Assembly (NCBI RefSeq): GCF_003391055.1
Contig: NZ_QUAJ01000001.1
Coordinates: 1-64,000, forward strand
Source of the DNA: Psychrilyobacter piezotolerans
GTDB lineage: Bacteria; Fusobacteriota; Fusobacteriia; Fusobacteriales; Fusobacteriaceae
Direction: 5' to 3'
Length of the DNA: 64,000 bases
Of the stretch, positions 1 through 64,000 are shown one piece after another. The first letter of the stretch is position 1. Each line of letters opens with the position of its first letter. A model generated the notes under the pieces. That model worked only from the letters and a program-made list of their open reading frames with translations, searched no databases and was not told the origin of the DNA. The translations under genes were made by a program, and so were the position numbers.

Positions 1-849
1 ACAATAAAATAAAGTCATTCTTTTTTAAATTTAAAATAAATATATTTTTCTTAAACTTTTCAAAAAAAAAAATAGGTTTCCCTATCTTTTTAAAATTTTA
101 TATTCAAAATTTTGATATATTTTTCACTAAATTGTAATTACTATGGTAAAATACAGAAGCCTTATCCCAAAACCTTCATCACAAAGTAACCGCTAGGGTT
201 ATCACCAAAGAACTACTCGTAAAGGGCATCACCAAAATAACTAGAACTTATCAAGTAAGTTGAGAATTTTGCGATATTAGTTTATTACATAAACATAGAA
301 CTTTGAGAAAATGAGGTAATGAGTTACACAAAGAAAAACTCACAACGCAGAGACTCAGAGCTCACAGAGATTCTCAGAAAATTTCTCTTTTTCTTGGTTT
401 AAAACGAAGTTTATAGTCGTCGAGCTTCACTCTTTAATTTTGAAGGCGATATCACTTTCGCAGTAATTATTCTACCAAGAGCGATATACAGATTAAGTCC
501 CGCAATGTAATGAGGACTGTAACCCGTAAGCTCGTAGCTATCCTATCCCTGCTTAGAAGCTATTTTCAAAATTTGAGCTTTTCTTTGGTTCGTTTCTTTT
601 GCTCACCAAAACGAAATGAACCCAGTTAAGGGTGGAACCCTTAGAACCTTAGAACCTTTCCCTTTACGGTGTTTCACGAGTATTCAGATTAGCTTTCTAA
701 TTTAAAAGCTAATCATGAAATGTGACAAAGAGACACCAAATTTAGGATATAAGAGAAAGGCAGCTATGCTGTCTTTCTCTTAACTTTTTGTTAAATTCAA
801 ACAAAAAATTATATTTGTTTTTCTAAAATTTTTATAAAAATAAAAAATT
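1..849. repeat. Gene-free gap with a structured repeat module
   Basis: No convincing gene. From about 343 it holds a CAGAGACTCAGAG-type repeat, then a copy of the multi-hairpin module: P1 arm GAAGTTTATAGTCGT at 406-420, a divergent P1 interior, P2 arms GGTTCGTTTC/GAAATGAACC around 588-622, P4 hairpin AAGGGT-GGA-ACCCTT at 628-642, a GATTAGCTTT/AAAGCTAATC hairpin at 687-714, and a 14-bp hairpin at 751-781. The stretch at 189-209 is the approximate reverse complement of 59239-59259, so a second, inverted fragment is present. The gap lies directly 3' of the minus-strand permease. Confidence 0.75.
751..781. terminator. 14-bp hairpin P5, terminator-like
   Basis: AAGAGAAAGGCAGC, loop TAT, GCTGTCTTTCTCTT, followed on the plus strand by AACTTTTTG. 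Copies at 4214-4244 and 8487-8517 keep the stem with paired changes (ACAGC/GCTGT against ATAGC/GCTAT). The T-run is short on both strands, so terminator function is only likely. Confidence 0.5.
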
Positions 850-1956
850 CTAAATCTTCATCGCCTCTACAGGCTCCAGCCTGGCTGCCTTATATGCCGG
901 CAGACTCCCGAAGACTATCCCCATCCCTATGGAGGTAAAAAATACCGTCAATATCTGCTCTGCATAATATATGGACGGAATACCTATGATTTTCCCAACA
1001 ACATAGGCTCCTATGCATCCCAGGATAATTCCTATAGCTCCCCCTAGAGTGGAGAGGATGGTAGATTCCAGTAAAAATATCTTCAGTATATTTTTCTTAC
1101 TCATCCCCATGGTTCGGAGGATCCCTATGCTGGGGGTCATCTCCCGTACCGAATTCAACAGTAAGTTGCTTATTCCCAGGCCTCCCATTACAAGGGCTGT
1201 TATCCCTACTGCTCCCAGGAATATATTGATCATATTTTTTATCTTTTCTATCTTTTGGTATCTGGCATTCCCCTCCAGGATTGTATATCTGTTCCTATAA
1301 TTTTTCCTGGATAATATCTGGATTACATAGTTTGTGGTCTCCTCTATATCCTCCCTGTCCTTATAGGTGACTACCACCGTATTGACAACTCTATTGCTTC
1401 CTAAATTATTATATTCATCTGCATCCATGTAGATGGGTCCCAGTCCCAGATCCTCTTTGTATACTCCTATTACCCGGAGTTCTACAGGTTTTCCTGTGCT
1501 CAGATTTATCTGAAATATTTTTCCAACGGCATGAGATGTCTTAAATATTTTTTCGGCTGTTCTGTCGCCGATCAGGACTTCCCTTCCCCTGATATTGGCA
1601 GTGCCTTCAACCTCTAATTCCTTTCCTTCAATGGCAGATCTCGTATATCCTTCCAGCTTTACCTTATTCAGTTCATCATAACTGACCGTCATATTCATCT
1701 CGGGAGAAAATACATAGTCCACTACGGGGAGATTTTCCAGTAACTTCAGGTCCTCTAAGTCATATCCCCGGCTGCTTCCTATCAGGACCCTGTTTTCTGC
1801 TATGCTGGCTAGGTCTTTTTTTACCGCTGCTTCTCCTCCGCTGGATATGGCAAATATCCCCATGATAGAAGCTACTCCTATTATTATCCCCACCAGGGGT
1901 ACTGCACTCCGGAGTTTATTTCCCATAAGAATACGATATACCATCCAAAAAATCAT
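850..1956 (-). CDS. MacB/FtsX-type ABC transporter permease
   Basis: 368 aa. The N-terminus (NKLRSAVPLVGIIIGVASI) is the usual start of MacB-like permeases, with the first membrane helix at about residues 15-38. A MacB periplasmic domain follows (about 40-230), then three helices in the last 130 residues and the typical tail PAYKAARLEPVEAMKI. The family works with an ATP-binding subunit, a membrane-fusion protein and TolC to export substrates across both membranes. The fusion protein (2611-3810) and TolC (4370-5614) are upstream on the same strand, but no ATPase gene is visible in the window. SD GGGAGAG lies just before the ATG. Substrate unknown. Confidence 0.88.
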   Translation of the reverse strand: MIFWMVYRILMGNKLRSAVPLVGIIIGVASIMGIFAISSGGEAAVKKDLASIAENRVLIGSSRGYDLEDLKLLENLPVVDYVFSPEMNMTVSYDELNKVKLEGYTRSAIEGKELEVEGTANIRGREVLIGDRTAEKIFKTSHAVGKIFQINLSTGKPVELRVIGVYKEDLGLGPIYMDADEYNNLGSNRVVNTVVVTYKDREDIEETTNYVIQILSRKNYRNRYTILEGNARYQKIEKIKNMINIFLGAVGITALVMGGLGISNLLLNSVREMTPSIGILRTMGMSKKNILKIFLLESTILSTLGGAIGIILGCIGAYVVGKIIGIPSIYYAEQILTVFFTSIGMGIVFGSLPAYKAARLEPVEAMKI

Positions 1957-2079
1957 ATTTTTCTCTCCCTTAAACTTTTTATATAAATTAAAATCTATAA
2001 ACCTTTGTCACGAATTACACGAATTAAGAAAATTTATCAACACAGAGACTCAGAGTTCACTGAGATAAGTCTTTTTTTG

Positions 2080-2525
2080 TCGCAGATTACACAGATTCAC
2101 TCAGATTTTGCATAACCACTCTTTCTATTTCTAAACTTTTATTACCAAAATTAATTATGATACCGATTTTTTTTCCTGTAGCCTTAAGATAATTTGCTAT
2201 TTGAGCTTTATGAACTTCAATTATTTTTGAAGTACATTTTAATTCTAATATTATCTTATCTTCTACAATTATGTCAGCTATATAATCACCAATAATTTTA
2301 TTTCTAAAACTTATTTTAATTGGCTCTTGTTGTCTTGATTTCAGATTTTTTTCTTCAAATAATATCATTAAAGCATTTTCATATACTTTTTCTAAAAATC
2401 CAGTTCCTAACTCTCTGTGCACTTCCATAGCTAAACCAATAATTTCATAAGATAATTCTTTATATAAAAATTCTTTCATATTTATCACTCCATAAATAAT
2501 CTGCGTCAGTCTGCGTAATCTGCGA
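2080..2525. repeat. Inverted repeats framing the GxxExxY gene
   Basis: The left copy at about 2080-2110 (TCGCAGATTACACAGATT plus CACTCAGATT) and the right copy at about 2493-2525 (AATCTGCGTCAGTCTGCG plus TAATCTGCGAC) are approximate reverse complements, about 32 nt each. They enclose the gene exactly, and the left copy contains its stop codon. This resembles the terminal inverted repeats of a small mobile unit. No target-site duplication was confirmed by eye. Confidence 0.6.
2087..2479 (-). CDS. GxxExxY protein (PDDEXK-like nuclease fold)
   Basis: 130 aa from the ATG preceded by GGAG; an in-frame GTG lies three codons upstream. The naming motif is in HRELGTGFLEKVYENAL (GFLEKVY = GxxExxY). 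A D...ELK stretch (DYIADIIVEDKIILELK, about residues 68-84) fits a degenerate PDDEXK nuclease core. The family is known for scattered distribution; its function is not established. The last codons (NLSESV, stop) are encoded inside a CAGATTACACAGATT-type repeat, and an inverted copy lies just upstream of the start (2493-2525). It sits between the fusion-protein gene and the permease gene, where an ATPase gene would be expected. Nuclease activity is inference. Confidence 0.85.
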   Translation of the reverse strand: MKEFLYKELSYEIIGLAMEVHRELGTGFLEKVYENALMILFEEKNLKSRQQEPIKISFRNKIIGDYIADIIVEDKIILELKCTSKIIEVHKAQIANYLKATGKKIGIIINFGNKSLEIERVVMQNLSESV

Positions 2526-2610
2526 CTAAATCTTTTTAATCTTTTTTATCAGTTTGGTGTTCATTGGTGGCTAAATTTTTTATTGTTTTTTTCGTGACTA
2601 ATCTTTTTCT

Positions 2611-3810
2611 CTATTGATTACTTTTTACAAGAACCTTCTCCCCGTCCCTTACCTTAAACGGGTTCACCACTACTTCCATTCCTTCCGGGAGATTTAACAC
2701 CTCATATTTTGACAGGGTCTTTATTCCTGTCTGTATCTCTACCCTTCTGGCCCTGTTATTTTCTATTATATAGACATAATTTTTACCGTTTTCCTCTATT
2801 ACAGAAAAGGCATCCACTACATTTATCCCGCTGAGTGCCTTCCCTGAGATCTCCACTCCTACATTGGCTCCCGGCAGCAGTCCTTTAGTATCATCCAGTT
2901 CCACAGTGGCAGTCAGATATCTTTCTTCGTTATTTCCGTTTTTCATCACCACGGCTACACTGGAGATAGAGATTACCTTACCCCTGTATCTTTTTTCTTC
3001 CAAAGAACCCTTGGAAATAATATCTACACCGGCTCCTGTAGCTACTCCCTGGGACTGATAGACTGGGATAAGCACCTTCACTTCCAGTCCGCCATCCAAA
3101 GATGCAAAACTTAACAGTGGTTTTCCCGGAACTGCCATCATCCCGTTTTCCACAAAAACTTCAGTTATTATCCCGTTTTCAGGAGCTGCCAGATTCCGGC
3201 TCATCTCCTTCATCTCTTCATCCAGTCCGTCTGATTTTATCTTCAGTCTCTGCTCAGCCAGGGATATATCCTTTATTACATTGTTATATTCCAGATCTTT
3301 TAATGCAGCATCTGTTATGTATTTATTCGCTTCCAGGGAAGATACCCCGTCCTGCTCCAACAGTTCTTTCATGATTTCAGCCGTACTGTTGGCGTTGTCC
3401 AACTGGAATTTTACAACCTTTTCCTTTCTTTCTAATTCTGTCAGTTGTTTTTCCAGAACTTCCACTTCTAATTTTTTTTCCTCTAACTCAATAAAAATAC
3501 TGGAAACACCTGTATTTTCAAATCCATTGGATCCCACCCCGCTGAATACAATCAGTTCGTCTCCTTTTTTTACCATGGTTCCCGGATTGATATTCACTTC
3601 CTCGATGATCATGGGAACTTTTTTATACAGTCCGTAGGTTTTTCTGGCATTTACTATTCCTTCAAATTTCAAATTTTCAGAAATATTTTCATTGCTTATC
3701 TTTACCAGCCTCACCGAAGCCGTATCTTTATTGTTTTTATTTTTTAAAACTGTAAAGCCTCCCCCTATAATTAAAAGAGCTGTTACAGCTATAATTATTT
3801 TCTTTTTCAT
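2611..3810 (-). CDS. HlyD-family membrane-fusion (periplasmic adaptor) protein
   Basis: About 399 aa. The second of two close ATGs is preferred because AGGAG then has a 6-nt spacing. An N-terminal membrane anchor (KKKIIIAVTALLIIGGGFTV) is followed by a biotinyl-lipoyl-like hinge, a coiled coil at about residues 105-205 (EELEEKKLEVEVLEKQLTEL region) and a beta-barrel with a membrane-proximal domain ending near DGEKVLVKSNQ. It would bridge the inner-membrane permease (850-1956) to TolC (4370-5614). A repeat module separates it from tolC, and the GxxExxY gene separates it from the permease. Confidence 0.88.
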   Translation of the reverse strand: MKKKIIIAVTALLIIGGGFTVLKNKNNKDTASVRLVKISNENISENLKFEGIVNARKTYGLYKKVPMIIEEVNINPGTMVKKGDELIVFSGVGSNGFENTGVSSIFIELEEKKLEVEVLEKQLTELERKEKVVKFQLDNANSTAEIMKELLEQDGVSSLEANKYITDAALKDLEYNNVIKDISLAEQRLKIKSDGLDEEMKEMSRNLAAPENGIITEVFVENGMMAVPGKPLLSFASLDGGLEVKVLIPVYQSQGVATGAGVDIISKGSLEEKRYRGKVISISSVAVVMKNGNNEERYLTATVELDDTKGLLPGANVGVEISGKALSGINVVDAFSVIEENGKNYVYIIENNRARRVEIQTGIKTLSKYEVLNLPEGMEVVVNPFKVRDGEKVLVKSNQ

Positions 3811-4369
3811 ATTCATCTCCTAAATATCTAAAACTTTTTTAATTTACTAATAAAATCTTCACTCCTTTAGTACAAAGAAATCCTTTTTTGCCACCAATCT
3901 ACACTAATTTATAAACTTTTATTGCTATGGCACAGAAGTTTTTATTTTTTTGTTTGAAGCGAAGTTTATAGTCGTTGAGCTTCAGCTGTACTGTTCCTAC
4001 AGTGACAATCGTGTATTACTTATTAAGACAACTTATAAACCTTCTTGATCTTCTTTGGTTCGTTTCTTGGATCAAGCTAAGAAATGAACCCGTATTAAAG
4101 AGGGACTCTTTAGAACTATTCCCTTTACGGAGTTTCGCGAATATTCAGATTAGCTTTCTAATTTAAAAGCTAATCATGAAATGTGACCGCTGGGACACCA
4201 AATTTTTGTTTATAAGAGAAAGACAGCTCCGCTGTCTTTCTCTTAACTTTTTGGATTTCAAACCCATAAAATATAAAATCCTGTTTTTTCGTGACCATTG
4301 GTGTTTATTGGTGACTAAGTTTTTTTCTTCGTGTGCCTCAGTGTTCTCTTTTCTCCGTGATTAAGTTTC
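3811..4369. repeat. Structured repeat module between tolC and adaptor genes
   Basis: No gene. It holds a CCACCAATCTACACTAATT-type repeat (3891-3912), then a nearly complete module: P1 3961-4044 (arms GAAGTTTATAGTCGT and TTATAAACCTTC), P2 arms GGTTCGTTTCTT and AAGAAATGAACC (4058-4089), P4 AAAGAG-GGA-CTCTTT (4097-4111), a GATTAGCTTT hairpin (4148-4175), P5 (4214-4244), and an inverted CATTGGTG-type repeat (about 4290-4320). Confidence 0.8.
4214..4244. terminator. 14-bp hairpin P5, terminator-like
   Basis: AAGAGAAAGACAGC, loop TCC, GCTGTCTTTCTCTT, a perfect 14-bp stem followed by AACTTTTTGG on the plus strand. It lies 3' of the minus-strand tolC gene. Confidence 0.5.
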
Positions 4370-5614
4370 CTATCTCCACGCATTTTCATATGTATCTACA
4401 GCTAACATCAGTTCCCTCTGAAGGGTATAATAATCTTCCTCTGCTGCTCTCAGTTTATCTATACTGTCTAAGTATTCAAATGAACTCATCAATGAATTAT
4501 TGTATCTCAGTGTATCTATCATGGCATTTTCATCGGCTATTTCCACCTTTATATTCTGTGCCTCCACCTGCCTGGACAGGGTCATCATATTGCTGTACTT
4601 TTCCTTGAGTTCCAGTACTACCTCATCCTTCATCTTCCTCAGATCAATGGCGGCCTGATCCACCCTGTACTGGTTTTGAGCCACAGTATCCATATCTGCA
4701 CCCCAGCTGAATATATTCCAGTTAAATCCTACAGCTATTCTATAGGAATCCAGACCATCGCTGTCCCTCTTGAAATTCTTTTCAAACCCCAGTCCTACTT
4801 TGGGGTAATATGCCGCCCTGGCTATATTTACATCTATCTCACTTTTTTTCAGATCTATCTCACTTTTTTTCACCCTGCTTCCCTCATCCAGTGCCTTTGC
4901 TATATCGCCGTCCAGGAAAAATTTATTCAGATCCAAAGCTGTATAATCAAATTCTTCTATGTTTAAAGGCTCATCCATGGATATTCCCAGCAGGATCTGC
5001 AGTTCATATGTTTTTATCTCAGCCTGCTGATTCACTCCTAATAAGGTTACTTCATTACCCAGTATATCACTCTTTACCCTGAGTACATCGGATTTTTTCA
5101 CCAGTTTATTGCTGCTGTAGAGCTTTTCCAGTCTTTCCCTCTGCTTATTCAGGGTATTGTTTACCCCGAGTAAAATATCTGCCTGTTTTTTTAAGTTCAA
5201 TACCTCAAAATATTTTTCTATAACATCTTTTCTTATATCATATTTTAACAGGATATTAGTCAGGGATATTTTTTCCGACTCTAACCTGGATTTTTTATAT
5301 TCATTGGTGAGTTTCCCCCCTGTAAAGAGCGGCATAGAAATCCTGGCTTCCACTCCTGCACTTTTATCAAAGGGATTCAGGTTATCATCATAGGCGGTAT
5401 CACTTCCATCCACACTGATGGATACTTTAGGTAAAAATGCTTTCTTTTTCTTTCTTTCTTCCAGTTTTTTTATATCCAGAGTAATTCTTTCCCTTCTTAT
5501 CTCCGGATTTTCATTTTCTGCAATCTTAAGTGCTTCTTCTAAATTTAAATCTTTTGAAAAAACATTTAATGAAGTTATCGTCATCAATGCCAGTATCAGA
5601 AATCTTTTTTTCAT
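4370..5614 (-). CDS. TolC-family outer-membrane efflux protein
   Basis: 414 aa. A signal peptide (MKKRFLILALMTITSLNVFS) is followed by two OEP repeats rich in long helices: EALKIAENENPEIRRERITL near the start and the second half from about residue 215 (DGDIAKALDEGSRVKKSEIDL). It forms the outer-membrane exit channel for the adaptor and permease downstream. The first 89 nt overlap the 3' end of the PHP phosphatase gene in another frame, so it is probably co-transcribed with the Wzz/kinase/phosphatase genes. SD GAGGGG sits 7 nt before the ATG. It may instead serve polysaccharide or another export; the substrate is unknown. Confidence 0.9.
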   Translation of the reverse strand: MKKRFLILALMTITSLNVFSKDLNLEEALKIAENENPEIRRERITLDIKKLEERKKKKAFLPKVSISVDGSDTAYDDNLNPFDKSAGVEARISMPLFTGGKLTNEYKKSRLESEKISLTNILLKYDIRKDVIEKYFEVLNLKKQADILLGVNNTLNKQRERLEKLYSSNKLVKKSDVLRVKSDILGNEVTLLGVNQQAEIKTYELQILLGISMDEPLNIEEFDYTALDLNKFFLDGDIAKALDEGSRVKKSEIDLKKSEIDVNIARAAYYPKVGLGFEKNFKRDSDGLDSYRIAVGFNWNIFSWGADMDTVAQNQYRVDQAAIDLRKMKDEVVLELKEKYSNMMTLSRQVEAQNIKVEIADENAMIDTLRYNNSLMSSFEYLDSIDKLRAAEEDYYTLQRELMLAVDTYENAWR

Positions 5615-6311
5615 CTATAGTCCCCTCTATATCCTCGTTATTTATTATTTTTTCAGGATTTCCCATAAGGAGTCTTTCCCTGGTTTTCCTCCCGAACTTA
5701 TTGTCTATCTCCATTATTATATCTTCCAGCTCATAGTTCCTGTATTTTTTGTCGTGAACATCACTGGCCAGAATATCTACAAGGTTTAAGTCTATCCACC
5801 TGTATATTTCTTTTTTACATCTCAGTGATTTGAGGTTTACCTGGGTCACAACCCCTATTTTTTTAAATTTATATAAGGTTTTAAAATTTATAAAAGGATA
5901 CCTTTCCACATGAGCCAAAACCGGCCTGTATCCCAGATCTATGATTCTTTCCAGTGATTTTTTTAAAGCCATGGGTGTCATCCCCGGGATGGCTTCCACC
6001 AAAATATAATTACTTCTATTCAAAGTTTTTACTTTTTTTTCTTTGAGTGCACGGAGGCCGTCCAGATCTAAAAAAAGTTCATTCCCCTCCAGAAGTTCCA
6101 TATCTATCTTGTTTATCTCCAATTGATCTCTTAATTTTTTTAAAATCTTATCATAATTTTTATTTTCATACCTTCCTGCTCTGTAATGGGAGGTACAGCA
6201 CATTTTCTTATATCCTAATTTTTGAGCCGATAAGATCAACTCTATTGATTCATCCATACCTTTGGAGCCGTCGTCTATTTCGGGCAGAATATGGCAGTGG
6301 AGATCTGTCAT
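5526..6311 (-). CDS. CpsB/YwqE-type PHP tyrosine-protein phosphatase
   Basis: 261 aa. PHP-family metal-binding motifs are present: DLHCHILPEIDDGSK at the N-terminus, CTSHY near residue 40, VLAHVERYP near 135, and ASDVHDKKYRN near 187. Family members dephosphorylate the tyrosine cluster of CpsD-type BY-kinases that control polysaccharide chain length. It overlaps the kinase gene by 1 nt upstream. Its last about 30 codons overlap the tolC start by 89 nt, which is unusually long; the tail is lysine/arginine rich (KCFFKRFKFRRST) and may be an accretion. Confidence 0.88.
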   Translation of the reverse strand: MTDLHCHILPEIDDGSKGMDESIELILSAQKLGYKKMCCTSHYRAGRYENKNYDKILKKLRDQLEINKIDMELLEGNELFLDLDGLRALKEKKVKTLNRSNYILVEAIPGMTPMALKKSLERIIDLGYRPVLAHVERYPFINFKTLYKFKKIGVVTQVNLKSLRCKKEIYRWIDLNLVDILASDVHDKKYRNYELEDIIMEIDNKFGRKTRERLLMGNPEKIINNEDIEGTIDEKKISDTGIDDDNFIKCFFKRFKFRRST

Positions 6312-7036
6312 TATTTATCCCCTTTTATATATTCCTCATAATAACTGTAATTATTGTTGTAATACCCGTAATTCCCGTATGAATAACCTCTTTTATCTAT
6401 CTTATTTACTACTATTCCGTAGATATTGGCTCCTGCACGATCCAGCATATCTTTTGACTGAAGCAGTTCCTTCTTGGATACCATATCATATCCGCAGACA
6501 TAGACTACCCCGTCTGCATATTCCGAAAGAATCACTGCATCGGTAGCTACCACAAGGGGAGGGGTATCCAGTACTATAAGGTCATATTTCCCTCTCAACG
6601 CCTTCAATAGATCTTTCATCTTGTTCCCCAAAAATAATTCCGTTACATTCTGGCTCAGATGCTTGGAGGGCAGGATATCCAAGTTTTCCTCTATATCTTT
6701 CAGGATTACATCCTCTATTTTTTTATCTCCCAAAAGAACACTTCCCATACCATGAGTTATCTCTATTCCGAAACTGCTGTGAGCCCGGGGTCTCCTTATA
6801 TCACAGTCTACCAGGAGTACCTTCTCCCCGCTTATAGCTACAGACATGGCATAGTTGGCAGCTATAGTACTCTTTCCTTCCCTTGGGATGGTACTTGTAA
6901 AGACCACTATCCTGTTTTCTTTTTCCTCCATAAAATGTATATTGGTCCTGAGAACCCTGAGGGATTCTGCCAGATGACTGTCCTGGTCCCCTTTAAAAAA
7001 CATCTTTCTTTCACTTGATATCTGTTTATCCATCAT
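6311..7036 (-). CDS. CpsD/CapB-type tyrosine autokinase (BY-kinase)
   Basis: 241 aa. Walker A STIPREGKSTIAANYAM (about residues 49-65), Walker A' LLVDCDIRRPRAH (about 74-86) and Walker B DLIVLDTPPL (about 152-161) identify a bacterial tyrosine kinase. The C-terminus has a tyrosine cluster (YSYGNYGYYNNNYSYYEEY), the usual autophosphorylation site. As in Firmicutes, the membrane activator is a separate protein, encoded immediately upstream (7036-7773) with a 1-nt overlap. The phosphatase partner follows. It likely regulates export or chain length of a surface polysaccharide, though no glycosyltransferases are nearby. Confidence 0.92.
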   Translation of the reverse strand: MMDKQISSERKMFFKGDQDSHLAESLRVLRTNIHFMEEKENRIVVFTSTIPREGKSTIAANYAMSVAISGEKVLLVDCDIRRPRAHSSFGIEITHGMGSVLLGDKKIEDVILKDIEENLDILPSKHLSQNVTELFLGNKMKDLLKALRGKYDLIVLDTPPLVVATDAVILSEYADGVVYVCGYDMVSKKELLQSKDMLDRAGANIYGIVVNKIDKRGYSYGNYGYYNNNYSYYEEYIKGDK

Positions 7037-7773
7037 TATTTCTCTCCCATTTTCTCAATATTAAAATCCGGTATGTTGGCCAGAACCGAACATCCCATTA
7101 TTTTTTCTATATCCTCAGGTTTTCTTAATTTACTGTGTAAAAATTCAACCATAAAGGCTGCAAAAACTCCAACCATAACTCCCAGTACCATTGAAACTGC
7201 CAGGATAAGAGCTCTTTTTTTAGGCAGAGCTTTTTCAGGTACTGTTGCTTTTTCTACAATTTTTAAATTTTCAAAACTCATTACTTTTTTTATCTTTGAA
7301 ATAAATTCTCCTGCTACCTCGTTGGTCAAAAGAGCGGATCTCTGGGCATTTTTATCCGTATAACTTATCTTAATGAACTCTGTGTCATCCACAGGAGTTA
7401 CTTTCAATAAGTTTGCTATACCTTCCGGTTCCATATCCAGATCTAATTTTCTGATTACACTTCTCATAATACTCTTACTCTTGGCTATCTCTGTATATGT
7501 TGATACTAACTTCTGGTTTTTAGAAATTTCAGCATTATCCAGGTTGTTTACCGAATAGATCTGCCCGCTGGATACCATAAGAGTGGCTTCTGCCCGGTAT
7601 ATGTCCGGTCTTGTCATGGCGAAAACAGCCCCTAAGATCATTACCGGCAGCGCAGTCATGACAATAAGTTTCCAGCTCCTTATGAGGATAAAAACCAGAT
7701 CCATCAGTTCTATTTCATCATCTTCATTTTCCCATTCATATCTCAAATCTTCCTCTCTTTTTTTTCTTTTCAA
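7036..7773 (-). CDS. Wzz/CpsC-type chain-length determinant, kinase activator
   Basis: 245 aa with a TTG start chosen because AGGAGG lies 7 nt upstream. A charged cytoplasmic N-terminus is followed by a first helix at about residues 34-55, an extracytoplasmic Wzz domain, and a second helix at about 187-208. The short cytoplasmic tail (KPEDIEKIMGCSVLANIPDF) in CpsC proteins activates the partner kinase. First gene of a tightly overlapping operon: activator, kinase, phosphatase, TolC. Confidence 0.88.
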   Translation of the reverse strand: MKRKKREEDLRYEWENEDDEIELMDLVFILIRSWKLIVMTALPVMILGAVFAMTRPDIYRAEATLMVSSGQIYSVNNLDNAEISKNQKLVSTYTEIAKSKSIMRSVIRKLDLDMEPEGIANLLKVTPVDDTEFIKISYTDKNAQRSALLTNEVAGEFISKIKKVMSFENLKIVEKATVPEKALPKKRALILAVSMVLGVMVGVFAAFMVEFLHSKLRKPEDIEKIMGCSVLANIPDFNIEKMGEK

Positions 7774-8486
7774 TTTCTTTCCTCCTAATTTTTTTATCTT
7801 TTTCTTATATTTTTTATTTTTTTATATTTCAACAATCATTCTACCACAAATAATAATAAAAAAATTTGCATTTCTTAAATTTTTTTCTGCTGTCTGAAAT
7901 TTCAAATAAATTCCACATCCCAATACTAACTTATAATACAGGAGGCTAACCGCTTTTCATTTTACCACATTTTTATTCGACAACTAAAATTATTTTAAGT
8001 TTTGTTTAAGTTTTTTTCTTTACACTAAACTCTCTGAGAAATGAATCCGTATTAAAGAGGGAATCTTTAGAATCTTTTTTTTTGAAACAGATTACACAAA
8101 TTTAAAATCTAATTTTCACAGATTGTTCATCACTAAGAAATGAGATCACTAAGTTCCACAAAGATAAGATATTTCTTTTCAGGCTAAAAATCGAAGTTTA
8201 TAGTCGTTACACTTCAGCTGTACTGTTCCTACAATGACGATTGTGACTTACTTATTAAGACTACATATAAACCTTCTTGACCTTTTCCGTTACTTTTCTT
8301 TCCCACATTTAAAATTTATTCTATAAATTAGAGTAAACTTTAATAATCGTGGCATCAAGGTATCCCGTATCAAGGGCGGAATCCTTGGAACTTTCTTCCC
8401 TCCTTTTATGGTTCCCATCACATTTAAAATTTATTCTAAAGTTAGAATCAATTTTAATATTCGTGACACCACCAAACTTAGAATAT

Positions 8487-8517
8487 AAGAGAAAGATAGC
8501 TTTGCTATCTTTCTCTT
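8487..8517. terminator. 14-bp hairpin P5, terminator-like
   Basis: AAGAGAAAGATAGC, loop TTT, GCTATCTTTCTCTT, then AACTTTTTG. Compared with 4214-4244 one base pair has changed on both sides, so pairing is preserved. Confidence 0.5.
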
Positions 8518-8938
8518 AACTTTTTGTTAAATTCAAACCCACTTTTTATTAAAATTCTTTTTCTTTTGATTTTTAAATTCCGAAGTTTATAGTCGTTACA
8601 CTTCAGCTGTACTGTTCCTACAATGACGATCGTGACTTACTACACTAAGACAATTATAAACCTTCTTGATCCTCTTTGGTTCTGTTTCTCAGATCAAGCT
8701 GAGAAATGAACCCGTATTAAAGAGGGACTCTTTAGAATTTGTTTCTGTCGCAGATTTTTCAGATTACTATATTTTGAATTTTGAATTTTGTACCTTCAAT
8801 ATTCACCTGTTGAATCATATCTGTATGATAAGCGATAGGATTCCTATGAATGATTTATTAACTTCAGATGAGAAATTTTAAAAAAATGATTATATATTGT
8901 CAATGAGGGGGATTTTATTAATAATTGACGATAAAAAA

Positions 8939-8982
8939 GCAACGTGACGTTGCATCCAGACAGGTAGTATTTTGATGCTGTC
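8939..8982 (+). promoter_or_regulatory. Two-hairpin leader before the small secreted protein gene
   Basis: GCAACG-TGA-CGTTGC (8939-8953) is followed by GACAG...CTGTC (about 8959-8982). A TATAAT at 8991-8996 has no good -35 element at normal spacing. It could be an upstream terminator, an operator or a small structured leader; I do not recognise a riboswitch class. Confidence 0.3.
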
Positions 8983-9049
8983 CTTACGGGTATAATTTCC
9001 TAATAATAAAAGTCTTCAGCACTCTGAACTAAAAAAGGAGGTAATTAAT

Positions 9050-9322
9050 ATGAAAAAAACATTTTTATTTTTTTTCCTTGCCATTTTAATCGGTGTATCG
9101 ATAAACATCCCGGAAAATGATGGGCAGACCGTTACCGCCCTGACCGGTTCTTCCATAACTGCCTCTGGTACGGATGATGATACCGACCTGGCTGATTCTT
9201 TTCTGACTGCCTTTGGTATGGACGATAAGGATTCCAACGGTTCTGTCAGTACGGGTTTATCAACCATATCCACCATATCTACCAACCAGGTAACACCGCC
9301 ATTTACCCCCCATCAAAAATAA
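9050..9322 (+). CDS. Small secreted protein, unknown function
   Basis: 90 aa. Strong SD (AAAGGAGG, 9035-9042) before the ATG. The N-terminus is a signal peptide (MKKTFLFFFLAILIGVSI) without a lipobox cysteine. The mature part is Thr/Ser/Asp/Gly rich with no cysteines, and ends near TPPFTPHQK. I do not recognise it. It is the only plus-strand gene in the first 26 kb, facing purA, with a shared hairpin between them. The signal peptide and SD make it more credible than the antisense reading frame at 9016-9285. Confidence 0.6.
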   Translation: MKKTFLFFFLAILIGVSINIPENDGQTVTALTGSSITASGTDDDTDLADSFLTAFGMDDKDSNGSVSTGLSTISTISTNQVTPPFTPHQK

Positions 9323-9326
9323 AAAC

Positions 9327-9350
9327 AAGAGGCAGCCGAAGCTGCCTCTT
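9327..9350 (-). terminator. Terminator of purA (shared with the convergent small gene)
   Basis: AAGAGGCAGC and GCTGCCTCTT pair over 10 bp. Read on the minus strand the loop is UUCG closed by C-G, followed by a T-rich tail (TTGTTTTTATTTTT), a strong intrinsic terminator for purA. The plus-strand tail is weaker. Confidence 0.85.
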
Positions 9351-9364
9351 ATATGTATTATCTA

Positions 9365-11327
<1,963 letters not shown>

Positions 11328-12044
11328 TTATTTTTTACCTAATTTCTTTATCTCTATATAATTGATATTTTTTTGGTGCTTATATGTAAACAGACTTTCA
11401 AATTCAGTCATGATATTTTCCTCTGCCAATGGACTGTTATGCAGGTCAGCAGTATGATATACCACCTCATACCCTTCTACTTCCGGCATAAATTCTAATA
11501 CGTCTTCATAGTATTTATCATGATCCGTTTTAAAGAATAGCCTTCCGTCTTTTGCTAAAATCTCATCTAACAGGGCAAATAACTTTGGCTGAAGGATCCT
11601 GTTTTTTTCCTTCCCTTCCCATGGATCCGGGAAGTTGATATACAGCCCTGCCATCTCTTCATGACCTATAAAGTTGGTGATCTCTTCTCCACGTCTTTTT
11701 ATAAACAATAAATTGTCTAATCCTAATTTTTCAGATCTTCTAGCTGAAAGAACCAGTCTTTTAAATCTTATCTCCAAAGCCATATGGTTTCTCTCAGGAT
11801 ACCTTACACACATGTTGTTGGCAAACATTCCGCTGCCAGAACCAATCTCCAGGTAAATTGGATGTTCATTTTTGAAAAATTCATTCCACTTACCCTTATA
11901 AGAATCCATAACTTCCTTATCATACATGATATGATTTGGATGTTCTGCTAACTTTACCATATATGGATTATAATGTTTTCTTTCGTAGTTAAAAAAGTGT
12001 TTCCACATCTCTCCTACATTGTTATCATTTTTTATATTTGACAT
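11328..12044 (-). CDS. trmB: tRNA (guanine-N7-)-methyltransferase
   Basis: About 238 aa from the ATG of MSNIKNDNN, preceded by GGAGG at 4-nt spacing; an upstream in-frame ATG lacks this. SAM-binding LEIGSGSGMFA, then ALEIRFKRLVLSARR, the family signature YINFPDPWEGKEKNR, and a C-terminal TEFESLF motif. It makes m7G46 in tRNA. Flanked on both sides by repeat-filled gaps. Confidence 0.95.
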   Translation of the reverse strand: MSNIKNDNNVGEMWKHFFNYERKHYNPYMVKLAEHPNHIMYDKEVMDSYKGKWNEFFKNEHPIYLEIGSGSGMFANNMCVRYPERNHMALEIRFKRLVLSARRSEKLGLDNLLFIKRRGEEITNFIGHEEMAGLYINFPDPWEGKEKNRILQPKLFALLDEILAKDGRLFFKTDHDKYYEDVLEFMPEVEGYEVVYHTADLHNSPLAEENIMTEFESLFTYKHQKNINYIEIKKLGKK

Positions 12045-13170
12045 CTTGCCTCCAATTTTTATCAACAATACCTTAATACTTCTATGTTATATATATGTTT
12101 TTTTAGTTATTATTTTGTATTTTTGTCCCTGTCATTTTCAGTACATTTCAGTATACTAAAATTTCCATATTCTGTCAATATCACTCTTTAAAACTAAGGT
12201 AAAAATAATTTTTACCACAGACAACCCTAATGAATAAAATATTTTCAGAACCTTCTATCATACTCCACCTGTTTCCGCCTCTAGCCACATTCTAAATTAT
12301 TTTATTTCAAATAAAAGTAATTTAGATACTCGTGTCTCTGGCGGACAAAGCTCAGTTTTGTTTGTTTTTCTATTTGAAGTTTATAGTCGTTGAGCTTCAG
12401 CTGTACTGTTTCTACAATGACGATCGTGTATTACTCATTAAGACAACATGGTTTTAGCTTCGGTTTCTCTTTGACATCGTAATTTTCTTATAGCTATAAG
12501 AAAATTTCGTACTCGTCAATCGAGAAACCATAAAAAGGAAGAGTCATAAACCTTCTTGAACTTTTTCGTTAATTTTTCTTTCCCACATTTAAAATTAAGT
12601 TTTAAATACACTTAATTTTAATAATCGTGGCATCAAAGTAACTCGTATTAAAGGCGAAACCTTTAGAATCTAGTTTTTGTCGCAGATTACACAGATTTAC
12701 TCAGATTTTTAGAACCTTTCCCTGCCACCAATCTACACTAATTAAAGAATTAATGCTATTACACAGAAGTTTTTAGTATAATCCATAGAACGCGGATCTC
12801 TATCGAGATACACAGAAAATACTCTGATTTTCACAGATTAAAACACTTTTTTCTTGGTTATAACCTCTCTTTGGTTCTGACTTTAATCCCTTTTTCTAGA
12901 TGTTACCTAACTTCACAGTAAATATCTTACGAGTTTCGTCGTGCCCACCATGCCCGTCAGGCATCCCACTAAGAAACGGGGATCCACGGTCTCACTCTAT
13001 AACATCATTTAGAAAAAGTCTGCTTTTCTTTCCTCTATTTCTTTTTCAGAAAAAAAGTAAATGGAGCCAGTTAAGGATGGAATCCTTAGGTCTTTCTTTG
13101 CAACCAATCTACAGAAATCTTAATCTTTTGAACGCGGATCTCTTTGAGTTCCTACAATGAAGATTGTGAC
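12045..13170. repeat. 1.1-kb gap with repeat modules and a 26-nt palindrome
   Basis: No gene. P1 begins at 12376 and is interrupted by an extra hairpin: arms GGTTTCTC (12462-12469) and GAGAAACC (12532-12539) around the perfect palindrome at 12481-12506. P3 (12589-12621, arms TTAAAATTAAGT/ACTTAATTTTAA) and P4 (12650-12664) follow. Then come TCGCAGATTACACAGATT (about 12675), CCACCAATCTACACTAATT (about 12723), a GAACGCGGATCTC unit with its own small hairpin (about 12786-12812), a P2 variant with CTCTATTT/AAATGGAG arms (about 13031-13067) and P4 AAGGAT-GGA-ATCCTT (13073-13087). Confidence 0.75.
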
Positions 13171-14442
13171 TTACTTTCGATTCATTATCTTTTCAAAGGT
13201 CAAATCCACCACATGGCTGTTTTCCTCAAAAAACTTATCTATCCTGTTTTCTATATCAATTTTACTGTCTTTATTTCTCGGTGTTTTATTTTCTAATTCA
13301 TAATTCTTAACTGCCTTGTACAGCTCCTCTACCCCATTCACCTGTGTCCCGATCTCCCTGGCTGTTACTTCCCTTGCAATACTCCTTACATTTTGAGTAA
13401 AAGGCCCGAAAATAGGTGGTTTCCTGTAAAATAATGGCTCCAGTAAACTATGTCCCCCTACATCCACCAGAGTCCCTCCTACATATGCTATGTCTGCGAT
13501 GGCGTATAATTTACGCAGCTCCCCTATCTTATCCACTATTATTATCTCCCTATCTTTCTTGGATAATTCTTGAATTATCTCTACATCTGAAGGGGAAAAT
13601 TCGCTTTTTTCCTTATAAATATCTGTCCACCTTTGATAGTTATATTTCTGCAGCAGCCTTTCACATATATCTGTGGTCCTCTCTATATGCCTGGGTACCA
13701 ATATCAGGAGGTAGTTATCTAACTTCTCAAAAACTTCCAGCAGATACTCCTCCTCGTTGTCTCTTGTACTCCCTGCTACCAGTATTTTTCTGCCTTTTGC
13801 ATTTATTTTTCCCCTTAAATCATCCAATTCTTTTTTTTCATATTTCGGCAGTTCAATATTAAACTTTAAATTTCCATAGTTATAAACTTTATCCTTAGGA
13901 GCTCCTAGGGATATAATTCTTTCTTTATCCTGCTCAGTCTGCATGATAAATATGTCTATCTTTTGAAAAATTTTCCCCAGTAAAAATCTTATTTTCAGAT
14001 AGGAACCTATACTCCTGTCTGAAATTCTTCCATTTATCAAAACTACCTCTGATTTTCTGGAGCATGAAAGAATTAAGTTGGGCCATATCTCAGTCTCTAT
14101 GATCACTAATTTTTTTAGTACTATCCTTCTTAAAATTTTCTTTATACAAAAATAATCATCCAAGGGAAAAAATAAAAGGTCTACCCTGGCCTCATCTGCA
14201 TATTTCTTCCCGGCTGTTTCCATCCCGGTATCCGTCATCATGGTCAGGAGAATTTTTGTACCTGTTTTATCCAAAAATTTATTTATTATAGGTTCCGCTA
14301 AATTTACCTCTCCTACAGATGCACAGTGAATCCATATGGTCTCTTTTTTTTCCCTTATGTTTATCTTTTGAAACAACCTTTTTTTTACAAATTTTCTCAA
14401 CTTATTGGAAAATATCATCCCTACCCCTAAAGGTATGTACAA
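13171..14442 (-). CDS. waaA: 3-deoxy-D-manno-octulosonic acid transferase
   Basis: 423 aa from a TTG codon; homology suggests about 10 more residues upstream. Typical WaaA features: IWIHCASVGEVNLAEPII (about 36-53), ETEIWPNLI (about 116-124), NGRISDRS, AGSTRDNEEE, YVGGTLVDVGGHSLLEP (about 336-352). It adds Kdo to lipid A precursor at the inner membrane, so the organism makes LPS. The reading frame continues upstream as IILYNLIRIILY, matching the usual LLYNxLRxxLY start of WaaA. An SD-like AGGGGG (14478-14483) precedes it, but the codon at the expected start (14470-14472) is ATA. Confidence 0.93.
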   Translation of the reverse strand: MYIPLGVGMIFSNKLRKFVKKRLFQKINIREKKETIWIHCASVGEVNLAEPIINKFLDKTGTKILLTMMTDTGMETAGKKYADEARVDLLFFPLDDYFCIKKILRRIVLKKLVIIETEIWPNLILSCSRKSEVVLINGRISDRSIGSYLKIRFLLGKIFQKIDIFIMQTEQDKERIISLGAPKDKVYNYGNLKFNIELPKYEKKELDDLRGKINAKGRKILVAGSTRDNEEEYLLEVFEKLDNYLLILVPRHIERTTDICERLLQKYNYQRWTDIYKEKSEFSPSDVEIIQELSKKDREIIIVDKIGELRKLYAIADIAYVGGTLVDVGGHSLLEPLFYRKPPIFGPFTQNVRSIAREVTAREIGTQVNGVEELYKAVKNYELENKTPRNKDSKIDIENRIDKFFEENSHVVDLTFEKIMNRK

Positions 14443-14472
14443 TATTATTCGTATTAAATTATATAAAATTAT

Positions 14473-14960
14473 CCTTACCCCCTATGTGCTCCGCACAAAT
14501 TAATAAGTAAGGGCAATTCATGAATCACCCTTTATAAATTTATTTTTTCCAGATTTTAAAAATCGAAGTTTATAGTCGTTGAGCTTCTGCAGTACTGTTT
14601 CTACAATGACGATTGTGACTTACTTTCTAAGACAAGATGGTTTTAGCTTCGGTTTCTCTTTGACATCGTAATTTTCTTATAGCTATAAGAAAATTTCGTA
14701 CTCGTCAATCGAGAAACCATAAAAAGGAAGAGTCAGAAACCTTCTTGAATTTTTCCGTTAGCTTTTCTTTCCCACATTTAAAATTTATTCTATAAATTAG
14801 AATAAATTTTAATAATCGTGGCATCAAGGTATCCCGTATCAAGGGCGGAATCCTTGGAACTTTCACTAAGTTCACAAAGTAAATCTATCAACGCAGAGAT
14901 TTCCTGAGCTTTCTCCGTGCACTTTCTTTTCCTCTGTGTATCTCCGTATCCAAGATTTTT
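14473..14960. repeat. Gap with REP-like palindrome and repeat module
   Basis: No gene. A GGGCAATTCATGAATCACCC palindrome lies at about 14511-14530. The module follows: P1 from 14563, interrupted by the same insertion hairpin as at 12.4 kb (GGTTTCTC 14651-14658, palindrome 14670-14695, GAGAAACC 14711-14718), then P3 with a perfect 14-bp stem (14778-14812) and P4 CAAGG...CCTTG (14840-14856). CAGAGATTTCC-type repeats lie at about 14890-14950. Confidence 0.75.
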
Positions 14961-15848
14961 TTATAATTTCTCAATTTTTAATTGTTTTTTCTCTTTCCCC
15001 TTTATACTGACCAATGCTATCCCTATAAATATCAGACTTCCCCCACCTAGTATACTCACACTAAATGGTTCTCCTAAGAATAATATACCGCATATAGCAG
15101 CTACAAATATTCTGCTGGAAGAGATCAGACTTCCCTCCAGTGCTTTTACATATTTAAATCCGTTGGTCAGGGTATATTGTCCCAGATATGAAAACACTCC
15201 CATTCCCAATAATAACAGTCCTTCTTTAGGGGTCGGCACCTTAAATTGGCGGCCAAACGGGATCACAGTCATAACCAGTCCTATACTCATAAGGTAAAAT
15301 AAGATCGTGCTGGAATCATCTGTTTCCCTGGCTTTTCGCAGAGCAATTATCCCGGCTGCTGCTACAAATCCCATAAACAATCCCAATCCATCCACCCAGG
15401 TAACCACTCCCAACGCCAACCCAGATATCAGGAATATTCCCACAAAGGCTATGGCTACACCTATAATATTTTTTAACGTCCACCTTTCATCCTTTAGCAA
15501 AAGCGGACCAAATATCGTCACAAATATAGGGTAGGTTAGGTTATATATGTTTGCCTTGGTTGTTGTGGAATATTGTATCACTATAAAAAATAACAATATG
15601 GCCAATGCCGTAAAAAAACCCCTGGACAATACCGCTTTTTTATTTACCATCTTAATTTTATATCCTATTTTCATCATCCCTATATTTACCATGATGAACC
15701 CAATTAAAAATCTAAAAAACGTCACCTCTGTACTGGGTATCCTTCCATCTTTCGTTATCATCTTTACAAATAAAGTCATTATATAGAAAAACATTGTAGA
15801 AGCAAATACCATTGTATACCCCTTAACACTACTCTCTTTCCTTTTCAT
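14961..15848 (-). CDS. EamA/DMT-family membrane transporter
   Basis: 295 aa with about ten predicted membrane helices in two EamA repeats (first about 12-140, second about 150-285). The second repeat ends in the usual ISSSRIFVAAICGILFLGEPF segment. A cytoplasmic lysine-rich tail follows. Members export metabolites or amino acids; the substrate cannot be assigned. It starts 20 nt downstream of the YibQ-like gene, probably the same transcript. Confidence 0.88.
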   Translation of the reverse strand: MKRKESSVKGYTMVFASTMFFYIMTLFVKMITKDGRIPSTEVTFFRFLIGFIMVNIGMMKIGYKIKMVNKKAVLSRGFFTALAILLFFIVIQYSTTTKANIYNLTYPIFVTIFGPLLLKDERWTLKNIIGVAIAFVGIFLISGLALGVVTWVDGLGLFMGFVAAAGIIALRKARETDDSSTILFYLMSIGLVMTVIPFGRQFKVPTPKEGLLLLGMGVFSYLGQYTLTNGFKYVKALEGSLISSSRIFVAAICGILFLGEPFSVSILGGGSLIFIGIALVSIKGKEKKQLKIEKL

Positions 15849-15867
15849 CTATCCTCCTACCTTTACA

Positions 15868-16884
15868 CTATTCCAATACTTCACTGATCGGCACCAATTC
15901 TACCCCTTCCCCTTCTATATAATCCAACATTTCATATATAGCTTCTGCTGTTTCTCTTCTATAGTGACCGATCACTAAGACTTTTTTTCTTTCTTTGGCC
16001 AACCTTACAGACACCTTTATAGCTTCCATAATATCTCCCTTCTTATGGGAATTATCTATAAAATAAGATGTATAGTAGGTAGGGATATCTAATTCCTTAG
16101 CTACCTTATATCCCTCTTTCTTACTGTTGGTATTAGAATCTATAAAGAACATCTCTTTCTTCTTTGCATAGGACAGGAGTTCCCTCATTTTTCCAGGATT
16201 ATTTGTAAATTCAGATCCCATATGATTATTAAATCCCTTAACTGCTCCTAAATTTTCTATTGCACCGTCAAATTTATCATAGATTTCTTTTTCAGTCATA
16301 GATGGTTTTATCAGTCCCTCGGTCCTCATGTTTAAAGTATCGTTAGATCCTTCCATGGGCATATGCAGGATAACTTCAAATCCTGCATCCTTTAATATCC
16401 TGGTTGCCTGTCTGGTCTTGGGGAGATATGGTATAGTTGCAAAACTTAATGCTCCGTCTATTTTTTTAAAATAAGTTGTAGTTTTTGTATTCATTCCTAC
16501 ATCATCTATCAATATAGCTAATTTCGGAGGGGTAAAATAATTTATTTCCAGGATTAATTTTTCCTTTCCCTTTGAATCACTGTAAATAATTTCTTTTTTC
16601 TCCCCTTTGGGGATCTCCCTAACTTGTAAGGTATCGCTCTCCAGGTTTAAGTTTGTTCCTTTTTTAAGGTCAAAGGAGTATTTTATTTCATCATTTTGAA
16701 CAGGTCTTCCATTTATAACTGCATATTCTTTGACTTCCTTCATTATTTTTTCTACAGCCAGATCTTCCTGCAACTTTATCTGTCTTTCATATTTATTCCC
16801 GTTATACCATCTGAATAATATAGCTATTATCAGAATAGAGATTATCCCTATTCCGTATATAATTTTTTTATTTATCCCACTCAC
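15868..16884 (-). CDS. Divergent polysaccharide deacetylase family protein (YibQ-like)
   Basis: 338 aa. An N-terminal membrane anchor (IIYGIGIISILIIAILF) and linker precede the domain at about 125-338: LAILIDDVGMN, FATIPYLP, VILHMPMEG, GFNNHMGSEFT, FFIDSNTNSKK and VIGHYRRET. These match the divergent polysaccharide deacetylase (DUF610) family, which keeps the Asp and His of the deacetylase fold. Likely acts in the periplasm on an envelope glycan; the substrate is unknown. Confidence 0.88.
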   Translation of the reverse strand: MSGINKKIIYGIGIISILIIAILFRWYNGNKYERQIKLQEDLAVEKIMKEVKEYAVINGRPVQNDEIKYSFDLKKGTNLNLESDTLQVREIPKGEKKEIIYSDSKGKEKLILEINYFTPPKLAILIDDVGMNTKTTTYFKKIDGALSFATIPYLPKTRQATRILKDAGFEVILHMPMEGSNDTLNMRTEGLIKPSMTEKEIYDKFDGAIENLGAVKGFNNHMGSEFTNNPGKMRELLSYAKKKEMFFIDSNTNSKKEGYKVAKELDIPTYYTSYFIDNSHKKGDIMEAIKVSVRLAKERKKVLVIGHYRRETAEAIYEMLDYIEGEGVELVPISEVLE

Positions 16885-17624
16885 CCCTTACGATTTTAAC
16901 CAAATATACAAAATTTTACAGTACAGGTAATTTATGAATCTACCCTCCATAAATCAACTTCTTTCTCTTTTGCCACCAATATACACTAAAGATATACGAG
17001 TATTAAATTTTCTTATAATTAGAAAAAAATTTAAATGTATAAATTTCTACTGCCCCACAGCACAGAAGCTTTTTCTTTGTCGCAGATTGCACAGATTTAC
17101 ACAGATTATAAACCATAGAACGCGGATCTCTCTCGAGATACACTGAAAACTCTCTAATTTACACGGATCTAAAAAAATTTCTTTTAGGTTAGAACCTTCT
17201 ACCTTTGACGCTGACTAGAATCTGACTTTTTTAATCTTGACTTTTATTTTGACTCTAAAAATGAAGTTTATAGTCGTCCCACTTCAGCAGTACTGTTTCT
17301 ACAACAACGATCGTGACAGAGGTTATTGCTTCGGCTTCTCTGTGACATCGTAATTTTCTTATAACTAGAATAAAATTTCGTACTCGTCAATCGAGAAACC
17401 ATAACGAGAAAGTATAAGAATCTTCTTACTTTTCTTTGGTTCGTTTCTTTTGCTCAGTCACATTTTAAATTAGATTTAGTTACATCTAATTTTAATAATC
17501 GTGAATCGTAAATGAACCCGTATCAAGGACGGAATCCTTGGAACCTTGTTCTAACTCCTTTTTCCTTCTCCCAAAGATCTACCTCCCCCACTTATACTAA
17601 GAGGGGGAACAAAAGGGGGAGTTA
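16885..17624. repeat. Repeat-filled gap 3' of cmk
   Basis: No gene. It has a degenerate GGTAATTTATGAATC palindrome (about 16926), CCACCAATATACACTAA (about 16975), a CACAGCACAGAAG unit, TCGCAGATTGCACAGATT (about 17077), GAACGCGGATCTC with CTCGAGATACACTG (about 17117-17145), P1 from 17263 with a degenerate insertion hairpin, P2 arms (GGTTCGTTT/AAATGAACC) enclosing P3 (17465-17495, arms TTAAATTAGAT/ATCTAATTTTAA), and P4 CAAGGA...TCCTTG (17524-17540). Confidence 0.75.
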
Positions 17625-18278
17625 CTATCTTTTCTCTTCTACCAGCTCTGATATAGCTCCTACAACTTCATCTATATTCATAAAACTCGTATCTATCTCC
17701 ACAGCATCTTCAGCTTTTTTTAACGGACTTTCCTTTCTGTTGGAGTCAAATTCATCCCTTCTGATTATTTCACTCAAAACATCTTCAAATTTTTCATCGA
17801 TTCCTTTATTTTTAAAATCCAAAACTCTTCTTTTAGCCCTTTCCTCTGGAGACGCAACTAAAAATATTTTAAGATCCGCATTTGTAAATACCACTGTCCC
17901 GATATCCCTTCCATCTAAGATAACATCCTTTCCTTCCGATATTTTTCTTTGAAGATCCACCAGCTTTACTCTGACTTCCCTTATGGCAGCTACTTTAGAT
18001 ACTATTGCAGTAACCTCAGGAGTTCTTATCTCTAAGCTCACATCGTCCCCGTCCACATAAAATTTACCATCTTTCATATCTATATTTACTCTGTCCAGCA
18101 GGTTCACGACCTCTTCTATATTATCTAAATCTACCCCGTCCCTTATGGATGTAAAGGCTATCATCCTATACATAGCCCCTGTATCCAGATACGTTAGTCT
18201 ATATTTTTTTGCTACCATCTTTGATATGGTGCTCTTTCCCGATCCCGCCGGGCCATCTACTGCTACTATAAAACTCAT
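17625..18278 (-). CDS. cmk: Cytidylate kinase
   Basis: 217 aa. P-loop GPAGSGKSTISKMVA at residues 8-22, then YLDTGAMYRM, the family-specific LDGRDIGTVVF (about 118-128) and the lid region KRRVLDFKNKG. It phosphorylates CMP and dCMP with ATP. Monocistronic, set between two repeat-filled gaps. Confidence 0.97.
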   Translation of the reverse strand: MSFIVAVDGPAGSGKSTISKMVAKKYRLTYLDTGAMYRMIAFTSIRDGVDLDNIEEVVNLLDRVNIDMKDGKFYVDGDDVSLEIRTPEVTAIVSKVAAIREVRVKLVDLQRKISEGKDVILDGRDIGTVVFTNADLKIFLVASPEERAKRRVLDFKNKGIDEKFEDVLSEIIRRDEFDSNRKESPLKKAEDAVEIDTSFMNIDEVVGAISELVEEKR

Positions 18279-18656
18279 ATTTCTACTCCTTATTCTTCTT
18301 TGCCACTAATCTACACTAATCAATAGAATGCGGATGACGCTAATTTAAAATCGAAGTTTATAATCGTCCAACTACAGCTATAAGACATCCACTTCGTTTC
18401 GTCGTCCTAATATAACAACCCATAAAAGAAACGGCGATTGTGACTTACTTATAAAGATCATTATAAACTTCTTGATTTTCTTTGGATCATTTCTTGTTCG
18501 CATTTTTTTTTCTAATGTTATTAAAGAAAAATAAAATACTCGCGATATCTGAAATGATCCCAGTTAAGGGCGGAACCCTTAGAACTTTTCTTTTAGTTAC
18601 AAATAACACTAACTACACTAAAAGAACTTTTTTATATTAAATTAATGTGTATTAAT
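18279..18656. repeat. Repeat module 3' of hslV, where hslU would be expected
   Basis: No gene. P1-type arms at 18353 and about 18461-18473, P2 with fully compensated arms GGATCATTTC/GAAATGATCC (about 18484-18560) enclosing an AT-rich P3 stem, and P4 AAGGG-CGGAA-CCCTT (18566-18580). A CCACTAATCTACACTAATC repeat lies at 18302. Confidence 0.75.
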
Positions 18657-19190
18657 TTAATATAGTTTTTCCACACTTATATTTGTATTGGTATAGATAC
18701 ATATCTCTCCTGCTATCTGGAGACTTTCACGGACCACTTCATGGGGATCTAATTGTGTATGTCTTTTCAACGCTTTGGCCGCCGCATATGCATAGGTCCC
18801 ACCGGAACCAATAGCAGCTATGTCATCATCAGTTTCCAATACATCTCCAGTTCCCGATAAAACTAATAAATTATTTTTATCTGCTACTATCAGCATTGCA
18901 TCCAGTTCACGTAAAGCTTTATCCGACCTCCATTCTTTAGCCAACTCTACCGAGGCTTTTTTCAGGTTCCCGCCATATTCATCTAATTTATTTTCAAATT
19001 TATCAAATAATGCAAAGGCATCTGCAGCCGCTCCTGCAAACCCTGCCAATATTGAATTATTATAAAATTTTCTTATTTTTTTTGCTTTATTCTTAAATAC
19101 GGTATCTCCAAAAGTTACCTGCCCATCTCCGGCAATGGCTACCCTATCTCCGTCTTTTACTGCTAATATCGTAGTTGCTCTAAATTTCAA
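18657..19190 (-). CDS. hslV: ATP-dependent protease subunit HslV
   Basis: 177 aa. After a short propeptide (MKFRA) the mature chain begins with [20 protein letters not shown], giving the N-terminal catalytic Thr. The [14 protein letters not shown] and [15 protein letters not shown] segments are typical. It forms the proteolytic chamber of HslUV. It follows xerC by 18 nt in the order trmFO-xerC-hslV known from Firmicutes, but the unfoldase gene hslU is not downstream; a repeat module is. Confidence 0.96.
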
Positions 19191-19208
19191 TTACACTCCT
19201 CCTTCCAA

Positions 19209-20075
19209 TTAGTTATTAATTCCCCTTCGGATTACCATCATATGCTCCTCATATATCCTGGTACTCTCCGGACTGGTATGTCCCATAAGTTCCTGTAAAA
19301 AATGAATATTCATCCCCTTTTCCAGGAGATATACTCCAAAGGTATGCCTGAATGTATGAGGGCTTATCTCTTTTTCCAGCATTGCTTTTTTAGCGTACCT
19401 GTCTATTATCCTGCGTAGAGACCTGTCACTTAATCTTGTGCCGCTTCCATTGACAAAAATAATATCAGAATTATATTTTTCACCATATTTTTCTTTTTTT
19501 GCAATTAAATACTCTTTCAGATATTTCTTTGTTGTCAGACTAAAAAATACAGTCCGGCTGCTGTTCCCTACTATTTTTATTTCCCGTTCCTCCAGGTCCA
19601 CTATATTTTCCCCCAACGATAGCAGTTCCCCTGCCCTTATCCCGCTGGAATACAAAAGTTCTATGATGAGTCTGTCCCTGATTCCATTAGTTTTAGTGGT
19701 ATCAATCACCGATCGCAGCCTTTCCAGCTCTTCTTTTTTTAAAAGAACTGGAAATTTGCTCACAAAGGATGGATTATTCAGAAGTATTATCGGATTTTTA
19801 TCTATAACTTTATTTTCTTTTAAATATTTAAAAAAAGTTCTCAGGGTAGATAATTTTCTGCTTATAGACCTCTTGCTTATATTGATAGTGCCTAAGTAGA
19901 GTACAAAACCTCTTAAATTTAACTCCTCCACCTCACCTATATTTTCAATAAGTTCATGCCCTACAATAAATTCTAAAAATTGTTCCAAATCTTTTTTGTA
20001 GGATTTTATGGTATTTTCACTTTTTTGCTGCCCAAACTGTTCATAGTAGATAAATTCTTTTATCAGTTTTTCCAA
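19209..20075 (-). CDS. xerC: XerC/XerD-type tyrosine recombinase
   Basis: 288 aa. N-terminal SAM-like core-binding domain (about 1-85) and a catalytic domain with Arg in SSGIRAGELLSL, HTFRHTFGVYLL (His-x-x-Arg), GHTSPESTRIY with the nucleophilic Tyr. Length and position beside trmFO and hslV point to the housekeeping chromosome-dimer resolvase rather than a phage integrase. No att site or dif was identified in this window. Confidence 0.88.
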   Translation of the reverse strand: MEKLIKEFIYYEQFGQQKSENTIKSYKKDLEQFLEFIVGHELIENIGEVEELNLRGFVLYLGTINISKRSISRKLSTLRTFFKYLKENKVIDKNPIILLNNPSFVSKFPVLLKKEELERLRSVIDTTKTNGIRDRLIIELLYSSGIRAGELLSLGENIVDLEEREIKIVGNSSRTVFFSLTTKKYLKEYLIAKKEKYGEKYNSDIIFVNGSGTRLSDRSLRRIIDRYAKKAMLEKEISPHTFRHTFGVYLLEKGMNIHFLQELMGHTSPESTRIYEEHMMVIRRGINN

Positions 20076-20169
20076 AATTACAACACCCCCTTTTGATTTT
20101 TATTTTAAATAAATTCATAGAACACGGATTAAAAAATTTTTTTTCTGCCACCGATTTACACCAATCTAT

Positions 20170-20200
20170 CGTAGGGGTAATTCATGAATTACCCCCTACA
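20170..20200. repeat. REP-like palindrome (complete copy)
   Basis: GTAGGGGTAATTC, loop ATG, then a near-perfect complement, between trmFO and xerC. Related copies occur at about 14511-14530, 16926-16945 and 22735-22760. All four lie in a single 8.3-kb stretch. Confidence 0.65.
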
Positions 20201-20207
20201 TATTCTC

Positions 20208-21530
20208 TTAATATTTTATTTCCTTTATCTTCTCCTTCATATACTCTACCGATCTTTCTCCTAAGGCTGTATTTCTATCTCTCTTATCCCTTACTCTTGG
20301 TCCTTCCAGCGCTCTTACAATTCCAAAATTTGGTCCCATAGGCTGGAATTCTTTCTTTCCTTCCTCTGTGATATAGTTAATTATCGATCCTGTAGAAGTT
20401 AAGTCTTCCAATACAAATTCCTTCTCTCCCAGCATATGGTGGTATAAGTTTATAGCCGACATCATCCCTGTTGCCATAGCTGCCACATATCCCTCTCCCC
20501 CTGTTATCTGCCCGGCAAAGAAGATCTTTTCATTAGTTTTTAAATTTAAACTTTTATTCAATAACTTTGTTGAATCTATAAATGTATTTCTATGCATCAC
20601 TCCATATCTGATAAAATCAGCATTTTCTAATCCTGGAATCATTTGGAATACTCTTTTTTGTTCTCCCCACTTTAAGTTGGTTTGAAATCCTACCAGATTA
20701 TAGAGTTTCCCGTCTTTATCGTCCTGTCTCAACTGGACTACTGCATAGTCTTTTTCTGTTTTATGCGGATTTGTTAATCCCTTTGGCTTCAACGGCCCGA
20801 ATAACAGTGTTTTTTCCCCTCTGCTGGCCATTTTTTCCACCGGCATACACGCTTCAAAAACTTTTTCTTCCTCAAAAGTTTTTAGCGGTGACCTTTCAGC
20901 GTTTATTAACTCATGGTAGAAATTCTCATACTCTTCCTTTGTCATCCCACAGTTTATATATTCTCCGTCTCCCTTATCGTATCTGGACTGGTAGTAAACC
21001 TTCTCCTGATCTATGGATTCCAAAGTTACTATTGGAGCTACTGCGTCATAGAAGTATAGGTTGGTTCCACCTGTTAATTTTAAAATTTCATCTGTAATCC
21101 CATCTGATGATAGGGGGCCGCTGGCTATGATTACATAGCTGTCCTTTGGGATTTCCGTTAACTCTTCCCTTATTATCTCTATATTTTCTTCTGCTTCCAA
21201 TCTCATAGTTACCATCTCGGCAAATTCCTCACGACCTACTGCCAATGCCTGCCCCGCTGGTACACGGGTTTCATCTGCTATTTCCACTAAAAGGGATCCC
21301 ATCATACGGAGTTCTTCCTTCATTAAACCGGATGCATTGGATAATAAATTTGAACCCAATGAATTACTGCAGACTAATTCTCCAAATTTATCTCCAGTAT
21401 GAACCTCTGTATTTTTTTTAGGTCTCATCTCGTATAATTTTACCTTCACCCCTCTTTTAGCAAGCTGGTATGCTGCTTCACTTCCTGCTAATCCTGCACC
21501 TATTACAACTACCTCTTCTATCTTTTTCAT
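20208..21530 (-). CDS. trmFO: Folate/FAD-dependent tRNA m5U54 methyltransferase
   Basis: 440 aa. FAD-binding VVIGAGLAGSEAAYQLAKRG at the N-terminus, LYEMRPKK, NSLGSNLLSNASGLMKEE, and the C-terminal FAGQITGGEGYVAAMATG are all signatures of TrmFO (Gid). It methylates U54 of tRNA using methylenetetrahydrofolate. First gene of the likely trmFO-xerC-hslV operon. Confidence 0.97.
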   Translation of the reverse strand: MKKIEEVVVIGAGLAGSEAAYQLAKRGVKVKLYEMRPKKNTEVHTGDKFGELVCSNSLGSNLLSNASGLMKEELRMMGSLLVEIADETRVPAGQALAVGREEFAEMVTMRLEAEENIEIIREELTEIPKDSYVIIASGPLSSDGITDEILKLTGGTNLYFYDAVAPIVTLESIDQEKVYYQSRYDKGDGEYINCGMTKEEYENFYHELINAERSPLKTFEEEKVFEACMPVEKMASRGEKTLLFGPLKPKGLTNPHKTEKDYAVVQLRQDDKDGKLYNLVGFQTNLKWGEQKRVFQMIPGLENADFIRYGVMHRNTFIDSTKLLNKSLNLKTNEKIFFAGQITGGEGYVAAMATGMMSAINLYHHMLGEKEFVLEDLTSTGSIINYITEEGKKEFQPMGPNFGIVRALEGPRVRDKRDRNTALGERSVEYMKEKIKEIKY

Positions 21531-21604
21531 CTTATATTTCCACTCCTTATCTTAACTCATCCTTTTTATAAATATTTTCGCAATAGTTTGCTCCGATTTG
21601 AGAG

Positions 21605-21654
21605 TTCACATCCAAAATCAAGTTTTAATTACACTTGATTTTGGTAGTTGTGAA
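21605..21654. repeat. P3-type hairpin, isolated copy
   Basis: Outer arms TTCACA (21605-21610) and TGTGAA (21649-21654) enclose a perfect stem CCAAAATCAAGT / ACTTGATTTTGG (21612-21623 and 21633-21644). The stem sequence differs from other P3 copies at several positions, each compensated on the other arm. It lies 3' of yqhQ and 5' of trmFO. Confidence 0.65.
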
Positions 21655-21787
21655 AAACCGACAACAAGGAAAGAGTTCTAATTAATTTTTTACTCTTCAT
21701 TATACTAAGTTTATCGGACTTTTAAAAGTCCTTTTCCATATAATTGCAAAAAAGGAGAAATTGCCATTACGACAACCTCCCCTTAAA

Positions 21788-22699
21788 TTATTTCTCAAAA
21801 ACTTCCGTTGCATTATCCACTTCTAACCCCAGGGCTACCCTCAAGGCTACCATACTTACCTCCAACTGCTCCAAATCAGGCTCTTTAGTCGTTATCTTTT
21901 GTAAGCTGAGTCCCGGTATTGCTATCATCTTATACAGCGGGTTATCCAAATGTTTACTGCTATATTTTTGGAATTCATAGGCTAATCCTGCCACTAAGGG
22001 CATGAATACAATTCTTAAGACAGCTTTCAGTCCTACCTTCATCCACATATTGTCAGGTTGGGGGATCATAAAATCCAGGCTTGAAAACACAACTATACTT
22101 ATTATCATCACTATAAGCAAGAAACTTGTCCCGCATCTAGGGTGTAAAGTAGTATATTTTACTGCACTTTCCTTGACTAATTCCTCATTATTTTCAAAAG
22201 CATAGATACATTTATGCTCAGCTCCGTGATATTCAAAGACCCTCTTTATCTCCTTAGAAAAAGATATTGCCTTTATATATATAAGGAAAAATAATATTCT
22301 CAGTATACCTTCAAAAATATTTGCATTCATCCTATTATTTTTAAACATAAAACTACTTAAAATTGAAGGCAAAACCATAAATAACCCTATTCCTAAAGCC
22401 AGAGCTGCTATTACAGTTATCATCAATTCCTTATCTCCTAACTTTTCTTCCTCTTCCCCTGCCTCATTGGCAGAAAATGATAGTTCTTTGGTCCCCAAAA
22501 TCAGAGTTTCAAACAGGATAGCCCCTCCCCTAATAAATGGAATCTTAGTCAAAAAATTCATAGATGGTTTTAATTTTGTTACCTTATAAACTATTTCCCC
22601 CGTGGGTCTTCTCACTGCTGTAGCTAGCGCTTTGGGTCCTTTCATCATGACACCCTCTATTACAGCCTGTCCACCTACCGAAACCTTTTTTCTATCCAT
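21788..22699 (-). CDS. yqhQ: DUF1385 membrane protein (YqhQ family)
   Basis: 303 aa. The conserved start VGGQAVIEGVMMKGPKALATAVRRP, a central FEYHGAEHKCIYAFE motif and LHPRCGTSFLL define DUF1385. About four membrane helices lie at about 92-150 and 190-245. The role is not established; in Firmicutes it is a conserved membrane protein. The gene is alone between two repeat regions. Confidence 0.9.
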   Translation of the reverse strand: MDRKKVSVGGQAVIEGVMMKGPKALATAVRRPTGEIVYKVTKLKPSMNFLTKIPFIRGGAILFETLILGTKELSFSANEAGEEEEKLGDKELMITVIAALALGIGLFMVLPSILSSFMFKNNRMNANIFEGILRILFFLIYIKAISFSKEIKRVFEYHGAEHKCIYAFENNEELVKESAVKYTTLHPRCGTSFLLIVMIISIVVFSSLDFMIPQPDNMWMKVGLKAVLRIVFMPLVAGLAYEFQKYSSKHLDNPLYKMIAIPGLSLQKITTKEPDLEQLEVSMVALRVALGLEVDNATEVFEK

Positions 22700-23427
22700 A
22701 ATTATATTATTCCTCCTGATATTACTTTATCGTACGGGTAATTCATGAATTACCCCTCCGTAAAATCAATTTTTTTGTCACAGATTTCTCAGATTAAAAC
22801 AGAGGTTATGCGACTATTAATTTTTTCTATGATTAATAAAAAAAAAATGTATTAAAGCCTCTCAGCATAGAGTCTCAGAGTTAAATCTTTTGTTCTTGGT
22901 TAGAATCTTTTCTCTTTTGACGCAGACTAAAATCTGACTTTTCTTTAGGTTTTAAATTTCGAAGTTTATAGTCGTTTCGCTTCAGCAGCATTGTTCCTAC
23001 AATGACGATTGTGACTTACTCATTAAGACAATTATAAACCTTCTTGAACTTTTACGTCTCATTTTCTTTCATAGAGAAAAGAGACCCGTATCAAGGACGG
23101 AATCCTTGGAACCTTATCTTTTGACACAGATTACACAAATGGTATACAAGTATTAAATTTTCTTATAATTAGACAAAAATTTAAATGTATAATCTAAGTT
23201 TACACAGAGATTCACCGAGGTTAGGTTAGAGTTTCACTGAGCTTTCTTCGTTCACTCCGTATCCAAGTAACCCACAGAACATGGATCTCTTCGAGATACA
23301 CTGAAAACCTCTAATTTACACAGGGAAAATCTGCACCTTTCTGCGTAATCTGCGACTAAGTTTTTATTTTAGTTATTATTTATATTAATAGACTTAATTT
23401 TATCATGAAAGGAGGTTTTTTTCAATT
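22700..23427. repeat. Repeat-filled gap 3' of the phosphatase gene
   Basis: No gene. It contains a GGTAATTCATGAATTACC palindrome (about 22738), TCACAGATTTCTCAGATT (about 22776), P1 (22961-23043), P2 with compensated GTCTC...GAGAC arms (about 23054-23086), P4 CAAGGA...TCCTTG (23092-23108), GAACATGGATCTC with TCGAGATACACTG (about 23278-23305), and an inverted TAATCTGCGACTAAG copy (about 23345-23360). Confidence 0.75.
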
Positions 23428-24579
23428 TTACACATATTCTAAGGTCACCGACTTTCCAAATTCTTTTAAAATTGCTTCTAATTCCACCACTACCTTTAAT
23501 TTAATATTAAAATCAATTGGAAAATCCGGGTTTTGATGGGCAGCATTTACAGCAGTTCCTGCTACTATCTTTATATGACTGGCATCAAAAAGGAGCAGTC
23601 TCCCAAGGATCCCAGCCCCATCATCACTGGCAATTTCCCTGCCTTCATAAATATATTCCCTTATATACTCCACAGTTTTATTCAGTGTCAGCAGTCCTTC
23701 TGTCACAAGATCTACTCCCCTCATATAACCCACTGGAGGCAGGTTGTTTTCATATCCATCTAGATCGATCTTAACCTCTTCATCCCAGGCTTTGGATATT
23801 ATATTAGCTGTAGTCCCCCCGCTGAGCACTATAACTCCCCGGGACTCCTCTACTCTCTTTATAAATTCTTCATCATCTTCTATATTTTTAGGAGGTCCCG
23901 TAAATAGATTTAAATATTTTACAGGCTGAAATTTTATCGACAGAACAGTGGTATCATCTCCCGGTTTATCATTATATAGAGTTTTGCACACATCCAGTAA
24001 ACTATTGGTTATATCTGTTGCATATTTTTTCTGGGATATATCCCTCAAAAAATCATTTATATTTTCCCACTGCCATCCCAAATTAAGATATTCTCCCACC
24101 CCTGCATGAACTGCTCCATCACTGACAACGGTCAATAGATCATCGGGATAAAATTTGAAACGACTCTCAAAAATAGTTTTATCCTTTATAACCCTTTCTT
24201 TCCTGTCTATGAAAACATCACAACCATCTCTATAGAAAAACGTAGGAGGATTCTCATATTCGACCATATAACAGTCACCATTATTATTTAACTTTATAAT
24301 TGTAAAGGTAGAATATGCAAGTTTTCTCACCTTGCACTCGGGGAGGGTATTCATTATTGTTTCTAAGGTCTCATCGATAGTAGAACCGCCCTTCAGCATG
24401 GTTATGGCTATCTTCGAAGTCAGGGTAGCCAGGATATTTGCCTTGACCCCGCTTCCCAGCCCGTCAGAAAGCACCAAAAGACACCCATCCTCTGTTTTTA
24501 TAGATTCTACCTTGTCTCCGCAGAGTTCCTCACCAAATTTATTTATACTTTTATATGAAGCATCTATATAATATTCCAT
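23428..24579 (-). CDS. SpoIIE-type protein serine phosphatase linked to sensory hydrogenase
   Basis: 383 aa. PP2C/SpoIIE motifs are LVLSDGLGSGVKANILA (about 31-47), TVVSDGAVHAGVG (about 149-161) and KPGDDTTVLSIKF (about 204-216), which carry the metal-binding Asp residues. A further domain of about 160 residues (IVLSGGTTANIISKAW onward) follows; I do not recognise it outside such hydrogenase-linked phosphatases. The ATG overlaps the hydrogenase stop by 1 nt, so the two are translated together. Likely turns a redox or H2 signal into dephosphorylation of a STAS-type partner; a STAS protein is encoded at 33769-34113. Confidence 0.88.
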   Translation of the reverse strand: MEYYIDASYKSINKFGEELCGDKVESIKTEDGCLLVLSDGLGSGVKANILATLTSKIAITMLKGGSTIDETLETIMNTLPECKVRKLAYSTFTIIKLNNNGDCYMVEYENPPTFFYRDGCDVFIDRKERVIKDKTIFESRFKFYPDDLLTVVSDGAVHAGVGEYLNLGWQWENINDFLRDISQKKYATDITNSLLDVCKTLYNDKPGDDTTVLSIKFQPVKYLNLFTGPPKNIEDDEEFIKRVEESRGVIVLSGGTTANIISKAWDEEVKIDLDGYENNLPPVGYMRGVDLVTEGLLTLNKTVEYIREYIYEGREIASDDGAGILGRLLLFDASHIKIVAGTAVNAAHQNPDFPIDFNIKLKVVVELEAILKEFGKSVTLEYV

Positions 24580-26285
24580 TAAAGACTCTCCTCTTTGTTG
24601 AATACATCCCTTAATTTATTGAAGGCCACCTTGGATTCCCCTGTGGTTTCTCCCAACAGACTGGCTATCTCCTGGGCGATTCTCATCTGTTTTTCTATCA
24701 CTGTCTGGGTTATCTCAAAAGTTTTTTCTTTTAAAGCCCTTATCTCTTCCTTTCTCAACTCATCACTGGTTATGTCGGTGAGTAAAATTAAGATCCCTTC
24801 CTTAGGATTCATCGATATAATACTCATCCTCATATAAAGTGCCCCATCTAAAAATGATTGTTTTTTCCAAATAATATTTTCTCCTTCAGAAGACACCTTC
24901 TCCAACTTCTCCTTGGATACGAACTCCTCTATAGACCGCTCCCTAGCTTCTTTTGGAGTTATTCCAAAATATCTGCTGAAAGCCATGTTGCTCTCTATGA
25001 TCTCATATTCATTGTTTAATATAAGGATGGCATTGGGAGAATTTTCAAATATTTCATTGGTAACTTTATCAGCACATTTTTTCATATAGTGAATACACAT
25101 CTCCTTGTGAGACATCCCCCTATATATAGATATGGCTTTTTCACGGCAGGTATCGTATCCGCACCCGCCGCAGTTTAACTCATCCTCTTTATTATATTTT
25201 TCCAGAGTTCCCAAAATTTCTAAAATTTCATCTTCACCGGGCATCTTTTCCTCAAATTTTTTATTATGAAAACCAGCACTAAAATCTATATCACATATAT
25301 TCTCATTATTTTCTGCTTTTCTATCATTCTCATTTAAATATTTTTTCAACGTCTGTACCCTGGAAAAAGTGGTTGAAGAAGCATTTGACCCGCCGGGACC
25401 CCCAAGACAGCTTTGTCTGCATACACTTACCTCTACACAGGTCCCGGTGATACTACCTCTGGATAGTTCATCAAAAAGTTCTATACATTCATCCAAGCCA
25501 TCTACTCTTAATTGAGTCAGACCTTTTTTTTCAATACTCTCAGTAATTCCCTCTAAGATTCCTCCTACTACAGGATAGCTGCTCCCGAAATTACTTCCAA
25601 TTTTATCCAGGTCACCGGATTCTCCGTTTTGATAGTCTATTCCTGTTTCTTCCAGCCACTGCGATACCTCATCAAAGGTTAAAACTGCATCTATGGCTCC
25701 TGTATGTTTTTCAGATAATGATTCACATTTTTTGGCTATACACGGTCCCAGAAAAACTGTCTTTTCCTTTGGATTCTCTTTTTTTAACAGATAACCATGG
25801 GAGATCATAGGAGATGTAAAAGGCATCAAATATGGTATCAACATCGGATAATATTTTTCTATCAGGAGGACTACCGACGGGCAGCAAGTTGTTATATAGA
25901 TCCCCTGATCACTCTCCGATATATAATTTTCATATAATTTTGAGGTGATGTCGGCCCCTACCGCCGTTTCTTCTATTAGATTAAATCCTAATTTTTGGAG
26001 TCCCCATATGAAGCTGTCGGATTTTTCATAAAAGCCTCTAAAAGATGGTGCTATGGAAATATTTACTTTCTCGCCATTTTTAATCATTTTTTTCACGAAT
26101 TCAAGATCCGAATGAATATTTCTGGCATTCTGGGGACAGCTGGAAAAACAGTGCCCGCAGACAATACATTGTTCCGAGACTATATGTGCCTGATCTTCCT
26201 CTATCTTTATGGCTTTTACCCGGCATGTTCTCACACATTTATAACAATTATTACAATTTGCCTCTGAAAAATTCATTATTTTCAT
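24579..26285 (-). CDS. Sensory [FeFe]-hydrogenase with Fes4 and PAS domains
   Basis: 568 aa. Two 4Fe-4S ferredoxin motifs at about residues 11-60 (CNNCYKCVRTC, CIVCGHCFSSC). The H-cluster domain has all expected ligands: TTCCPS (L1), GPCIAKKCE (L2) and VCRQSCLGG (L3). Then a Fes4 domain (CGGCGYDTCREKA, about 381-393) and a PAS domain (about 418-525) with IESNMAFSRYFGI. Such proteins, placed beside a phosphatase, are regarded as H2 or redox sensors rather than metabolic hydrogenases. It overlaps the 2Fe-2S gene upstream by 4 nt. Confidence 0.9.
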   Translation of the reverse strand: MKIMNFSEANCNNCYKCVRTCRVKAIKIEEDQAHIVSEQCIVCGHCFSSCPQNARNIHSDLEFVKKMIKNGEKVNISIAPSFRGFYEKSDSFIWGLQKLGFNLIEETAVGADITSKLYENYISESDQGIYITTCCPSVVLLIEKYYPMLIPYLMPFTSPMISHGYLLKKENPKEKTVFLGPCIAKKCESLSEKHTGAIDAVLTFDEVSQWLEETGIDYQNGESGDLDKIGSNFGSSYPVVGGILEGITESIEKKGLTQLRVDGLDECIELFDELSRGSITGTCVEVSVCRQSCLGGPGGSNASSTTFSRVQTLKKYLNENDRKAENNENICDIDFSAGFHNKKFEEKMPGEDEILEILGTLEKYNKEDELNCGGCGYDTCREKAISIYRGMSHKEMCIHYMKKCADKVTNEIFENSPNAILILNNEYEIIESNMAFSRYFGITPKEARERSIEEFVSKEKLEKVSSEGENIIWKKQSFLDGALYMRMSIISMNPKEGILILLTDITSDELRKEEIRALKEKTFEITQTVIEKQMRIAQEIASLLGETTGESKVAFNKLRDVFNKEESL

Positions 26286-26530
26286 AGTCCTCTCTCCCTG
26301 ATAATTTTTTTAAACTTTTCCTCTGCATCTTCCCTGGAAAAAGAGTAAACACTCTCCTCTCCCTCTATAACAACAGAGACTCCCTCGGTACAATTATTCA
26401 GACAAAAACAAGCTTTCAGCTCTACCTCTTTTTCTAATCCCTCTTCCTCTATAATTTTGGTAATTATTTTTATAACATCATAAGAGCCCTTTATATGGCA
26501 GGCACTTCCTACACAAACCTTTAAAATCAT
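26282..26530 (-). CDS. Thioredoxin-like [2Fe-2S] ferredoxin (NuoE/HydC-like)
   Basis: 82 aa. The start is the ATG of MILKVCVGSAC because a GGGGGGAAGG SD lies directly before it; an earlier in-frame start would add 17 unlikely residues. CVGSAC (Cys-x4-Cys) and a later CFCLNNC supply the cluster ligands. It probably passes electrons to or from the sensory hydrogenase. First gene of the three-gene operon. Confidence 0.85.
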   Translation of the reverse strand: MILKVCVGSACHIKGSYDVIKIITKIIEEEGLEKEVELKACFCLNNCTEGVSVVIEGEESVYSFSREDAEEKFKKIIRERGL

Positions 26531-26843
26531 CCTTCCCCCCCCAATAGCTGTTAACCGCTTTAAAAAATATTTTTTTATCACAAATCACAATTTTTTTAGT
26601 GTTCATAACTAAAAATTTTAATTTTATTCCTTATTTTTTTAATTATCTCTTAATAATAATATACCACATTAAAGTAATTCTTTCACAAATTTTGATTGGC
26701 AGATCTATCCAACAATCACTTTTATATTTAGGGTATTACAATAATATTGAGACTATGATTTCAAACATTTTCGTACACCTGTGCAGGTTCACTACAGGGT
26801 TGCCAGAGGACTTTTTGATTTCACCTGTGTGTTAAAAAACCAA
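26531..26843. other. Divergent promoter region, no gene seen
   Basis: This AT-rich gap lies between the hydrogenase operon (minus) and rplU (plus). It has none of the repeat modules. A more GC-rich patch at about 26778-26833 with CACCTGTG repeated twice (26777 and 26822 areas) could be an operator for either direction; unproven. Confidence 0.4.
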
Positions 26844-26872
26844 TTGACATATTATGATAGATATGATATCAT
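26844..26872 (+). promoter_or_regulatory. Promoter of rplU-prp-rpmA
   Basis: TTGACA (26844-26849), 17-nt spacer, TATCAT (26867-26872). About 70 nt of leader follow before the rplU ATG, including a GC-rich patch (about 26883-26920, AGGTGGGG...ACCTGTGCCTGG) that could fold as an autoregulatory L21 leader. Confidence 0.75.
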
Positions 26873-26941
26873 GATCTAGTTACGCGTAGGTGGGGTTATC
26901 AGCAACCTGTGCCTGGCGATTAAATTTATGGAGGTGTTACA

Positions 26942-27253
26942 ATGTACGCAGTAATCAAAACTGGAGGAAAACAGTACAAAGTTGCAGAAGGTGAAATATT
27001 AAGAGTAGAGAAATTAAATGCTGAAGTTAACGAAACTGTTGAAATGACAGAAGTTTTATTAGTATCTAACAACGGAGAAATGAAAGTAGGAACTCCTGTA
27101 GTAGAAGGTGCAAAAGTGTTAGTAGAAGTATTATCACAAGGTAGAGCTAAAAAAGTTATTAACTTCAAATACAAACCTAAAAAGTCAACTCATAGAAGAA
27201 AAGGTCACAGACAATCATTCACTGAAATCAAAATCACTTCTATCCAAGGATAA
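26942..27253 (+). CDS. rplU: 50S ribosomal protein L21
   Basis: 103 aa. Begins [20 protein letters not shown] and ends in the family's [26 protein letters not shown] precedes the ATG. It overlaps prp by 1 nt. Confidence 0.98.
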
Positions 27254-27642
27254 TGACAGAGATCACTCTCATTAGACAGGATGAAGAAATTGTAGAATTT
27301 TATGGATGGAATCATGCCGAATATGGTGAACATGGTAGCGATATCTTGTGTGCCGCAATCAGTATGATTTTACAACAAGGAGCAGCCGGTATTTTAGAAT
27401 ATCTAAGTATCCCTGCTACTTATTCAACTAATAATGAAACAGGTTTTTTAAGATTAGATCTTAAAACTCCAGATGAAGAAAAGTTGGAAAAATTGGATAT
27501 GACTATTCATAGTTATAATCAAATTGTTTTAAAAAACAAAAGGGAAATTAATGCAATATTAGGAAGTATGGTAGTAATGCTGGACCAACTAAAGGAGCAA
27601 TACCCCAAATATATGAAGATTTTCGAAGAGGAGGCTAATTAA
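27253..27642 (+). CDS. prp: Ribosomal-processing cysteine protease Prp
   Basis: 129 aa. The family active-site pattern is clear: [20 protein letters not shown] (about 19-38), with catalytic His and Cys. Prp removes the N-terminal extension of L27 before assembly; the next gene encodes an L27 with such an extension. It sits between rplU and rpmA as in Firmicutes and Fusobacteria, with 1-nt overlaps at both ends. Confidence 0.95.
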
Positions 27643-27935
27643 TGTTTAGAATTGAATTACAACTATTTGCTAAGAAAAAAGGACAAGGTTCTGTAAAGAA
27701 CGGAAGAGACTCTAACCCTAATTACTTAGGTGTAAAAAAATACGACGGTGAGAAAGTAGTAGCTGGAAACATCGTTGTTAGACAAAGAGGAAACAAATTC
27801 CATGCTGGAACTAACATGGGGCAAGGTAAAGATCATACTTTATTTGCTTTAGTTGATGGATATGTTAGATTTGAAAGATTAGGTAAAACTAAGAAGCAAG
27901 TTTCTATCTACTCTGAAAGAAAAAGTTTAGTATAA
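27642..27935 (+). CDS. rpmA: 50S ribosomal protein L27 with cleavable N-terminus
   Basis: 97 aa. The start [20 protein letters not shown] carries the extension (LQLFA) that Prp cleaves, exposing KKKGQGS. The rest ([20 protein letters not shown]) is typical. SD GAGGAGG precedes the ATG. Confidence 0.97.
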
Positions 27936-27942
27936 GCTTTTC

Positions 27943-27975
27943 AAATAAATCCCAGCATTTTGCTGGGATTTATTT
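27943..27975 (+). terminator. Terminator after rpmA
   Basis: A perfect 15-bp stem AAATAAATCCCAGCA / TGCTGGGATTTATTT with a TTT loop, 8 nt after the rpmA stop. Confidence 0.85.
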
Positions 27976-27992
27976 ATTATATGAGAATTAAC

Positions 27993-28056
27993 TTTGAAAA
28001 TTGAAAGTGGAAAACCGAAATACTAAGATTTTATTTTTCAACTTTCAATTTTCAAA
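27993..28056 (+). promoter_or_regulatory. 16-bp inverted repeat in front of obg
   Basis: TTTGAAAATTGAAAGT (27993-28008) and its exact complement ACTTTCAATTTTCAAA (28041-28056) flank a 32-nt loop, ending 30 nt before the obg start. It could be a leader hairpin or an operator. Related AT-rich TTTTCAATTTTCAATT sequence precedes surE (about 36800-36830). Confidence 0.45.
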
Positions 28057-28086
28057 TGAGTTAGAACAATAGGAGGAAAATTATTT

Positions 28087-29370
28087 ATGTTTATAGATGA
28101 GGCGATAATCACCGTCAAAGCCGGTAAAGGTGGAGATGGTGCAGCAACATTCAGAAGGGAAAAATATGTACAATTTGGTGGTCCTGATGGGGGGGACGGT
28201 GGAAATGGTGGAAGCATCATCTTCGTAGCTGACAACAACATCAACACCTTGGTAGATTTCAGATATAAGAGAGCATTTACAGCAGAAAATGGTGGTAACG
28301 GTGCTAAAAAAAGGATGCACGGTAAAACAGGAGAAGACCTGATCATCAAAGTTCCTGTAGGTACCATGGTAAGAGACTTTGAAAGCGGAGCACTACTACT
28401 TGATCTCAATGAAAACGGAGAAGAAAGAATTTTATTCCAGGGCGGAAAAGGCGGGGGAGGAAACATCCACTTTAAGAATGCTGTTCGACGTGCTCCTAAG
28501 ATGGCCGGTAAAGGTCGTAAGGGTAAGGAACTCAGAGTTAAATTGGAATTAAAATTATTAGCTGATGTAGCCTTAGTTGGATACCCAAGTGTAGGTAAAT
28601 CAAGCTTTATCAACAAGGTTTCTGCTGCTAACTCAAAGGTTGCAAACTACCACTTTACTACTCTGGCTCCTAAACTGGGTGTTGTGAGAGTAGGGGACAA
28701 CAGATCATTTCTGATGGCTGATATTCCCGGACTTATTGAAGGAGCCCATGAAGGTGTCGGATTAGGAGACAAGTTCCTAAAACATATCGAAAGATGTAAG
28801 ATGATCTACCATGTGGTAGATGTGTCCGGTATGGAAGGCAGGACTCCTGAGGAAGACTTTGAGAAGATCAACAACGAACTGGAAAAATTCAGTAAGAGAC
28901 TGGCCGGTAAAAAACAAATAGTTTTAGCCAACAAGATGGATCTGTTATACGATATGGAAAACTATGAAAACTTTAAGATCTATATGGCAGGAAAAGGGAT
29001 CGAAGTATTCCCTATATCTGTAATTCTTAATGACGGATTAAAGGAAGTTGTAAACAGAACTTGGTCGTTATTGGAGGAGATTCCTCGTGAAGAACTGGAA
29101 GAAGAAACAGATGTACTGGATATCTTAAAAGCTATCGAGGATGAAAAACCTGACTGGCATGTGGAGATAGATGAAGAGGGTACCTTTGTCGTTACCGGTA
29201 AGATTGTAGAAAACGTACTAAACACCTATGTCTTCAATGATGATGAAGCTATAGTAAGTTTCGTACATGTTTTGAAAAACCTGGGATTAGAGAATCAGTT
29301 AATCAAAGCTGGTATCGAAGAGTGGGATACAGTAAGAATTGAAAATGTAGAGTTTGACTATATTGTCTAA
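28087..29370 (+). CDS. obg: Obg-family GTPase
   Basis: 427 aa. A glycine-rich Obg fold (about 1-158, AGKGGDGAATFRREKYV), a G domain (GYPSVGKSSFIN at about 165-176, DIPGLIEGA, NKMD) and the C-terminal OCT domain (about 345-427). It acts in ribosome maturation and stress response. AGGAGG SD before the ATG. Confidence 0.97.
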   Translation: MFIDEAIITVKAGKGGDGAATFRREKYVQFGGPDGGDGGNGGSIIFVADNNINTLVDFRYKRAFTAENGGNGAKKRMHGKTGEDLIIKVPVGTMVRDFESGALLLDLNENGEERILFQGGKGGGGNIHFKNAVRRAPKMAGKGRKGKELRVKLELKLLADVALVGYPSVGKSSFINKVSAANSKVANYHFTTLAPKLGVVRVGDNRSFLMADIPGLIEGAHEGVGLGDKFLKHIERCKMIYHVVDVSGMEGRTPEEDFEKINNELEKFSKRLAGKKQIVLANKMDLLYDMENYENFKIYMAGKGIEVFPISVILNDGLKEVVNRTWSLLEEIPREELEEETDVLDILKAIEDEKPDWHVEIDEEGTFVVTGKIVENVLNTYVFNDDEAIVSFVHVLKNLGLENQLIKAGIEEWDTVRIENVEFDYIV

Positions 29371-29389
29371 GATAAAAAATTAATAAATA

Positions 29390-29425
29390 AAAAGGATTCT
29401 GGAAATTTCTAGAATCCTTTTTTTA
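29390..29425 (+). terminator. Terminator after obg
   Basis: AAAAGGATTCT and AGAATCCTTTT pair across a 10-nt loop (29390-29421), followed by a T-run. Confidence 0.88.
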
Positions 29426-29428
29426 TGG

Positions 29429-29490
29429 CACACAGATAACGCGGATTTTATCCACCCTAAATCTGTGCTATCCGCGTGCTATTATCATAT
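29429..29490. repeat. CACAGATAACGCGGATT-type inverted repeat
   Basis: GGCACACAGATAACGCGGAT is followed by an inverted, slightly altered copy (ATCTGTGCTATCCGCGTGCT). A second pair lies at about 29861-29960 on the other side of the small lipoprotein gene. Confidence 0.65.
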
Positions 29491-29517
29491 TTTTTATGAA
29501 GTTTTTGACCTGTCTCC

Positions 29518-29751
29518 CTATCTAATTCCGTCTCTTCTGTCATCCTTCCTCTGTTCCTGATTATTTTTATTTTTCCATTTTAAAAATTCAACATTTTCTA
29601 CCATGGTAGACCCGTCCTCATAGGTGGTAACTATAGCTTTATTATCCTTGCTATATTCTACAGAAACAACTTTCTTAGGAGGCTGGAAGTTACTGCAGCC
29701 GATAAAAATTGTTGATATTACTAATGTCATTAAATATTTAAATTTTTTCAT
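29518..29751 (-). CDS. Small lipoprotein, unknown function
   Basis: 77 aa. Signal peptide and lipobox MKKFKYLMTLVISTIFIGC, then a short acidic-basic mature part (VVSVEYSKDNKAIVTTYEDG) and a charged tail. SD present (GAGG). I do not recognise a family. Inverted repeats of the same type flank it on both sides. Confidence 0.6.
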   Translation of the reverse strand: MKKFKYLMTLVISTIFIGCSNFQPPKKVVSVEYSKDNKAIVTTYEDGSTMVENVEFLKWKNKNNQEQRKDDRRDGIR

Positions 29752-30060
29752 AATATAACCTCCTCATACGACAAAATCAATAATATATATATATAAATAA
29801 TGTTCTTTAAGAATGACAATATTCCTTCAAAAATAATATTTAATTTATAGGCTAAAAAATAGCACACTGATTCTAAAGCATACGCTGATTAAAAAGAGAT
29901 AGAAACAGATATAAAATTAATCTGCTCTTACCCATTTCGATCTGCGTTATCCGTGTGCTATATTTAAAAATAACCATGAAATTTTATATAATTAAAAATT
30001 AAAAGGGATTGATTACTCAATCCCTTTTACTATATTATATAAATATATTTAATTTTTTAC
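29752..30060. repeat. Gap with inverted TAGCACAC...GTGTGCTA repeat
   Basis: No gene. TAGCACACTGATTC (about 29867) and a downstream complement GTTATCCGTGTGCTA (about 29947-29960) bracket about 70 nt with CTGATT/AATCTGC half-sites. A terminator of the outer-membrane protein gene follows at 30001-30028. Confidence 0.55.
30001..30028 (-). terminator. Terminator of the outer-membrane protein gene
   Basis: A perfect 12-bp stem AAAAGGGATTGA / TCAATCCCTTTT with loop TTAC. On the minus strand it is followed by AATTTTTAATT. Confidence 0.85.
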
Positions 30061-31125
30061 TTAGAATGATGTACCGAATTTAACACCTACAGATAATTCA
30101 TCTTTCCCAGCACTGTCTACATTTGCTGTATATCCAGTGTATTTTGCATATGGAGTTACGTTAACTGCTCCTAACTTAGCTCTGTATTGTACTTCTGGTG
30201 CAACATACATAGATACATCGTAAGCATCCTTTTGGTTGATTGAGTAAGCTTCTAATCCAAACTCAGTGATGAAGTATGTATTAGGTGCAACTTCTCTTTC
30301 ATATCCTAAATATTGCTCGATTGATAATGCGAACTTATCGTCACCATCGATGTTTCCTGAGAATAAAGAGTTTTTGTAAGAACCATTTTTCTTAGTTCCT
30401 GCGAAATCTAAATAAACATCTCCATAAGTTGACCATAATCCTTCAGTTCCTAAAGCTCTATAGTTTGAGAAGTCTAATTCAAATGCAGTAGTATCATTTA
30501 CATCATCATAGGCTACGATAGGACTGATATCCATTGCGAATCCGTAATATGTAGTTGATACCTTTGGATTGAAATCCCATCTTCTCTTTGTTTCCATATC
30601 TCTAGCACTTGGAGTAGCTGAATCAGATGTGAAGTTTTCTGCAGTGTCATAACCATAAGATACACTTGGTACGAATGTCCACTCTTTACCTAACATATCA
30701 AATGTTCCACCTTGGAAATCTATTCCAAAAGTAGTATCCCAACCGTCGTTAGTTCTATTCCAGTCTGAATCATAGTTGAAATCTCTGTCAACATCATATT
30801 TGAATCCAAATCTACCCATGTTTAATTTACCCTTACCTACTGTCCACTCTATCTTGTTGGCATTTACACCATCATTAGATCTTCCAGGACCTTGGAACAT
30901 TCTAGCTCTTACTTCACCATTATATGAACCACTGAACTCTCCTAAGATTCCTGTTTGTCTACCTTCTACTAATCCTTCAATTGCACTAGAGTCAGTGATT
31001 GAGATAACTTGTGCAGCCTTTTCAGCTGTTACAGTTGTACCTTCTTCAGCTGTTGGTGTATGTACTGCAAACGTTGTAGCTCCTAAAGCTAGGATTCCTG
31101 CTAATAATAATAACTTTTTATTCAT
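30061..31125 (-). CDS. Fusobacterial-type outer-membrane beta-barrel protein
   Basis: 354 aa. A signal peptide (MNKKLLLLAGILALGATTFA) is followed by a Glu/Thr-rich linker and alternating beta-strand segments. The C-terminal strand (ELSVGVKFGTSF) ends in Phe, as required for BAM-dependent insertion. Codon use looks highly expressed. A clear promoter and terminator frame it. Likely a porin-like major outer-membrane protein; pore specificity cannot be read. Confidence 0.8.
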   Translation of the reverse strand: MNKKLLLLAGILALGATTFAVHTPTAEEGTTVTAEKAAQVISITDSSAIEGLVEGRQTGILGEFSGSYNGEVRARMFQGPGRSNDGVNANKIEWTVGKGKLNMGRFGFKYDVDRDFNYDSDWNRTNDGWDTTFGIDFQGGTFDMLGKEWTFVPSVSYGYDTAENFTSDSATPSARDMETKRRWDFNPKVSTTYYGFAMDISPIVAYDDVNDTTAFELDFSNYRALGTEGLWSTYGDVYLDFAGTKKNGSYKNSLFSGNIDGDDKFALSIEQYLGYEREVAPNTYFITEFGLEAYSINQKDAYDVSMYVAPEVQYRAKLGAVNVTPYAKYTGYTANVDSAGKDELSVGVKFGTSF

Positions 31126-31218
31126 GGTTTCTTCCTCCTAAAATAATTTCAAATTTGTTTTCTTAGTTTCCCTTTAAATTCTTTCGGTTGAATAATTGTT
31201 TCCGTTTATCCTGGTCTT

Positions 31219-31247
31219 AGTGTAGTTTAGTAACCACCAATAGTCAA
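31219..31247 (-). promoter_or_regulatory. Promoter of the outer-membrane protein gene
   Basis: On the minus strand TTGACT (31242-31247), 17-nt spacer, TACACT (31219-31224). This leaves a leader of about 85 nt before AGGAGG and the ATG. Confidence 0.65.
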
Positions 31248-31661
31248 TACCCCTTTTTTCTATTAGCATTAAAAGAGAATTAATGTTCTAATATGATTTT
31301 AGCAAAAATAATAAAAACAAACTTATAAAAAAGTTTAACATTAAAAATTAATAATTTTTAATGGGTCGTGTTTATAACATAAAGTGTCCTACAAGCAGTA
31401 AAATAGTTTCATTTTTAAACAACGAATTATTGGAATTTTAATAGTAAAATTAATGTTCAATTTAATTTTCTGAAACAAACAGCAAAAACAATACAGACAG
31501 CTCCCCTGTCGAGAATAGCACCGATAATTTTTTTGATACTAAGATTTAACCCCTCTCGTCCTACGGACACATGTTCATGAATACTAGAAATGAAAGCAAT
31601 ACTTTCATCTCTAAATGTGACCCTATGAGGGAGAAAGCATTACCCTTACCTGCTGTTATTA

Positions 31662-31670
31662 TGATATAAT
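31662..31670 (+). promoter_or_regulatory. Extended -10 element before miaA
   Basis: TGATATAAT (TGnTATAAT) 32 nt upstream of the miaA ATG. No good -35 at normal spacing. Confidence 0.55.
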
Positions 31671-31702
31671 ATATATAATATTTATAAATGGAGGAATAGA
31701 CG

Positions 31703-32602
31703 ATGAAAGGAATTGTTATCTTGGGTCCTACTGCTGTAGGAAAAACAAGTTTATCTATAAAATTAGCAAAAAAATTAAAGACAGAGATAATCTCAGCTGA
31801 TTCAGCTCAGGTATATACCGGGATGGATATAGGCACGGCAAAGGTCGATGTCCATGAAGCACAGGGAATATTTCATCATATGATCGATGTAGTAGAGCCC
31901 ATAAGTAAGTATAATGTAGGCGAATATCAAAAAAGAGTAAATATAATACTAAAAACCTTCGAAAAGGAAGGAAAAACTCCTATATTAGTGGGAGGAACCG
32001 GCTTATACATCAACTCTGTGACCAATGGCTTGGCAGAGCTGCCTCAGTCGGAACCAGGACTTAGGGAGGAACTGGACAGCAGGAGTGGGTCTGAATTATA
32101 CGAAGAATTGGAAAGGATTGACCCTTGTGCAGCCAGAGATATCCACCCAAATAATAAACGCAGGGTGGGGAGAGCTCTGGAAATTTTCCACCTTACAGGG
32201 GAAAAATTTTCTGTTATCAGCAAGAGAAACATCAAAAGAAATAACTTTGAATTTATCAAAATAGGTTTAGAAAGAGACAGAAATAATTTATATGAAAGAA
32301 TAAACCTGAGAGTTGATCTTATGGTAGAGGGAGGACTCATCGAGGAGGTTAAGAAACTCTATACTATATACGGAGAAAATTTGAGAAGGATCAACGTCAT
32401 AGGATATAGTGAGATTATAGATTATTTCAGAGGGGAAACAACTTTGGAAGAGGCTGTGTTTCAAATCAAACAAAATTCCCGTAGATATGCTAAAAGGCAA
32501 TTTACATGGTTTAAAAATGACCCCGATGTTATCTGGTTCGATGTAGAAAAGATGAGCGAGGAAGAGATCTTAGAAAAAATATTAAGGTTAATTGAGGAAT
32601 AA
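31703..32602 (+). CDS. miaA: tRNA dimethylallyltransferase
   Basis: 299 aa. P-loop GPTAVGKTSLSIKLA, then the family motifs SADSAQVYTGMDIGTAK, HHMIDVV and LVGGTGLYINSV, and a C-terminal QIKQNSRRYAKRQFTWF. It prenylates A37 of UNN-reading tRNAs. GGAGG SD before the ATG. Confidence 0.97.
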   Translation: MKGIVILGPTAVGKTSLSIKLAKKLKTEIISADSAQVYTGMDIGTAKVDVHEAQGIFHHMIDVVEPISKYNVGEYQKRVNIILKTFEKEGKTPILVGGTGLYINSVTNGLAELPQSEPGLREELDSRSGSELYEELERIDPCAARDIHPNNKRRVGRALEIFHLTGEKFSVISKRNIKRNNFEFIKIGLERDRNNLYERINLRVDLMVEGGLIEEVKKLYTIYGENLRRINVIGYSEIIDYFRGETTLEEAVFQIKQNSRRYAKRQFTWFKNDPDVIWFDVEKMSEEEILEKILRLIEE

Positions 32603-32624
32603 CTCCTTTTGTCCCTTGGACATT

Positions 32625-32740
32625 TTCCTCTTACAATTAAGAGGAAACCCCAATTATTTATGTTTCTACTATATCTAAGTTCTAGATATATTTAAGTTTT
32701 TTTGGTTTCTCTTAATTCAAGAGGAACCTCCGAGGAGGAG
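32625..32740. other. Three consecutive hairpins between miaA and the lipoprotein gene
   Basis: TTCCTCTTA-CAAT-TAAGAGGAA, then GGTTTCTCTT...AAGAGGAACC, then CCTCC-GA-GGAGG, followed by GAGTTTATAGT and a later TTATAAACC that recall the P1 arms of the repeat module. Likely a divergent module copy; it may also end the miaA transcript. Confidence 0.5.
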
Positions 32741-32790
32741 TTTATAGTAAAAAAAAACATATAAAATAAATTATAAACCACACTAGCTGG

Positions 32791-32819
32791 TTGATATTTT
32801 ATTTTTAGTGTGCTATTAT
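32791..32819 (+). promoter_or_regulatory. Promoter of the lipoprotein/rsbW-like/STAS cluster
   Basis: TTGATA (32791-32796), 17-nt spacer, TATTAT (32814-32819), 28 nt before the ATG. Confidence 0.65.
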
Positions 32820-32847
32820 TGTAATGATGATATTATAGGAGGATAAG

Positions 32848-33366
32848 ATGCTGAAAAAATTAAGTTTAACTCTTATTTTACTGCTTCTGCTAGGGTGTGT
32901 AAATACGCCTTTAAAAAACAGTTCACTGTCTCCAAAAGAACAGTTGTTAGAGCAAAAAATTAATGACTGGGAGTTGGGCGAAGCTAAGGGCTTATTTTCT
33001 CAAATAAGGCCAACTCTAGATCCTGAAAAGTTAGATAAATACGAAACTTTAATATCTGAAAGAGAGCAAGGGGTTAAGGACCTCGAAAAATTAATAAACG
33101 TATTAAAGGCAGCTTTTTCCAAAAACCAATTTTTTATTATTGAACGATACACCGACAAGGGAATAAAAAATAAAATAAAATTAAATGAACTAAAAAAGCT
33201 AGATTTGAGCGGCGGAAACATATATACCACCGATCCAAAATTCAAGAAAAATCATGCTGAAATTTTAGCTCTTATTAATTTTTACGATGAAAGCCTTTAT
33301 CTGGATATTGTATTTAATTTTGAAAATGGCCAATGGAAAATAATAGACTTTAGTGAAAGAGGGTGA
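32848..33366 (+). CDS. Lipoprotein of unknown function
   Basis: 172 aa. Lipobox MLKKLSLTLILLLLLGC, then a largely helical region (about 28-110) and a C-terminal part with beta-strand character (ESLYLDIVFNFENGQWKIIDF) resembling small ligand-binding or adaptor domains. Its 3' end overlaps or abuts the anti-sigma-like kinase gene, suggesting one operon with the partner-switch pair. Family not recognised. Confidence 0.7.
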   Translation: MLKKLSLTLILLLLLGCVNTPLKNSSLSPKEQLLEQKINDWELGEAKGLFSQIRPTLDPEKLDKYETLISEREQGVKDLEKLINVLKAAFSKNQFFIIERYTDKGIKNKIKLNELKKLDLSGGNIYTTDPKFKKNHAEILALINFYDESLYLDIVFNFENGQWKIIDFSERG

Positions 33367-33370
33367 AATA

Positions 33371-33769
33371 TTGCAAGGTGAAGGAATCAGAATAATCGTT
33401 CCATCTTCTTTGAAAAATCTTTCTTTAATTAGAGCCCTTGTGAAAACGTATTTAATTGCAGAATCTGTATCTGAAAAAGATATTCTTAGGCTTCTGACTG
33501 TTATAGATGAACTGGCAACCAATGCAATCGAACATGGATACAACTATCATAGTGGAGAGATCTCTATATTTATGATAAAGGAAGGTAACTTCGTGAAAAT
33601 TACTGTAGAAGATTTTGGAGCTGGATTCAACAGATTAAAAGAAAGTAAGTCTGAAGGGGGCATGGGGTTAAATATAGTTAGGGGTCTCGTAGATAATCTA
33701 GAGATTAAACCTAAGAAAATCGGAACAAAATTTGAAATATTAAAAGAAGTTGAGGAGGAAACAAAATAA
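33371..33769 (+). CDS. RsbW-like serine kinase/anti-sigma factor
   Basis: About 132 aa from a TTG preceded by AGAGGGTG; a GTG 18 nt upstream is an alternative. HATPase motifs: N box DELATNAIEHGY, G1 DFGAGF, G2 GGMGLNIV. Family members phosphorylate a STAS antagonist and bind a sigma factor or other target when it is phosphorylated. The STAS gene follows with a 1-nt overlap. The target is unknown; no sigma factor gene is in the window. Confidence 0.88.
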   Translation: MQGEGIRIIVPSSLKNLSLIRALVKTYLIAESVSEKDILRLLTVIDELATNAIEHGYNYHSGEISIFMIKEGNFVKITVEDFGAGFNRLKESKSEGGMGLNIVRGLVDNLEIKPKKIGTKFEILKEVEEETK

Positions 33770-34113
33770 TGAACTCTAATTTTGAATTAATCGAAAAGGA
33801 CATTAATGGTATAAAGGTAATTAAAATCACAGGTGAACTTGACGCTATGGTGGCTCCCAAATTAAAGGAAAGACTTGCTAAATTAGTTGAAAATGAAACT
33901 TATAACTTCATAATCAACTGTGAGGAGTTAAGTCACATCAACAGTTTGGCTATGGGTATTTTGAGAGGAAAATTAAGAGAAGTTAAGGGGCATAACGGCG
34001 ATATAAAGTTATCAAACTTAAATGATCATATCAAAACAATTTTTGAAATGGTCGGGTTAGATGAGATATTTGAGATTTGTGCTACTGAAGAAGAGGCTTT
34101 AGCTAAATTTTAA
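33769..34113 (+). CDS. STAS-domain anti-anti-sigma-like protein
   Basis: 114 aa STAS domain: KVIKITGELDAMVAPKLKERL at the N-terminus, then NCEELSHINSLAMGILRGKL, where the canonical phospho-acceptor loop DSSGLG lies. Here it reads NSLAMG, so only one Ser remains. It is likely the partner of the RsbW-like kinase just upstream and a candidate substrate of a SpoIIE-type phosphatase. 46 nt later lies rny. Confidence 0.88.
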   Translation: MNSNFELIEKDINGIKVIKITGELDAMVAPKLKERLAKLVENETYNFIINCEELSHINSLAMGILRGKLREVKGHNGDIKLSNLNDHIKTIFEMVGLDEIFEICATEEEALAKF

Positions 34114-34159
34114 TTAATATCCCAAAATATTATATTTTTTTAAGAGGGGATTTACAATT

Positions 34160-35725
34160 ATGAATACAATTATTATGATAGCGGCAGTTATAGTGGCAGC
34201 AGGGATATTTTCCTCTGTACTTTATAAAAAATCTGTTGTGGATAAAAAAATAGAAGATTTAAACAACCTTGAAAACAGCGTAGAACAAGCAAAGGTCAAA
34301 GCTCAAAAAATTGAAAAAAGAGCTACTTTTGATGCTGAATCAAAGGCTAAAGAGATAACTATCAAAGCTAAAGAAACAGCATACAAAATCAAAGAAGATG
34401 CTGAAAAAGAAATCAAGTTAGCTAAAAATGAAATAAATCAAAAAGAAAACAGGCTTATTAAAAGAGAAGAATCTCTGGATAGTAAGTTGGACAGAATCGA
34501 AGCTAAAACTGTAGAGATAAATAATTATGAAAAAAAATTAAACCTTAAAGAAAGCGAGATCGAAGAATTAAAGCAAAAACAAGAGTTGGAGCTGGAGAAA
34601 ATCTCAGAATTATCCAAAGAGGATGCTAAAAATATCTTACTGGATAAGTTAAAAGATGATCTTACTCATGATTCCGCCGTTATGATCAGAAGTTTTGAGC
34701 ATAAATTAGAGGAAGAAAAAGACAGGATGACTCAAAGAATACTTTCTACTGCTATCGGGAAAGCTTCAGCTGAATTTGTTTCCGATGCCACTGTATCTGT
34801 GGTACAACTGCCAAATGATGAGATGAAGGGTAGAATCATAGGTCGTGAAGGTAGAAATATCAGAACCATTGAATCTTTAACCGGAGTAGATGTAATCATC
34901 GACGATACCCCGGAAGCTGTGGTTTTATCATGTTTTGATGGTGTCAAAAGAGAGATTGCCAGAAGTGCACTGGAAAAATTGGTAAATGATGGAAGAATTC
35001 ATCCTACAAAGATCGAAGAAGCTATAAAAAAAGCAACTAAAGAAGTGGATAAAGGGATCCGTGAAGCCGGTGAACACGCATTATTCGAACTTGGAATTAC
35101 AGGAGTTCATCCTGAAGTAACTAAAGTTTTAGGAAGTTTAAAATTCAGAACCAGTTATGGACAAAACGTTTTAACTCATGCCATCGAAGTTGGCCACCTG
35201 GCTGCTACATTGGCTGCCGAAATTGGAGCAGATGTAAAATTAGCCAAGAGATCTGGTCTATTCCATGATATCGGTAAGGTATTGACCCATGAAACTGAGA
35301 CTTCTCATGGATTATTAGGGGCAGAATTTTTAAGAAAATTCGGCGAGAAAGACCTGGTAGCCAATGGTGCTGAATCACATCATCATGAAGTTGAATTTAA
35401 ATGTATTGAATCTGTTTTAGTCCAGGCAGCAGACGCTATATCAGCATCCAGACCTGGAGCAAGACGTGAAACATTGAATACATATATCAAAAGATTAGAA
35501 GAATTAGAAGCTATTGCAAGTTCTTTTGAGGGGGTAGATTCATCTTATGCTATCCAAGCTGGTAGAGAGATGAGGATCATCATCAATCCTGAAATCATAA
35601 GTGACGATAAGACTACTATCCTGTCCCGTGACATAGCTAAAAAAATAGAAGAAACTATGCAATATCCTGGTCAGATTAAAGTAACTGTAGTCAGAGAGAC
35701 TAGATCTGTGGAATATGCAAAATAA
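34160..35725 (+). CDS. rny: Ribonuclease Y
   Basis: 521 aa. N-terminal membrane helix ([19 protein letters not shown]), a long coiled coil (about 30-200), a KH domain ([20 protein letters not shown], about 225-244), and an HD domain ([11 protein letters not shown], about 370-380). It initiates mRNA decay at the membrane. Its SD (AGAGGGG) follows the STAS gene closely. Confidence 0.97.
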
Positions 35726-35735
35726 TAACAAACTA

Positions 35736-35766
35736 AATGAGCTGGTATTTATCGGCTCATTTTTTA
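35736..35766 (+). terminator. Terminator after rny
   Basis: AATGAGC (35736-35742) pairs with GCTCATT (35755-35761), followed by a T-run. Confidence 0.8.
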
Positions 35767-35800
35767 TGGCGGAATTTTGGTATAAATTTTATTGAAAATA

Positions 35801-35905
35801 TGATATAATTATACATTGTAAAAGAAAAAACTCTTTCCTTTTTAGCGTTTTGTAGGTTAATGAATTAATCATGAAACCCCCATAAAAAAGAAGAGTAAAT
35901 TATAA
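35801..35905 (+). promoter_or_regulatory. ymdB promoter and structured leader
   Basis: TGATATAAT (extended -10, 35801-35809). In the leader ACTCTTTCCTTTTTA (from about 35830) can pair with TAAAAAAGAAGAGT (about 35884-35897), enclosing GGTTAATGAATTAATC...GAAACC. The 3' arm resembles the CCATAAAAAGGAAGAGTC tail of the repeat-module insertion. Confidence 0.5.
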
Positions 35906-35921
35906 AGAAAAGAGGGATTTA

Positions 35922-36719
35922 ATGAAAGTTTTGATAATAGGAGATGTGGTTGGTAAACCAGGTAGAAATATCTTAACCGACTATTTAGAGAGAAAAAAAA
36001 GTGAATATGACCTGATCATTGTCAACGGTGAAAATGCCGCTGCAGGATTTGGGCTAACTGAAAAAATAGCCAAACAATTTTATGAGATCGGAGTAGATGC
36101 CATTACCTCTGGTAACCATATTTGGGATAAAAAAGAGATGGTGGAATATCTTAAAACTGACCATAAAATTTTAAGACCACTAAACTATCCAAAGGGAGTG
36201 TCCGGAGTAGGTTGGAATATCTTTACAACTCCTGCAGGGGAGAAAGTAGGAGTTGTTTCATTGCAAGGTAGAATTTTCATGCCGCCTATTGATTGTCCGT
36301 TCCAGAGGATCACAGAGGTTTTAGATGAGATCAGAAAACAAACAACTAATATTGTCGTAGATTTTCATGCTGAGGCTACATCTGAAAAGATGGCTATGGG
36401 AAGGTTTCTTGATGGTAAAGTTTCGGTAGTTTTGGGAACTCATACCCATATCCAGACTTCCGACAGCAGAATTTTAGATGGCGGTACCGGGTATATTACA
36501 GACGTTGGGATGACTGGATCTCATGACGGGATAATTGGAATGACTGTAGACTCAGTTTTACCTAGATTTTTGACTTCCCTTCCGACTAAGTTCGCTATCT
36601 GCAATGACAATGTAAGGATCAACGGTATCGAGGTGGAGTTAGACCAATATGGTAAATGCAGTGATATCAAGAGGATAGATCTTTCTATCGAAGAGTTAGA
36701 TTTTGCAGATTTTCTCTAA
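35922..36719 (+). CDS. ymdB: YmdB-family metallophosphoesterase
   Basis: 265 aa. Metal-binding motifs GDVVGKPGR, NGENAAAGFG, SGNHIWDKKE, VDFHAEATSEK and GTHTHIQTSD identify the TIGR00282/YmdB family, cyclic-nucleotide phosphodiesterases that influence RNase Y-dependent decay in Bacillus. The rny-ymdB order is conserved here. Confidence 0.93.
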   Translation: MKVLIIGDVVGKPGRNILTDYLERKKSEYDLIIVNGENAAAGFGLTEKIAKQFYEIGVDAITSGNHIWDKKEMVEYLKTDHKILRPLNYPKGVSGVGWNIFTTPAGEKVGVVSLQGRIFMPPIDCPFQRITEVLDEIRKQTTNIVVDFHAEATSEKMAMGRFLDGKVSVVLGTHTHIQTSDSRILDGGTGYITDVGMTGSHDGIIGMTVDSVLPRFLTSLPTKFAICNDNVRINGIEVELDQYGKCSDIKRIDLSIEELDFADFL

Positions 36720-36857
36720 ATTCAATTGGTGCTAATGGCCTTGCAGAACTAATAAAATTATTAGTCAGCATTATTAAAACAACTAAAAAGAACGTTGAAT
36801 AATTTTCAATTATAATTTTTCAATTTTCAATTAAAATAAAAGGGAGTTTTATTTTTT

Positions 36858-37646
36858 ATGAATATATTAATTTCAAATGATGACGGTATCTATGCTGAAG
36901 GGATCAAAATCCTGGTCAGCTATCTTCAAGATGCCGGGCATACAACATATGTAGTAGCTCCCCTGGAGGAGCAAAGCGGTACCGGACACGGGATCACTCT
37001 GCACCAGCCTATGAGGGTAAGGGAAGTTTATAGAGATAATAATTTCTTTGGTCATTCTGTTTCCGGGAAACCTGCCGATACTATAAAGGTGGCACTGGCC
37101 CACCTGTATGACGAAAAGGAGATTGATTTTGTCATCTCCGGAATAAATCGTGGAGCTAATTTAGGGACCGATTTATTTTATTCGGGGACTTTTGCTGCTG
37201 CTTCTGAAGGTACATTTTGGAGAAAGAACGCCATCGCTCTCTCCCTTATTGTAGATGGGAATGATCTATACTTTGAGAGTGCAGGAGAATTTATAGCAGA
37301 GTATTTAAAAACAATAAAAGACCTGAAATTTCCTATCGGAACTCTTTTGAATATCAATGTTCCCAACCTTCCCATGGAGGAGATTAAAGGGGTTAAGTAT
37401 ACCAAACAGAGCAATAGAAAATTTCAGGAAAAATTAATTGAAAGGGAAGATTCCCAGGGAAATAAATATTTTTGGTTAGGAGGACACCCTGTAAAAGGTG
37501 ACCATGTGGAGAATTCCGATTTAGATGCTATTGAAAATGGCTATATATCTGTCACTCCGGTAAAATTAAATTTATACGACAATGAATTAGAGGTATTGCT
37601 TAAAGAAAACACTAAAAAGGAGAAATATGAAATTAATAGAAGTTAG
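36858..37646 (+). CDS. surE: 5'/3'-nucleotidase SurE
   Basis: 262 aa. ISNDDGIYAEGIKIL at the N-terminus, SGTGHGIT, SGKPADTIKVAL, VISGINRGANLGTDLFYSGT are SurE signatures; the two Asp and the Asn/Ser bind the metal. It overlaps prmA by 20 nt. Confidence 0.95.
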   Translation: MNILISNDDGIYAEGIKILVSYLQDAGHTTYVVAPLEEQSGTGHGITLHQPMRVREVYRDNNFFGHSVSGKPADTIKVALAHLYDEKEIDFVISGINRGANLGTDLFYSGTFAAASEGTFWRKNAIALSLIVDGNDLYFESAGEFIAEYLKTIKDLKFPIGTLLNINVPNLPMEEIKGVKYTKQSNRKFQEKLIEREDSQGNKYFWLGGHPVKGDHVENSDLDAIENGYISVTPVKLNLYDNELEVLLKENTKKEKYEINRS

Positions 37647-38553
37647 ATTAATATTTGAAGCCGATGAGCCTCAATATGTAAAAAAAGAAATAACCGATCT
37701 ATTTTACGAATTCGGAGTCCAGGGGCTTAAGATCGACGAACCTATGGAGAGAGATTCCCTGGATTACTATAGAGATGAAAAGATATTTTTACAGAGAGAT
37801 TATGCTGTATCGGCATATTTTCCTGTAAATTTATATGTGGAGAAGAAAAAATCCCTTATAACTGATACTTTTGAAGAAAAATTTAAAGATCGTGAGGATC
37901 TTATCTATTCCTTGGATTTTTATGAACTGGATGAAGAGGATTACCAAAATTCTTGGAAAAAATACCTTTATCCCGAAAAAGTAAGTGAAAGATTTGTGGT
38001 AAAACCTACTTGGCGTGAATACGAGGCTGAAGAGGACGAAATAGTCATTGAGTTAGATCCCGGGAGGGCTTTTGGTACCGGATCTCATCCGACTACTTCC
38101 CTTTGTATCAAACAGATGGAAGACTATATCCACGAAGGGGACTCTGTCATAGATGTGGGGACCGGATCCGGAATACTTATGGTTGCAGCCAATAAATTAG
38201 GGGCATCTGAGGTATGGGGTGTTGATATCGACCCTCTGGCTGTAGAAGTAGCCAAAGAAAATTTAGAATTAAATAAAGTCGATATGAATACTATAAAACT
38301 ATTCAAAGGTGATCTGGTTAAAGTTGTAGAAGATAAAAAGTTTGATGTAGTGGTAGCTAATATCTTAGCTGATGTAATCTTACTCCTGCTAAACGACATG
38401 TCTACAGTTGTAAAAAAAGGCGGTCTTATGATCTTATCTGGAATAATTGAAGATAAAGCTGCTGAGATAAAGAAAAGAATAATTTCATTGGGATACGAAG
38501 TTGTCTCAGAAACAAAAGATAAAGAATGGGTAAGTTTTACTGCCAGAGCGTAA
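37627..38553 (+). CDS. prmA: Ribosomal protein L11 methyltransferase
   Basis: 308 aa. ELDPGRAFGTGSHPTTSLCI (about 140-159), VIDVGTGSGILMVAA and VVANILADVILLL are PrmA motifs for SAM binding. An AAAAGGAG SD lies inside the surE 3' end. Confidence 0.95.
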   Translation: MKLIEVRLIFEADEPQYVKKEITDLFYEFGVQGLKIDEPMERDSLDYYRDEKIFLQRDYAVSAYFPVNLYVEKKKSLITDTFEEKFKDREDLIYSLDFYELDEEDYQNSWKKYLYPEKVSERFVVKPTWREYEAEEDEIVIELDPGRAFGTGSHPTTSLCIKQMEDYIHEGDSVIDVGTGSGILMVAANKLGASEVWGVDIDPLAVEVAKENLELNKVDMNTIKLFKGDLVKVVEDKKFDVVVANILADVILLLLNDMSTVVKKGGLMILSGIIEDKAAEIKKRIISLGYEVVSETKDKEWVSFTARA

Positions 38554-38574
38554 TGAAAAACGGAGGTTTAAATT

Positions 38575-39705
38575 TTGAGTAATATAATAAAAAAGTGTAA
38601 CGGTTGTGGTATTGAACTGCAAAGTGAAGATAAAAATAAACATGGTTATGTCCCTAAAGAGATGTTAAAGGGAAAGAAAAGTGCAACCTGCCAAAGGTGT
38701 TTTAAATTAACTAACTACGGTGATTTTATCCCTATGGAGATGACTGCTGAAGATTATAGAAAAGAAGTTCAGCGTTCTGCTAATAGTGCTAAGATTGTCT
38801 TAGCTGTATTCGACATCATTGATTTTGAAGGATCATTTGACGATGAAATATTAGATATTTTGAAAGAGAAGGATTCTATTATAATCATCAACAAGGTAGA
38901 TCTAATCCCTGGAGGGAAACATGCCAGTGAGGTAGCTAACTGGGTAAAAGAAAGACTTGCAGAGGAAGGAATCGTTCCCCTGGATATCGCCATAGTCAGT
39001 GCTAAAAATACTTATGGTATCAACGGTATCATCAGAAAGATAAATCATTTCTGCCCACACGGTGCCAAAGTTATGGTAATGGGAACTACAAATGTTGGAA
39101 AATCAAGTATCATCAACAGGTTATTGGGAGAGAAGAAAGCAACTATCTCTAAATATCCAGGTACTACCCTTAAATCAACTAAAAATGTAATACCTAACTC
39201 TAATATCACCATAATAGATACTCCTGGACTGATTCCTACCGGAAGAATATCCGATCTGGTATGTGAGAAATGTCATCTGGATATTGTTCCTTCTAAGGAA
39301 ATCTCCAGGAAAACATTTAAAGTAAATGCTGACAAGATAATCTTAATCGGTGGATTAGTTAAGGTAAAAGTATTAACCGACAACGAGATGAAACCCATAT
39401 TCAGTATATTTGCTTCTAAAAATGTAACTTTCCACGATACAAAAGAAGACAGGGTAGAGAAACTTATTACAGAACATACGGGGACATTAATAACTCCTCC
39501 ATGTGAGAAGTGTAAGGATGAGTTCTATGCTCTGCCTGCAAAGACTGAAGTTTATGACCTTAATGTAGGAGAGGAACTTGTATTTAAAGGACTTGGATGG
39601 ATCTCTGTAAAGAGAGGGCCGTTAAAAGTAGAGATCACCCTTCCAGAAGCAGCAGAAGTAATTGTGAGAGATGCATTTATTCAGCCTAAAAGACCAATCA
39701 AATAA
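38575..39705 (+). CDS. yqeH: Circularly permuted ribosome-biogenesis GTPase YqeH
   Basis: 376 aa with a TTG start (GGAGG 8 nt upstream). A zinc finger (CNGCGI...CQRCF) is followed by permuted G motifs: INKVDLIP (G4, about 102-109) before GTTNVGKSSIINRLL (G1, about 168-182) and IDTPGLIP (G3). The C-terminal domain has CEKC and CEKCKDE pairs. It acts in 30S assembly. Confidence 0.94.
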   Translation: MSNIIKKCNGCGIELQSEDKNKHGYVPKEMLKGKKSATCQRCFKLTNYGDFIPMEMTAEDYRKEVQRSANSAKIVLAVFDIIDFEGSFDDEILDILKEKDSIIIINKVDLIPGGKHASEVANWVKERLAEEGIVPLDIAIVSAKNTYGINGIIRKINHFCPHGAKVMVMGTTNVGKSSIINRLLGEKKATISKYPGTTLKSTKNVIPNSNITIIDTPGLIPTGRISDLVCEKCHLDIVPSKEISRKTFKVNADKIILIGGLVKVKVLTDNEMKPIFSIFASKNVTFHDTKEDRVEKLITEHTGTLITPPCEKCKDEFYALPAKTEVYDLNVGEELVFKGLGWISVKRGPLKVEITLPEAAEVIVRDAFIQPKRPIK

Positions 39706-39716
39706 GAGAAACAAAA

Positions 39717-39740
39717 AATGGAAGGGAGCACCCTTCCATT
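39717..39740 (+). terminator. Terminator after yqeH
   Basis: AATGGAAGGG-AGCA-CCCTTCCATT, a perfect 10-bp stem 12 nt after the stop. Confidence 0.8.
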
Positions 39741-39760
39741 TATTATCTCTCTATTATTTA

Positions 39761-39793
39761 AAAAAGCTGGAAGGGTCACCCTTCCAGCTTTTT
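39761..39793 (-). terminator. Terminator of the O-antigen ligase gene
   Basis: AAAAAGCTGGAAGGG-TCA-CCCTTCCAGCTTTTT plus flanks, 15 bp. Its arm includes the last codons of the minus-strand ligase gene. The GGAAGGG/CCCTTCC core repeats that of the neighbouring yqeH terminator. Confidence 0.85.
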
Positions 39794-41488
39794 GTTTACA
39801 CCTATACCCAACCCCATAAAAAACCAAAAATATGGTGCTACCGATACTGCACTGTCATTAAACATCCCGGCAGCCAGATAACCGCTTATGGCCAGTGCTG
39901 TGGCCAAACCAACAACTTCATAAAAACTATTAAATTCTCTGTTTCTATAAATTTTTATAGACTGAATCAGATAGGTTCCGATAAAAACCACAAAACCTAT
40001 AAAAAATAAATATCCCATATTGATGAGGATCTGCAGGTACAGATTATGGGGTTTATCCACTATCATGCTGGGATTCCCAAAGGCTATCCGTTTCCCGAAG
40101 TTATCCTCCTGGGGGAAGATCAGAGAATAGGTATCGGGTCCTCCCCCTAAAAATCCGGTCTGCTTCAATTTGGGAATAGTTCTAGACCATATGTATACCC
40201 TGGAACTTCCCCTAAATTCATATCCGTCCATCCATCTTACCCTTTCTGCCATATAGATATCGGTGAGCCGACCCTGAAACCCAATAGTTTTAAAGCCGTT
40301 ATCCCTTAAGATTAAGGGATAACTAAATTTATCATAGACGATGTTATAGTAGTCTTCCTTTCTTTTTTCTATCTCAAATTTTTCATATCTATTGTCGTTA
40401 AATTTATATCTATTATCCACAAATTCCGAAGGGAGTGTTCTGCCGTCTTCATCCTTAAAGACCAACTTTTCATCTTTTCTGATAATATTCAATCCAGCTT
40501 TATCCGTTGTAACCACAAGGTCATTGGGAGTATTCAAGACCATCTCCCTCATGGGATTATAGCTGGATAACTCTGTATCATATAGTTTTTTCCCCAGTGA
40601 ATTTTCTGAAAAACCGTCCATTACCCACCCTATGATCAGAGATGTAACTACCAGTAAGATGATTTTCTTTGATTTTTTAATAAGATTTTTCCTGTAAAAG
40701 AAGAGAAAAAATATCAGGGTGAACTGCCCTGCTAAAAACCCGGCTCTAGACCGGCACCCCAGCCAGTTTATATAGATCAAGATATAAAACAAATATGCTG
40801 AAATATTATATAACTTCCCCCTGACACTTAAAAAAGTCATTGCAGCAAAGAATAAAAACATGACCATCAGTGATCCGCCATAATTTGGGTTAAAATAGGT
40901 GGAATAGATAATATATTTATCAAATTTAAAATTCAGAGTGTCCGCTATCCCCCAGAGGTCTTTTGGCAGGATCAGATGTCTGCCCAAAGCACTTTTGAAC
41001 AGGTCCAATCCAAAAAACTGAAAACTCCCTATAATTGAGATCACAATGATTCCTGCAAAGGCTGCTCCCAAGAGTATTTTTATATCTTTTTTGGTTCTCG
41101 CCAGGTTGACAGTCAAAAAAGTTATTACCAGATATGACAGCCATACAAAAATTCCCTCATACCTGTCCCCGACACCCTTTAAGACTATGGATGTAAAGGG
41201 GGAAAACACTGTAGATAAGTTAGCCAGGATCCCCATAACTATTAAAGGAATATAATATTTTGTTTTTACGACCTCTCCCTTTATAAAAAAGAGGATGAGT
41301 CCTATAGTCGACAAGGCTACAATGAAAATTGCCTTATAGTAGGAGAAAAAATCAAAGTTATTTTCTCCCAATGGATAGGCCATATAATCCAGACTCCCTA
41401 TAGGAGTTGGTATAATCTTTAACCTTACTATTAGAGGTACCACCCCCAGGATAATTAATAGCGGTAATAATTTTATTTTTTTTAGCAT
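39776..41488 (-). CDS. O-antigen ligase/polymerase family membrane protein
   Basis: 570 aa with about ten to twelve membrane helices. LGCRSRAGFLAGQFTLIFF and the periplasmic-loop KPHNLYLQILINMGYLFFIG (His motif) are typical of the Wzy/WaaL family. A large extracytoplasmic loop lies at about 285-455. It probably joins polysaccharide to lipid A-core or polymerises repeat units. Ligase and polymerase cannot be told apart from sequence. No glycan cluster is adjacent. Confidence 0.85.
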   Translation of the reverse strand: MLKKIKLLPLLIILGVVPLIVRLKIIPTPIGSLDYMAYPLGENNFDFFSYYKAIFIVALSTIGLILFFIKGEVVKTKYYIPLIVMGILANLSTVFSPFTSIVLKGVGDRYEGIFVWLSYLVITFLTVNLARTKKDIKILLGAAFAGIIVISIIGSFQFFGLDLFKSALGRHLILPKDLWGIADTLNFKFDKYIIYSTYFNPNYGGSLMVMFLFFAAMTFLSVRGKLYNISAYLFYILIYINWLGCRSRAGFLAGQFTLIFFLFFYRKNLIKKSKKIILLVVTSLIIGWVMDGFSENSLGKKLYDTELSSYNPMREMVLNTPNDLVVTTDKAGLNIIRKDEKLVFKDEDGRTLPSEFVDNRYKFNDNRYEKFEIEKRKEDYYNIVYDKFSYPLILRDNGFKTIGFQGRLTDIYMAERVRWMDGYEFRGSSRVYIWSRTIPKLKQTGFLGGGPDTYSLIFPQEDNFGKRIAFGNPSMIVDKPHNLYLQILINMGYLFFIGFVVFIGTYLIQSIKIYRNREFNSFYEVVGLATALAISGYLAAGMFNDSAVSVAPYFWFFMGLGIGVNKKLEG

Positions 41489-41634
41489 CTAATTCCTCCC
41501 CATTGCTTGTAGATTTCCTTTAAAAGTATACCTCTATTTAGTTAATATTTCCATATACAATGTTGATCAGTTTATTTTTTTATGATTATTCTATTAAAAT
41601 GAGTAAATTAGAATTATTAAAACACCATAACCCT

Positions 41635-41663
41635 TTGCAAAATCCTTACTTTTATTATATAAT
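41635..41663 (+). promoter_or_regulatory. Promoter of the peptidase-mreC-recO transcript
   Basis: TTGCAA (41635-41640), 17-nt spacer, TATAAT (41658-41663). SD GGGGGAG before the ATG. Confidence 0.8.
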
Positions 41664-41710
41664 TTCTTTAGATAAAACAAAAATAACATTAAATGTATTA
41701 GGGGGAGAAT

Positions 41711-42823
41711 ATGATAAATGAACAAAGAATCACAGATAACTTTTTAGATATGGTTAAAATCCCGTCACCGTCTTTAAAAGAAAGAGTTATGGCTGATTAT
41801 GTAAAGGCTGAATTGGAAAAAATAGGCCTTGAAGTTACTGAAGATAATGCAGGTGAAAGCTGCAACGGTAATGCCGGCAACATCATCGGTGTCTTAAAGG
41901 CTAAAGGTTCTAATAAAAAGAAAGTATTATTTAGTGCTCATATGGACACTGTTTTACCTTGTGATAAGATCACACCGATTATAGAAGATGGAATCATTAA
42001 ATCAGATGGTACCTCTGTTTTAGGGGGAGATGACAAAGCTGGTATTGCAGCTATCTTAGAGATGCTTAAGCAGTTAAAAGAAAACAACTTAGATCACCCT
42101 GAGATTATTGTTGTATTTTCTATTGCAGAAGAGATAGGTCTTTTGGGTGCCCGTGCAATGGATGTTGAAAAATATGCCCCTGATTTTGGAATTATCATAG
42201 ACTCAGGCGGAAAACCAGGAACTGTTACTGTACAGGCACCATTTGCAGCTAAAGGAAAGATTGAGATCATTGGTAAACCAGCTCATGCAGGTTTGGAGCC
42301 TGAAAATGGAATCAATGCTTTGGTAGTAGCATCCCATGCAATCACTAAATTAAGGTTGGGAAGGGTAGATGAAAACACCACTTCTAATATCGGTGTAGTA
42401 ACTGGAGGAACAGCTGTAAATATTGTTATGCCCAGTGTATCTATGATGTATGAGGCCAGGAGTTTTGACGGTAAAGTTTTAGATGAACTGCTATCTGAAA
42501 CCAAAGCTATCTTCACTGAAACAGCAAAAGAGTTTGGAGCAGAATTTAAAGAAGAAATCGTAAAGGGATATGACGGATTTAAAATTGAAGCAGGTAGTGA
42601 GATCTTGAGAGTTTTAGAGGGTGCTTGTAAAGATATAGATATCGAATATAAACCTATGAAATCCGGTGGTGGAAGTGATACTAATATCTACAATGGAAAG
42701 GGAATTCCTTCTGTTAATCTGGGTATAGGTATGAGTAAAGTTCATACTAAAGAGGAATTTATTAAGATCGAAGATATGGTAGGATGTACAAAATTATTGC
42801 TTTCTATTATAGATAAAATATAG
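41711..42823 (+). CDS. PepT-like M20-family metallopeptidase
   Basis: 370 aa. Metal and catalytic motifs: LFSAHMDTVLP (about 77-87), GGDDKAGIAA (about 105-114), IAEEIGLLGA (about 141-150), a dimerisation domain at about 180-290, and the C-terminal SKVHTKEEF His. Closest to the PepT2/YqjE-type tripeptidase branch. Likely cytoplasmic, releasing amino acids from peptides. mreC starts immediately after its stop. Confidence 0.88.
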   Translation: MINEQRITDNFLDMVKIPSPSLKERVMADYVKAELEKIGLEVTEDNAGESCNGNAGNIIGVLKAKGSNKKKVLFSAHMDTVLPCDKITPIIEDGIIKSDGTSVLGGDDKAGIAAILEMLKQLKENNLDHPEIIVVFSIAEEIGLLGARAMDVEKYAPDFGIIIDSGGKPGTVTVQAPFAAKGKIEIIGKPAHAGLEPENGINALVVASHAITKLRLGRVDENTTSNIGVVTGGTAVNIVMPSVSMMYEARSFDGKVLDELLSETKAIFTETAKEFGAEFKEEIVKGYDGFKIEAGSEILRVLEGACKDIDIEYKPMKSGGGSDTNIYNGKGIPSVNLGIGMSKVHTKEEFIKIEDMVGCTKLLLSIIDKI

Positions 42824-43621
42824 ATGAATTTCAAACAAAAAAAGACTAAACAAAAGTGGTGGCTGCCTTTAATAATGGTTTTTTTCATGGCTGCCGCTTT
42901 TTCCCGGTCTGATCTTTTTATATCTAAAACTAACAACCTGCTGCTTCCCCTCAGATTAAAAGTGTATAAAACTACCAGCAATATCAAAGATTTTTTCAAT
43001 ACTTTTTTTTATATTAAAGAGATCTCTAAAAAAAATGAAATTTTAGAATTAACCATAGAAAAACAAAAACATCTTTCCTTTGAAAATAAGAGTCTTTTAA
43101 AGGAAAACCAGCATCTGAGGGAACTGCTTCAAATGAAAAAAAAAGTGAAATATGAAATTATCTCAGCCCAAATTTCCTATATAGATGCACTTAATCCCTA
43201 TGAGACTATATCTATTGACAAGGGAAAAAATGACCATATAAAACAAAATATGGCAGTTACCTCTACCTCAGGTGTCATTGGGAGGATCAAGGAAGTATTT
43301 GATGACCATTCCACTGTAGAGTTGATTACCTCCAGCCAGAGTTATACCAGTGCTACCGATGAAAATGGAGACACTCTGTCAATTTTAAGCGGCCAGGGAA
43401 ATGAAACACTCAGTCTTGAATATGTCGTTACTGATTCAAATATCCAGGTAGGCGATAAAATATTCACGTCCGGTATCAGTGATATCTATAAAAAAAATCT
43501 TTTTTTGGGAGAGATCACAGCTATTGACAATAACGACGAGATGTTTAAACTAATAACCGTAAAACTGCCCTATAATATATTTAATCTCAAAGATGTTATG
43601 ATTATCAAAAAAGAGAGGTAA
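42824..43621 (+). CDS. mreC: Rod shape-determining protein MreC
   Basis: 265 aa. One N-terminal helix (WWLPLIMVFFMAAAFS), a coiled coil (about 65-105, ENKSLLKENQHLRELLQMKKK) and the beta-rich MreC core (VTSTSGVIGRIKEVFDDHSTVELIT). MreB and MreD genes are not adjacent. No gap to the upstream peptidase gene. Confidence 0.93.
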   Translation: MNFKQKKTKQKWWLPLIMVFFMAAAFSRSDLFISKTNNLLLPLRLKVYKTTSNIKDFFNTFFYIKEISKKNEILELTIEKQKHLSFENKSLLKENQHLRELLQMKKKVKYEIISAQISYIDALNPYETISIDKGKNDHIKQNMAVTSTSGVIGRIKEVFDDHSTVELITSSQSYTSATDENGDTLSILSGQGNETLSLEYVVTDSNIQVGDKIFTSGISDIYKKNLFLGEITAIDNNDEMFKLITVKLPYNIFNLKDVMIIKKER

Positions 43622-43625
43622 GCCC

Positions 43626-44201
43626 ATGAAAAAATTAATGCTTTATTTTTTTATATTCAGCCTGAGTTTATTTGCTGAAAATAAAAATGATTTTAATAAA
43701 ATTAATACTTTTAAAGCTGTAATTATTGAAAACAGCCATTTAAATAACCGGACGAAAACAAAGGAATATGAAGTTTTAGCCGATCTGCCAGATAAACTCA
43801 TAAAAAAAATGATTTCTCCTTCCATAAATAAAGGGGAAATTTATCTATATAATGGGTCTGATAAAACCATGTATTACCCTCTTTTAGAACAGACAATAGA
43901 TCAGAAAATAAACGAAGATGAAAATTACACCCTGAAAATTATTCGTGACCTTAAATCATATGATGGGAATGTAAACTTTAGGGTGATAAAATCTGACAAT
44001 CAAATCCAAAAAATCATCTACAATGATGGAATAACCATAAAATTTGAATCTTTTTCAAAAATAAATGGGATTAATTTCCCAACACATGTTAAAATATTAG
44101 ATGAAAATATTGAAGTTTCAGAACTAATAATTAAAGATATCGAAATAAATATTCCTGTATCTGAAAAGGACTTTTCCCTCGATGAAATTATTAAAAACTG
44201 A
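43626..44201 (+). CDS. LolA-like periplasmic lipoprotein carrier
   Basis: 191 aa. Signal peptide MKKLMLYFFIFSLSLFA, then a LolA-like sheet with INTFKAVIIENSHLNNRTKTKE at the start and NFPTHVKILDENIEVSELIIKDIEIN near the end. It probably carries lipoproteins or other lipids through the periplasm. It overlaps recO by 20 nt. Family assignment is moderate because LolA-like proteins diverge strongly. Confidence 0.65.
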   Translation: MKKLMLYFFIFSLSLFAENKNDFNKINTFKAVIIENSHLNNRTKTKEYEVLADLPDKLIKKMISPSINKGEIYLYNGSDKTMYYPLLEQTIDQKINEDENYTLKIIRDLKSYDGNVNFRVIKSDNQIQKIIYNDGITIKFESFSKINGINFPTHVKILDENIEVSELIIKDIEINIPVSEKDFSLDEIIKN

Positions 44202-44871
44202 TGGTATAGTAATAAAAAAAATTGATCACTCTGAAGCTGACAGGTCATTGACATTGTTTACTAAAAATTTTGGTAAGATCAATCTCAATATTAGCGGTAT
44301 CAGAAAATCCAAAAAAAGACATCTCAATGGAGCCGACCTATTGGGGATCTCCAACTTTATATTTTATAAAAAAGATGATTACTATATCTTAAGTTCCTTT
44401 GAATTAAATGAAACTTTTTTCAACCTTAGGAAAGATCTTGAAAAGTTGAATATTTCTTTTCATATCTTAGAAATTTTAAACTCCATCTTAGTTGAAAATG
44501 AAACACGGATAGGTTTATATAAATTACTTTTGAACTCCTTTCGGTTTTTGGATAAAAATAATAAGCCTATCAAAGATTATCTCCTTTTGGGATATTTTTT
44601 AGCTCTCCTTATCAAGGGAGAAGGGATTATGTTCAATATAAAAGATGGACTGTATTTTGATATAGAAAATTCCATAATAGATAATGTACCAACCTCCAAT
44701 AGATTAACTGAGATTCAAAAAATTATGATCATACACTTATTTGATGAAAAGATAAACGATATAGTTTCTCTAGACCCTTCTATAGATGATGTTAAAAACA
44801 TAATTTCACTCTTGGAGGATTATATGAACTACCATTTAAATTTAAAAATAAATTTTAAAGAATTTTTTTAG
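44182..44871 (+). CDS. recO: DNA repair protein RecO
   Basis: 229 aa. The OB-fold start LLKTDGIVIKKIDHSEADRSLTLFTKNFGKI and the following ISGIRKSKKRHLNGADLLG are typical. The usual zinc-finger cysteines are absent. RecO loads RecA with RecR in gap repair. Confidence 0.9.
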   Translation: MKLLKTDGIVIKKIDHSEADRSLTLFTKNFGKINLNISGIRKSKKRHLNGADLLGISNFIFYKKDDYYILSSFELNETFFNLRKDLEKLNISFHILEILNSILVENETRIGLYKLLLNSFRFLDKNNKPIKDYLLLGYFLALLIKGEGIMFNIKDGLYFDIENSIIDNVPTSNRLTEIQKIMIIHLFDEKINDIVSLDPSIDDVKNIISLLEDYMNYHLNLKINFKEFF

Positions 44872-44880
44872 GAGGACCAA

Positions 44881-45345
44881 ATGAATATTGCAAAAATAAC
44901 AGATTATATAACTTTGGATATGATTTCCCTTGATTTAAAAGCTAAAAATAAAAAAGAAGCTCTTTTGGAGTTATCGCAGCTGCTTGGAGCATCGGACTCT
45001 ATCGATGATCCCAAAGTTATCGAATCAGCTCTTATTGAAAGGGAAAAATTAGGCAGTACTGGAATTGGTAAAGGTGTGGCCATTCCCCATGCTAAAACTA
45101 ATTTTGCTAAAAAATTAACTATTGCTTTTGGAAGGTGCAATGAAGGGATTAACTTTGAATCTTTAGATAGTCAGGATGTTAAGTTGTTTTTTGTATTTGC
45201 TTCACCACTAAGTGACAGCATTGTATACCTTAAAATCTTAGCTAGAATTTCAAGATTGATCAGAAATGAAAATTTTAGAAATAAGCTGCTAAATGCAACG
45301 AACCCGCAAGAAATTTTAAATATCATAAGTTCAGAAGAGGGGTAA
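44881..45345 (+). CDS. PTS EIIA domain protein (PtsN/FruA type)
   Basis: 154 aa. The phosphorylatable His is in GIGKGVAIPHAKT (about 58-70). The rest matches the PTS EIIA type-2 fold. No EIIB or EIIC is adjacent, so it is more likely regulatory (PtsN-like) than part of a sugar permease. Confidence 0.85.
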   Translation: MNIAKITDYITLDMISLDLKAKNKKEALLELSQLLGASDSIDDPKVIESALIEREKLGSTGIGKGVAIPHAKTNFAKKLTIAFGRCNEGINFESLDSQDVKLFFVFASPLSDSIVYLKILARISRLIRNENFRNKLLNATNPQEILNIISSEEG

Positions 45346-45348
45346 ATT

Positions 45349-45804
45349 ATGGAATGTCCTTACTGTGGTGCTATGGATACTAAGGTTATTGATAGTAGAC
45401 CCCATAGCATAGATAACTCTATAAAAAGAAGAAGGGAATGTGTCGTTTGTTGTAAAAGATTCACTACCTATGAAAAAATAGAACCCATTCCTATTTTTGT
45501 AGTTAAAAAAAATAAGATTAAGGAAGTTTTCAATAGAGATAAACTTTTAAAGGGGCTTGAAAGAGCTGTCATCAAAAGAAATGTCAACCTGGAAGCCTTG
45601 GAAAGGTTTGTGGGAGAAGTTGAAGATACCATCAGAAAAACTAACCACCTGGAAATTGAAAGTACCGAACTAGGGGAACTGGTTATGGAAAAATTAAAAA
45701 AATTAGATGAGATTGCATATATCCGATTTGCCTCTGTATATAAAGATTTTTCCGATGTAAAATCATTCATAAAAGAGATTGAGGGGATGGTTGACAGTGA
45801 TTAA
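45349..45804 (+). CDS. nrdR: Transcriptional repressor NrdR
   Basis: 151 aa. Zinc ribbon CPYCGAMDTKVIDSRPHSID and RRRECVVCCKRFTTYE, then an ATP-cone domain (about 46-136). It represses ribonucleotide reductase genes via NrdR boxes; no nrd genes are in the window. Confidence 0.97.
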   Translation: MECPYCGAMDTKVIDSRPHSIDNSIKRRRECVVCCKRFTTYEKIEPIPIFVVKKNKIKEVFNRDKLLKGLERAVIKRNVNLEALERFVGEVEDTIRKTNHLEIESTELGELVMEKLKKLDEIAYIRFASVYKDFSDVKSFIKEIEGMVDSD

Positions 45805-46630
45805 AAATATAATCAGTGGTGCTTTTATCGGGGTAGCTAATATTATTCCCGGGGTTTCCGGCGGAACTGTTGCTCTGCTTTTGGGAGTCTATGAAAAACT
45901 TACAGAATCTGTAGGAGAATTTTTCACTGCTCCTAAAGAAAAAAAGATGGAATTTATTAAATTTTTATCGCAGATATTTATAGGAGTTGTCATCGGCCTC
46001 CTTGTATTTGCCAAGGTCATAGGTTTTCTCTATGCTAACTATAGGGAAGGTACCAGCTTTTTCTTTTTAGGACTTATAGTAGCATCCCTGCCGCTAGTTT
46101 TAACCCATAGAGATAATAAACAAATAGATAAACATGGAAAACTGTGGTTTTTATTTGGATTACTTCTGATGATCGGCTTTACTCTCCTCCAGTCTTTTTA
46201 TGGTAATGGCGAAACTTCCAGCAGCTTATATAGGTTGACTGGAGGATATATCATAAAATTAATCCTGGCCGGGACTTTGGCTGGCGGAGCTATGGTTATC
46301 CCTGGAATCTCCGGATCCCTCCTGCTGGTCATGATGGGAGAGTACTATAATATTCTAGGATTTGTAAATAACCGGATGATACTGCCGGTTGCCTTGGTAG
46401 GCCTTGGTGCCCTTATAGGTATTGTTGGCTTTGCCAGAATTATAGACAAACTTTTAAAATCCCATAGGGATAATACTCTTTATTTTATAATCGGTCTTAT
46501 TGTGGCTTCCCTTGTGGAGATCTGGCCTGGATTTACTCTGACTTTATCTAACGGCATTACAAATATTGTAATTTTTGGTTTAGGAATATATATAGTTAAA
46601 TTAATGAAAAAATTAGAAGGTAATAAATAA
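45797..46630 (+). CDS. DUF368 membrane protein (undecaprenyl-phosphate translocase family)
   Basis: 277 aa from the GTG that gives MIKNIISGAFIGVANIIPGV, with SD GAGGGG; TTG codons at 45779 and 45791 are alternatives. The family motif GVANIIPGVSGGTVALLLG recurs as MVIPGISGSLLLVMMG in the second half. About eight helices. DUF368 proteins are reported to recycle undecaprenyl phosphate across the membrane. Confidence 0.9.
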   Translation: MIKNIISGAFIGVANIIPGVSGGTVALLLGVYEKLTESVGEFFTAPKEKKMEFIKFLSQIFIGVVIGLLVFAKVIGFLYANYREGTSFFFLGLIVASLPLVLTHRDNKQIDKHGKLWFLFGLLLMIGFTLLQSFYGNGETSSSLYRLTGGYIIKLILAGTLAGGAMVIPGISGSLLLVMMGEYYNILGFVNNRMILPVALVGLGALIGIVGFARIIDKLLKSHRDNTLYFIIGLIVASLVEIWPGFTLTLSNGITNIVIFGLGIYIVKLMKKLEGNK

Positions 46631-46920
46631 TGAAAAGAATTAATGGATTTTTCCTATTCATTGTCCTTGGAATATTGGGAGTCTTTCTCTATATCCCTAG
46701 GATTTACCAGGGTTACCGAACACTGCATCGTCTGCAGGATGAATTAAAAGCTACAACTATTGAATCTGAAAAATTACATTGTGAGATGGAAGACCTGAGT
46801 CTCCAATTGGATAATTTTAATAATCTGTATTATATTGAAAAATTTGCAAGAGATAAACTAGGTATGAAGAAAAAGAATGAAACTATCTATAGAGTTATAT
46901 ACGAGGAGGAACAAGATTAA
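46630..46920 (+). CDS. FtsB/DivIC-type septum formation initiator
   Basis: 96 aa. One membrane helix (FFLFIVLGILGVFLYIP), a coiled coil (about 38-62) and the closing IEKFARDKLGMKKKNE motif. It joins the divisome subcomplex. 1-nt overlaps with both neighbours. Confidence 0.88.
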   Translation: MKRINGFFLFIVLGILGVFLYIPRIYQGYRTLHRLQDELKATTIESEKLHCEMEDLSLQLDNFNNLYYIEKFARDKLGMKKKNETIYRVIYEEEQD

Positions 46921-47936
46921 TGAAAAGAGAACTAGCTATCGAATTTGCAAGGGTAACTGAGGCTGCGGCATTAGCAGCACACAAATGGGTCGGTAGAGGT
47001 GACAAGGAAGCAGCCGATCAAGCAGCTGTTGACGCTATGAGAACTATGTTAAATAAGATCCATATCAACGGGGAGATAGTTATTGGAGAGGGTGAAATTG
47101 ATGAAGCTCCTATGCTGTACATAGGTGAAAAAGTTGGTCTGAGAAAAGATCTGGATATCGCCGTGGATATCGCCGTAGATCCTGTGGAGGGTACTCGTAT
47201 GACTGCCCAAGGTCAGGGGAATGCCCTGGCTGTTATGGCTATCGGAAATAAAGATAGTTTTTTAAAGGCTCCGGATATGTATATGGAAAAATTAATCGTA
47301 GGACCTGATGCTCGTGGAGCTATCGACCTTAATTTACCTCTTTTAGACAACGTAACTAACGTAGCTAAGGCTTTAGATAAATCTTTAGATGAATTAGTTA
47401 TGGTTATCTTGGATAAACCTAGACATCATAAGGTCATCAAGGATCTGCAGCAAATGGGTGTTAGAATATTTGCTATCCCTGACGGGGATGTAGCTGGTTC
47501 TATCCTTACTGCTATTATTGATTCTGATGCAGATATGTTATATGGAATAGGTGGAGCACCTGAAGGTGTCATCTCTGCTGCAGTTATCAAAGCTCTTGGC
47601 GGAGATATGCAGGCCAGATTAAAGTTAAGAAATGAAGTAAAGGGGATCTCTTTAGAAAATGATAAGATTTCCAACTTTGAAAAATCCAGATGTGAAGAGA
47701 TGGGGATAGATATTTCCAATGTTTTCACTATTGATGATCTGGTTAAAGATGACGAGGTTATCTTTGCTGCTACAGGGATCACCGATGGAGACCTTTTGAC
47801 AGGAGTCAGTAGAAAGAAAAATATAGCTAGAACTCAGACTCTGTTAATCAGAGGAAAAACTAAAACTATCAGATATATCAATTCAGTTCATAATTTGGAT
47901 TTTAAAGATGAAGATTTAAAAGGACTTATAAAGTAA
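46920..47936 (+). CDS. glpX: Class II fructose-1,6-bisphosphatase
   Basis: 338 aa. VTEAAALAAHKWVGRGDKE at the N-terminus, IGEGEIDEAPMLYIGE, DIAVDPVEGTRMTAQGQ and GIGGAPEGVISAA are GlpX motifs. A gluconeogenic enzyme. Confidence 0.96.
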   Translation: MKRELAIEFARVTEAAALAAHKWVGRGDKEAADQAAVDAMRTMLNKIHINGEIVIGEGEIDEAPMLYIGEKVGLRKDLDIAVDIAVDPVEGTRMTAQGQGNALAVMAIGNKDSFLKAPDMYMEKLIVGPDARGAIDLNLPLLDNVTNVAKALDKSLDELVMVILDKPRHHKVIKDLQQMGVRIFAIPDGDVAGSILTAIIDSDADMLYGIGGAPEGVISAAVIKALGGDMQARLKLRNEVKGISLENDKISNFEKSRCEEMGIDISNVFTIDDLVKDDEVIFAATGITDGDLLTGVSRKKNIARTQTLLIRGKTKTIRYINSVHNLDFKDEDLKGLIK

Positions 47937-47943
47937 GCTTTTT

Positions 47944-47972
47944 ATAGAGTGTAGATAACTTCTACACTCTAT
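47944..47972 (+). terminator. Terminator after glpX
   Basis: A 12-bp stem ATAGAGTGTAGA-TAACT-TCTACACTCTAT, a few nt after the stop. Confidence 0.8.
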
Positions 47973-48082
47973 ATTAATATCTGATGTTTCGCAGTGATTA
48001 AACCCTTAATAACATTGAAATTTTAAAAGTGTGCAATGTTGCAAAAGGTCAGTTAATATCTAAGAATATAAGGAGAAAAAAT

Positions 48083-48577
48083 ATGTTATTTTACGATGAT
48101 TTTATTAAAAAATTGAATAGCACAGATGTAGTGTTAAAAGACAGGTATAAATACGGGTTAAATTTCACAAAAAAAATAGTTTGGCTGGGAACAGGAATTC
48201 CCATCACTCTAATTGGAGGATTTCAACTTTGGGTACTTAAAACCAATGGCGGTAACCCAATCGGCTATATCCTGGCCCTCCTTATGGTTTTATTCGGCCT
48301 TTACAACTTAAAGATGTCCTATGCCTATAAGATAGAGATCGATGTAACCAATAAAAAGTTAATTAATAAACAGTTTACCATAGAATTAGATAAAGTAAAA
48401 TTAATCGAACTTCGTAAGATGGTAGCTCCTAAAGGTAAAAAACTAGAAGCTTGTTTAGACATCATCACCCACGATAAAAAACAAATTATTCTGCCGCTTA
48501 TTATGAACAATAAGTTAGAATTTACATCTGTTATCAGGGAGATCGTTTCCGATAAATTTGTAATTATAAAGGATTAA
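48083..48577 (+). CDS. Two-helix membrane protein of unknown function
   Basis: 164 aa from the ATG that follows AAGGAG; an upstream in-frame ATG at 48029 lacks an SD. Two membrane helices (about 36-56 and 66-84) are followed by a beta-rich domain (YKIEIDVTNKKLINKQFTIE) like a bacterial PH-type fold. Family not recognised. It lies 2 nt before the ArsR gene, so they are probably co-expressed. Confidence 0.65.
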   Translation: MLFYDDFIKKLNSTDVVLKDRYKYGLNFTKKIVWLGTGIPITLIGGFQLWVLKTNGGNPIGYILALLMVLFGLYNLKMSYAYKIEIDVTNKKLINKQFTIELDKVKLIELRKMVAPKGKKLEACLDIITHDKKQIILPLIMNNKLEFTSVIREIVSDKFVIIKD

Positions 48578-48579
48578 TT

Positions 48580-48924
48580 ATGGATGTCTGTAGATGTATC
48601 TCCATCAATGAAACCAGGGTAGATAAGGCTAAAAAAACACTGGAAAGTCTTCCCTCTCTAGACCAGACTGCTAAATTTTTTAAAATTTTAGGGGATGGGA
48701 CAAGGTTTAAAATTATTACTGTTCTTTTAGAGGGAGAGATGTGTGTGTGTGATATTGCAACCACTCTGAATATGACCCACTCCTCCATCTCCCATCAATT
48801 AAAGATTTTAAGGGAAAACAGAGTTCTTAAAAATAGAAAAGATGGGAAGATCGTATATTATTCCTTAAATGATAGTCATGTTAAAAATATCATCCTACAG
48901 GGATTGGAACATCATAATCATTAA
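48580..48924 (+). CDS. ArsR/SmtB-family metal-sensing repressor
   Basis: 114 aa winged helix. The ELCVCDL-type metal box appears as EMCVCDIATTLNMTHSSISHQL, with a recognition helix around SSISHQLKIL. An N-terminal CRC and a C-terminal GLEHHNH offer further ligands. It likely responds to a divalent metal, but no metal transporter is adjacent; its target may be the membrane gene upstream. Confidence 0.88.
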   Translation: MDVCRCISINETRVDKAKKTLESLPSLDQTAKFFKILGDGTRFKIITVLLEGEMCVCDIATTLNMTHSSISHQLKILRENRVLKNRKDGKIVYYSLNDSHVKNIILQGLEHHNH

Positions 48925-48943
48925 TTTTATCTTCGCTAAAATG

Positions 48944-48972
48944 TTGAGTTTTTATACTTATTGTGCTAATAT
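48944..48972 (+). promoter_or_regulatory. Promoter of the histidine kinase gene
   Basis: TTGAGT (48944-48949), 17-nt spacer, TAATAT (48967-48972). SD GGAGGAGG before the ATG. Confidence 0.6.
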
Positions 48973-49002
48973 AGTATAAATTAATGTGGAGGAGGAGGTA
49001 AA

Positions 49003-50682
49003 ATGACTAGATCAAAAATTAAAATATTTAAGTCTTACCTGCTTTTGCTGGGAGGAAGCCTCATTCCTCTTTTTTTATTTATCTCTTTTTTTTATCAATT
49101 CAATATATCTCAAAATATAGAAAAAATGAAATCAGAGAAAAAAATGATTTTAAATTTAATAAAAAAAGATATAGAGAGAGAATTTGTTGACTATATAGAT
49201 GATGTCCGTTTTTTATCTGAGACTCCCCAGCTGAGATCACTTCTGTATAGAAGATCTAATTTGAAGGAAAATCAGGATTATTTAAAAAGTTATCTGAAAA
49301 TTAAAAGTAAGTATTTTGCAGGATATGTAAGAAATAACAGAAATCATGTGGTCATTGAAGAATATCATAACAATGGGTATATCAAATTTCCTGAACAATT
49401 TCTAACAAAAAATCCTAAAAAAATCACATTTTCTAAATTAGGAAAATATAAAAACAATTTTATAGTTAATATTACGGCACCTATCTATGGGGAAAATGAT
49501 GCTCCTTTAGGTACAATCTCCCTCTATGGAAAACAAGGTTGGATAGATGGTATTTTAGAGAAGTACCGATCCATAAATTTGATCGCTGATGGTGATTTTT
49601 ATTGGTTGAGCCTGGATAATAATAATAAAATTGATGAATTTCAAAAAACAGAGATCTTAAAACAGGGAAATTTTCTCCCTATAAATTCCAATAGCGGCTC
49701 CGTTCTCAGTAAAGATGTTTTATTTACTTTTGATACAATAGATTTTAAAGAACTTTTTCCTCAATTAGATTTTAGTGAAAATACAGAATCTACCTGGAGA
49801 TTGATTGTTAAAGTCCCTGAAACTGAGATAATTGCCATGAAAAAACATTTTTTAGACGGGTATAGATTACTCAGTTTATTTATTTTTTTCTTCCTATCAA
49901 TTATTATATGGGTTATTTTAAAAGAAACCAATAAACGTAAATTTTATGAAAATAAACTGGAATCACAAAATCAAAAACTAATAGAAAATAACAGAACTAA
50001 AGATAAATTTATATCTATATTGGCTCACGACCTAAAAAGTCCATTTACTGGAATTACCGGGATTTTCAATATTTTAACTAGAAAATATGATTTTTATGAT
50101 GAGACAAAGAAAAAAAAATTAATCTATTCTATCAACGATTCTATACAGGGAATAAATGCTCTTTTGATAAATTTATTGGAGTGGTCTAAAATACAGAGGG
50201 GACATGTGATACCTTCTCCTATAAAAGTTAAGATAAATGACCTCACTGGTTCAGCATACCAGGTTTTAAAATTAAATTTAGAGTCTAAAAATATTAAATT
50301 TTCAAACAATATCTCAGATAAACATTTTATTTGGGCTGATAAAAATATGATAGATGCTGTTTTTCGTAATATTCTTTCCAATGCCATAAAGTTTACTCCT
50401 AATTCTGGAAAGATTGAACTTTACAGTGAACGAAAAGATAAGTTTATTCTTATATATATCAAAGATAATGGGGTAGGAATGAATTTAGATATTCAATCTA
50501 AGTTATTTAAACTCGATCAGCATTTGACTACTCTGGGAACTGAAAATGAGAAGGGAACCGGCTTAGGGCTTATTATTACAAAAGAATTTATCCACCTTAA
50601 CAGGGGAAGTTTAGAAGTAGATTCTATAAAGGATCAGGGAACTACTTTTATTATCAAGCTCCCGGCATATAGGGAGATATGA
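49003..50682 (+). CDS. Membrane sensor histidine kinase
   Basis: 559 aa. Two helices (about 12-32 and 289-308) enclose a 255-residue periplasmic sensor domain of Cache type. HisKA has FISILAHDLKSPFTGITGIF (H box, about 341-360). The ATPase has NMIDAVFRNILSNAIKFTP (N), DNGVGM (G1) and GTGLGLIITK (G2). No response-regulator gene is adjacent, so the partner is unknown. Confidence 0.9.
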   Translation: MTRSKIKIFKSYLLLLGGSLIPLFLFISFFYQFNISQNIEKMKSEKKMILNLIKKDIEREFVDYIDDVRFLSETPQLRSLLYRRSNLKENQDYLKSYLKIKSKYFAGYVRNNRNHVVIEEYHNNGYIKFPEQFLTKNPKKITFSKLGKYKNNFIVNITAPIYGENDAPLGTISLYGKQGWIDGILEKYRSINLIADGDFYWLSLDNNNKIDEFQKTEILKQGNFLPINSNSGSVLSKDVLFTFDTIDFKELFPQLDFSENTESTWRLIVKVPETEIIAMKKHFLDGYRLLSLFIFFFLSIIIWVILKETNKRKFYENKLESQNQKLIENNRTKDKFISILAHDLKSPFTGITGIFNILTRKYDFYDETKKKKLIYSINDSIQGINALLINLLEWSKIQRGHVIPSPIKVKINDLTGSAYQVLKLNLESKNIKFSNNISDKHFIWADKNMIDAVFRNILSNAIKFTPNSGKIELYSERKDKFILIYIKDNGVGMNLDIQSKLFKLDQHLTTLGTENEKGTGLGLIITKEFIHLNRGSLEVDSIKDQGTTFIIKLPAYREI

Positions 50683-51038
50683 TAACCTCAGTTTCCTCTG
50701 TGGCTCTGCGTTGAAAAGTCAGATTCTAAAGAGTCCCTCTTTAATACGGGTCTGTTTCGATTCACGAATATCAAAATTAGATTTACTTATATCTAATTTT
50801 AAATGTGATTGACACAAGAAATAGACGAAAGAAAGTCAAGAAGGTTTATAAATGTCTTAATAAGTAAGTCACAATCGTCATTGTAGAAACAGTATAGCTG
50901 AAGCATAACGACTATAAACTTCAATTAAAGTCAAAATCAAAGTCAGATTTTAGTCTGCGTCAAGGATTTTAGTTACTTGTTACTGATATTTAATTATTAG
51001 TGTAATTCGTGACAAAAAATAGAAAAATGAGGTAAAAA
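50683..51038. repeat. Repeat module in reverse orientation, 3' of the histidine kinase
   Basis: No gene. P4 (AAAGAG-TCC-CTCTTT, 50728-50742), P3 (AAAATTAGAT/ATCTAATTTT, 50773-50800) and P1 (50840-50922) occur in the opposite order and strand to all copies flanked by minus-strand genes. Here the neighbouring genes are on the plus strand. CTCTGCGTTG and GTGTAATTCGTGAC repeats lie at the ends. Confidence 0.8.
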
Positions 51039-51914
51039 ATGAAATATAATAAGATTAAAAATATAGATAAAGAAATATCCCTTCTGGGGTTTGGCTGCTG
51101 GGCTCTGTCTAAACACGGATGGAAAGATGTTAACCAGGAGGAAGCAATTAAAACTCTGGAAAAAAGTATAGAACTGGGGATAAACTTTTTCGATACTGCA
51201 CCAATCTATGGATTTGGAAAGTCAGAGGAAATTTTAGGAGAAGTTACAAGGGGTATCCGTAAAGACATAGTTATAGCCAGCAAATTCGGACTTAGATGGA
51301 ATGAATGGGGACATGTTACCCACGATATATCCAGAGATTCCATTTTATTTGAAATAGAAGCCACTCTGGAGCGTTTAAAGACCGACTATATCGACCTCTA
51401 CCAAGTCCACCACTTAGACAACAAAACATCATTAGAGACGGTATTTAAGACTCTCAACCAATTAAAAGAACAGGGTGTGATAAAAGGTGTAGGAGTATCT
51501 AATTTTAAACTGGAGGAGCTGAAACAGGCGTCTAATCTATGTGATATCAGTAGTATTCAAAATCAATATAATATGTTACAGACCAAGGATGAAAAGGATA
51601 TCCTGCCTTTTTGCCAAAATAACGATATTGGATATATCTCCTACAGCACTTTAGCTCAAGGACTACTGTCAGAAAAAGTGAAAAAAGGATATAAATTTGC
51701 CAAGATGGACATAAGAAAATTTAATGACTTATTTCATGACAGGGAAACCTTTGATAGGATTGAAGGTTTGAAGTCCCCTGATAAACCTCTAATAGAGAGT
51801 GCTTTTGAGTATGTGATGAAACAGGAATCTCTAAGATCTATCTTGGTCAGCACCACAAAGGTTAAAAATTTAGAAGAAAATATCAAATTAATTAAAAGGC
51901 TAAGTAATCAATAA
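51039..51914 (+). CDS. Aldo/keto reductase
   Basis: 291 aa. Catalytic residues fit the family: FFDTAPIYGFGKSEEILGE (Asp, Tyr), IASKFGLRW (Lys), DLYQVHHLDN (His), then GVSNFKLEEL. An NADPH-dependent carbonyl reductase; the substrate is not evident. It has its own SD (AAAATGAGG) and terminator. Confidence 0.92.
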   Translation: MKYNKIKNIDKEISLLGFGCWALSKHGWKDVNQEEAIKTLEKSIELGINFFDTAPIYGFGKSEEILGEVTRGIRKDIVIASKFGLRWNEWGHVTHDISRDSILFEIEATLERLKTDYIDLYQVHHLDNKTSLETVFKTLNQLKEQGVIKGVGVSNFKLEELKQASNLCDISSIQNQYNMLQTKDEKDILPFCQNNDIGYISYSTLAQGLLSEKVKKGYKFAKMDIRKFNDLFHDRETFDRIEGLKSPDKPLIESAFEYVMKQESLRSILVSTTKVKNLEENIKLIKRLSNQ

Positions 51915-51920
51915 CAAAAC

Positions 51921-51956
51921 AAAAGCAGAAATTAGAAGGATCTAATTTCTGCTTTT
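51921..51956 (+). terminator. Terminator after the aldo/keto reductase gene
   Basis: A perfect 16-bp stem from 51921-51936 and 51941-51956 with an AGGA loop. Confidence 0.88.
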
Positions 51957-52026
51957 ATTATAACTCTTTTATTCTTATTTTTTCTCGATTCACATCGAAA
52001 AGAATACTAACATATCCTGCACCTCA

Positions 52027-52048
52027 GTTTCTCTTGATCACGAGAAAC
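52027..52048 (-). terminator. Hairpin after nusB, related to the module insertion
   Basis: GTTTCTC / GAGAAAC around TTGATCAC, followed by CATAAAAAGGAAGAGTC, the tail also seen in the module insertion at 12.5 and 14.7 kb. On the minus strand this hairpin lies 3' of nusB. Confidence 0.45.
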
Positions 52049-52069
52049 CATAAAAAGGAAGAGTCTATG

Positions 52070-52519
52070 TTACTTTTTCACGAACTTAGCCAATACCCCA
52101 TTTACAAATTCATGTGATGTTGCATCCCCATAAATTTTAGCCAATTCAATAATTTCATTCAATACAATTTCAAAACCAGTCTCTTCGTACATCAATTCAT
52201 ATACACCAAATCTAAGTAATGATCTTTCTACACTTCCTATAGTTTCCAATGACCATTCATCCATCTTTTCAGCGATCTCCTGGTTTATAGTACCGTAGTG
52301 TCTGTCTATTCCTGCTGCAAATTCTTTAATGAATTCCACTTCTGTTTTAGTCAAAGTAAGTTCTTCAACGTTATTAGAAACCTCTTCATCTTCCGATATC
52401 TCTACCCTTCTGTTTCCATCTTCTAAAAATTCTTCCAGTCTTTGTAATGGTGTTACTTTGTTCATGTCAGCTTCAAATAAAAGCTTGAATAACTCTTCTC
52501 TTGCGATCTTTCTACTCAT
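52070..52519 (-). CDS. nusB: Transcription antitermination factor NusB
   Basis: 149 aa. Starts SRKIAREELFKLLFEADMN and ends with VLNEIIELAKIYGDATSHEFVNGVLAKF, the NusB signature. It binds boxA with NusE. It follows the Asp23/AmaP/DUF2273 genes, as in many Firmicutes. Confidence 0.95.
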   Translation of the reverse strand: MSRKIAREELFKLLFEADMNKVTPLQRLEEFLEDGNRRVEISEDEEVSNNVEELTLTKTEVEFIKEFAAGIDRHYGTINQEIAEKMDEWSLETIGSVERSLLRFGVYELMYEETGFEIVLNEIIELAKIYGDATSHEFVNGVLAKFVKK

Positions 52520-52531
52520 AATTTTCCCTTC

Positions 52532-52744
52532 CTATTCTTCTTTTAATCTATTAATCAATATTTTTTTTAGCTTTTTAATATTTTCCTTATCTCCAAAGAT
52601 AGCCCCTAATAAAGTTGTCAACATAACTACTATCATAGGTAGTATACCGTGCGTTATAAAGATATAACCAAAAGCAAATCCCATCAGTCCACCTATGTAT
52701 TTCTTACTATTTATTGCAAATCTTTCTATCAAATCCTCTAACAT
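52532..52744 (-). CDS. DUF2273 small membrane protein
   Basis: 70 aa with two helices in GGLMGFAFGYIFITHGILPM and VVMLTTLLGAIFGD. It normally accompanies AmaP and Asp23 as part of a membrane-linked stress module. 2 nt separate it from amaP. Confidence 0.9.
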   Translation of the reverse strand: MLEDLIERFAINSKKYIGGLMGFAFGYIFITHGILPMIVVMLTTLLGAIFGDKENIKKLKKILINRLKEE

Positions 52745-52746
52745 AA

Positions 52747-53271
52747 CTAATCACCTCTTCCATTACTAGATTTATCTTTAATTAACTTAGTCACTCTAAG
52801 CTCAATTTCTGTAATACTCAAATCTAAATAACTTTCAATCCTATCTTTGATATCTTGTTGGATTAAATTAAGGTCATCCGAAAGGGACTGACTAGACATT
52901 ATATCAATAGATACAAAAATTTTCAATTTTTTTCCATTAGTTTTATTTTTTACTTTTAAATTTCTAACTTTTGGATGCTCTCCTACCACTTCTTTTACTA
53001 TATTATTTACGGAATTTGAAGATATCTTTAACATCCCGTTAGGAGTTTTCATCCTTAATTCTTTTGGTCTTTCAAAAAGAGTAATTAATTTCTCTATAAA
53101 TAATAATAGATAGACTAGAGACACTCCTGCTACAGCACCTCTGGTTATCAGGCTTTTAAAATCCAATACCTCTAAGTATGCCGGAAACATCCCTATATAT
53201 ATCCCAAGTATAGCTAAGATGAAGATCCCTATCCAGGCTATTCCAAAAATAAATTTCATAAACATATCCAT
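52747..53271 (-). CDS. amaP: Alkaline shock response membrane anchor AmaP
   Basis: 174 aa. Two N-terminal helices (about 5-30 and 47-66), then a cytoplasmic domain with NNIVKEVVGEHPKVRNLKVKN. It anchors Asp23 at the membrane. Confidence 0.88.
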   Translation of the reverse strand: MDMFMKFIFGIAWIGIFILAILGIYIGMFPAYLEVLDFKSLITRGAVAGVSLVYLLLFIEKLITLFERPKELRMKTPNGMLKISSNSVNNIVKEVVGEHPKVRNLKVKNKTNGKKLKIFVSIDIMSSQSLSDDLNLIQQDIKDRIESYLDLSITEIELRVTKLIKDKSSNGRGD

Positions 53272-53299
53272 TCCCCCAAATTTAAACCTTAAAAATATA

Positions 53300-53318
53300 A
53301 GAGGCGTATAACGCCTCT
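53300..53318 (-). terminator. Attenuating hairpin between asp23 and amaP
   Basis: AGAGGCGT/ACGCCTCT (minus strand), starting at the asp23 stop and followed by TATATTTTTAAGG. It probably lowers expression of amaP relative to asp23. Confidence 0.65.
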
Positions 53319-53682
53319 AATCTAATATTACTTCTTCTTTTAAAGCTTCTTTCACCTTAACATCTTGAATATAGACATTTACTTCTACCACTTTAAGACC
53401 AGTCAATTCCGTAATATTTTTAATTATATTTTCCTGTACACTGGTAGCTATTATCGGAATTGGGAACCCGTATTCTACAACTATATGTACATCTACACTG
53501 CACTCTTTTTCTCCTACTTCTACCTTTACCCCTTTGGTCATCTTATTGATACCCAAGATCTTATTTACTTCATCAGTTACTCCACTTGTCATCTTGTAGA
53601 TTCCATCCACTTCCAATGTTGCCTTGGCTGCAATTACCTTTACTACGTCATCAGCTATTTTAATGTTTCCTAATTCAGACAT
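53317..53682 (-). CDS. Asp23/Gls24 family envelope stress protein
   Basis: 121 aa. ADDVVKVIAAKATLEVDGIYKM and VDVHIVVEYGFPIPIIATSVQ are family motifs. First gene of the Asp23-AmaP-DUF2273-NusB cluster. Confidence 0.93.
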   Translation of the reverse strand: MSELGNIKIADDVVKVIAAKATLEVDGIYKMTSGVTDEVNKILGINKMTKGVKVEVGEKECSVDVHIVVEYGFPIPIIATSVQENIIKNITELTGLKVVEVNVYIQDVKVKEALKEEVILD

Positions 53683-53800
53683 CTGTCCACCTCCAAAATT
53701 ATCTTACACTTATAAATACTTATACTTACACTTATAGTATATCATTTTTTTTATCATTTCCTATTTTTTTTATTAATATTTAAATTTTATTATTTTAAGG

Positions 53801-53827
53801 AAAAAGGAGGTTCATCCCCTCCTTTTT
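53801..53827 (-). terminator. Terminator after accC
   Basis: AAAAAGGAGG / CCTCCTTTTT across a short loop, close to the accC stop codon. Confidence 0.85.
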
Positions 53828-53830
53828 AAT

Positions 53831-55186
53831 TTATCCCTTTAAATATTCAGGAAAATTTTTCTCTATAAAGTTAGTTGAATAGTTTCCACTTCTAAACTCC
53901 TCATTCTCTAATACTTTCTCATGGAATTTAATAGTAGTTTCTACTCCTTCTATCTTATATTCTTCCAATGCTCTCTTCATTCTGATGATAGCTTCCTCTC
54001 TATCAACCCCATGAACTATTAATTTTCCAATCATAGAATCATAGTATGGCGGTATGCTGTACCCCTGGTATGAATGAGAATCTACTCTGACTCCTATTCC
54101 ACCTGGAACAATATATCTCTCCAATGTTCCTGCTGAAGGCATAAATCCATTTTCTGGGTCCTCTGCATTTATTCTACACTCTATAGCATGTCCGTGAAGT
54201 TCTATATCCGATTGTTTTATAGGCAGTTCATGCCCTGATGCTACGATTATTTGAGCTTTAATTATATCGAAACCTGTAATAGATTCAGTAACAGTATGCT
54301 CGACCTGTACCCTTGTATTCATCTCCATAAAGAAGAAGTCATTGTTTACATCTACTAAGAATTCCAAAGTTCCAACAGAATCATAGTTTATAGCTTTAGC
54401 TAATTTTACAGCTGCTTCTCCCATCTTCACCCTTACATCTTCCGGCAGGGTAGCAGATGGTGCTTCCTCAACTAATTTTTGATGTCTTCTTTGGATAGAG
54501 CAGTCTCTCTCTCCTAAATGAACTACATTTCCAAATTTATCTCCTACAATCTGAATCTCTATATGTCTTGGGTTTTCTACATATTTTTCCACATAACAAT
54601 CCGGATTTCCAAATGCTGCATCGGCTTCATTTTGAGCTGCTCCAAAATTTACTGCAAACTCTTCATCATTCCTAGCTATCCTCATTCCTTTTCCACCGCC
54701 ACCAGCAGTGGCTTTTATCATTACCGGGTAACCTATCTTCTCATGAACTATTTTTCTGGCATCTTCCATCTTATGGATTATTCCAGTTCCATTGGTAAGT
54801 GGTACTCCATTTTCTACAGCTGTGGCACGAGCCGTAGCTTTATCTCCCATATTGTTGATACAGTCCGGGCTGGGCCCTATAAATACTATTCCGTGTTTTT
54901 TGCATATCTTTGCAAATTCAGCATTTTCAGCTAAGAATCCATATCCCGGGTGAATAGCTTCTGCCCCTGTAGCCTCTGCTGCTGCGATTATATTTGGTAT
55001 CTTCAAATATGACTCGGTACTCATTGCAGGCCCTATACATATAGATTCATCTGCTAACATCACATGTAAACTTTCTTTATCTGCAGCAGAATACACAGCA
55101 ACTGTCTTTATCCCCAATTCCTTTGCTGCTCTAATTATTCTAACTGCTATCTCTCCACGGTTAGCGATTAATATCTTCTTAAACAT
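53831..55186 (-). CDS. accC: Biotin carboxylase
   Basis: 451 aa. [24 protein letters not shown], the ATP-grasp [49 protein letters not shown] are all conserved. It carboxylates biotin on a carrier protein. accB-like is 15 nt upstream; accA and accD are not in the window. Confidence 0.97.
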
Positions 55187-55201
55187 CTTTTTTCCTCCTA
55201 A

Positions 55202-55621
55202 TTATTCTCCTATTTTAACCAATACTTTTCCGTATTCGGCAACTTCTCCATTTTTTACTAAAATTTCTTTTATTTCACCATCAAATTCACTTTTTATATC
55301 GGTTTTAAGACCTATTGCTTCTACATAACCAACCTTTTGACCTTTTTTTACGGTCATCCCCACTGTTATCATAGGATTTTCATCTTTATCTATATAGTAA
55401 AATCTCCCTACAGTTTCAGATATAATCTCCTTTATATCTTCTACAGCTACCTCTTCTGCCATTTCTTCTATTTCTTCTACCTCTTCTATGCTCTCACCCA
55501 ATACTAGTTTCGGTTTTTTTATAAAAAGTTTAAATTCTTTTTCCTCTATAGATATCTCTGTAAGTTGTGACTCACCTATAACTTTTATTATCTCATTGAT
55601 AGTATTCATGTCGTTTTTCAT
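55202..55621 (-). CDS. AccB-like biotinyl/lipoyl domain protein with altered acceptor motif
   Basis: 139 aa. The N-terminus (MNTINEIIKVIGESQLTEISIEE) is that of AccB, followed by a Glu-rich linker and a biotinyl-lipoyl domain (about 68-139). The acceptor motif EAMKL(M/x)xEI reads EAIGLKTDI, so the biotinylated Lys is replaced by Gly and a Lys appears two residues on. Codons confirm this. Position next to accC argues for a role in acetyl-CoA carboxylase, but the usual biotin site is missing. GGAGG SD. Confidence 0.8.
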   Translation of the reverse strand: MKNDMNTINEIIKVIGESQLTEISIEEKEFKLFIKKPKLVLGESIEEVEEIEEMAEEVAVEDIKEIISETVGRFYYIDKDENPMITVGMTVKKGQKVGYVEAIGLKTDIKSEFDGEIKEILVKNGEVAEYGKVLVKIGE

Positions 55622-55701
55622 CTTGCCTCCCCATAATCTCTTTTAGTCGCTCTAAATTTTAACATATATAATATGTTCTTTCAAGAAATAAAATACACCT
55701 G

Positions 55702-58700
55702 TTATTTAATCTTCATTTTATCTATTCCCAGGAGTTCTCCTACCTGGTGGATAAACTCTCCACCGGGTTCCACTTTATATTTTTCTCCCAGCTCAACCAC
55801 TCTGTTTCCACCCTTTTCCCGAAGTGCAATATAGACCTTATGTTTTCCCCTGTGATTCAACAGTGTCTGCTTTAATTTTGGCAGTTTTATCTTGTTTTCT
55901 TCATCTACTAATATATAAACCTTAAAACCAGGAACCTCCACTATATCTTCTAAATATTTTAGGTCTCTAACAACAATCTTTTTCTCTTCATTCCCACCAA
56001 AAAAGTCCAGTTGTACGCTGCCTTCTAAATACACAGCATTTCCTTCTACCAGATAGTTGGATAACCTTTGAAATTCATTGGGAAAGACAGTGCAGCTGAT
56101 AGTTCCAAAGTGATCCTCCAGGGTAAATACAGCCATCATCTGTTTATTTTTTTTAGTTATTATCTTTTTTATCCCGATAATTATTCCACAGGTCCTAACA
56201 TGATGGGGTCTGTCAGCTTTTAATTCCACCAATTTATCCAGTTCATAGACATTTAACAGTTCATTGTATCTGTCCAGGGGATGCCCCGTAAAGTAAAATC
56301 CAAGGTACTCTTTTTCACCTTTTAAGATATTTTCTATCTTATATTCCTCCATACTTCCCATGGTAAAACTCTCTATGGTGGCCCGGGCTTCCCCGAATAG
56401 GTTCATCTGCTGAATCTCATCTTCCTTGGCTACACGGGCTGCATAAACCAGGGATTTTTCTATACAGCTGTATTTTTCCCTTCTGTTTCCCGGCAGACTA
56501 TCCAACGTTCCCGATAATACCAGAGCTTCCAAGGCTTTTTTATTCATCCCTATCTTCTTGGTCCGAATAACAAACTCCTCAAAGGTTTTATATATACCAA
56601 ACTCCTCTATGTCTTTACTGAGTTTATCTATTATTCCTTCTCCTAAATTCTTTATGGCAGACATACCAAACCTAATTTGGTCTCCATCCACTATAAATTT
56701 ATTATTAACTTTATTTATATCAGGTAAGCCCACATCTATCCCATGGCTCTTGGCATCATCTATATATATTGCCAGCTTGTCGTTATTACCACGTTCAGAG
56801 GTCATGAGAGCTGCATAGTAATACTTTGGATAATACTCCTTAAAGTATGTCGTCCAATAAGCTATAAGCCCGTAGGCGGCCGAATGAGACTTGTTAAATC
56901 CATAGCCGGCAAATTTATCTATAAGATAGAATACATCCTCTGCTATCTTTTTTTCATAGCCATTTTTTACCGATCTTTCGATGAAGATTAACCTGTTCTC
57001 CTCCATAAGTTCCGCTATTTTCTTTCCCATGGCACGACGAAGGAGATCAGCCTCCCCCAGAGAATAATTTGCCATGATAGAAGCTATCTTCATAACCTGC
57101 TCCTGGTACAGTATTACCCCATAGGTTTCTTTCAATACCTCTTCCAAACTTTCATGGGGGTATTTAGCATCCTTCAATCCATTTTTCACACCTATATAAT
57201 CGTCTACCATGCCCGATCCCAGAGGTCCCGGCCGGTATAGAGCCAAAACTGCAATTACATCATCAAAATTATTGGGATGTAATTTTTTTAATAACTTCCT
57301 TACCCCTCTGGATTCCAGTTGAAATATCCCCAGGGTATCTCCCCTCTGAAGGGCATCGTATACCAGTGGAGCATCCAGTGGGATATCACTGAGTTCTATC
57401 TTCACCCCTACTCCGTCCTCTATATAATCCATGGTTCTTTGGAGGATCGTTAGATTTCGTAATCCCAGAAAATCCATTTTTAGCAGTCCCAAATCCTCTA
57501 ATTCCTTCATCTGATATTGGGTGCATACCTGCTCTCCCTTGGAATCGGAATATAATGGCACATCATCGGTTAGGGGGTTTTTGGTTATTACTACCCCTGC
57601 TGCATGGACAGAAGCATGTCTCACCTTATTTTCCAGCCCTCTGGATATATCTATTATTTTTTTAGATTCCATATCTGTATCATAGGCTTTTTTAAACTCA
57701 CCTATATCACGGATAGCCTGGTCTATTGTGTAAAATTGGGGGATTAATTTAGCTAATTTATCCACCTTATATAGGGGAATATTTAAGGCTCTTCCTACAT
57801 CCCTTATGGCAGCTCTAGCCTTCATAGTTCCAAAGGTAATTATCTGAGCCACCCTGTCTCTGCCATATTTCCTTCCTACATATTCTATGAGTTCATGCCG
57901 TCTTTCCTGGCATATATCTATATCTATATCGGGCATAGATATCCGTTCAGGATTGAGAAATCTTTCAAATATAAGGTTATACTTTATGGGATCTAACTCT
58001 GTTATCCCCAGAGTATAAGCAACCATACTTCCTGCAGCAGATCCCCTTCCAGGACCTATGGGTATCTTTTGTCTTTTGGCATAGTCTATAAAATCCCAGA
58101 CCACAACAAAGTACTCCTCATACCCCATCTTATTTATGATCCCCAGTTCATACTCTACTCTCTCTACTGCCTTTTCCTCTACCCCATTTGGGTATCTTTT
58201 ATCCAGCCCATCATAGACCAATTTTCTCAGATACTCATGTACACCTTTAAATTCTTTCCCGACTTCATATTCAGGAAATTTAAATTTGCCGAATTCTATC
58301 TCTAAGTTGCATTTTTCTGCTATCTTTACTGTATTTTCCAGGGCATCGGAGTATCTGCCCAGTTTTTCTACAAGCTGATCTCTGCTTTTCATAAACAGTT
58401 CAGTTGTATTGATCCTCATCCTCTTCTCATCATCTATCCTGCTTCCTGTCTGTATGCAGATCAGCACATCCTGTAACCCATGCTGCCCATAGTAGGCATA
58501 GTGAACATCGTTTGTTCCCGCTACCTGAAGATCATGTTCCCTTGCCAGCTTATATAATTTATCGTTAATCGGATACTGCTCGGGAATCCCGTTGTCCTGC
58601 AGCTCTATATAAAAATCTTCCCTTCCAAAGATATCTATGTAGGAGTCTATAATACTTTTTAATTCTGCAGCGGTTTTCTCTTCTCTGATTCCACGGGCTA

Positions 58701-59118
58701 TCTCTCCCTGCATACAGGCTGATAATCCTATGAGTCCCTCACTGTATTTTTTTAATGTAGTTTTGTCTATCCTGGGCTTGTAGTAAAACCCTTCCAAATA
58801 TCCTATGGAGGATAGTTTCATGAGGTTTTTATAGCCTGTTTCATTTTTAGCTAAAAGTACCAGATGATAGGTTGTTTTTTCCTTGTCCTCCATGGAACCC
58901 AGGCTTATATATGCTTCCATTCCCAGGATTGGCTTTATCCCCCTTTTCCTGGCCTTTTTATAAAATTCTATGGCACCAAACATATTTCCATGATCTGTGA
59001 TTGCCACAGCATCCATCTTTAGTTCCAGTGCACGATCTAAATACTCATCTATCTTCCCTACTCCGTCTAGGAGGCTGTATTCTGTATGTAGGTGTAGATG
59101 CACAAACTTATTTTTCAT
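55702..59118 (-). CDS. dnaE: DNA polymerase III alpha subunit
   Basis: 1138 aa. PHP domain (FVHLHLHTEYSLLDG, about 5-19), polymerase core with the catalytic acidic residues in SMPDIDIDICQERR (about 395-408) and GPGRGSAAGSMVAY, an HhH region, an OB domain (about 965-1050) and a C-terminal part. DnaE1-type length. No neighbouring replication genes. Confidence 0.97.
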   Translation of the reverse strand: MKNKFVHLHLHTEYSLLDGVGKIDEYLDRALELKMDAVAITDHGNMFGAIEFYKKARKRGIKPILGMEAYISLGSMEDKEKTTYHLVLLAKNETGYKNLMKLSSIGYLEGFYYKPRIDKTTLKKYSEGLIGLSACMQGEIARGIREEKTAAELKSIIDSYIDIFGREDFYIELQDNGIPEQYPINDKLYKLAREHDLQVAGTNDVHYAYYGQHGLQDVLICIQTGSRIDDEKRMRINTTELFMKSRDQLVEKLGRYSDALENTVKIAEKCNLEIEFGKFKFPEYEVGKEFKGVHEYLRKLVYDGLDKRYPNGVEEKAVERVEYELGIINKMGYEEYFVVVWDFIDYAKRQKIPIGPGRGSAAGSMVAYTLGITELDPIKYNLIFERFLNPERISMPDIDIDICQERRHELIEYVGRKYGRDRVAQIITFGTMKARAAIRDVGRALNIPLYKVDKLAKLIPQFYTIDQAIRDIGEFKKAYDTDMESKKIIDISRGLENKVRHASVHAAGVVITKNPLTDDVPLYSDSKGEQVCTQYQMKELEDLGLLKMDFLGLRNLTILQRTMDYIEDGVGVKIELSDIPLDAPLVYDALQRGDTLGIFQLESRGVRKLLKKLHPNNFDDVIAVLALYRPGPLGSGMVDDYIGVKNGLKDAKYPHESLEEVLKETYGVILYQEQVMKIASIMANYSLGEADLLRRAMGKKIAELMEENRLIFIERSVKNGYEKKIAEDVFYLIDKFAGYGFNKSHSAAYGLIAYWTTYFKEYYPKYYYAALMTSERGNNDKLAIYIDDAKSHGIDVGLPDINKVNNKFIVDGDQIRFGMSAIKNLGEGIIDKLSKDIEEFGIYKTFEEFVIRTKKIGMNKKALEALVLSGTLDSLPGNRREKYSCIEKSLVYAARVAKEDEIQQMNLFGEARATIESFTMGSMEEYKIENILKGEKEYLGFYFTGHPLDRYNELLNVYELDKLVELKADRPHHVRTCGIIIGIKKIITKKNKQMMAVFTLEDHFGTISCTVFPNEFQRLSNYLVEGNAVYLEGSVQLDFFGGNEEKKIVVRDLKYLEDIVEVPGFKVYILVDEENKIKLPKLKQTLLNHRGKHKVYIALREKGGNRVVELGEKYKVEPGGEFIHQVGELLGIDKMKIK

Positions 59119-59595
59119 ACTTTCCTCCCATTTTTCGATATTTATTTAAAAGCCTGACGCTGACTAAAATCTGACTGATCTTTTGAATTCAATTCTTTTT
59201 CTAAAAATTCTTAGCTTATGAAATAAGCTCTAGATATTTTGGTGATGACCCTTGCGGTTACTTTTTCGTTTCGATTCATGGGTATCAAATTTATTTATGC
59301 TCAATAAAGAAATTTAAATATGACTCACCAAAACGAAATGAACTCGTATTAAAGGCGAAACCTTTAGAATTTTCGATTCATGATTATTAAAATTATTTAT
59401 ATTCAATTAATAATTTTAAATATGTTCAAAGATTTTTAAATGCTTCAGAACGAAGAAGTGTCCTCTTTTCTATTATTATTTTATCACATTTTAACTGCGG
59501 TTTCCCAAAAACCTTGATAATAATCATTGTTAAATTACCCCAATATAAAAAAGATCTTCTACAACCTAGAAAATTCTAGTTTTGCGGGAGATCTT
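59119..59595. repeat. Gap with degenerate repeat module between dnaE and fic
   Basis: No gene. GGTGATGACCCTTGCGGTTAC at 59239 area (approximate inverse of 189-209), P2-like TTTCGTTT/AAACGAAA arms (about 59268-59338) around a degenerate P3, P4 AAAGG-CGAAA-CCTTT (59351-59365), and a second AT-rich P3-like stem (about 59390-59420). Confidence 0.65.
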
Positions 59596-59597
59596 TT
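59549..59597 (-). terminator. Terminator of the fic gene
   Basis: AAAAGATCT and AGATCTTTT form the outer stem, with CTAGAA/TTCTAG inside. The minus-strand tail is T-rich. Confidence 0.8.
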
Positions 59598-60222
59598 ATA
59601 TTTTTTCAATTTCTATATCCAACAATGATATTAATTTTTTATAATTACAATTATATGCTAATATCTCTGCATCTAATCTTTCTGAAGTTAGCGATTTAGA
59701 ATAATCTATTTCATAGCCTGCTAGCAAACATAATTCTCTTATAAACTCTCTTATGGTTCTTCCGTTTCCTTCTCGAAAAGGATGAAGATGAATTAAATCT
59801 CCTGTCAATATAGCAATCTTTTCTATAAATTCTTCTTTTGTTAAATTTTTATAGTAATCTTCGGAGGCTATTTTATTCAAAATTTCATTACCTTGACTTT
59901 CTAAAAACCGGATATAACAAAATTGGCTTCCCTTCTTAGAAATCTCAACTTCCCTCGACTCTCCAGCAAAATAATAAATATCATGAAATAATTTTTTATG
60001 AATTTTTTTCAAATGTCTTAAATCAAAATTTCCATCTATAGGAATTTTTTCCAAATCCATTTGTCTTAGTTTAGTTATATAACGCTCAGCTTTTTCTAAT
60101 TCTTCTTTATTTTTTAGGCCCAATTTATTTTTTAGGCCCAATTTATTTTTTAGTATATCAGTATTTTCATAACAATAAATTTTATCGACAGTTGTGTAAT
60201 CTTTAGTATTCATAAGTGGCAT
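59596..60222 (-). CDS. Fic-domain AMP transferase (toxin)
   Basis: 208 aa. The complete Fic motif HPFREGNGRTIREF (about 149-162) and a preceding GNFDLRHLKKIHKKLFHDIY helix identify a Fic enzyme able to transfer AMP to a target. The N-terminus has an imperfect repeat, KNKLGL-KNKLGL-KNK, from an 18-bp tandem DNA repeat (about 60113-60155). The antitoxin gene upstream overlaps by 20 nt. Confidence 0.92.
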   Translation of the reverse strand: MPLMNTKDYTTVDKIYCYENTDILKNKLGLKNKLGLKNKEELEKAERYITKLRQMDLEKIPIDGNFDLRHLKKIHKKLFHDIYYFAGESREVEISKKGSQFCYIRFLESQGNEILNKIASEDYYKNLTKEEFIEKIAILTGDLIHLHPFREGNGRTIREFIRELCLLAGYEIDYSKSLTSERLDAEILAYNCNYKKLISLLDIEIEKI

Positions 60223-60397
60223 TACCCGTTAGATTAGAGACTCTTTCCTTGTATTCTTTGATTAAAAGATCACTACTTAATTTTCCCATAGCCACTTCTT
60301 TAAGGGTTATCAAATCTCTTTTTGATAATTCAAATCCCTCTATTTCCATAGTTGCTTTTACTCGTCTGACTGCTCTATCAGCTTCTTTTGAATTCAT
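60203..60397 (-). CDS. VbhA-like Fic antitoxin
   Basis: 64 aa from the ATG of MNSKEADRAV, preceded by GAGGAGG; an earlier in-frame start gives an unlikely leader. The inhibitory motif [S/T]xxxE[G/N] is met by TMEIEG (about residues 15-20). It would block the Fic active site by donating the Glu. Confidence 0.85.
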   Translation of the reverse strand: MNSKEADRAVRRVKATMEIEGFELSKRDLITLKEVAMGKLSSDLLIKEYKERVSNLTGNATYEY

Positions 60398-60433
60398 AAA
60401 CCATACCTCCTCTGTCCTTAGTTCCATAGTAAT

Positions 60434-60442
60434 ATTATACCA
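60434..60442 (-). promoter_or_regulatory. Extended -10 element of the Fic toxin-antitoxin operon
   Basis: TGGTATAAT on the minus strand, 36 nt upstream of the antitoxin ATG. A weak -35 only. Confidence 0.55.
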
Positions 60443-60469
60443 TATCTTATTGCAAATCATTTAAAAAAT

Positions 60470-60506
60470 CCTCCTACAAAACCAGATTTCTCTAGATTGC
60501 AGGAGG
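60470..60506 (-). terminator. Terminator of the FAD oxidoreductase gene
   Basis: CCTCCTACAA and TTGCAGGAGG pair with an inner AT-rich stem. On the minus strand ATTTTTTAAA follows. Confidence 0.85.
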
Positions 60507-60515
60507 GGGATGTTT

Positions 60516-61913
60516 TTATTTTATTTTTTTTAAAATATCTCTTACTGCTAATATTCCCATTACTGCTGCGATATTTAATCCGCTTCCATAACCTGAGCTG
60601 TCTCCTGCTGAATAAAGACCTTTTACAGTAGTTTCCATATTTGAATCTATAGTCATCCTTGTGCTTCTAAACTTGATCTCTGGAAAATATAACAATAGAT
60701 CGTTGGATGCGAATCCAGGAGTCACCTTATCATGTACCTCTATAAATTCCATGATGTTATCCAAAATCCTCTTTGGACAAGCCAGTGAAATATCTCCTGC
60801 TACATAGTCATCTGTTGTTGGCTCTATATTCAGTCTGGACATTCTTTCCTCTGTAGATCTTCTCCCTGCTTTCAGGTCTCCATATGACTGGCATAACACT
60901 TTCCCGCCTGTTAGCATCGTTGACATCTTAGCAATAGAAGCCGCATATTCAAAGGGCTGGTTAAATGGCTCTGTAAATGATTTAGTACATAGCAGTGCTA
61001 AATTTGTATTGGTTGATTTTTTATTCTTATATGCATGACCATTGGCTAACATAATATTGTCACTGTGTTTTTCTACAGCTATAAATCCACTGGGATTACT
61101 GCAGAAAGTTCTCATCTTATCATTATATTTTTTTGTATAAAATACCATCTTTGCTTCATAGAAGTTTTTATTGATAGTTTTCATAACTACATCGGGAATT
61201 TCTACCCTTACACCGATATCTACCGATCCAGCACTATAACCTATCCCGTGGGTCTGGCACATTTTCATCATTTGTTTAGCCCCGCTTCTACCTAAAGCTG
61301 TTATTATGTTATCACTATAGAAAGTTTTTTTCCCTTCTTTAGTCTCAATAACTGCACCTTTTACCTTCCCATCTTCAATGATTAAATCTTTGAAATCTGA
61401 ATTCGAGCTAAATTCTACTCCCTTCTTTAAGAGAGTGTCTATTAATTTAGAATACAGTTCCCTAGAACCATCAGTTCCTAAATGCATAGTAGGAGTATCT
61501 ACTAATTGAATATCATTTTCAATACATCTTCTCTTTATTAATTCCATCTCTTCGTTATAAACTAATCCTGTAGGTTCATCGTCAAATCCAAAATTCTTGT
61601 AGATATCTGAAACATACTGGATAGTCTCATTGACTAAACTTTTACTTGTTATAGTATGTACATCTCCTCCTACTCTATAGTCCATATTGAATTTAGAATC
61701 CGAATAAGCTCCTGCTCCACTTACACCATAGATGATAGCACAAGTAGGACATTTTACACATTTACCTAGCTTTTCTTTAGGACATATTCTTTTATCCAAC
61801 ATTTGGCCCTTATCAATCACCATTATCTTAAGGTTTGGATTTTTATTGATAGCTTCATATGCTCCAAAAACACTAGCTTGTCCCCCACCAACAAATATAA
61901 TATCGTATTTCAT
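60516..61913 (-). CDS. FAD-dependent oxidoreductase (NAD(FAD)-utilising dehydrogenase type)
   Basis: 465 aa. Rossmann start DIIFVGGGQASVFGAYEA, a Cys-rich insertion CPKEKLGKCVKCPTC (about 44-58), IITALGRSGAKQM (about 205-217), and the closing FAD motif GLYSAGDSSGYGSGLNIAA (about 430-448). Related to large FAD-binding proteins of anaerobes whose reaction is not defined. The four cysteines could bind a cluster or zinc. A leader ORF and terminator-like hairpin precede it. Confidence 0.85.
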   Translation of the reverse strand: MKYDIIFVGGGQASVFGAYEAINKNPNLKIMVIDKGQMLDKRICPKEKLGKCVKCPTCAIIYGVSGAGAYSDSKFNMDYRVGGDVHTITSKSLVNETIQYVSDIYKNFGFDDEPTGLVYNEEMELIKRRCIENDIQLVDTPTMHLGTDGSRELYSKLIDTLLKKGVEFSSNSDFKDLIIEDGKVKGAVIETKEGKKTFYSDNIITALGRSGAKQMMKMCQTHGIGYSAGSVDIGVRVEIPDVVMKTINKNFYEAKMVFYTKKYNDKMRTFCSNPSGFIAVEKHSDNIMLANGHAYKNKKSTNTNLALLCTKSFTEPFNQPFEYAASIAKMSTMLTGGKVLCQSYGDLKAGRRSTEERMSRLNIEPTTDDYVAGDISLACPKRILDNIMEFIEVHDKVTPGFASNDLLLYFPEIKFRSTRMTIDSNMETTVKGLYSAGDSSGYGSGLNIAAVMGILAVRDILKKIK

Positions 61914-61937
61914 TTTATACCTCCTAAAAATTAAAAA

Positions 61938-61977
61938 AATCTAAGTATATACATCTATATTAGTATACACTTAGATT
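61938..61977 (-). promoter_or_regulatory. Attenuator-like hairpin before the FAD oxidoreductase gene
   Basis: AATCTAAGTATATAC and GTATACACTTAGATT form a 15-bp stem with one mismatch. On the minus strand it is followed by seven Ts, then AATTTTTAGGAGG and the start codon. Stop codon and last codons of the leader ORF lie in its 5' arm and loop. Confidence 0.7.
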
Positions 61978-62073
61978 AGATTTTATGTTTTCAAAGTTGC
62001 AAGCATCTATCTCATATTTTAAGATGAGATTATCTAAACCTATATAGTTTAAATCGAATACTTTACTTTTCAT
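61960..62073 (-). CDS. 37-aa leader ORF, unknown
   Basis: MKSKVFDLNYIGLDNL... to NIKSNLSVY, 37 residues with one Cys and no signal peptide. A good SD (AGGAG, 62079-62083) lies 5 nt before the ATG. Its end lies in the 5' arm of the hairpin at 61938-61977, with the stop in the loop. It may be a leader peptide controlling that hairpin, or a small protein with its own terminator. No run of identical codons suggests an amino acid. Confidence 0.55.
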   Translation of the reverse strand: MKSKVFDLNYIGLDNLILKYEIDACNFENIKSNLSVY

Positions 62074-62241
62074 TTTTTCTCCTAAACTTACATTTTTTCT
62101 TTAAGCAATAATCATTTTATCATTTTTTATGCTTTTCTACAAGAATTTTTTAATTCAATAGATCCAGATAGACACATTAACTTATTCTGCCAAATTAAAA
62201 CAACTGATATTATATGGTTTTTCAGCAGAATTCATAATTTT

Positions 62242-63213
62242 TTAGTATACATAACTTCTATTTTTACCATTCTTTTTGGCAATATATAACCCTTTATCAG
62301 CACAATCTATAAATTCTTTTTTTTCAATATCTCTTGTAGGAGCAACACTTGAAATGCCTATACTGACAGTTACAAATTTCGAGGTATCTACTCCCTCATT
62401 AACTATTTTTAAATTTTCTACATTTTTTCTTATTTCCTCTGCAATTAATTTTGCTCCATCTGAATCAGTTTCCGGCAGCAATACTATAAATTCTTCCCCG
62501 CCTAATCGTGCAACCTGGTCCGTTATTCTTCTCAAAGTCTTTTCGATGATTTTTGCAACATCTTTTAAACATTCATCTCCTTTAAGGTGACCATATGTAT
62601 CATTAAAATTTTTAAAATTGTCTATATCAATCATTAATGCTGAGAAAAAACCATTGCTTCTAATGGTCCTTGCCCATTCTAATTTAAATATTTCCTCAAA
62701 GGCTCTCCTGTTAAAAACTCCGGTTAATTCATCAATTCTTATAAGGTGATTAAGTTTTTTTTCTACCATTTCCAATTGAGTTATTTTTTCTTCCAGTGCT
62801 CTTGTTTTTTCTTCGATTATTTTTGTCTGTTCGTTGAGTTTGACAAATACCTTTACCTTACTTTTCAAAATTTCATTGCTTATTGGTTTATACAGATAAT
62901 CAACTGCTCCTAATTCATAGCCCTTAAAAATATATTCCTCTTCTTTATTGATGGCTGTAATAAAAATAATCGGAATATCCTTTGTCTTATTGTTAGCTCT
63001 CATCAATTCAGCAACCTCAAAACCGTTCATCCCGGGCATTTGAACATCCAAAAGAACAATATCAACTTTCTGTTTTAATAATATTTTCAGAGCATCATTT
63101 CCATTAGAAGCAGACAATATCTTTAAATTTTCACCTTCCAGGATCGCTTCCAATGAAATTAAGTTTGCCTTAGTATCATCTACAATAAGTATATTAGTGC
63201 TATAGTTACTCAC
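62242..63213 (-). CDS. Response regulator with GGDEF diguanylate cyclase domain
   Basis: 323 aa. REC domain with phospho-acceptor Asp in DIVLLDVQMPGMNG (about 52-65), a coiled-coil linker (about 125-158), then GGDEF domain: DIDNFKNFNDTYGHLKGDE and RLGGEEFIVLLP. The active-site form GGEEF is catalytically competent. Makes c-di-GMP on phosphorylation. It overlaps cheB-like by 8 nt. Confidence 0.93.
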   Translation of the reverse strand: MSNYSTNILIVDDTKANLISLEAILEGENLKILSASNGNDALKILLKQKVDIVLLDVQMPGMNGFEVAELMRANNKTKDIPIIFITAINKEEEYIFKGYELGAVDYLYKPISNEILKSKVKVFVKLNEQTKIIEEKTRALEEKITQLEMVEKKLNHLIRIDELTGVFNRRAFEEIFKLEWARTIRSNGFFSALMIDIDNFKNFNDTYGHLKGDECLKDVAKIIEKTLRRITDQVARLGGEEFIVLLPETDSDGAKLIAEEIRKNVENLKIVNEGVDTSKFVTVSIGISSVAPTRDIEKKEFIDCADKGLYIAKKNGKNRSYVY

Positions 63214-63778
63214 AGTTGTTTCCCCCTATTTTTTTTATGTATCTATTAATCGAATCTAAACTCATAACATCACATGTTGAAACATATTTTAGTGCTGCTC
63301 GTGGCATGGTATCAAAATAAGCTTCTTCAGAATCTTGTACAATACATTTGCCACCTAATTTATTGATCTTTTCAATTCCTAAAGCACCATCTGAATTAGC
63401 TCCTGTCAGGATTATTCCCAGCAGATTATCCGTATATACCTCTGCAGCAGATTTAAAAAGTATATCGATAGATGGCCTTGAATAATTAACTTTTTCTTCC
63501 ACCGATAAAGAAAATGTATAATCATCTTCAATGGACAAGTGATAATTTGAAGGTGCAAAATAAATAACACCATTTTTTATCTCTTCTTTATCCTCCGCTT
63601 CTTTAATCGTCAATTTATTTAAATTTTCATATATCTTTGAAAATCCATCTGTCCTTTCTTTAATATGGATCACAATAATTATAGGTAATTCAATAGTCGG
63701 CTCTAAATCTTTCAATACAATTTTCAGAGCTTCTATCCCCCCTGCAGAAGTTCCTATTACGATAGCTTTATATTTCAT
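63206..63778 (-). CDS. CheB-type methylesterase catalytic domain protein
   Basis: 190 aa. Catalytic Ser in IGTSAGGIEALK, His in VIHIKERTDG, Asp in TGANSDGALG. There is no receiver domain, unlike classical CheB. With CheR upstream and REC-GGDEF downstream it forms a compact signalling operon. Confidence 0.92.
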   Translation of the reverse strand: MKYKAIVIGTSAGGIEALKIVLKDLEPTIELPIIIVIHIKERTDGFSKIYENLNKLTIKEAEDKEEIKNGVIYFAPSNYHLSIEDDYTFSLSVEEKVNYSRPSIDILFKSAAEVYTDNLLGIILTGANSDGALGIEKINKLGGKCIVQDSEEAYFDTMPRAALKYVSTCDVMSLDSINRYIKKIGGNNCE

Positions 63779-63779
63779 A

Positions 63780-64000
63780 TTAACACCCTATCTTCTTTTT
63801 GTAAATTTTTGCAGTAGCAATACTTTCAAATTTTTCATTGACACTGGTAAATCTTAAGTTTTCTTTAGATCCGATACCAATTATCCCTCCTGGTATCAGA
63901 CTTTCTTCAAACAACTCCAGAACTTGATTTTGTAATTCCTTATTAAAATATATCAATACATTCCTGCAGATAATTAAATTAGCATCAATAAAAATTTTAT
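63780..64000 (-). CDS. CheR-type methyltransferase, 3' part only
   Basis: 72 C-terminal residues, cut by the window end. DANLIICRNVLIYFNKELQNQ is the CheR signature, followed by GGIIGIGSKENLRF and a lysine-rich tail. The stop is 1 nt before the cheB-like ATG. It presumably methylates glutamates on a receptor or adaptor, but no receptor is seen. Confidence 0.85.
   Translation of the reverse strand, partial: KIFIDANLIICRNVLIYFNKELQNQVLELFEESLIPGGIIGIGSKENLRFTSVNEKFESIATAKIYKKKIGC

Follow-up and report, generated by a model that had tools for sequence, protein, structure and literature searches.

Near the start of the window, by which we mean the whole 64,000-nucleotide stretch of Psychrilyobacter piezotolerans DNA analysed here, lies a small gene of the GxxExxY family (2087-2479, minus strand). 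It begins at an ATG and encodes 130 amino acids, the open reading frame caller having placed a GTG start at 2488. The protein matches the profiles TIGR04256 (E=3e-41, 140.4 bits against a cut-off of 35) and PF13366, PDDEXK_3 (E=6e-39, 133.5 bits against a cut-off of 22). Both scores exceed the curated cut-offs, and the protein qualifies as a member of this family of predicted nucleases.

A preliminary description of this DNA had placed the gene between inverted repeats of about 32 nucleotides, the left of which was said to contain its last codons and stop, and both statements are confirmed here. The repeat on the 3' side of the gene (TTTGTCGCAGATTACACAGATTCACTCAGATT, 2076-2107, plus strand) supplies the final codons together with the TAA stop, and that on the 5' side (2498-2530, minus strand) reads TTTAGTCGCAGATTACGCAGACTGACGCAGATT on the minus strand. 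The two read inward, and both were defined from the sequence, a repeat survey of the organism's own genome and the comparison of copies. The whole element, consisting of repeat, gene and inverted repeat, covers about 455 bp (2076-2530, minus strand), and its DNA similarity to copies at other sites in two sister species is bounded by these ends. Every GxxExxY gene comes with a repeat "dialect" of its own (CGAAT, CAGATT, CAGGAT and others), the dialect classes being of our own definition. Outside the element the survey found a repeat of another dialect, CGAATT (TTTGTCACGAATTACACGAATT, 2004-2025, plus strand), for which the sequence offers a possible minus-strand partner (TTAGTCACGAAA, 2590-2601) that would make a nested pair. 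Within this outer pair lie a CAGAGA-dialect repeat from the survey (2037-2064, plus strand) and a CCAAT-dialect repeat read from the sequence (2555-2575, minus strand).

The same description listed scattered copies of the repeat, and those at 8081, 8744, 12676, 17076, 22774 and 23338 stand, with matches of 77-95% against a 99th percentile of 68% for random windows. In the survey they are solo repeats of the ACAGAT dialect (8081-8102 and 22774-22795) and of the CAGATT dialect (8744-8765, 77%; 12676-12697, 95%; 17076-17097), all on the plus strand, together with a CAGATT-dialect repeat in the opposite orientation (23338-23359, minus strand). A further ACAGAT solo repeat lies at 23120-23141 (plus strand). 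Of two supposed variants, the one near 29431 holds up, but as a gene-less pair of inward-facing repeats recognised in the sequence (GGCACACAGATAACGCGGATTTT ... AAATCTGTGCTATCCGCGTGC, 29428-29481), which is why its match reaches only 73%; the one at 29861 is weak (59%). Solo repeats of the CCAAT dialect occur at 10763-10785 (plus strand; survey) and also at 3887, 12721, 13097, 16969, 18299 and 20144, and those of the GACGCTGACT dialect, identified by pattern count and survey, at 10868-10893, 17204, 22916 and 59153 on the plus strand and at 50939 on the minus strand.

The survey covered 474 kb of the genome with seven dialect probes, the same probes reversed serving as control. The reversed probes made 6 raw hits, the seven dialect probes 137, which merge into 98 repeat sites; of these sites, 95 are outside open reading frames. 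In a sample of 74 solo repeats between tandem genes of this genome, orientation was against the neighbouring genes 60:14, a bias for which transcription, replication strand and loss of one end are all possible causes; an effect of replication strand could not be told apart from one of gene direction. An Rfam search of the window returned no known RNA families. Between 390 and 59370, the intergenic gaps are mosaics of many further repeat modules (GAAGTTTATAGTCGTTGAGCTTCAGC..., AAATGAACCCGTATTAAAG..., AAGAGAAAGACAGCT...), which are common to several gaps, keep one orientation and have no Rfam match (3926-4070, 8158-8302, 12365-12596, 14554-14785 and 22926-23070 are examples).

A predicted nuclease and its repeat boxes

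Structure prediction for the active site (AlphaFold, pLDDT 91.4) gave a PD-(D/E)XK fold with the motifs E...D...ExK...QxxxY, in keeping with the nuclease-like protein that had been proposed, and the features of a RecB-like PD-(D/E)XK enzyme (core fold, catalytic E, D and ExK, QxxxY) are all present. The best PDB matches are SSO0001 (4ic1), which we take to be a Cas4, the LHK and lambda exonucleases, and MGME1. A sequence search for a solved structure produced a single match at E=0.05, which was set aside. Residues E33, D72, E82, K84, Q96 and Y100 are conserved in 142-144 of 144 proteins, the first four being present in at least 143, and dN/dS is 0.04-0.30. The active site is invariant, the gene evolves under purifying selection, and the protein has been selected as an enzyme. 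On the evidence of the model, the window protein is predicted to be a RecB/Cas4-like PD-(D/E)XK nuclease, its activity and catalysis being inferred.

The protein shares its fold and motifs with RecB, Cas4 and lambda exonuclease, but differs from these nucleases in being a stand-alone domain of about 125 amino acids without helicase or Cas1/Cas2 partners. A CRISPR Cas4 was considered and rejected: the protein fails the curated Cas4 cut-offs, the best PADLOC match had an E of 2e-4 and lay below the Pfam cut-off, and one Cas1 was present among 80 neighbours. PADLOC found no defence system beyond this weak Cas4 similarity, and in the Pfam scan only PDDEXK_3 was above cut-off. The 80 neighbours scanned revealed no conserved function or operon, with 138 Pfam families among them and the commonest in 4 of the 80.

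Each end, about 30 bp long, is built from an 8-bp box (for example CACGAAT, CACAGATT or ACAGGAT) that occurs two or three times at intervals of 9-10 bp, a spacing of about one helical turn. Self-matches of 5-mers bear out this period, numbering 444 at lag 9 against 66 in the control and 353 at lag 10 against 38. When five ends were folded as hairpins, four gave 0 to -0.4 kcal/mol and one -2.9, and none clearly beat shuffles.

Repeat dialect tracks the protein tree across phyla and not the host. The similarity of flanks increases with protein identity, also in cross-phylum pairs alone, where the rank correlation of dialect with protein (rho 0.19) was equalled in 0 of 1000 permutations and control flanks 400 bp out gave rho 0.03. 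The nearest cross-phylum relative is of the same dialect in 50 of 75 cases, compared with 16.5 +/- 4.1 (maximum 35) after shuffling. The protein tree itself mixes phyla, with 54 phylum changes where the least possible is 24; this count is approximate, a few unassigned loci having been counted with the group to which the own genome belongs, and the dialect permutation test treats them as unknown.

Repeats and genes across genomes

The GxxExxY family spans most of the bacterial tree and extends to archaea, and the loci gathered here represent more than 20 phyla, some of the loci being archaeal. The first 80 came from one scan, picked by similarity to proteins of the own genome, and we scored the inverted repeat between each gene's own flanks. 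A score of at least 14 was reached by 68% of the 91 genes in these loci, against 2.2% of same-geometry windows from other parts of the loci, 2.9% after shuffling and 12.5% for mismatched pairs, and inspection of the 80 loci by eye agrees with the score. Adding loci from other genomes, reached by another route, gave a set of 132 genes, of which 68% have matching inverted end repeats and 85% inverted or direct ones; the figures are 3.5% and 7.1% for control open reading frames in the same loci, and 67.5% and 87.5% for the 40-gene follow-up set alone. Flanks of ParE toxin genes in gene-bearing genomes reached the score in 1 of 29 cases. Distant relatives (31-41% identical) on plasmid-like replicons of Bacteroides, Treponema, Bernardetia and Gemmatirosa have matched ends by eye. 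Genes sharing a genome are not independent, and many of the genomes are MAGs. The repeat-flanked GxxExxY gene is confirmed as a real and general observation.

The preliminary description would have been undermined by GxxExxY genes elsewhere having no link to such repeats, or by repeats equally common in genomes lacking the gene. The flank scores from more than 20 phyla dispose of the former, and genome counts speak against the latter. For two dialects in 192 Desulfobacterales genomes, presence of the gene goes with presence of repeats (odds ratio 5.1, p=1e-7), and the mean repeat count is 14.5 copies with the gene and 2.9 without. Repeats are found in 26 of the 88 Desulfobacterales genomes without a detected gene, and 9 of the 26 hold at least 5 copies, a point against a mobile element; lost genes or incomplete assemblies could account for these, an explanation that is untested. 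Of 41 Fusobacteriota relatives, 7 have the CAGATT pattern, and these 7 belong to the same, gene-bearing genus; the 33 genomes outside it all lack the pattern, the reversed pattern is found in none, and a second dialect behaves in the same way.

Most genomes have few copies of the gene. Of nine GxxExxY matches in the own genome, five are intact genes and the other four are partial or broken; the same-genus genome G006 has two intact and four partial. Copies that share a genome have mostly diverged (they are 45-68% identical to the window protein) and thus give no sign of a recent burst of whole elements, which counts against a mobile element. One contig of the own genome (C33) carries four intact GxxExxY genes of different dialects within 8 kb. 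Every one of them lies in a gap between sugar-nucleotide genes and is flanked by repeats of its own dialect, such as GTCACGAAT or GACGCAGACT. Polysaccharide and sugar-nucleotide clusters house several GxxExxY genes, both here (L010, G000:C33, 1-12000) and in relatives.

Gene-less copies lie between genes as single ends and as inward-facing pairs, with the same ends as the gene-bearing units, and solo repeats and gene-less pairs far outnumber genes. Among the adjacent repeats listed for Desulfobacterales, 35 face inward, 4 outward and 1 is tandem, with gaps of 28-266 bp plus three of gene size. Twenty examples read directly have an end, a short unrelated spacer and an end. These spacers are mutually different, unlike those of typical MITEs, and in places the repeats also flank other genes; each of these points weighs against a mobile element. 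At L229 (G157:C233, 3000-10300), toxin-antitoxin-like small gene pairs form a cassette-like array in which regular units of about 98 bp, made of paired CGAAT repeats, stand between the modules. At L228 (G196:C1:1080400-1090600), CGAAT repeats are interleaved with restriction-modification-like genes and run into the 5' ends of open reading frames, supplying start codons and N-termini such as MNTNKHE.

Copies at different sites

The window copy and two others (L017 and L025) belong to three species of the genus and lie at three unrelated sites. Their DNA is mostly 65-90% identical inside the unit and 10-30% outside, the switch falling at (T)AGTCGCAGATTAC on one side and at AATCTGCGAC(T/A)A on the other. 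Two further copies (L004 and L024) likewise lose similarity at the repeat ends. These alignments establish the gene and its ends as one unit, found at different places in the genomes of related species, and movement between sites is shown on this evolutionary timescale.

The gap between adaptor and permease genes that holds the window copy has a GxxExxY gene of a different dialect in G005 and another in G020. In G006 it contains no such gene. In G007 only one repeat end occupies it, and a full copy lies across the permease. No close pair of empty and filled alleles was found here, the gene-less gaps in G006 and G007 being too diverged, and no intra-species pair of empty and filled sites was found either, which also counts against a mobile element. 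Target-site duplications did not exceed the control (mean 4.29 nt vs 3.97 nt), another point against. Synonymous divergence (pS) in the element and the permease was 0.25 vs 0.62 between own genome and G007, 0.53 vs 0.53 between own genome and G006, and 0.56 vs 0.39 between G007 and G006; since these comparisons disagree, transfer timing appears mixed. A phage or plasmid vehicle is not the rule: GxxExxY was present in 0 of 50,697 phages of a phage collection, in 8 of 72,556 plasmids and at one locus in viral contigs.

Possible mechanisms and related systems

We put at roughly two in three the probability that the locus is a minimal mobile element, consisting of one PD-(D/E)XK nuclease gene of about 125 codons within inverted, box-built ends of about 30 bp; that the nuclease cuts and mobilises it is inferred. 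In the mechanism we propose, the nuclease would read boxes of its own dialect, one subunit per box and stacked on one face of the DNA. It would make its cuts at the element's ends or in same-dialect repeats already present, and host repair might then copy the element or its ends into the cut. Cutting followed by host repair would explain why target-site duplications are absent, why copies cluster and nest in repeat-rich gaps, why derivatives without the gene exist and why so many broken genes accompany intact ones. A point against the proposal is that it has to assume host repair, since PD-(D/E)XK enzymes hydrolyse DNA without rejoining it. The absent target-site duplications and varied spacers argue against a classical cut-and-paste transposon.

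Homing-like and domesticated, RAYT-like variants are not excluded and remain open. PD-(D/E)XK homing nucleases exist, and the lack of target-site duplication, the dialect matching and the four intact genes of different dialects within 8 kb would all suit a homing drive, in which the repeats are primarily targets: a gene-less chromosome is cut at same-dialect repeats, gene conversion copies the gene in, and the repeats spread by other means. Such a drive alone leaves unexplained the inward gene-less pairs with varied spacers and the higher repeat load of gene-bearing genomes, and we think it unlikely. We are slightly more sceptical still of a mostly stationary nuclease whose role, like the one proposed for RAYTs, is to maintain, edit or spread the repeats, with its gene moving by ordinary recombination between surrounding repeats. 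Purifying selection on the nuclease, the excess of solo repeats and gene-less pairs over genes and the low gene copy number in most genomes are what it would lead one to expect, but the unit lies at different sites with similarity stopping exactly at the repeat ends, and the mixtures of intact and partial matches (five and four in the own genome, two and four in G006) look like the birth and death of elements.

It could also be that the repeats are an independent element or a cassette-joining sequence and that GxxExxY is one cargo gene of many at recombination hot spots, as the paired CGAAT repeats separating toxin-antitoxin-like modules (L229) and those interleaved with restriction-modification-like genes (L228) would allow. 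This seems improbable, as GxxExxY genes are flanked far more often than other open reading frames or ParE toxins of such loci and genomes, and a dialect that follows the GxxExxY protein tree across phyla is not expected of a mere passenger. Hardly credible, in our estimate, is the reading without any mobile unit, in which the repeats are regulatory or terminator sequences around the gene, or the whole is a defence module. The preferred orientation of solo repeats among tandem genes relative to transcription (60:14) and the weak Cas4 similarity are set against the lack of an Rfam match, boxes that do not fold, random neighbour genes, matched inward pairs without a gene and the absence of any PADLOC system beyond that similarity.

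REP/RAYT systems combine a small gene with inverted short extragenic repeats, which occur as singles and inverted doublets and whose type co-varies with the protein; several dialects may share a genome, and there is lateral transfer among distant hosts (PMC3116915). The likeness to REP/RAYT that the preliminary description had drawn is supported as an analogy, the GxxExxY gene lying between inverted copies, with singlets and doublets elsewhere, co-variation with the protein, several dialects per genome and lateral transfer among distant hosts. GxxExxY is, however, a PD-(D/E)XK protein, whereas RAYT (TnpA-REP) is a Y1 HUH tyrosine transposase, and its repeats are periodic boxes of 9-10 bp rather than palindromic hairpins; further differences are the varying doublet spacers and the spread over more than 20 phyla including archaea. 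With non-palindromic repeats and an enzyme other than a RAYT, the system is related to REP/RAYT by analogy and not by membership, and the element would be a counterpart built of unrelated parts.

Inverted ends around one gene and gene-less derivatives recall insertion sequences and MITEs, and, as in DDE insertion sequences, the inverted ends appear to delimit the mobile unit, the similarity of copies stopping at the repeats. The element differs from these in its size of about 455 bp, its lack of a DDE transposase and of target-site duplication, and its ends made of tandem boxes, and from IS200/IS605 in having neither a TnpA HUH transposase nor subterminal hairpins. By eye, the repeats also lack the attC consensus of integron cassettes. 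Rpn or YhgA-like proteins (PF04754) are likewise small PD-(D/E)XK proteins, linked to recombination and formerly annotated as transposases (PMC5350276). The window protein has no PF04754 match in Pfam even at E=10. We know of no Rpn protein located between cognate repeats.

The "multicopy nucleotide sequences" of Geobacter and Pelobacter are described, in the main texts of the two papers concerned, as families of direct or inverted short intergenic repeats, several per gap, with non-random insertion (PMC2996986, PMC2700814). Their function is unknown. They resemble the GxxExxY repeats as intergenic families with several members in a gap and differ in that those main texts name no partner gene; some GxxExxY-type repeats may already be among them. 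In the literature searched, GxxExxY received passing mentions only. No published link between the family and repeats was found, subscription papers, most preprints and supplements being outside the search, and a text search for the repeat words found no relevant bacterial paper.

A wider claim is possible, although we hold it at somewhat less than even odds: that these elements, at about 450 bp among the smallest known, make up an unrecognised class of autonomous transposable elements that has spread through bacteria and archaea of more than 20 phyla. Their movement would then depend on a stand-alone Cas4/RecB-like PD-(D/E)XK nuclease that recognises tandem boxes, and several of the most frequent intergenic repeats still unexplained in environmental genomes would derive from them. 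If the locus is a mobile element, a widespread "conserved hypothetical" family would gain a function, and the origin of short intergenic repeat families across environmental genomes would be explained. The dialect boxes set against protein sequence offer a testable enzyme-repeat code with many natural variants. If the nuclease drives the spread, it would represent a new enzymatic way of moving small mobile DNA, and the family would provide a compact natural set of sequence-reading nucleases.

DUF559 (PF04480), a second small PD-(D/E)XK family taken as a control, adjoins C/G-rich palindromes, for example CCTCCCCC..GGGGGAGG, at loci L287, L268, L278, L275, L266, L285 and L291. Such a palindrome was present in at least one flank of 13 of 21 DUF559 genes and in both flanks of 5, and the same test gave 0 of 27 for ParE and 0 of 47 for GxxExxY genes. 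With its REP-like palindromic repeats, DUF559 looks like a second pairing of nuclease and repeat; it may have palindromic repeats of its own, hinting at a general nuclease-repeat principle.
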